11,854 nucleotides of DNA from Candidatus Zhuqueibacterota bacterium (GTDB taxonomy: Bacteria > SM23-31), in assembly GCA_022562855.1 (NCBI GenBank), contig JADFON010000029.1, positions 1 to 11,854 of the forward strand, read 5' to 3'. This document shows, in pieces, positions 1-11,854 of this stretch; position 1 is the stretch's first letter; every line of letters starts with the position of its first letter. Below the pieces are notes generated by a model. It did not search any database, had not been told where the DNA came from, and was given only the letters and a program-made list of their open reading frames with translations. The position numbers and the translations under genes were made by a program.

Positions 1-1218
1 AGAATAAAGATTCGACAAATGCTTTGCAAACTTGCGAACTTCCTTGACGTGTTTATCGCTGACTATTTTTTTATTACGTGTGGTCCGTCTGTTCTTGGAT
101 AAATTTAATGAGCTCAGAAAATTCGGTTTCGGTTGTTTTTTTTTGTTCGAAAATTTATGCAATTTGAACAGCTTTCGGGCAAGAAGCGCTACAACTAATG
201 CCAAAGCCGCTACTATTGAATACATGACAATTAATACGTAAACTTCTGTGCCGGTTTTTCTAAGCAATTCCTGAAATCCGATCATCATTCCATTGTCAGC
301 GGGTATATCGTCCGGAAGTTCAATTTGGGAAATACTTTGAATGCCGGCTGCAGGAATGTTTGCAATTATTTGTTCTTCCCTGTTCTCCGTTACGATAGGC
401 TGCACAATGGGACCGGAATTTTCAGTTTCCGAATCCCCGGAGAGATTATTTGCCGGGCTTTCAACAATCAATTCATCTGATGAATTATCATTCCCATTTT
501 GGCTGTTTATGAAAAGCTGAACCGAACCATCTATCCCCACTTCATCTGACCCATCATTATCCTGAACATTATTCCTGTCAATCTCGTTCGCAACCGGAAT
601 ACTCCTGGTATCCGCATTCGCAAGGTAGTCAACCACGTGAATTATTTTAGTCCTGACATTATTATCCTGCGGTCTAAGGTCTTGCGCACTTTGATACTGT
701 AAAAGCGCTTTTGAATATTCCTGCCGTTTCTCGTATTCCAAACCCCTATACATCAACTCTTTGAAATCAGGCTTCCCGATAGCAAAATAAACATCAAGAA
801 TGAGCTGTCTGTTGTTGTTCCACATGAAAGCATTTATCTTGAAGTCTTTTTTTGTTGTTATCAATAGGCGTGTATTCCCATCTGAATACTGTAATTCCGA
901 TTTATCAATCAAATAACCTTTTAAATTACCTTTTTCTCCATATGAATCATTATTAAATGACAAACCGTGCAACATCACCGAAATAACTTTATCTTCCCAA
1001 TCCTCAATTATCGAATAGCTGTTTGTAGAGGATATATCAATTTCAAACCGTGATTTTTCTCCGGTAAAATGGTGGCGGATTCCGGGAGAAAGTTCCTGAC
1101 CGATAATATCGATTACAAGCATACCGACTAATAAGATGCAAATCGCCATAATTACCAGGTATTTTCCCAGTTCTTTAAAAGCGTTTCGCGAGAGAACTAT
1201 ATATACCATATCTTTCAT
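1..1218 (-). CDS. Two-pass membrane protein with AMIN-like and TPR-like periplasmic region (3' end beyond window)
   Basis: I do not recognise this gene by name. From the ATG at 1218 the frame stays open for 406 codons to the window edge, so the C-terminus is missing. A hydrophobic segment at about residues 20-39 is followed by a beta-rich stretch (about 57-145) whose end, 'INAFMWNNNRQLILDVYF', resembles the closing strands of AMIN domains. One TPR-like helical pair follows (about 153-185, with YRGLEYEKRQEYSKALLQYQ). Next comes a long acidic, Asn/Ser-rich linker (about 205-320), a second membrane segment (about 326-349, ending LLARKLFKL) and a strongly basic tail. Topology is therefore probably cytoplasmic start, periplasmic middle, cytoplasmic tail. 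It lies 25 bases after the GAF-like gene and is probably co-transcribed with it. The ribosome site is weak (GGGA about 12 bases upstream). The open frame is clear; the domain names rest on pattern only. Confidence 0.85.
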   Translation of the reverse strand, partial: MKDMVYIVLSRNAFKELGKYLVIMAICILLVGMLVIDIIGQELSPGIRHHFTGEKSRFEIDISSTNSYSIIEDWEDKVISVMLHGLSFNNDSYGEKGNLKGYLIDKSELQYSDGNTRLLITTKKDFKINAFMWNNNRQLILDVYFAIGKPDFKELMYRGLEYEKRQEYSKALLQYQSAQDLRPQDNNVRTKIIHVVDYLANADTRSIPVANEIDRNNVQDNDGSDEVGIDGSVQLFINSQNGNDNSSDELIVESPANNLSGDSETENSGPIVQPIVTENREEQIIANIPAAGIQSISQIELPDDIPADNGMMIGFQELLRKTGTEVYVLIVMYSIVAALALVVALLARKLFKLHKFSNKKKQPKPNFLSSLNLSKNRRTTRNKKIVSDKHVKEVRKFAKHLSNLYS

Positions 1219-1243
1219 AAAATTTGTTTCCCGATGCAGATCG

Positions 1244-1699
1244 CTACTTCTTGATGTTTGCTTTATTCTTTCCAACCATGTCGATTCCAATATCCGACAA
1301 TTTTTCCAGGGATTCGATATCGTGAGGAGTAAATTCGTGTTTCGGTTTTGAAGTATACAACACAAATAATCCTCTATTATCTGACTTTAAATATAATGGA
1401 ATAATAATCAAATTCCGTTCATCTGTTTTTTGTTTATCGCCACCGACAGTTTCGAGGTCTTCAATAATTACCACCCTGTTTTCCTCGAATATCCAGTCGA
1501 TTATTCCTTCCTCCATGTAGGCTGTAAGTTTGGATTCTAATCCTGAATCTTTGTCTTCAAATATCGGCGATAAACCGGTTGTATTCTTTTTGAGTAAGTA
1601 AATATTACTTCTTTCAACCGGGATTAAATTTCCCTCAAGATTTCTTAAAGCGGAAAGAATTTCCTTTGGATTATCTTTTTGTCGAACCGCTTTAGTCAT
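1244..1699 (-). CDS. Small stand-alone GAF-like domain protein
   Basis: This 151-residue soluble protein looks like a single GAF fold: an N-terminal helix (about 11-22), strands with 'RSNIYLL' (30-36), a helix ending 'GIIDWIFEENRVVIIEDLE' (65-83), strands 'NLIIIPLYL' (96-104) and 'RGLFVLYTSK' (109-118), and a closing helix 'FTPHDIESLEKLSDIGIDM' (123-141). GAF domains bind small ligands or mediate dimer contacts. No ligand residues, Cys pair or attached output domain are visible, so it must act on a partner. It stands between an HDOD gene and a membrane-protein gene. Its upstream gap carries sigma-54-like and sigma-28-like promoter sequences. No Shine-Dalgarno sequence precedes the ATG, which is the first in-frame start. 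The divergent sequence means the GAF call is probable but not certain. Confidence 0.8.
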   Translation of the reverse strand: MTKAVRQKDNPKEILSALRNLEGNLIPVERSNIYLLKKNTTGLSPIFEDKDSGLESKLTAYMEEGIIDWIFEENRVVIIEDLETVGGDKQKTDERNLIIIPLYLKSDNRGLFVLYTSKPKHEFTPHDIESLEKLSDIGIDMVGKNKANIKK

Positions 1700-1762
1700 A
1701 GCTGTTTTAGAGCTAAATCAATTGAATAATTGACCTTATTATTACGCTCTTTCCTTTACTGT

Positions 1763-1779
1763 TGCAAATTTATTGCCAA
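1763..1779 (-). promoter_or_regulatory. Candidate sigma-54 (-24/-12) promoter for the GAF-like gene
   Basis: The minus strand reads TTGGCAATAAATTTGCA. Against the sigma-54 consensus TTGGCAC-R-N4-TTGCW it keeps TTGGCA and TTGCA with exactly ten bases between GG and GC; only C7 and R8 differ. The predicted start would lie near 1752, giving a leader of about 53 bases before the GAF ATG at 1699. Sigma-54 control of flagellar genes is common in several phyla. Whether this organism has RpoN cannot be seen here. AT-rich sequence raises the chance of a coincidental match, but the position is apt. Confidence 0.5.
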
Positions 1780-1803
1780 AAAACCACGATTTGGAGATTT
1801 TCT

Positions 1804-1831
1804 TTGTCGGCAGTATTAAAATAAACCTTTA
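1804..1831 (-). promoter_or_regulatory. Weak candidate sigma-28 (FliA) promoter
   Basis: The minus strand has TAAA (1828-1831), 16 bases, then GCCGACAA (1804-1811). The FliA consensus is TAAA-N15-GCCGATAA, so the -10 matches at 7 of 8 positions and the spacer is one base long. Transcription would start near 1797, about 98 bases before the GAF-like gene, and would run through the sigma-54-like site. The -35 overlaps a small hairpin, CCTTT-N4-AAAGG (1826-1839), so the two readings compete. Confidence 0.3.
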
Positions 1832-1924
1832 ATCAAAGGGGAAATTATTTTGGTGCATTCAACGGAGAACCTTTAATCCTCACCAAAATCTCAAACAATC
1901 CTGAGAATTTCAGCAGCATTCAAC
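1824..1924. repeat. Two imperfect repeat units sharing both ends
   Basis: Two stretches, 1824-1863 and 1868-1924, each begin with AACCTTTAATC and end with GCATTCAAC, while their middles differ in length and sequence. Only four bases separate them. This looks like an old, decayed tandem duplication. It lies about 70-170 bases upstream of the start predicted for the sigma-54-like promoter, the range where activators of that promoter class usually bind. The repeat ends are exact as read; the regulatory role is inference. Confidence 0.5.
1847..1889. promoter_or_regulatory. Inverted repeat ATTTTGGTG / CACCAAAAT
   Basis: Perfect 9-base arms at 1847-1855 and 1881-1889 are separated by 25 bases, in the gap between the HDOD and GAF genes. 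The symmetry could be a binding site for a dimeric regulator, or a weak stem in the RNA after the HDOD stop codon. The long loop and the lack of a direct U-run after it argue against a strong intrinsic terminator. The small CCTTT/AAAGG stem next to it (1826-1839) is followed by TTTATTTT on the minus strand and is the better, though still weak, terminator candidate. Confidence 0.4.
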
Positions 1925-1962
1925 TTATTTAACAGTCGGATTAGTGCATTTACAGATTTTTA

Positions 1963-2877
1963 TTACACGTAGGCACGTTCGGGTGCGGATCTGCCCTGGA
2001 TAAGAGTAATAAACGACTCCGCTTTTCCCAATTCGGTATTTACCAGTTCCGCGTAGTATTCCATGTCTATTTTGTCACCTTTGTACCTGACATTAAGGTT
2101 ATGCAACGTTTTGCTGCTTAGTTCCGGGATAACCGAATCACCGGAATAACCAATACCACGCCACTTACACAAAAAATCTGCAAATTGAACAATAGAGGCT
2201 ATCTGGGTTTGCTCCGGAGCATTGTCCGGGGTATGATGATACTTGATCACTTCGACTAATTGGGAGGGGAGATTCCATTTTTCTGTGAGCCAACTGCCAA
2301 TGACCGCATGACCCACTCCAATGACATTTTTCTCGGCTTTAACAAAACTCTCATTATTCTTTTTTATTCTTTCAATAATTTCGTTAAACTCGTTGGGAAA
2401 ATATTGATTTAGAATTAGCTTTCCAATATCGTGCAATAATCCGGCAACGAATACCTCACCCGAAATGCGGTAATTGAGCTCACGTGCTATTCTTTTACCG
2501 ATTACCCCACACCCAATGGAATGCTCCCAGAAGAGACTCATGTCAAACGAACTATTTCCACTTCTTCTTTTGAACCGATCGATTATTGAAGCGCTGAGTC
2601 CCAGGTCTTTAATCGTATCGAATCCAAGAACGACTATAGCAAGATTAATTGTTCCGATTCTCCTCGGGAATCCATAATATGCGGAATTTGCGAGTTTCAG
2701 AATCTTGGCTGTTAGCACCTGGTCGGTTGAGATTAGTTTTGTAAGTTGTGAAGCTGACGTGCGGGGATTATCGATCAGTTCGATCATCTGCGCGATGATC
2801 GTAGGTAATGCAGGTAAGCTGAGTACGTTCTGCGCAATTCGCTTTATTTGTTCGTTCTGATACCTTTTGTTCACCAT
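1963..2877 (-). CDS. HDOD domain signalling protein
   Basis: This 304-residue protein is a single HDOD domain, a signalling relative of HD phosphohydrolases found in chemotaxis, motility and stress circuits. The sequence shows the N-terminal LPALP motif (21-25), 'ISTDQVLTAKILKLANSAYYG' (49-69), the conserved 'LGFDTIKDLGLS' helix (84-95) and an HD-like half with H119, 'GLLHDIGKL' (146-154, H149/D150), H190, 'YHH' (213-215) and D234. The usual metal-ligand positions are thus filled, but most HDOD proteins have no proven catalytic activity, so a scaffold or binding role is the safer reading. No output or receiver domain is fused. It lies 60 bases after the 104-residue gene and 263 bases before the GAF-like gene. 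No ribosome site is apparent before the ATG. Confidence 0.93.
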   Translation of the reverse strand: MVNKRYQNEQIKRIAQNVLSLPALPTIIAQMIELIDNPRTSASQLTKLISTDQVLTAKILKLANSAYYGFPRRIGTINLAIVVLGFDTIKDLGLSASIIDRFKRRSGNSSFDMSLFWEHSIGCGVIGKRIARELNYRISGEVFVAGLLHDIGKLILNQYFPNEFNEIIERIKKNNESFVKAEKNVIGVGHAVIGSWLTEKWNLPSQLVEVIKYHHTPDNAPEQTQIASIVQFADFLCKWRGIGYSGDSVIPELSSKTLHNLNVRYKGDKIDMEYYAELVNTELGKAESFITLIQGRSAPERAYV

Positions 2878-2937
2878 TTATATGGTCAATATGTATTAAA
2901 AACTACACAAGAAACAAATTAAATATGAATTCAGAAT

Positions 2938-3252
2938 CTAAGCCTTTATGTCAATATGATTAGGCGATACGGTACCGGCATTATCTTTCATGTTTTCGCT
3001 TACTTCTTCGCCGGTTTCTTCTTTTTTCCGCTTCTTTCTTTTGCGGTTTTTTTCTCTTTCCTTTTCAAGTTGAATCTTAGCTTGTTCAGTCTGATCAGTT
3101 TCCTGTGTTTCGTTTAATTTAGCATCAACATCCTGTTTCTGAATCGTCGCTGCCTGCCGTTGTTCATTATCGGCTTGTGCGTGTCTTGTCTGGTATGCTC
3201 GTTCAACTGCCGGGGCTTGCGTATGAACTATTTGGATTTCAACACTGCGCAT
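2938..3252 (-). CDS. Small charged coiled-coil-like protein following fliA
   Basis: This 104-residue protein has no membrane segment or enzyme motif. A short beta-like start (MRSVEIQIVH) leads into a Gln/Glu/Ala-rich helical region (about 15-68), then a very basic run (69-77, NRKRKKRKK) and an acidic-to-neutral tail. From memory, small proteins of the same plan (short start, Gln-rich helix, Lys/Arg-rich end) occur at the corresponding place near fliA in flagellar loci of Clostridia and other groups; I know of no assigned function. The basic run could bind RNA, DNA or acidic protein surfaces. It does not resemble the anti-sigma factor FlgM. The start is supported by GGGGGTG five bases upstream. 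A sigma-28-like promoter lies in the 128-base gap before it. Confidence 0.8.
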   Translation of the reverse strand: MRSVEIQIVHTQAPAVERAYQTRHAQADNEQRQAATIQKQDVDAKLNETQETDQTEQAKIQLEKEREKNRKRKKRKKEETGEEVSENMKDNAGTVSPNHIDIKA

Positions 3253-3257
3253 TTTTG

Positions 3258-3264
3258 CACCCCC
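3258..3264 (-). promoter_or_regulatory. Ribosome binding site of the 104-residue gene
   Basis: GGGGGTG differs from the ideal GGAGGTG at one base and stands five bases before the ATG at 3252. It supports this start and the reality of a short gene with little other evidence. Confidence 0.65.
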
Positions 3265-3363
3265 GGAGTGTCAATAAATTAAACTCTATCTACTAACTCT
3301 CCATTATTTTATTAGTATATTCTTTTAAATCAATGACTATCATCAAGTTTTATCTCATTTGTA

Positions 3364-3390
3364 TTATCGTAAGAAATCCGCTATGCTTTA
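3364..3390 (-). promoter_or_regulatory. Candidate sigma-28 (FliA) promoter across the fliA stop
   Basis: The minus strand has TAAA at 3387-3390 (in the last codons of fliA), exactly 15 bases, then TACGATAA at 3364-3371. The FliA consensus is TAAA-N15-GCCGATAA, so the -35 core and spacing are perfect and the -10 matches at 6 of 8 positions. A start near 3357 gives a leader of about 105 bases before the 104-residue gene. It sits in the first gap over 100 bases after the tightly packed block, where a new promoter would be expected. Confidence 0.4.
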
Positions 3391-4142
3391 ATCGCTTCTT
3401 TCAGTTTTCCGCGCAGGCTCAATATTGTTTTGGTATGGATTTGCGAAATCCTCGACTCAGACAATTGAAGCACCTGTCCGATTTCCTTCAAGGTCAATTC
3501 TTCATAATAATACAACGCTATGACTAATCTCTCGGTTTCGGGCAGATCGTCAATAGCCCTGATTATCATTTCTTTTAATTCTTCCTTGTTGATTGCCTCG
3601 TCGGGTTCCTCTTCATCTTTATCTTCAATTACCTCGTGAAGCTCTCCCTTGCCGCCTTCATCGTTATAAATCACATTGTCAAGCGAAATCAGCGAAACAG
3701 CGCTTACCTCCTTCAGGAGGTTGAAGTATTCGCTCATGGAAATATTCATTTTATTGGAAATCTCTTCATCGGTCGCCGGACCCCCTTTGCTATTCTCAAT
3801 TTTGCGGATTACTTTTTCCAGTTCTCTGGATTTGCTCCTTATCGATCGGGGTATCCAGTCAAGTTTCCTTAATTCGTCGAGCATAGCTCCCTTTATCCGC
3901 GGAATTGCATAACTTTCAAATTTGACGCCGTATTTAGGATCATACCTGTCTATTGCATCTATAAGACCCATGATACCCGCACTTTCGAGATCATCGGATT
4001 CGACAGACGGAGGCAGGGTAATCATCAGCCTTCCTGCGACAAACTTGACCAGATTAGCATACTTCAAAATAATCTGTTCTTTAATTTTCGCATTAGGCGA
4101 TAATTTATACTTATCCCATAAGGGGTCCAACTGAAAACTCAT
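3381..4142 (-). CDS. fliA: Flagellar sigma factor sigma-28
   Basis: FliA directs RNA polymerase to late flagellar genes such as those for filament and chemotaxis proteins. The 253 residues have the FliA/WhiG layout. Region 2 lies at about 25-95 (NLVKFVAGRLMITLP, then DDLESAGIMGLIDAIDRYDP at 50-69 and FESYAIPRIKGAMLDELR at 75-92). Region 3 follows, with DWIPRSIR (95-102) and a helix to about 155. An acidic linker (160-190) leads to region 4 (about 195-245, LPETERLVIALYYYEELTLKEIG, then the helix-turn-helix SESRISQIHTKTILSLR). Length is normal for the family. The ATG at 4142 has AAGGAA six bases upstream. It follows the 79-residue gene by 20 bases, so it is probably transcribed with the export-gate genes. 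No anti-sigma factor FlgM is present in the window. Confidence 0.97.
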   Translation of the reverse strand: MSFQLDPLWDKYKLSPNAKIKEQIILKYANLVKFVAGRLMITLPPSVESDDLESAGIMGLIDAIDRYDPKYGVKFESYAIPRIKGAMLDELRKLDWIPRSIRSKSRELEKVIRKIENSKGGPATDEEISNKMNISMSEYFNLLKEVSAVSLISLDNVIYNDEGGKGELHEVIEDKDEEEPDEAINKEELKEMIIRAIDDLPETERLVIALYYYEELTLKEIGQVLQLSESRISQIHTKTILSLRGKLKEAIKA

Positions 4143-4148
4143 GCCAAA

Positions 4149-4154
4149 TTCCTT
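4149..4154 (-). promoter_or_regulatory. Ribosome binding site of fliA
   Basis: AAGGAA (within GAAGAAGGAA) stands six bases before the ATG at 4142 and fixes that start. Confidence 0.7.
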
Positions 4155-4162
4155 CTTCTACC

Positions 4163-4402
4163 CTATTCAAAATCTTCCTCGTTCTCTCCTGCTTCTTCGG
4201 TTTCAACCCTTAACTGTTCTGTTGTTTTAATGATGATTACAGCCATCAATACCAGAACCGCCTCCACCCCGAGAAATGCCGTAAACGACCGGAAAATCAG
4301 GTTGTTAAATCCCATTGTAAACAAGGGCATTTCTCTGAAAGCGCCTACCAAAAAAGTGAAAGTAAAAACTAATATACCAAGTTTTAATATTAGAATTTTC
4401 AT
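4163..4402 (-). CDS. Small two-segment membrane protein with acidic tail
   Basis: I do not recognise a family. The 79 residues show two hydrophobic segments (about 3-21 and 41-58) joined by a short loop, with a C-terminal tail in which 9 of the last 19 residues are Glu or Asp. The basic start and 'FR' pairs suggest both ends are in the cytoplasm. The gene fits snugly between flhG (19-base gap) and fliA (20-base gap), so it is almost certainly translated from the same transcript. That position, next to FlhF/FlhG, is compatible with a membrane partner for the placement machinery or the export gate, but this is inference. No good ribosome site precedes the ATG at 4402; the snug fit, two clear membrane segments and absence of an alternative gene in the gap support it. 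Confidence 0.8.
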   Translation of the reverse strand: MKILILKLGILVFTFTFLVGAFREMPLFTMGFNNLIFRSFTAFLGVEAVLVLMAVIIIKTTEQLRVETEEAGENEEDFE

Positions 4403-4421
4403 GCTTTAATCCAAGAAAAAT

Positions 4422-5321
4422 TTAATTGAAAAGCGATAATTCCGATACTCTTTGAAAAAAAGAGCTGTGATGCTCCTCACATTTTATATCACCCCGCGTT
4501 ACGATTCGTTCCATTAAGTTGTCAATACAGCGCGAAGCGGGACTATTTGGATAAGATAACACCATCGGCTTCTGCTGCATTGTTGCCCTTATGATGTTTT
4601 TGTCACTAACAATATAGTTTAAAAAATTAATTTTTATTTTTAAGAACCTTTGTACTACCAAATTGAACTTTGAAAAAATGTCCTTTGCATGTTCCAATGA
4701 ATTTACCTGGTTTACCACAATATTTATGCCAACTTTTTTTTCCTGCAACGTCAATATTTTTAGCAATGCATATGAGTCGGCAATTGACGTCGGCTCCGGA
4801 GTAATGATAAGTAAGACTTTCGATGCATAAATTAGGAAGTCAAGAACCTGCTTATCGATTCCGGCGGGTGTATCCAAAATTATATAATCGTAATTATATT
4901 CCAGCGAAGAAAGCTGCCTGATTATATTGTTCTTCTTGTCTTCCGGCAGGTTGGTGAGTTCGGCAAATCCCGATCCTCCCGGCAAAACATGTAAACCCTC
5001 CGGACCGGTATAAATCACCTCGCTTATCTGGTATCCTTTTATTATTGCATCGGCGAGACTTCTCGAAGGCGCATGACCCATAAGAATGTTTGTATTGGCA
5101 AGGTTGATGTCTGCATCCATAAGAAGAACCTTATATCCTGCCTGTTTCATTTTCAGAGCGACATTTACAGCTATATGTGACTTCCCCACACCGCCTTTAC
5201 CGCTGGTAACGGCGAACACTTTTGCCCGCGAATTTTTTCTTAAATCAGGGTCAAAATAGTCATTATGGTCTTTCTTTATTTCTGTTGCTATTTCACGCAA
5301 CCGCGTTGCTTGATCCTGCAT
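4422..5321 (-). CDS. flhG: Flagellar number regulator, MinD/ParA-type ATPase FlhG (YlxH/FleN)
   Basis: FlhG is a membrane-cycling ATPase that limits flagellar number and stimulates the GTPase FlhF. The N-terminus carries DQATRLR (3-9), the DQAxxLR activator motif that contacts FlhF. Then come the deviant Walker A 'SGKGGVGKS' (40-48, with K42 and K47), 'DADINLANTNILMG' (69-82) and the Walker B-like 'ILDTPAGID' (148-156). After the ATPase core, 'VVNQVNSLEHA' (202-212) and 'NIIRATMQQKPMVLSYPNSPAS' (242-263) match the FlhG C-terminal part. The 299 residues are normal length. The ATG shares one base with the flhF stop (TGATG) and has a strong AGGAGG upstream, so the two are translationally coupled, as fits their paired action. 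Confidence 0.96.
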   Translation of the reverse strand: MQDQATRLREIATEIKKDHNDYFDPDLRKNSRAKVFAVTSGKGGVGKSHIAVNVALKMKQAGYKVLLMDADINLANTNILMGHAPSRSLADAIIKGYQISEVIYTGPEGLHVLPGGSGFAELTNLPEDKKNNIIRQLSSLEYNYDYIILDTPAGIDKQVLDFLIYASKVLLIITPEPTSIADSYALLKILTLQEKKVGINIVVNQVNSLEHAKDIFSKFNLVVQRFLKIKINFLNYIVSDKNIIRATMQQKPMVLSYPNSPASRCIDNLMERIVTRGDIKCEEHHSSFFQRVSELSLFN

Positions 5322-6484
5322 CAGTTACTTTTCCTCCTGACTATCATTCGCGCTAATTTTTCCCTTGAAGCACGCTCTATATCTTCCGGGACGTTTTGTC
5401 CTGTCGTGATATACGATACCGGTTTTTTCACCTTTGAGAGCAGGTTCAGTATCATTCCAAGGCTCGTTGTTTCATCAATTTTTGTCAGGAGAAGTCTGTT
5501 ATATTTTAGTTTTGAGAACTTTGCAGCCGCATCGACAAGATCGCCGAATCTCGTTGTAATGCTCAGAACAAGATGTGTCTCGTCCGGCTGAGCATTCAAG
5601 ACAAGCTTTTGCATTTCCGAGAGCCGTTGACTATCCTGCTGGCTCCTGCCGGTTGTGTCAATGTAAATAATGTCCATATCATGATAGTTCTTAACAGCTT
5701 TTTTCATATCTTCAGGGGTATAGACGACAGTAAGGGGTATTTCTGCAATATTCGCAAATGTTCTTAGTTGGTCAATAGCTCCGATTCTGAAGGTGTCGGA
5801 TGAAACCAGCGCTACTTTTTTCTTATTCATCAACTTTTGGTTTGTTGCCAATTTCGCTATAGTCGTCGTCTTACCTACTCCGGTCGGTCCAACAAGCATA
5901 ATCACTTTTGGTCTTCCGGCAATCGTTCGCTGTTCATTGTTCACGGTTATCATCGATCCGATTTTCTTCAATAATACTGATAACACGATTCGCAAATCAC
6001 GGTTTTGTTCCTGGGTTAATTCATTATGTATTTCTTCGACTAACGATCTGGCAAGGTATTCTTCAACCTCGTTATCGAGAAGCTGTTTCATGACAATTTG
6101 AAGATTTTGCGGGAATGCGGGAACGCTTTGATATTTTAGAAAACTACTTACTTGTGCGACACTCTGTTTCAATTCATCCATATCAGCTTGCAAAGTCATC
6201 AGGTTACTACCGGGTGCAGAGGGGCGGTAAAAAGATCTTTCCGGTACAGCAGCCTGAGATACCGTCGATACCGCAGGAGAATGCGTGGTCGTATAAGGCG
6301 TTATCGGTTTTGCCCCTTTATCTATCGCAGCCAGAACTTCTATCTCTTCCTTGCCCGAAAAATCGAGTAAGTTTCCGGACTTTACTTTAGTGGATTTGAG
6401 TATGACTGCATCGGAACCAAGTTCTTTTTTGGTTTTTGCAATCGCTTCTTTTAAAGTTGGCGCTACAAATTTCTTAATCATCAT
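5321..6484 (-). CDS. flhF: Flagellar placement GTPase FlhF (SRP-like)
   Basis: FlhF is an SRP-type GTPase that marks the site of flagellar assembly at the membrane. The 387 residues comprise a basic N-terminal part with 'MMIKKFVAPTLKEAIAKTKK' (1-20), a Thr/Ser/Pro-rich linker (about 60-95), a helical N domain (about 100-185) and the GTPase domain. Within that are G1 'GPTGVGKTTT' (199-208), the SRP-type 'SSDTFRIGAIDQLRTFA' (228-244), G3 'DTTGR' (276-280), G4 'TKID' (334-337) and 'TTGQNVPEDI' (360-369). All nucleotide-binding motifs look intact. The first of two tandem ATG codons is preferred because GGAGGT lies 10 bases before it. The gene starts inside the end of flhA with an 11-base overlap and shares one base with flhG. 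Confidence 0.97.
   Translation of the reverse strand: MMIKKFVAPTLKEAIAKTKKELGSDAVILKSTKVKSGNLLDFSGKEEIEVLAAIDKGAKPITPYTTTHSPAVSTVSQAAVPERSFYRPSAPGSNLMTLQADMDELKQSVAQVSSFLKYQSVPAFPQNLQIVMKQLLDNEVEEYLARSLVEEIHNELTQEQNRDLRIVLSVLLKKIGSMITVNNEQRTIAGRPKVIMLVGPTGVGKTTTIAKLATNQKLMNKKKVALVSSDTFRIGAIDQLRTFANIAEIPLTVVYTPEDMKKAVKNYHDMDIIYIDTTGRSQQDSQRLSEMQKLVLNAQPDETHLVLSITTRFGDLVDAAAKFSKLKYNRLLLTKIDETTSLGMILNLLSKVKKPVSYITTGQNVPEDIERASREKLARMIVRRKSN
5333..5338 (-). promoter_or_regulatory. Ribosome binding site of flhG inside flhF
   Basis: A perfect AGGAGG lies in the last codons of flhF, 11 bases before the flhG ATG at 5321. It is among the strongest sites in the window and decides the flhG start. Confidence 0.8.
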
Positions 6485-8543
6485 AAGTGCTGATACCTCC
6501 CTCCGATTCTACCTTTACGGTTGGGGTTAGTTCGCCGTAGGATAGTGTTATTAGACCCGGCAGCACCGATTCTATCAATGAATGAAAGTGCATTCTGATA
6601 CCGGGTGAGGTTATTATAATTGGTGAATATCCTTTTGAAACCATTTCTTCAATTTTTGCGGATAATTGTTTGAGTATTTTATCCATAACATCCGGTGGCA
6701 GGCTCATAGCCCCGCCAACCTTTGCCGCTTCTTTTACCAGGTCATCGATCGTCTGTTCATCGCGGGGGTCGAGAGTCAAAGCATGTATCTTGTCATCGTC
6801 GGATTTGAACATCTGCGTGATAGTATGGCTTAAAGACCGACGGACATATTCCGTCAATATCGTAACATCCCTTGTTGTGGGTATATAATCTGCCAGGGTT
6901 TCAAGAATAGTTATCATGTCACGTATGGGAATTCTTTCTTTGAGCAGGTTCTGGAGCACTTTTTGTACCGCCCCCACACTGATTTGAGGTATAACTTCTT
7001 CTACAACAGTCGCATTTTCTTTCTTTATATTATCGAGTAGTGACTTAGTATCCTGCCTGCTGACAATATTTGCTGCGTTATTCTTTATTATTTCCATGAG
7101 ATGAGTTGCAATAACCGCAGACGCTTCAACTACCGTATAGCCGGCTAATTCCGCTTCTTCTTTCTTCTCCTCTTCGATCCAGTATGCTTTCAATCCAAAG
7201 GCAGGTTCGGTTGTCTCTGTCCCTTCAAGATCCGATGTAGCCGTACCGGGGTTCATAGCAAGATGCATTCCAGGATATACTTCATATCTCGATATCTCGA
7301 CACCCCGTATCTTAAATACATATTCATTTGTGTCCAACTGAACATTATCCCGTATCCGTATCGGCGGTACAACAAAACCCATTTCGGATGCTATTTGCTT
7401 ACGCATCGTCTTAACACGTCCGAGCAGATCGCCCCCTTGTTCCACATCCACAAGAGGTATTAAACCGTACCCGATCTCCAATTCAAGAGGATCGACCTGC
7501 AAATAACCCTCAATTTTTTCTTCCGGCTCCGGTGGAGCCACCTCTTCATCGGCAATTTTTTCAGCACTAACCTTCTGTGATTGCATACTAAGGTATCCCA
7601 TACCCGCGGAAATTAAACAAAGAATAAAAAACGGAATAAACGGCAATCCCGGCGCCGCTCCAAAAACGAAAAGTGCACCGGAAACTATAAAGAGCGCTTT
7701 GGGTTGCGCAAGCAACTGTTTCTGTAAATCAGTTCCGAGATTTGATTCTGACGCCGCACGCGTCACAAGGATACCCGCGGCTGTTGAAACGATGAGCGCA
7801 GGAATTTGAGATACAAGACCGTCACCGATCGTCAATATGGAATAAGTCTGGATTGATTCGGTAAAAGACATATCCATTTGAATTATACCGATAAAAAATC
7901 CAGCCAATAAATTTATTCCGGTTATGATGAGAGATGCTATGGCGTCACCTTTTACAAACTTGGCGGCACCGTCCATTGCTCCGTGGAATTCTGCCTCACG
8001 CGATATTTCCTGTCTCCGGATCCGGGCTTCTTCGTCCGTAATCCCTCCCGCATTTAAATCAGCATCTATCGCCATCTGCTTTCCAGGCATCGCATCAAGC
8101 GTAAAACGAGCCGCAACTTCGGCTATACGTCCGGCGCCTTTGACAATAACAAGGAAATTTATGAGAACAAGAATAATGAATATTATAAATCCGACAACAT
8201 AATTCCCCTGGGTAACATATGTTCCAAAGGATTCAATTACCTCACCTGCGTATGCCTCCCCGAGGATCAGACGCGTGGAAGCAACATTCAGCGAGAGACG
8301 AAACAATGTTAAAATCAGTAATAAACCTGGAAATACTGCCAGATCCAGTGGCTTAACGATATATAACGCCACAATTAACACCACCAGTGAAAAGGTGATG
8401 TCAAATGTTAATAGAATATCGAGTATCCACGTCGGCAGCGGTATCAACATCAGGATCAAGATACCGATAACCGCGATTGCGAGAAAAACGTCGCTATTCT
8501 TGGTTATTGCTTTAAATAACCTACTTGAGGTTGTTGCTTCCAT
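6474..8543 (-). CDS. flhA: Flagellar export gate protein FlhA
   Basis: FlhA forms the nine-subunit ring of the flagellar export gate. It couples the proton motive force to export and receives chaperone-substrate complexes on its cytoplasmic domain. The 689 residues are normal length. Eight hydrophobic segments fall within about 20-320. Between segments 4 and 5 lies the FHIPEP-family cytoplasmic loop, with 'GRIAEVAARFTLDAMPGKQM' (138-157), 'EFHGAMDGAAKFVKGDAIA' (185-203) and an Asp in KGDAIA (D200) that corresponds by motif to the export-critical Asp208 of Salmonella. A linker (about 322-345) leads to the cytoplasmic domain (about 346-680). The ATG follows the flhB stop by five bases. There is no clear ribosome site, so coupling to flhB translation is likely. 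Confidence 0.98.
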   Translation of the reverse strand: MEATTSSRLFKAITKNSDVFLAIAVIGILILMLIPLPTWILDILLTFDITFSLVVLIVALYIVKPLDLAVFPGLLLILTLFRLSLNVASTRLILGEAYAGEVIESFGTYVTQGNYVVGFIIFIILVLINFLVIVKGAGRIAEVAARFTLDAMPGKQMAIDADLNAGGITDEEARIRRQEISREAEFHGAMDGAAKFVKGDAIASLIITGINLLAGFFIGIIQMDMSFTESIQTYSILTIGDGLVSQIPALIVSTAAGILVTRAASESNLGTDLQKQLLAQPKALFIVSGALFVFGAAPGLPFIPFFILCLISAGMGYLSMQSQKVSAEKIADEEVAPPEPEEKIEGYLQVDPLELEIGYGLIPLVDVEQGGDLLGRVKTMRKQIASEMGFVVPPIRIRDNVQLDTNEYVFKIRGVEISRYEVYPGMHLAMNPGTATSDLEGTETTEPAFGLKAYWIEEEKKEEAELAGYTVVEASAVIATHLMEIIKNNAANIVSRQDTKSLLDNIKKENATVVEEVIPQISVGAVQKVLQNLLKERIPIRDMITILETLADYIPTTRDVTILTEYVRRSLSHTITQMFKSDDDKIHALTLDPRDEQTIDDLVKEAAKVGGAMSLPPDVMDKILKQLSAKIEEMVSKGYSPIIITSPGIRMHFHSLIESVLPGLITLSYGELTPTVKVESEGGISTYDD
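6495..6500 (-). promoter_or_regulatory. Ribosome binding site of flhF inside flhA
   Basis: GGAGGT, encoding two glycines near the FlhA C-terminus, stands 10 bases before the flhF ATG at 6484 and favours the first of two adjacent ATG codons. Confidence 0.8.
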
Positions 8544-8548
8544 TGATT

Positions 8549-9631
8549 TTAAGCCGTTTTATTGTTTTTAAGACGGTATACATAAGCAAGAATTTCCGCT
8601 ACTGCCTTGAACAGTTGGTCGGGTATAAAATCGCCGACATCGACGGCTTTAAAAAGCGCCCAGGCTAACGGTTTGTCTTCTACTATAGGTACATCATTTT
8701 CAAGTGCAATTTTTCTTATCTTAATTGCCACTTTCTTCCTGCCTTTTGCGATTACTTTCGGGGATTCCATATCCCCCGGCGTATACTTTAATGCGATAGC
8801 CACCTCTACCGGGTTTGTAATAACAACATCCGCTTCAGGCACTTCGTCCATCATCCGGCGCCGGGACATCTCCCGCTGAATACTTCTTATGCGCGCCTTT
8901 ATGTTTGGATCACCTTCCATTTGCTTTACTTCTTCTTTGATTTCCTGTTTTGTCATTCGAATACTTTTTTCATAATCGAATTTTTGAAATATAAAATCTA
9001 AAATAGCAATAATAATAAGCGCCGCCGTAATTTTCAGACCCAATACAAATGCAGCCGAGCCGACAAAACCTAAAACCTGCATAGCCGACTGGTCCATCAA
9101 GGGCACATAATCTTCAATCTCACTTTTGATAGAATAATAAGCGATTAATCCTATCAATACAATCTTGAAAATGTTCTTAATGAGTTCAACAAATGCCTTT
9201 TTTGAAAATAGAACTCTTTTAATTCCCGATAGAGGATTGATTTTCGAGAATTTCGGTTTTATCGGTTCAAATGTAAAAAGAGGACCGACTTGCAGTAAAT
9301 TGATTGCCAGACCTACCACCATGATCGTCCCGGCAAACGGCAGAAGAATAGTCAGGAAACCGGTAGCGGCAATACTTAGATAGTCCTGCAAGTTATTCGC
9401 GTTTATATTTATTACATTAATATTTTCAAAGATCAACCTGCTGTAAAGGGACAATTTGTCTATCATGGATCCACCGGCAAAGTAAAAAAACAACACTGAG
9501 ACCAACAAAATAGCCGAAGAATTTACTTCAGTACTCTTTGCAACTTGACCCTTTTTTCGGGCATCCTCTCTCCTTTTTGGAGTTGCCGGTTCGGTGCGGT
9601 CTTGTGCTTGATTTTCACCCTTTTCCGCCAT
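8549..9631 (-). CDS. flhB: Flagellar export switch protein FlhB with NPVE in place of NPTH
   Basis: FlhB sits in the export gate and switches substrate class from rod-hook to filament; the switch depends on self-cleavage between Asn and Pro of a conserved NPTH loop. The 360 residues show the basic N-terminus (TEPATPKRREDARKKGQVAKS, about 13-33), four membrane segments (about 40-52, 88-112, 150-167, 186-214), a basic cytoplasmic linker (about 218-262) and the C-terminal domain. The motif here is VVITNPVEVAIALKY (269-283): N273 and P274 are kept, but Thr-His is replaced by Val-Glu. The rest (VIAKG at 293-297, DVPIVEDKPLAWALF, FKAVAEILAYVYRL) is ordinary, so the protein looks functional. The ATG lies 17 bases after the fliR stop, with a weak AGGAT upstream. 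Confidence 0.97.
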   Translation of the reverse strand: MAEKGENQAQDRTEPATPKRREDARKKGQVAKSTEVNSSAILLVSVLFFYFAGGSMIDKLSLYSRLIFENINVININANNLQDYLSIAATGFLTILLPFAGTIMVVGLAINLLQVGPLFTFEPIKPKFSKINPLSGIKRVLFSKKAFVELIKNIFKIVLIGLIAYYSIKSEIEDYVPLMDQSAMQVLGFVGSAAFVLGLKITAALIIIAILDFIFQKFDYEKSIRMTKQEIKEEVKQMEGDPNIKARIRSIQREMSRRRMMDEVPEADVVITNPVEVAIALKYTPGDMESPKVIAKGRKKVAIKIRKIALENDVPIVEDKPLAWALFKAVDVGDFIPDQLFKAVAEILAYVYRLKNNKTA

Positions 9632-9648
9632 CGCAAACTATCCTACCG

Positions 9649-10428
9649 TTAACCCATCACTTGTATGATTTTCAGAATCGACACCTCAAACTCATCCATC
9701 AATTTTCCAAATACATAAGTAAATAATGGCAAAGACAATCCCAGCATTAACATTCCTACAGATATTTTGAGCGGAAAACCGACGATAAAGATATTCATTT
9801 GCGGAACTGTTCTTGCAATAATTCCCATGACGAAACTTGTCAAAAAAAGAGCAACCAATATCGGACCACCGATTTGCAGCGCTATTTTAAAAATTGTTGT
9901 ACTCATTGCTATTATCTGGTCTGTTACTAAACTTGTAAAATTTGCCGTCCCTAACGGAATCACAATAAAACTGCTTCGTAAAGCGTTAAGCAAAAAATGA
10001 TGCCCGTTAATTATCAAAAACAAGAGCAACGAAATGACGTATTTGAATTGAGCCATTATCGATACCTGATCACCCGACAGAGGATCAATAATATTGACTA
10101 TCCCGAAACCCATATCAAGCCCGATGAGTTCGCCCGCCATTTGTATCCCGACAAACATGAAATTCGTTGCCAATCCGATTATGAGTCCGACTATCACTTC
10201 CTTAAGCACCATCACAAAAAACGGCAAAAAATCTATGGGAATCAGGAAATCTCCTGCCTCGATCAGTGGAAACAATACCCAACTGACAAAAAAAGCCAGA
10301 CCCGCTTTTACCGGAATCGGAATTGACGAATAGCCAAAAATCGGCACCGTTGAAAGGATCGTTGCTATTCTGACAAATCCAATGAAAAAGACTATAAACT
10401 GGTGATACGTTATGTTTTGAAATTCCAT
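9649..10428 (-). CDS. fliR: Flagellar export gate protein FliR
   Basis: FliR is the single-copy subunit that, with five FliP and four FliQ, builds the export channel core. The 259 residues are mostly hydrophobic, with about six or seven segments. Family marks include 'FIGFVRIATILSTVPIFG' (15-32), 'KEVIVGLIIGLATNFMFVGI' near 96-115, 'AGELIGLDMGFGIVNIIDP' after it, and 'ISLLLFLIINGHH' near 151-163. Length is normal. It starts one base after the fliQ stop (TGATATG) with no separate ribosome site, so its translation probably depends on fliQ. Confidence 0.97.
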   Translation of the reverse strand: MEFQNITYHQFIVFFIGFVRIATILSTVPIFGYSSIPIPVKAGLAFFVSWVLFPLIEAGDFLIPIDFLPFFVMVLKEVIVGLIIGLATNFMFVGIQMAGELIGLDMGFGIVNIIDPLSGDQVSIMAQFKYVISLLLFLIINGHHFLLNALRSSFIVIPLGTANFTSLVTDQIIAMSTTIFKIALQIGGPILVALFLTSFVMGIIARTVPQMNIFIVGFPLKISVGMLMLGLSLPLFTYVFGKLMDEFEVSILKIIQVMG

Positions 10429-10429
10429 A

Positions 10430-10699
10430 TCAATGAGCGATCAGTTGAATCGATCTGAACAATTCCTCCGTAAACAATTGCATTACCTGCAGAATCCAGG
10501 GGGCAAAAACGACTAATGAAACTATCACGATTACGATTTTCGGTATAAATGTAAGCGTCATTTCGTTAATGGATGTCACTGCTTGAAAAATACCAATCGC
10601 AAGACCGACAATCAGCGCCAGTCCAAGCATAGGTGAAGACACCAGCAAAACCGTAAATACGGCAGTTTGAGCAATGTTTATTACAAATTCTTCAGTCAT
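10430..10699 (-). CDS. fliQ: Flagellar export gate protein FliQ
   Basis: FliQ packs around the FliP-FliR core as four copies of a helical hairpin. The 89 residues are exactly the family's size, with two membrane segments (about 14-37 and 53-76) and the conserved turn 'IFQAVTSINEMTLTFIPK' (37-54). The ATG has AGAAGG about 10 bases upstream. A 67-base gap separates it from fliP; I see no promoter or terminator in that gap. Confidence 0.96.
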   Translation of the reverse strand: MTEEFVINIAQTAVFTVLLVSSPMLGLALIVGLAIGIFQAVTSINEMTLTFIPKIVIVIVSLVVFAPWILQVMQLFTEELFRSIQLIAH

Positions 10700-10766
10700 A
10701 TCACTATTGCCTTCTTATAATTTATTTAAACACTCATTAAGCTATTTGATATCTACCATTTCCTCG

Positions 10767-11534
10767 TTATCCGAAACTGGTAACAATAGACGTGACAATT
10801 AAGTACCAGCCGTCCACCAGGACAAACAAAAGAACTTTAAAGGGTAATGAAATCATTATCGGAGGCAGCATCAACATACCCATAGACATGAGGATGGATG
10901 CAACAATCATATCAATCATAAGAAACGTGACATATATCACGAATCCGATTTGAAAGGCAATCCGTAGTTCTGATACAACAAACGCCGGCACAAGAGCCTG
11001 CAACGGTATATCCTCCGGTGTTGCCGGTTTTTCCTCACTGGCAAATCTCATAAATAGCATCAAATCCTTGTCGCGCGTTGTCTCAAGCATAAACCGCTTG
11101 ATGGGTTTAATCGCCTCTGCAAATGCTACGGTATCGGATATCTCTTCGGCAAGATACGGTTGTAATGCTGTGTCATTTATTTGCTTCCATACCGGACCCA
11201 TAATAAAAAAAGTAAGAAAGAGCGCCAGACCGATCAATATCTGGTTTGATGGCATTTGTTGAGTACCCAATGCCTGCCTGATAAAATGAAATATAATTAC
11301 AATTCTAGTAAACGCTGTGGTAAGTATGAGAATCGCCGGCGCAAGAGACAGGATTGTCAGTAATGCTAATATTTGGAGCGAAATAGCCACATCCCCCGTA
11401 TCCCTCGCTTCATCGAAGCTGAACGATATATTTGGCAGTGTCAACAGTTTGTCTTGGGCAAATAATGTATTATTACCAAGGATAAATACGAGAAACACGA
11501 ATAAAACTATTGTAAATATATTTTTTTTCATCAT
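10767..11534 (-). CDS. fliP: Flagellar export gate protein FliP, with signal peptide
   Basis: FliP is the main pore-forming subunit of the export channel (five copies). The 255 residues begin with a signal peptide: MMKK, a hydrophobic core (about 6-19), and a likely cut after NTLFA (residue 26), as is usual in flagellar FliP. The family signature follows: 'AFTRIVIIFHFIRQALGTQQ' (74-93) with 'PSNQILIGLALFLTFFI' (95-111), a periplasmic loop (about 115-180), 'PAFVVSELRIAFQIGF' (183-198) and 'MLMLPPIMISLPFKVLLFVL' (220-239). The start overlaps the fliO stop by four bases (ATGA), with no separate ribosome site. Confidence 0.98.
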   Translation of the reverse strand: MMKKNIFTIVLFVFLVFILGNNTLFAQDKLLTLPNISFSFDEARDTGDVAISLQILALLTILSLAPAILILTTAFTRIVIIFHFIRQALGTQQMPSNQILIGLALFLTFFIMGPVWKQINDTALQPYLAEEISDTVAFAEAIKPIKRFMLETTRDKDLMLFMRFASEEKPATPEDIPLQALVPAFVVSELRIAFQIGFVIYVTFLMIDMIVASILMSMGMLMLPPIMISLPFKVLLFVLVDGWYLIVTSIVTSFG

Positions 11535-11854
11535 TTAGGACGTTTTAAAAATTTTGATAATATTTCCCCGAATTGATTTCCGGCAGAATTCGACACATTT
11601 TTTTCCTCTAAACTACCCCGGATAAACTCTTCATAAGCCTCCTTTTCCAATTCTGTTATCAGGTTCATTTGAGATTCTGTAGCTGACAAAACTAATATTT
11701 TCCCTGCAGCCTCAACTAACAATAAGGATTTTTTCGGGCCCACATACGTTGTGCTCAAAACTTGAATAGCTTTATTCCTGCTGGTAAACTCCCGCCTGTT
11801 GTAAACAAATTTTCTGAGTAAATAGACCGAAGCAAAGATCAACACAACTACAAG
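11531..11854 (-). CDS. fliO: Flagellar export assembly protein FliO (5' end beyond window)
   Basis: FliO helps assemble or stabilise the FliP ring. The visible 107 codons have no stop up to the window edge, so the start is outside. A GTG at 11845 could start, but it would cut into the membrane segment, so I read through it. The end of a hydrophobic segment (VVVLIFASVYLLRKF) is followed by the FliO core 'IQVLSTTYVGPKKSLLLVEA' (about 30-49 of the visible part) with 'GKILVLSATESQMNLITEL', then a charged tail. The 4-base overlap with fliP gives strong context support. Confidence 0.9.
   Translation of the reverse strand, partial: LVVVLIFASVYLLRKFVYNRREFTSRNKAIQVLSTTYVGPKKSLLLVEAAGKILVLSATESQMNLITELEKEAYEEFIRGSLEEKNVSNSAGNQFGEILSKFLKRPK

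Follow-up and report, generated by a model that had tools for sequence, protein, structure and literature searches.

The window, by which we mean the whole 11,854-nucleotide stretch of DNA analysed here, carries a flagellar export-gate operon in the gene order fliP, fliQ, fliR, flhB, flhA and flhF, with flhB lying between fliR and flhA. The flhB reading frame is translated without a stop to 360 amino acids. Its product exceeds the curated cut-off of the FlhB model TIGR00328 (410.1 bits, 7.5e-123; cut-off 349.25) and stays under that of the injectisome SctU model TIGR01404 (324.7 bits; cut-off 358), and its closest solved structures are FlhB proteins (E 1e-71). The source genome holds a single full-length FlhB copy. 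Another of its contigs encodes fliF, fliI, fliK and flgE by Pfam match, together with fliG, fliH, fliJ, motA, motB, fliL and fliM, which were recognised by reading the translations by eye. The family score and the stop-free frame thus bear out the earlier description of an otherwise ordinary FlhB in an intact export-gate operon, for which decay is unlikely.

Features of the flhB locus, with positions in the window
Feature	Position	Strand	Basis
flhB, flagellar export switch protein, 360 aa	8549..9631	-	TIGR00328, 410 bits over 10-357
Cleavage motif N273-P274-V275-E276 (NPVE in place of NPTH)	8804..8815	-	Translation; alignment with solved FlhB
N273-P274 flanking the scissile bond, codons AAC CCG	8810..8815	-	N in 160/161 and P in 161/161 FlhB
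P274-A360, predicted post-cleavage C-terminal fragment FlhB-CC	8552..8812	-	Alignment with cleaved chains; model
fliR	9649..10428	-	TIGR01400
fliQ	10430..10699	-	TIGR01402
fliP	10767..11534	-	TIGR01103
flhA	6474..8543	-	TIGR01398
flhF	5321..6484	-	TIGR03499

The self-cleavage motif of this FlhB reads NPVE. The plus strand of the motif is CTCTACCGGGTT, and its reverse complement, AAC CCG GTA GAG, forms FlhB codons 273–276, so that the original prediction of N273-P274-V275-E276 is correct to the base. NPVE aligns opposite the NPTH of the FlhB in structure 36hu and the NPEH of those in 8z5s and 6s3l. The curated model, the operon context and the Asn-Pro pair all place the protein in the FlhB family; the full NPTH sequence is the one familiar mark that it lacks.

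NPVE marks a small clade within the phylum. Six genomes, one per genus, were sampled, and FlhB could be read across the motif in five. The nearest genus of the same family, whose FlhB is 71% identical, also has NPVE, encoded by different codons (AAC CCG GTT GAA), and NPTE occurs in a third genus of the family and in a sister family, with NPTL in another family. None of the five readable proteins has His at the fourth position, and the prospect that close relatives would all carry NPTH is not borne out. In a maximum-likelihood tree the five FlhB form one group (97/92), within which the NPVE-bearing genera are sisters with moderate support (91/54). The simplest history suggested by these sequences is that His was already gone by the time the phylum began to diverge, after which Thr was replaced by Val in two genera. 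Because NPVE recurs in another genus with different codons and the rest of the phylum is without His, NPVE is a clade-fixed natural variant and not a sequencing slip. The idea that NPVE reflects a sequencing error or a decaying pseudogene draws on the state of the source genome, a draft of 491 contigs that is ~80% complete and has a frameshifted flgD, and is scarcely credible beside this recurrence, the absence of His from every readable phylum member and the intact reading frame and family score of flhB.

NPTH has been called strictly or highly conserved in the literature, and cleavage mechanisms have been drawn with its Thr and His. Our survey covered FlhB from ~130 phylogenetically spread families, mostly from genomes at least 90% complete, and yielded 161 aligned proteins; for one part of the sample the higher-scoring FlhB were used, and a few of the proteins included may be injectisome SctU. 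All 161 of these proteins have the Pro and 160 have the Asn, both of which are kept here, and Thr and His are found in 123 and 122, respectively. The third position is otherwise V (16), I (9), D (5) or one of a few others, and the fourth is E (17), R (8), F (4), T (4), S (2), Q (2), L (1) or N (1). The corresponding entropy is 0.05 bits at Asn and 0 bits at Pro, and it rises to 1.36 bits at position 3 and 1.37 bits at position 4. The complete NPTH is present in 96/161 proteins only, so the near-universality assumed at the outset does not extend to a spread sample and may describe the well-studied groups; with 65/161 FlhB lacking it, the full sequence does not define the family. After over-sampled phyla were thinned, 30 of 152 proteins were without His, 33 without Thr and 8 without both.

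These departures are scattered over the tree and occur at fine taxonomic scale. On a FastTree tree built with the motif columns excluded, a minimum of ~20 changes between His and non-His and 23 between Thr and non-Thr are needed, and 11 independent His/non-His pairs fall on well-supported branches. NPVE and NPIE arose separately in another phylum (that of genome G118). Two genomes with the same genus code differ in motif (NPTR in G142, NPTH in G377), and a single family (f27) contains NPTT, NPTS and NPTF. Such variety within a genus and within a family points to relaxed constraint at positions 3 and 4, and the survey as a whole indicates that drift is confined to the last two residues of the motif and spares the Asn-Pro pair. 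His and Thr are still the commonest residues by far, and the two positions are therefore not neutral everywhere. Judged from the alignment, what is conserved is NP, followed by two residues that vary, in place of a strictly conserved NPTH. The variability of position 4 was not found stated in the literature that we searched.

The sole departure at Asn in the survey is an FlhB-like protein (L149, genome G316) that reads DPTH. An Asn-to-Asp change blocks cleavage in EscU and Spa40. The DPTH protein may be non-cleaving, or may not be a true FlhB.

Cleavage proceeds by Asn cyclisation, and the literature found concurs that the reaction cannot do without Asn, with Pro also important (PMC2615192, PMC3040844, PMC3189125). 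The PDB entries of EscU T264A (3bzv) and H265A (3bzx) each contain a separate 83-residue chain B whose first residue is the motif Pro, just as in native cleaved EscU (3bzl), and EscU N262A and N262D are present as one chain spanning the site. Likewise, HrcU T266A and H267A still form the fragment, and their authors state that the mutations "only slightly affect HrcU cleavage"; uncleaved protein increased, function and complementation were restored in part, and N264A abolished cleavage (PMC3040844). A natural departure is known from Shewanella putrefaciens, whose FlhB reads NPEH and cleaves (PMC7771051), and both FlhB in 8z5s and 6s3l also read NPEH. That His shapes the active turn in a manner on which cleavage depends is therefore not supported, as the EscU and HrcU mutants still cleave. 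On the evidence of the mutants and of NPEH, Val plus Glu here is not expected to halt the reaction, and the increase of uncleaved HrcU in the Thr-to-Ala and His-to-Ala mutants means that the double change could be slower. In the literature we found no experiment on an FlhB that has Glu as the fourth motif residue or that departs from NPTH at positions 3 and 4 together, and searching for the natural FlhB variants NPTE, NPEH, NPDH and NPTR by name returned no paper, the Shewanella NPEH having been met otherwise.

The fold around the motif is predicted to be that of a cleavable C-domain. Only the C-domain of the AlphaFold model is confident (pLDDT mostly 74–88 per ten-residue block from ~261 to 350); the membrane part, built from six sequences, was poor (mean pLDDT 65) and was left unused. 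Residues 273–276 are modelled as a loop between strands 269–272 and 277–282, the first two strands of the domain, and the best Foldseek matches to the C-domain model are FlhB-C, EscU-C and YscU-C. When P274-A360 is aligned with the separate chains left by cleavage in Salmonella and Aquifex FlhB (3b0z_B, 3b1s_B) and in EscU (3bzl_C), the match begins at its very first residue. According to the model, the C-domain fold is intact, which speaks to fold and not to catalysis.

Very probably, then, this FlhB is cut at N273/P274 by the ordinary cyclisation of Asn, with drift in a turn that has no catalytic part, and it may be cut somewhat more slowly. The side chain of Asn273 would attack its own backbone carbonyl within the strained beta-turn, and the N-P bond would break. 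Motif positions 3 and 4 would be non-catalytic, tuning the geometry of the turn or the efficiency of the reaction, and would lie in an exposed loop once the chain is cleaved. The phylum would have lost His early, leaving the present Glu or Leu, and Thr would later have given way to its near-isostere Val in two genera. We infer that this FlhB is cleaved and that, if cleavage is slowed at all, the effect is too slight to disturb normal switching. Of the two possibilities raised in the original prediction, cleavage without the His is thus the better reading, given that the single-mutant homologues cleave and that N-P is kept in His-less FlhB.

The other possibility, that substrate switching works differently in this lineage, is not supported. 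It could take the form of a cleavage that is much slower, or altered in its pH response, without the His and is exploited by the lineage as a changed timing of the hook-to-filament switch. The partly uncleaved, partly complementing HrcU mutants would fit this (PMC3040844), as would the unusually long FliK of the phylum (open frames of 1175–1235 aa in 4/6 genomes), since hook control may differ. However, position 4 varies inside a genus and inside families, with no associated change in the presence of FliK, whose C-domain (PF02120) is found in 6/6 phylum genomes and in 77/80 surveyed genomes, unlinked to His loss. Nor did the residues of the FliK C-domain covary with motif position 4 after correction (73 columns; best p 0.002). 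We regard altered timing as unlikely. A bolder version, in which His-less FlhB form a functional class whose switch is timed differently, for example through a cleavage that is slower, or independent of pH, and is matched to FliK rulers of great length, seems a shade less likely still; if true, motif positions 3 and 4 would tune switching lineage by lineage.

It is also conceivable that cleavage of FlhB is no longer needed and that its role is taken by FlhX, a small paralogue of the FlhB C-domain, or by some other mechanism. FlhX-like short frames occur in many surveyed genomes, and G004 of the same phylum has a partial one where a contig ends, but FlhX was not found in the source genome, G001 or G003, all three of them incomplete, and it is no more frequent in genomes without the His (14/30 vs 31/49, p 0.17). 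FlhX as compensation for His loss was rejected for this lack of association. Moreover, a dispensable cleavage should let Asn and Pro drift too, and they do not; their retention in His-less FlhB argues that the cut is still wanted. A 2026 paper proposes that cleavage matters since FliK must physically remove the C-terminal fragment, and in the part of that paper considered here the model requires the cut and does not invoke the His (PMC13344023). We thus hold dispensable cleavage to be very improbable.

Compensation for NPVE was also sought within FlhB itself. In His-less proteins, residue 277 tends to be aliphatic rather than aromatic, and residue 299 (window 8735–8737; two after the AKG motif) is Asp in 39/122 His-bearing and 0/39 His-less proteins. 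By independent pairs, neither pattern can be distinguished from shared descent, and covariation inside FlhB was set aside; in this alignment the Asp pattern at 299 may reflect a contact or shared descent. No compensating partner for NPVE was found among these candidates, and no relative was found in the viral contigs scanned.

Comparison with characterised proteins shows how far the window FlhB departs from known systems. It shares with Salmonella FlhB (269-NPTH-272) its length, a membrane part plus a cleavable C-domain, the operon context, the N-P pair and the C-domain fold, and differs in having V275 and E276 for Thr and His and, in the substrate pocket, Ser290 for Ala. The FlhB of Shewanella putrefaciens (6z0w) is likewise a natural departure from NPTH, but at position 3 only, with His retained. 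EscU T264A and H265A each lack one of the two residues missing here; unlike the window FlhB, they are laboratory single mutants of an injectisome protein, with Ala rather than Val or Glu. That Asn-Pro alone is held in a wide natural sample fits Asn cyclisation and argues against a needed His, and NPVE, NPTE, NPTR, NPTF and NPTT are natural variants for measuring the roles of the two variable residues. The finding is real but modest.

Several further features of the locus and the source genome were observed. Residue 290 (window 8762–8764), the counterpart of Salmonella A286 in the early-substrate docking pocket, is Ser here and Ala in 154/161 FlhB. A charged 104-aa open reading frame without a Pfam match lies at 2938–3252 on the minus strand, flanked by fliA on one side and an HDOD gene on the other. 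The source-genome FliK is 1232 aa long with PF02120 at 1097–1176 (L177:5810-9508), and the long FliK frames of the phylum exceed most of those in the survey. The flgD of the source genome is split into two overlapping reading frames, with PF03963 and PF13860, by a frameshift (L177:9542-10239) that is probably an assembly indel; in G001, flgD is a single 232-aa gene.
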